A stretch of DNA of 7,532 bases, from NCBI GenBank assembly GCA_947258675.1, contig CAMYJP010000094.1, forward strand, positions 1-7,532, written 5' to 3'. The notes below the pieces were generated by a model. That model was given only the letters and a program-made list of their open reading frames with translations, was not told the DNA's origin and ran no database searches. The position numbers and the translations under genes were made by a program. Positions 1-7,532 of the stretch are shown here, piece by piece (the first letter of the stretch is position 1; each line of letters begins with the position of its first letter). Source of the DNA: an uncultured Desulfobulbaceae bacterium (GTDB taxonomy: Bacteria > Desulfobacterota > Desulfobulbia > Desulfobulbales > BM004).

Positions 1-888
1 TAATCGCAGTTTGGGGGCAGTTTCGACTGCCTTTTTCAATTCATCCCGTTCGGTTCCCCATACTTCGAATGTATAATCCTGGGGTGTGATTTGACCTCCT
101 TCCAAATCTGCGACAATGGACTGGATATCTGATGACTGAGACTCTGTAGCGGAATAGGTAAGGAAAATTCTTGGCATATCCTTACCGCCCGTCATTTGTG
201 AAAGGTTCCAACAAAGAGTGCCATAAGAGCGAACCAGGTCAGATACATTGTCACATTCGTCAACACGGTTAAGAACATAGAGTACTCGATCCTCACCTGT
301 TGAACCTGGTAGCGTGCTACGGATTGCTTTGTATGTTTCTTTTATTGTTCCAGCCTTGTGTGGATCAAACATCAGAATAATAAGATCAGCCAATTTGGCC
401 AGCTCTCCTACTACTCCCAAGTAATCATAACCCCTGTCTTTTTCTGTCACAGAATCCAGCATGCCTGGAGTGTCGATAATTACAAGTTTATCCAGTATAG
501 GAGCATCGATACGTTTCATATGCAGGTGGGAAATAAGGTTTTCTCCAAAAGGCCTTAATGCACCGAAAGGTAGACGTTCATCACCGACAACAGTGTGGCC
601 GGGAATTTCCCTTTCAGTTTCGCCATTTTCTGGTTTTGAAAGGATGGTAAAGGTATCATCAGTCGGAGCCTGTCCGGTTCGTTGAACATTTTTACCTAAC
701 AGCTCGTTGATGAAAGTTGATTTTCCTGATGAGTAGTTGCCAATTACCAAAACCAAAGGCTTCCATTTGAGAGGGGTGAGCAGATCGTCCAGCCCGGTTT
801 CGTATTTATTAAAAATAGGCCCCATCTTACGGCGAAGAACTTTTTCAAGTTTTTTTAGAAAAGATTTTGCGGCACTTTCTGTATCCAT
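1..888 (-). CDS. EHD-like dynamin-superfamily GTPase, C-terminus cut by window edge
   Basis: The open frame starts with ATG at 888 and runs off the left edge, giving 296 residues without a stop. Seen: residues 8-45 resemble the EHD_N helix region, followed by P-loop GNYSSGKST (50-58), a G2-like APTDD (74-78), DTPG (139-142) and NRVD as the G4 motif (207-210). Between them, PFGALRPFGENL (107-118) and RGYDYLGVVGELAKLADLII (152-171) match in order the 'PF..LNAFGNAFL' and 'RGYDFAAVLEWFAERVDRII' blocks I recall from eukaryotic EHD ATPases. The family binds nucleotide, oligomerises on membranes and remodels or cuts them; EHD members prefer ATP although the fold is GTPase-like. The C-terminal membrane-binding helices and any EF-hand region lie outside the window. 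The start is backed by CGAGG seven bases upstream and by a promoter at 930-958. Nucleotide preference and membrane action are inferred. It might be labelled simply 'dynamin family protein'. Confidence 0.85.
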   Translation of the reverse strand, partial: MDTESAAKSFLKKLEKVLRRKMGPIFNKYETGLDDLLTPLKWKPLVLVIGNYSSGKSTFINELLGKNVQRTGQAPTDDTFTILSKPENGETEREIPGHTVVGDERLPFGALRPFGENLISHLHMKRIDAPILDKLVIIDTPGMLDSVTEKDRGYDYLGVVGELAKLADLIILMFDPHKAGTIKETYKAIRSTLPGSTGEDRVLYVLNRVDECDNVSDLVRSYGTLCWNLSQMTGGKDMPRIFLTYSATESQSSDIQSIVADLEGGQITPQDYTFEVWGTERDELKKAVETAPKLRL

Positions 889-929
889 TCTGCAACCTCG
901 TTTTTGAAATTACTTTTTAATGGCTTGGT

Positions 930-958
930 ATTATATGGTTTTTTGTAATGCTTGTATA
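930..958 (-). promoter_or_regulatory. Candidate sigma-70 promoter of the EHD-like gene
   Basis: On the minus strand a perfect -10 TATAAT (935-930) lies 17 bases after TATACA (958-953, four of six matches to TTGACA). Transcription would start near 923, leaving a leader of about 35 nt before the ATG at 888. The 15-base repeated word at 962-976 ends three bases upstream of the -35 box. Confidence 0.5.
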
Positions 959-961
959 AGC

Positions 962-976
962 AGACCTTACTTCATT
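962..976 (-). repeat. 15-base word, copy 1 (upstream of EHD-like promoter)
   Basis: The minus strand reads AATGAAGTAAGGTCT. An identical 15-base copy lies at 2703-2717 in the same orientation, ahead of the helicase. Both sit a few bases upstream of the candidate -35 box. It is not palindromic. It could be a regulator site or the remnant of a dispersed repeat. Confidence 0.5.
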
Positions 977-1206
977 TGATTAAGTTTTTAAAAAGGATAA
1001 GTATATAAAGCTGCATCAAAAACAAATTTCCGGAATATTGGCTCCTTTCGATGCCCAGCAGTGGTACTTCCTTGTTAAGGGTACAGCTTTCTTGTCTTAT
1101 TCCCCTAGAGGTTTTTCGGAAATGATGACCTCATGCTTTACTAAAATCAAATTGTAATTAACAACTTATAATATGTCCAGAGAGAAAGGCAACACAAAAG
1201 CCGAGG

Positions 1207-2610
1207 TCAGTTGTCAAAGAGTGATGTTTTTGTTTTAAGGGAGTAAATTTTCAGTCTCGTTTGAGCAGATGTGTTGAGAACACCAACCTTATGATCAGCA
1301 TAATCTATCACCTTAGCTTTTTTCCCTTTGGAAGGTCTTAAAATGCGACCGATTATCTGGCGCAGCCTGCCTGAGAACTTTATCGGTGTTGTAAGAAAAA
1401 GAGTGGTTAAATCCTGCGCATCAAAACCTTCTCCTACAAGCTGCAAAGTGGAGATAAGAATTTTCACTTCTCCATGCCGGACTCCATTGACAATTTCAGC
1501 ACGTTGATCTGCAGATACCTTGCCGGTCAATATTTTGCTCTCAATTTTCATAGACGACAGCAAGTTGGAGATCGTTTCGCAGTGGTTTATCCTGTCGCTA
1601 ACAACCAAAATGGAACCTATTCCACTCTTGGCTTCGGCTGCAATATCTGTGGCAATTTGTTGATTACGGGCATCATTGCTGGTCAGGGCAGTCATCAGGG
1701 CCTGATAATCTCCACGGAATCTGTATTCAAAGTTGGTTTTTTGTTGGATAAATTCAGGTTCAAGGACAGCTCCACTAGCTGTTAACATCCTTTGATCTAT
1801 TTCATGTGTTCGATCACCCATAAAATAGTAGATCAATTTTGTGAGTCCGTCTTCCCTTCTATATGCGGTTGCCGAAAGGCCTAGCGTATACTGGCAGTCA
1901 AAGGCTGTTACAACGTTTGTAAATAAGCTGGCTGGAACTCTATGACATTCGTCAACGATAAGATGGCCAAAACAGCAGGCAAGTTCTTTCAGCCTTTTAC
2001 GTGCCGTATTCACTATGGCGATGGAGACAGGCTGGATATTAAATTGACCATCTCCTATTAATCCTGGCTCTATTCCCAAGAATTCTTCCACTCGGTCACG
2101 CCATTGATACATTAATTCCTTGTTGTGCAGTAGAATTAAGACGGGCTGTTTTCGAACTGCAATAATGTAAAGAGCCATTATGGTTTTGCCAGAACCTGTG
2201 CCTGCAACAAGGACTCCGAAATGGTGTTTCAAAACATCATTCACTGCGGCTTTCTGGTAGGGCCGCAAAAGGCCATTAAATTGAAAGGGGCATTCTGGAA
2301 GCAGCCTTCGATTATCCACGATTCTAGGCAATTGTCCCAAGTGCTGCTGACAAAGCCGGAGTGCTTTCCGAGTGAATCCTCTGGGAAAACTGATATAATT
2401 TTTTCCCTCAGCATAAAATTGTAACTTAGGTTTGATTCTTTTTCCAACCCAGCGTCCATATTTTTTAGCATCCTTGTATTTAGGATTATCAATGGTCAGT
2501 TGTTGTTTAAGGGCATCCATCAATTGTCTTGAATACCCTTGAAGGCGGCAATCAGCAGCAACGGTTAGTTGAAAATCGAAATTTTGACCGGATTTGTTTT
2601 GTTCAGGCAT
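1207..2610 (-). CDS. SF2 DNA/RNA helicase, XPB/UvsW-like (DECH box)
   Basis: A 467-residue protein if it begins at ATG 2610. The same frame can be extended by 15 codons to a TTG at 2655, but that TTG has no ribosome binding site and falls within about five bases of the predicted transcription start. Seen (ATG numbering): Q-motif-like RPYQ (116-119), Walker A GTGSGKT (137-143), motif II DECH (220-223), motif III SAT (246-248), motif V GEGFD (393-397) and motif VI QIIGRILR (418-425). The first ~110 residues form an accessory domain. This order is that of ATP-dependent superfamily 2 translocases of the ResIII/XPB type, to which phage T4 UvsW and archaeal/bacterial XPB-like helicases belong; they unwind or remodel branched DNA. 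No nuclease or methylase domain is attached, and no restriction partner is next to it. The exact substrate is unknown. The ATG is poorly supported by a Shine-Dalgarno sequence. Confidence 0.88.
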   Translation of the reverse strand: MPEQNKSGQNFDFQLTVAADCRLQGYSRQLMDALKQQLTIDNPKYKDAKKYGRWVGKRIKPKLQFYAEGKNYISFPRGFTRKALRLCQQHLGQLPRIVDNRRLLPECPFQFNGLLRPYQKAAVNDVLKHHFGVLVAGTGSGKTIMALYIIAVRKQPVLILLHNKELMYQWRDRVEEFLGIEPGLIGDGQFNIQPVSIAIVNTARKRLKELACCFGHLIVDECHRVPASLFTNVVTAFDCQYTLGLSATAYRREDGLTKLIYYFMGDRTHEIDQRMLTASGAVLEPEFIQQKTNFEYRFRGDYQALMTALTSNDARNQQIATDIAAEAKSGIGSILVVSDRINHCETISNLLSSMKIESKILTGKVSADQRAEIVNGVRHGEVKILISTLQLVGEGFDAQDLTTLFLTTPIKFSGRLRQIIGRILRPSKGKKAKVIDYADHKVGVLNTSAQTRLKIYSLKTKTSLFDN

Positions 2611-2666
2611 TGTAGTTCTGAAGATAATCGAAAGAGTTGATACGGACAAATCCAATTTTTTTTTGT

Positions 2667-2694
2667 ATACTACAGTGGAGTGGGATTTTTTGAA
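2667..2694 (-). promoter_or_regulatory. Candidate promoter of the helicase gene
   Basis: The minus strand shows TTCAAA (2694-2689) and TAGTAT (2672-2667) with a 16-base spacer, each four of six matches to consensus. Transcription would start near 2660, giving a leader of about 50 nt to ATG 2610. The repeated 15-base word at 2703-2717 is eight bases upstream of the -35. Weak by itself; the shared word adds some weight. Confidence 0.3.
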
Positions 2695-2702
2695 TAATGG
2701 GT

Positions 2703-2717
2703 AGACCTTACTTCATT
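2703..2717 (-). repeat. 15-base word, copy 2 (upstream of helicase promoter)
   Basis: Identical to the word at 962-976 and in the same orientation (AATGAAGTAAGGTCT on the minus strand). It lies 93 bases upstream of the helicase ATG; copy 1 lies 74 bases upstream of the EHD-like ATG. Confidence 0.5.
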
Positions 2718-3184
2718 GAAAATTATAAATAGATTTTAACAGCATTATTTAATTGAGTAAGTAGGTTTTTTAGGGTTATGGCTTTTTAGCATTATTGGGC
2801 GAAACCCAAAACAATTTTCTATTCAGTACCTGAACAGTTTAGAGATAAGAACAAATGGAGATTACTGTTACTTTTATTGCTGCATTAATAATCGGTGCTT
2901 TGACATTTACTGTAATATTGCGCAAATATGGAAGTGAATGTATACCTTGAGTGCTCATTTACGGTTCTATTGGTATGGGTCTCATATCATTTTATATTTT
3001 AAAGCATATTTTTTAGCACCTGTATTTAATGAGTTTATTGGAATAATAGGCATATACGCCTGAATTCTCCAGGTTAGATATGCCATGAAACGGTAGTTCG
3101 GTTTTCTAGATGCTAATTGGATATGTCAGTATTGAAGCTAATCGGCAAACAATGAATAAGTTCTGAGGGACCATTTAGTTTAAA
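2718..3184. other. AT-rich intergenic region upstream of the repeat element
   Basis: Apart from the broken small ORF, it holds a 5-bp hairpin (TTGGG/CCCAA, 2795-2809) not followed by a T-run. No other gene, RNA or promoter is convincing. Confidence 0.4.
2855..3016 (+). pseudogene. Small two-helix membrane ORF interrupted by in-frame TGA
   Basis: From ATG 2855 the frame encodes 31 residues (MEITVTFIAALIIGALTFTV...GSECIP) and stops at TGA 2948-2950. Read through, the same frame continues 21 residues (VLIYGSIGMGLISFYILKHI...) to TAG 3014-3016. Each half is one hydrophobic helix with a short polar stretch between them, as in a 53-codon two-pass membrane protein. The simplest reading is a TGG-to-TGA nonsense change in a small gene, or a functional 31-residue single-pass peptide. 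Selenocysteine is conceivable, but I see no convincing SECIS hairpin after the TGA. The ribosome binding site is weak (AAG six bases before the ATG). I do not recognise the family. Confidence 0.3.
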
Positions 3185-3190
3185 CGAAAC

Positions 3191-3209
3191 CCACCACTTC
3201 TAGTGGTGG
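3191..3209. repeat. Perfect 8-bp hairpin at left end of the repeat element
   Basis: CCACCACT, loop TCT, AGTGGTGG. A GC-rich tight hairpin of this kind is typical of REP sequences and of the ends recognised by IS200/IS605-type Y1 transposases. No transposase gene is in the window. Confidence 0.6.
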
Positions 3210-3552
3210 ACCCGGATAGGTTCTACCGATCAGGCGAACTCTTTCATATTCATTTTCTTTGCTTGCCCAAAGAAAACGAACCAAAAGAAAGGGCACCCGT
3301 GTCACTTGTCCGCCTAAGGCGGATTCCCTGTGCTCCTCGAATCTGTCGGGAGTTTGAAAACTCGCGGAGTTTATGCCCCCTGGCGGGGTGCTCAGACAGT
3401 CGGAGTCTACGCCACTTAGTGGCTCCGCTTACCTCAAACTCCTTTTTCGGCAGGTTCTGTGGTGCTCGGCTGCGTACCAATGGGAAAAACCTTAAAATTT
3501 GCAGATTGCCCCTTTCAAGGGGGCTCCCTGAGGCCACCCGCTCTATGGGTGG
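3191..3552. repeat. Hairpin-rich interspersed repeat element (REP/MITE-like)
   Basis: At least seven perfect short inverted repeats are packed in about 360 bases: CCACCACT/AGTGGTGG (3191-3209, 3-nt loop), TTTTCTTTG/CAAAGAAAA (3253-3276), TCCGCC/GGCGGA (3309-3323), GAGTTT/AAACTC (3350-3363), GCCACT/AGTGGC (3411-3423, 1-nt loop), CCCCTT/AAGGGG (3509-3522) and CCACCC/GGGTGG (3534-3552). A wider pair, GGAGTTTGA/TCAAACTCC (3349-3357 and 3434-3442), encloses several of them. The block is more GC-rich than its flanks and is bounded on both sides by CCACC-type hairpins. The AAAGAAAACGAACCAAAAGA segment resembles repeats I have seen spuriously translated as short hypothetical proteins in proteobacteria. 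No transposase is present, so it would be non-autonomous. Exact ends are uncertain. Confidence 0.65.
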
Positions 3553-3580
3553 AGACTCACTAATAACCGCTAAGGAAAGG

Positions 3581-4690
3581 ATGAAAGTTAAAGGAAAAGA
3601 TTATAGAACCATCTGGCCGGATGAATTTGATCGTCGTATTATTCAGATAATTGATCAGCGGCATTTGCCCCACAGGTTTGTAGTGGAAGATCTTAAATGT
3701 CATGCTGACTTTGTAGAAGCAATTCAGGAAATGCATGTCCGTGGTGCTGGGTTAATAGGGGCAACGGCCGGTTTCGGTATGTATAGCGCAGCACTTGCTG
3801 CACCTTTGGATAATTTTAATGATTACATGGATGCTGCCGCCCAAAAATTACTTGCTACCCGGCCAACTGCAAAAAATCTTGCCTGGGCGGTTGGAAGACA
3901 GCTTGCAGCAATTGCTGAAGAATCAGATGAGCTGGATGCTAAGATTAACAGGGCTTTTATTACGGCCTGTCAGATAGCAGATGAAGATGCACGATTCTGT
4001 AAAAGTATCGGTGAACACGGACTCGAATTGATAAAGCAGACTAGTCTGAAAAAATCGGGCGCACCTGTAAATATCCTCACTCATTGTAATGCTGGTTGGC
4101 TTGCTTTCGTAGACTATGGTTCAGCCACTGCTCCTATCTACGCTGCTCATCGAGCAGGCATCAAGGTGCATGTCTGGGTGGATGAAACGCGCCCCTGGAA
4201 CCAGGGAGCAAAACTTACAGCCTGGGAGTTGAGGGAAGAAGGTGTTCCCCATACTTTAATTGCCGATAATACTGGTGGCCATTTAATGCAACACAGAAAG
4301 GTTGATATGGTGATTGTTGGTACGGATAGAACCACGCGCTCTGGTGATGTAGCGAACAAGATTGGCACATATCTTAAGGCATTAGCGGCAAAAGATAACA
4401 ATATCCCATTTTACGTGGCTCTGCCTTCATCCACCTTTGACTGGGATCTTCAGGATGGAATTTCTGGTATTCCCATTGAAGAAAGAGATGGTGAAGAGTT
4501 GAAGCTTGTAACGGGTTTGACAAGGCAAAACAATATTGAAACAGTACTTATCTGCCCTGAAGATACAACGGCTGCCAACTACTCTTTTGATGTAACTCCT
4601 GCAAGACTGGTCAGCCGGTTAATTACTGAACGCGGATTGGTAAACGCTGACGAGAAATCCATTCTTTCATTGTTCCCTGAGCATACCTAG
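3581..4690 (+). CDS. mtnA: MtnA-family isomerase (S-methyl-5-thioribose-1-phosphate isomerase or relative)
   Basis: The protein has 369 residues from ATG 3581, the usual MtnA length. The start is set by AAGGA four bases upstream and by family homology beginning at MKVKGKDYRTIWPDE. The open frame extends upstream to a GTG at 3203, but those ~126 codons translate the hairpin repeat and are not part of the protein. Seen: VRGAGLIG (53-60, usually RGAPAIG), RPTAKNLAWAV (94-104), THCNAG with the catalytic Cys169, DETRPWNQGAKLTAWEL (201-217), VGTDR with the catalytic Asp249 (usually GADR), GDVANKIGTY (255-264) and the C-terminal FDVTPA (336-341). The family interconverts 5-methylthioribose-1-phosphate and 5-methylthioribulose-1-phosphate in methionine salvage; some members act on 5-deoxyribose-1-phosphate. 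No other salvage gene is nearby and the gene is convergent with the lipoprotein gene. The deviations in the two motifs leave room for a paralogue with another sugar phosphate as substrate. Confidence 0.88.
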   Translation: MKVKGKDYRTIWPDEFDRRIIQIIDQRHLPHRFVVEDLKCHADFVEAIQEMHVRGAGLIGATAGFGMYSAALAAPLDNFNDYMDAAAQKLLATRPTAKNLAWAVGRQLAAIAEESDELDAKINRAFITACQIADEDARFCKSIGEHGLELIKQTSLKKSGAPVNILTHCNAGWLAFVDYGSATAPIYAAHRAGIKVHVWVDETRPWNQGAKLTAWELREEGVPHTLIADNTGGHLMQHRKVDMVIVGTDRTTRSGDVANKIGTYLKALAAKDNNIPFYVALPSSTFDWDLQDGISGIPIEERDGEELKLVTGLTRQNNIETVLICPEDTTAANYSFDVTPARLVSRLITERGLVNADEKSILSLFPEHT

Positions 4691-4723
4691 CCTGATTTTA
4701 TAATGCTGGTAGTTTGGTTAAAA

Positions 4724-4735
4724 CAGAGGCGTCTG
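4724..4735. terminator. Weak hairpin between convergent mtnA and lipoprotein genes
   Basis: CAGA/TCTG with a 4-nt loop sits 34 bases after the mtnA stop and 49 bases after the lipoprotein stop. On the minus strand it is followed by TTTT, on the plus strand by CTTTA. The stem is short, so a bidirectional terminator here is only a possibility. Confidence 0.2.
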
Positions 4736-4783
4736 CTTTAATATTAGGGGTTTTATGTTTGAGACTGTTACTAACCAGTGAAT

Positions 4784-5341
4784 TTACAAAAGTGGCTCCA
4801 ATTTAATTTCCACTCTTCGATTCATACTTCGGCCTTCTTCCGTATCGTTTGATGATATGGGCTTGGATTCACCGTAGCCAACAGCTTCAATCCACCTGTT
4901 ACCTACATTAAGGTCAAACAGTAGATTTCTCACTTTAACAGCCCGCTGTTCGGAGAGCTTAAGATTATGCTTTTGCGAGCCGTGGTTATCGGTATGACCT
5001 TCCACCCTGATAGTTGCCTCTGGATATTTCGCCAAAACTGATGCAATAAGATTTACTTCTAAATGAAGGCCTGGCTTTAATTCAATGGAATCAGGATCAA
5101 AGGCAAGAATATCCTGGAAGGACATTGAGAGTAAATCTCCTTCTCTGTGCACGGTTGTTACTTTTGAATCAGCTAGAGTCTTAAGTAATTCCTTTTCCAA
5201 GTTATTTATTATATCAGGGTCTTCGGCAAAGCTCTTAGCCTGTGTTTCGTCGGAGTAACCCTCTGGCGTCTGCTTTTGTTGAGTTGCACATGCCCCTAAT
5301 AGAAAAATAAAGAAAACCCCAAACCATATAATCTTGTTCAT
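4784..5341 (-). CDS. OmpA/Pal-like outer-membrane lipoprotein
   Basis: 185 residues from ATG 5341, preceded by a GGGGGG stretch with suitable spacing. Seen: a lipoprotein signal peptide with Lys3, a hydrophobic core and lipobox LGAC (Cys18); Ala19 at the +2 position favours the outer membrane. Residues 20-70 form a polar linker. Residues ~75-182 are an OmpA-like peptidoglycan-binding domain with VEGHTDNHG (113-121), NLKLSEQRAVKVRNLL (126-141), VGYGESKPI (154-162) and NRRVEI (174-179). By family knowledge Asp118 and Arg133 would contact diaminopimelate of the cell wall. The protein would tether the outer membrane to peptidoglycan, like Pal. No tolB, ybgF or other tol-pal gene is next to it, so I do not call it pal. 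It lies downstream of the GGDEF/HD-GYP gene on the same strand, but a 314-base gap and its own promoter argue against one operon. Confidence 0.88.
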   Translation of the reverse strand: MNKIIWFGVFFIFLLGACATQQKQTPEGYSDETQAKSFAEDPDIINNLEKELLKTLADSKVTTVHREGDLLSMSFQDILAFDPDSIELKPGLHLEVNLIASVLAKYPEATIRVEGHTDNHGSQKHNLKLSEQRAVKVRNLLFDLNVGNRWIEAVGYGESKPISSNDTEEGRSMNRRVEIKLEPLL

Positions 5342-5655
5342 TATTACCCCCCAGTTGCTTGTTTATTAAAAAAAATATTTTATAATTTGCCCTATTTTCT
5401 TAGAGCATTACTCATGGTCTGTCAATTGGAAAGGTTTGTTAAAAAAATAATAATCAGATTTATATATGAAATATTAATCTAATAATAAATTTTAAGTATT
5501 ATTTTTATATTTTTGTTTTAATGGTTTAAATATCTATCTTGTGTTTTTATGGAGCATGGTGGTTGGTGGGCCCAAGGAAGGAGTCGTGCGGTGTCGATAA
5601 TTGATTTGGGTGTTGGAGGGAGTATCCAATCCTCTTCGGTTTTGGAGAAAATATT
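5342..5655. other. Intergenic region between lipoprotein and GGDEF/HD-GYP genes
   Basis: The left two thirds are very AT-rich and contain an AATAATA/TATTATT hairpin near 5480-5505, followed by T-rich sequence on the plus strand. The right third (about 5550-5650) is GC-rich, with TGGGCCCA and imperfect repeats of GG-rich words. I find no clear terminator for the GGDEF/HD-GYP gene and no ORF worth calling. Confidence 0.4.
5397..5425 (-). promoter_or_regulatory. Candidate sigma-70 promoter of the lipoprotein gene
   Basis: A perfect TTGACA (5425-5420) is followed after 17 bases by TAAGAA (5402-5397, a poor -10 box) on the minus strand. The start site would be near 5390, about 50 nt before the ATG at 5341. 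Confidence 0.4.
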
Positions 5656-7056
5656 TCAGAAAAATCGATACGTAGAGGATGTCAGGGTTTTGATGTCCAA
5701 AACCTCTTGACCTGGAATCTTTTTTGCCGCTTTTGGAAGGCTTTGTCTGATAAGTTCAATAAAGCTTTCAACAATTTTAGGGTCAAACTGCTGCCCTTTT
5801 TCACTCTGCAATATCTCGAAGGCTGCATCTGCTGATATTTTTGTCTGGAATTCTCTTTCTGTTGTCATGGCGTCATATGCATCCGCCACAGCAATTATTT
5901 TTGCTCCAAGAGGTATTTCGTTTTCTCGCAAACCATGGGGGTACCCCTTGCCGTCATATCTTTCATGGTGGTGACGGATTATTGGTATTTCTTTAGCTAA
6001 GAAGCTGATATTTTTTAATATATTTACGCCTATGGCTGGGTGTTTCTTTATGTTTTCAAATTCTTCTGCTGAAAGGTGATTTTTCTTTGTAAGAATATTT
6101 TTGTCTATGCCGATTTTACCTATATCATGAAATAAGGCAGCATTTTTTATTACTTCAATTTCTTGCTTAGGGAGTTTCAGGTGATTTGCCAGCTTTACGG
6201 CATATTTCGCAACATTTCGAGAATGCTTCAGTGTATAATGATCCTTGGCATCTATGGCACCAAGCAAGGCATTTGTTGATTCAATATAATTACCTTTTAC
6301 CTGTTTATAGAGATCAAGCACTTTTCCTTTCAATTCATCAATGCTGCAATAATCGATAGATCCTCCAGTGTTGTCATTCTTCTCCGACCAGCTTCGTATG
6401 ATGTTCCGGCCATCCTTTTTGGCTTGATAAAGAGCTTGGTCTGCTCGGTCAACAAGTTCTTGATATGTGTTCAGTTCATTTCGGTAGTCGGCTACCCCGA
6501 TGCTTACAGTAACACGGACTTGATTGTTCCCATCAGAGAAGATTTGATTTTCGATGATTTTATTTAAGCGCATAGCATATTCCATGGCTTCATGTAAAGG
6601 GAGGGTCGCCAGCATGACGAATTCTTCACCTCCATATCTGCCGCAGATATCAACATTCCGTGTTAATTTTCTAATAATATTGGCAATGGTTTTGAGAATG
6701 GTGTCACCGAATTGATGACCACAACTGTCATTGATTTGTTTGAAGTGGTCTAAATCAAGCATTAAAACAGAAAGGGGAGTGGAATATCTTTTTGAGCGGT
6801 TAAATTCTTCCTGGCAACGCTCCATCATGAAACGGTGATTGAATAACTCAGTCAAGCCGTCAGTGTTTGACAGGTTAGTCAGCTCTTCAATTTTGTTCTC
6901 AAGCTGCTGCCTTATTATCTTTGCATCTTCAATTTCCTGCAACAACTCAAGACGTGATCTGGTCAGCTTTTTATTGTCTGAATAAAGAAAAACAGTCTCT
7001 TTGTTAAGAAGGCTGATAGTCTTTTTTAGTTCATCAATAGAATTTTGTTTAGCCAA
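5656..7056 (-). CDS. Bifunctional GGDEF + HD-GYP cyclic-di-GMP enzyme
   Basis: 466 residues starting at TTG 7056, chosen because AGGAG lies seven bases upstream; the nearer ATG at 7062 is followed at once by TAA. Seen: an N-terminal helical, probably coiled-coil segment (1-60) without membrane helices, so the protein is cytosolic. The GGDEF domain (~62-222) has DLDHF with metal ligand Asp101, Asn109 and Asp118 for guanine contact (GHQFGD), the active-site GGEEF (142-146) and an inhibitory I-site RNVD (133-136) five residues before it. The HD-GYP domain (~255-440) has His278, HDIGK (310-314), KKHP (337-340), HHERYDGKGYP (363-373) and the following conserved ADAYDAMTT (391-399). Both halves keep their catalytic residues, so it may both make c-di-GMP from two GTP and hydrolyse it. 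Asp118 is the residue replaced by Ser in cGAMP-making 'Hypr' cyclases, so c-di-GMP is the expected product. Its mRNA leader carries a c-di-GMP riboswitch. Confidence 0.93.
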   Translation of the reverse strand: MAKQNSIDELKKTISLLNKETVFLYSDNKKLTRSRLELLQEIEDAKIIRQQLENKIEELTNLSNTDGLTELFNHRFMMERCQEEFNRSKRYSTPLSVLMLDLDHFKQINDSCGHQFGDTILKTIANIIRKLTRNVDICGRYGGEEFVMLATLPLHEAMEYAMRLNKIIENQIFSDGNNQVRVTVSIGVADYRNELNTYQELVDRADQALYQAKKDGRNIIRSWSEKNDNTGGSIDYCSIDELKGKVLDLYKQVKGNYIESTNALLGAIDAKDHYTLKHSRNVAKYAVKLANHLKLPKQEIEVIKNAALFHDIGKIGIDKNILTKKNHLSAEEFENIKKHPAIGVNILKNISFLAKEIPIIRHHHERYDGKGYPHGLRENEIPLGAKIIAVADAYDAMTTEREFQTKISADAAFEILQSEKGQQFDPKIVESFIELIRQSLPKAAKKIPGQEVLDIKTLTSSTYRFF

Positions 7057-7068
7057 TTACATTCTCCT
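7054..7068 (-). promoter_or_regulatory. Ribosome binding site and unusual ATG-TAA-TTG start context
   Basis: AGGAG (7068-7064) is followed by ATG at 7062, stop TAA at 7059 and TTG at 7056, all in frame. The ATG is only one base from AGGAG, the TTG seven bases, so the TTG is the likely start. The site begins just six bases after the attenuator hairpin. Confidence 0.7.
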
Positions 7069-7074
7069 AAATAG

Positions 7075-7110
7075 AAAAGGTCCATCTCTTTACCAAAAGA
7101 TGGACCTTTT
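7075..7110 (-). terminator. Attenuator hairpin in the leader of the GGDEF/HD-GYP gene
   Basis: On the minus strand AAAAGGTCCATCT (7110-7098) pairs perfectly with AGATGGACCTTTT (7087-7075), a 13-bp stem with a 10-nt loop, followed by CTATTT. The T-run is partly inside the stem. It lies between the riboswitch aptamer and the start codon, where a riboswitch-controlled terminator is expected. Its ascending strand GTCCATCT can instead pair with AGGTGGAC of the aptamer. Confidence 0.7.
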
Positions 7111-7137
7111 ACACAAAATTATCTGATAGTGTGATAT

Positions 7138-7145
7138 GTCCACCT
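7138..7145 (-). promoter_or_regulatory. Anti-terminator strand overlapping aptamer P1
   Basis: AGGTGGAC (7145-7138, minus strand) can pair over eight bases, one of them G-U, with GTCCATCT at 7105-7098 in the terminator stem. Its first three bases (AGG, 7145-7143) also belong to the 3' strand of aptamer helix P1, so ligand binding and anti-termination compete. Confidence 0.55.
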
Positions 7146-7222
7146 ACGGCAACCCGGCTCTCCATTGAATGGATCCGTGGTTTTCCGTCTCCCGATTACT
7201 CAGGGTTTGGCTTTATCATAGG
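7143..7222 (-). ncRNA. Cyclic-di-GMP-I (GEMM-I) riboswitch aptamer
   Basis: An 80-nt match to the GEMM-I aptamer, read on the minus strand. P1 is CCTAT (7222-7218) with GTAGG (7147-7143). A conserved CAAACC is followed by a hairpin CCTGA-GTAA-UCGGG with a GNRA tetraloop. Next come GACGGAAAACC, holding the A equivalent to A47 that stacks between the ligand guanines, a second hairpin with TCCAT-TCA-ATGGA, and the typical GCCGGGTTGCCG 3' part with the C that pairs with the second guanine. In Vc2 numbering the ligand-recognising position 20 is G, not the A of cGAMP-specific GEMM-Ib, and pair 21-46 is C-G, a covariation from G-C in Vc2. This predicts c-di-GMP as ligand. The aptamer precedes a c-di-GMP enzyme gene. 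Confidence 0.88.
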
Positions 7223-7247
7223 GGAAGACTACTTTCCCTTTTTTCTT

Positions 7248-7262
7248 GCAACATGCGAGCCA
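7248..7262 (-). promoter_or_regulatory. Sigma-54 (-24/-12) promoter of the riboswitch-GGDEF/HD-GYP unit
   Basis: TGGCTCGCATGTTGC, followed by A, matches the consensus TGGCACG-N4-TTGCW at every defined position except A to T in the -24 element, with correct spacing. The predicted transcription start is near 7236, about 14 nt before the aptamer, giving a leader of about 180 nt. Sigma-54 promoters need an enhancer-binding activator. Confidence 0.75.
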
Positions 7263-7413
7263 TTGTTTTTTTTATTATTTTTGTATATTTTTCAATTATT
7301 TATATTTATATTCGTAATTTCTTTTTGTGTTGCTCGCAGTCTTGTGACGTCTCGTGTGGGTTATTTCGCGCTTTTTCTGGGTAGTTGTTAGTGCCCCCTC
7401 CCCATAGAAATAA

Positions 7414-7430
7414 TGTTTAACGGTTCAACA
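7414..7430. promoter_or_regulatory. Imperfect palindrome, possible activator site for the sigma-54 promoter
   Basis: TGTTTAACGGTTCAACA is a 17-base dyad (TGTT-N-AAC-N-GTT-N-AACA) with one mismatched pair. It lies about 185 bp upstream of the predicted start site, a usual distance for an enhancer-binding protein. Only one copy is seen. Confidence 0.3.
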
Positions 7431-7499
7431 ATAAACTAATCGTTGGTGCGTTATTTTTTTTTATTAGACGTATTGGGTCGTAATTTTTGTCGGTACTAG

Positions 7500-7532
7500 A
7501 AAAAATAAAAGGCTGAACCTTTTTAAGGTTCA
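7500..7532 (-). terminator. Intrinsic terminator of a gene beyond the right edge
   Basis: On the minus strand TGAACCTT (7532-7525), loop AAA, AAGGTTCA (7521-7514) forms a perfect 8-bp hairpin followed by GCC and TTTTATTTTTT. This should end a minus-strand transcript coming from outside the window and separates it from the riboswitch unit. Confidence 0.65.

Follow-up and report, generated by a model that had tools for sequence, protein, structure and literature searches.

A probable transcriptional OFF riboswitch for c-di-GMP in the leader of a GGDEF/HD-GYP gene from an uncultured Desulfobulbaceae bacterium

The stretch of DNA analyzed here (7,532 nucleotides, called the window below) carries a minus-strand gene for a protein with a GGDEF and an HD-GYP domain, preceded by a leader with a c-di-GMP-I (GEMM-I) aptamer, an intrinsic-terminator-like hairpin and a putative promoter. 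These features and the neighboring genes are listed in Table 1. RF01051 was the only Rfam family that exceeded its threshold in the window, and its covariance match falls where the initial annotation had placed a GEMM-I aptamer on the minus strand (7143-7222). The isolated aptamer piece (7236-7138, -29.1 kcal/mol) is not unusually stable, with 11 of 200 shuffles equally stable, and the aptamer call therefore rests on the covariance model and not on folding energy.

Pfam places the GGDEF domain at residues 64-218 of the protein (E 3.3e-44) and HD_5 at residues 267-428 (E 5.8e-38). The motifs RNVD (133-136), GGEEF (142-146), HDIGK (310-314), HHE (363-365) and GKGYP (369-373) are all present, which agrees with the earlier description of intact cyclase and HD-GYP motifs. 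The first half has the features of a diguanylate cyclase, namely the GGDEF match, GGEEF and DLDHFKQINDSCGHQFGD, which carries Asp and not the Ser of Hypr enzymes in the GHxxGD position; we take this Asp for the one that PMC6456294 (available text) names. The second half has those of an HD-GYP phosphodiesterase (the HD_5 match with the HD, HHE and GYP motifs), and its best solved matches are 5z7c, a cGAMP phosphodiesterase, and 4mcw. An I-site, with a second layer of feedback, had also been noted; its motif is present, at the level of sequence only. Pfam recognized no sensor domain in the protein at E 0.001, so transcription start and termination in the leader are probably its main inputs.

Table 1. 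Features of the window, with positions on the whole stretch
Feature	Position	Strand	Details
Sigma-54-type (-24/-12) promoter, predicted, TGGCTCGCATGTTGCA	7262-7247	-	11/12 consensus positions, GG-N10-GC; predicted RNA start ~7236
P1 5' strand UCCCCUAUG	7225-7217	-	Pairs with 7148-7139 in the minimum-energy fold of 7236-7138
c-di-GMP-I (GEMM-I) aptamer	7221-7145	-	RF01051, 61.3 bits, gathering score 35, E 1.8e-10
Switching strand A AGGUGGAC	7145-7138	-	Common to P1 and anti-terminator; 8 bp with 7105-7098
Intrinsic-terminator-like hairpin, U-rich tail	7110-7075	-	16 bp, -21.9 kcal/mol, 0/200 shuffles as good
Strand T GUCCAUCU	7105-7098	-	In terminator 5' arm; pairs with strand A
Ribosome-binding site AGGAG	7068-7064	-	Sequence
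ATG-TAA start-stop between AGGAG and the TTG start, directly before TTG	7062-7057	-	Sequence
GGDEF + HD-GYP gene	7056-5656	-	466 aa, TTG start; ORF, Pfam, motifs
OmpA-domain protein	4784-5341	-	Neighbor
S-methyl-5-thioribose-1-phosphate isomerase	3203-4690	+	Neighbor; exceeds NCBIfam cut-off
Helicase	1207-2655	-	Neighbor; sub-cut-off matches to RadD and XPB
Dynamin-type GTPase	1-888	-	Neighbor
Terminator-like hairpin at contig edge	7514-7532	-	8-bp stem, T-rich tail; consensus scan, inverted repeat I5

The hairpin downstream of the aptamer had been described before as a 13-bp attenuator at 7075-7110. It lies at these positions, but its stem is a perfect 16 bp including one G-U pair, with a 4-nt loop. 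A simple consensus scan for terminators did not list it, presumably because the scan requires a T run that follows the stem, whereas four of the T's here belong to the stem itself.

Strands A and T take part in mutually exclusive pairings, as A can pair either with the 5' strand of P1 or with T. The A:T pairing has 8 bp, one of them G-U, and had been proposed by the initial annotation (7138-7145 with 7098-7105); folded as a 48-nt piece, the anti-terminator reaches -13.8 kcal/mol, and 1 of 200 shuffles was equally stable. In the window this folding energy is more telling than the length of the pairing. Judged by contiguous length alone, the pairing is no more than suggestive, as 6.3% of 20,000 shuffles of the terminator arm reach 8 bp; the same test gave 26% and 83% of shuffles for the related leaders of genomes G001 and G019 described below. 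All of these tests are conditional on the pairing having been looked for. AGGTG in strand A and CCATC in strand T are invariant in the four-way alignment.

Folding of the leader was followed from the predicted RNA start at 7236. The fold of 7236-7138 contains a 9-bp P1 with one bulge, which takes up AGGUGGA. Among growing transcripts, those of 98-134 nt have P1 at 0.6-1.7 kcal/mol above the free ensemble. At 140-152 nt the anti-terminator outcompetes P1, with an advantage of 5.6-9.1 kcal/mol, and in the 164-nt transcript P1 together with the terminator is better than the anti-terminator by 6.7 kcal/mol. In the finished RNA the equilibrium favors the terminator with or without P1, and any switching must therefore be kinetic. 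Starts further upstream (24 or 18 nt before the aptamer) were set aside, as a 5' hairpin then competes with P1, which forms when the RNA starts at 7236. For the start 18 nt before the aptamer this hairpin puts the P1 state, enforced as 6 bp and not as the 9 bp used for growing transcripts from 7236, about 3-6 kcal/mol above the free ensemble, so the switch model leans on the predicted start. On the plus strand, a terminator-like hairpin at 7220-7239(+) overlaps the P1 5' strand; on the minus strand, 7220-7239 forms the 5' hairpin described above, the competitor of P1 in RNAs that start upstream of 7236.

The best explanation of this leader is that a transcriptional OFF c-di-GMP-I riboswitch quite likely controls the GGDEF/HD-GYP gene, which would be transcribed from a probable sigma-54 promoter. 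The aptamer, the hairpin, the exclusive pairings and their recurrence were computed, and from them we infer the steps of the switch. At low c-di-GMP, strand A would leave P1 and, while the 3' arm of the terminator is still unmade, capture the 5' arm, and the polymerase would then read through into the gene. With c-di-GMP bound, P1 would retain strand A, the terminator would fold and the gene would be left untranscribed.

The putative promoter lies 25 nt upstream of the aptamer. It was scored against a sigma-54 consensus that is taken here to be TGGCACG-N4-TTGCW with GG-N10-GC, and 0.03 such sites are expected by chance per window strand (300 first-order Markov sequences). Sigma-54 input to the leader, through this predicted promoter, is probable; a promoter of this type would determine where the RNA begins and add a second input. 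The initial annotation did not include it, though the region it described ends exactly at the site, at 7262. A consensus scan of 5400-7532 gave no minus-strand sigma-70 promoter ahead of the aptamer. Inverted repeats in 7240-7532, considered as sites for an enhancer protein, were rejected, as most of them either had A/T-rich arms or belonged to the contig-edge hairpin. This edge hairpin may terminate transcripts that come from further upstream.

The arrangement recurs in relatives. A genome scan returned eight loci, and an aptamer match (50.2 bits) was found at only one of them, L001 in G001; the other seven, partial matches with 32-43% identity, had no aptamer match. G001 is a Deltaproteobacteria MAG with 56% protein identity and the same layout as the window. 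Its terminator (GUCCAUCUUU...AAAGAUGGAC) has 12 bp, with 0 of 200 shuffles as good, and its A:T pairing has 7 bp, 7 of the 8 positions being paired. A protein search in the class of G001 (257 genomes, E <= 1e-80) found two genomes, G001 and G019 (57%), and the aptamer is directly upstream of the gene in both (2/2). The search of the phylum at the same threshold found 1 of 395 genomes. In both searches at most six candidates were scored per listed genome, and the broken copy in a further genome, G021, was missed. In G019 the terminator is shorter, 4 of 8 A:T and 4 of 6 P1 positions pair in the register of the window, and the competing pairing is weak. In G021 (G021:C144, locus L089) an aptamer precedes an intact GGDEF part and a frameshifted HD-GYP part; no terminator was detected in this leader, and 6 of 8 A:T positions are paired. 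Because the aptamer was what led to G021, this genome does not count as independent evidence of the linkage. The HD-GYP half of the protein is better conserved than the GGDEF half (66% vs 54% in G001, 65% vs 56% in G019). Among plasmids, the best 5000 records listed were all below 60% identity. A PilZ identity for the gene that follows the G001 copy was considered, and Pfam gave it no support.

The family of G001 was also surveyed for the aptamer itself, giving 108 GEMM-I matches in 19 of 22 genomes. Of the 96 aptamers examined from these 108, three (in G001, G019 and G021) precede window-like GGDEF/HD-GYP sequence, with at most 2600 bases downstream covered, for many at most 1500, and domain similarity taken at E <= 1e-6. 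The promoter was compared in the same leaders. G001 has a 10/12 sigma-54 match 31 nt from the aptamer and G019 an 8/12 match 34 nt from it, with GT replacing the -12 GC; G021 has, read by eye, a similar site with the same replacement. Across 97 leaders (the 96 and the window), 16 have a GG-N10-GC site scoring at least 10 within 150 nt upstream, though some of the 16 share a genome and may not be independent. In the controls, such sites averaged 0.22 over 100 shuffles and never exceeded 2, and they were present in 5 of 725 downstream stretches. In 54 of the 97 there is no GG-N10-GC whatever within 150 nt upstream. Sigma-54-type promoters thus recur before GEMM-I leaders of this family, but in a minority of them. 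No description of a sigma-54 promoter paired with a GEMM-I leader was found in the titles and abstract openings searched.

The same parts could instead form an ON switch, or control translation and not termination, although this is unlikely. GEMM-I aptamers work in both directions (PMC9262584, available text), and the hairpin lies 6 nt upstream of the ribosome-binding site. Additionally, a crude detector applied to the 97 leaders gave 8 OFF-like and 6 ON-like leaders and no terminator in 76, which suggests that the family of G001 is not limited to one layout. However, the hairpin of the window ends in a U-rich tail and does not occlude AGGAG, and strand A, which lies outside the terminator stem, has its pairing partner in the 5' arm of the downstream terminator. 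This is the topology of Cd1, the OFF switch of the flgB operon of Clostridioides difficile, in which the terminator is formed by T+H and the anti-terminator uses A (PMC9262584); in the ON switch of pilM, as described in the same source, strand A is inside the terminator. ON logic was set aside on this strand topology, and its match to Cd1 makes a transcriptional OFF riboswitch most likely. The OFF logic of the initial annotation is thus supported by the family model, recurrence in relatives, the folding of growing transcripts and the strand topology shared with Cd1.

It is very unlikely that the ligand of the aptamer is 3',3'-cGAMP or an unknown compound, as might hold for a member of the Rfam variant family RF03167 (c-di-GMP-I-GGC). 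RF03167 was kept as the best clan member for the window in a small search space (E 2.1e-13), and the relative G019 passes its cut-off (66.1 vs 59 bits) while also reading A at the variant position. However, the window falls below this cut-off (57.7 vs 59 bits) and has A at the variant position where the RF03167 consensus has G; the meaning of 'GGC' in the family name is presumed here. The bases that contact c-di-GMP in Vc2 are G20, A47 and C92 (PMC4744006, available text), and the window has G, A and C at these positions, with the numbering transferred by us onto the Rfam alignments. Aptamers of the cGAMP type (GEMM-Ib) have A at position 20, and changing A20 to G switches their specificity to c-di-GMP (PMC6456294, available text), so the G20 of the window does not fit that type. 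From the ligand-contact bases, the expected ligand is c-di-GMP rather than cGAMP, and both variant-ligand families were set aside on score and key bases. Among the 97 surveyed aptamers, a crude pattern read the base before the P2 pair as A in 8, G in 70 and C in 1, and 18 were unreadable. In Geobacter this position selects for cGAMP, and the 8 aptamers with A suggest that cGAMP signaling may occur in the family of G001. A decaying leader, with an aptamer relic and a hairpin that is merely a constitutive attenuator, is highly improbable, for although G021 indicates that the terminator and the HD-GYP part can decay together, the aptamer, hairpin, competing strand and gene of the window are all intact and G001 retains the same elements.

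If the OFF riboswitch operates as proposed, the sign of the feedback is a separate matter. The initial annotation called the circuit self-limiting, which the sequence does not entail, as the motifs of the cyclase and of the phosphodiesterase are both intact. Which sign the loop has is set by the dominant one of the two activities and is not settled by the sequence. With a dominant cyclase, c-di-GMP would limit itself by negative feedback; with a dominant phosphodiesterase, this OFF switch would act by positive feedback, as a latch. G021, in which the GGDEF part is kept and the HD-GYP part broken, is one case that weighs towards cyclase activity being worth keeping. It is a tentative and rather doubtful proposal that an activator-dependent sigma-54 promoter, an RNA OFF switch and a sensor-less enzyme with two activities form a bistable memory circuit. 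If this were true and the phosphodiesterase dominant, rising c-di-GMP would shut off its own destroyer and the cell would commit to a high-c-di-GMP state, with reset by the sigma-54 activator or by dilution, and an RNA-enzyme memory circuit would have been kept in a deltaproteobacteria-like lineage. The locus would be a case, recurring in relatives, where the signal acts through RNA on a single enzyme that has both a making and a destroying half. The circuit is compact, and feedback sign, bistability and sigma-54 input are directly measurable in it.

The arrangement of a GEMM RNA before a gene for a c-di-GMP enzyme is already in print: PMC12564702 (available text) reports, after Weinberg and Sudarsan, that GEMM RNAs were first found ahead of the ORFs of some DGCs and PDEs. 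The window resembles these cases in having a c-di-GMP-I aptamer in front of a c-di-GMP turnover gene. A review describes riboswitch control of c-di-GMP metabolic genes as rare (PMC6366702, available text). No published case with the details of the window was found in the later literature compared. The pilM cGAMP riboswitch of Geobacter metallireducens (GEMM-Ib) shares a related aptamer fold, transcriptional control and a leader terminator, but differs in A at position 20, cGAMP as the ligand, ON logic and strand A in the terminator (PMC6456294, PMC9262584). The closer likeness is to Cd1, in aptamer class, in c-di-GMP as the expected ligand, in the T+H terminator and in a strand-A anti-terminator that is transiently stable; that of Cd1 refolds into the terminator over time (PMC9262584). 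However, Cd1 controls flagellar genes, whereas the leader of the window has a sigma-54-type promoter and precedes the gene of a c-di-GMP enzyme.
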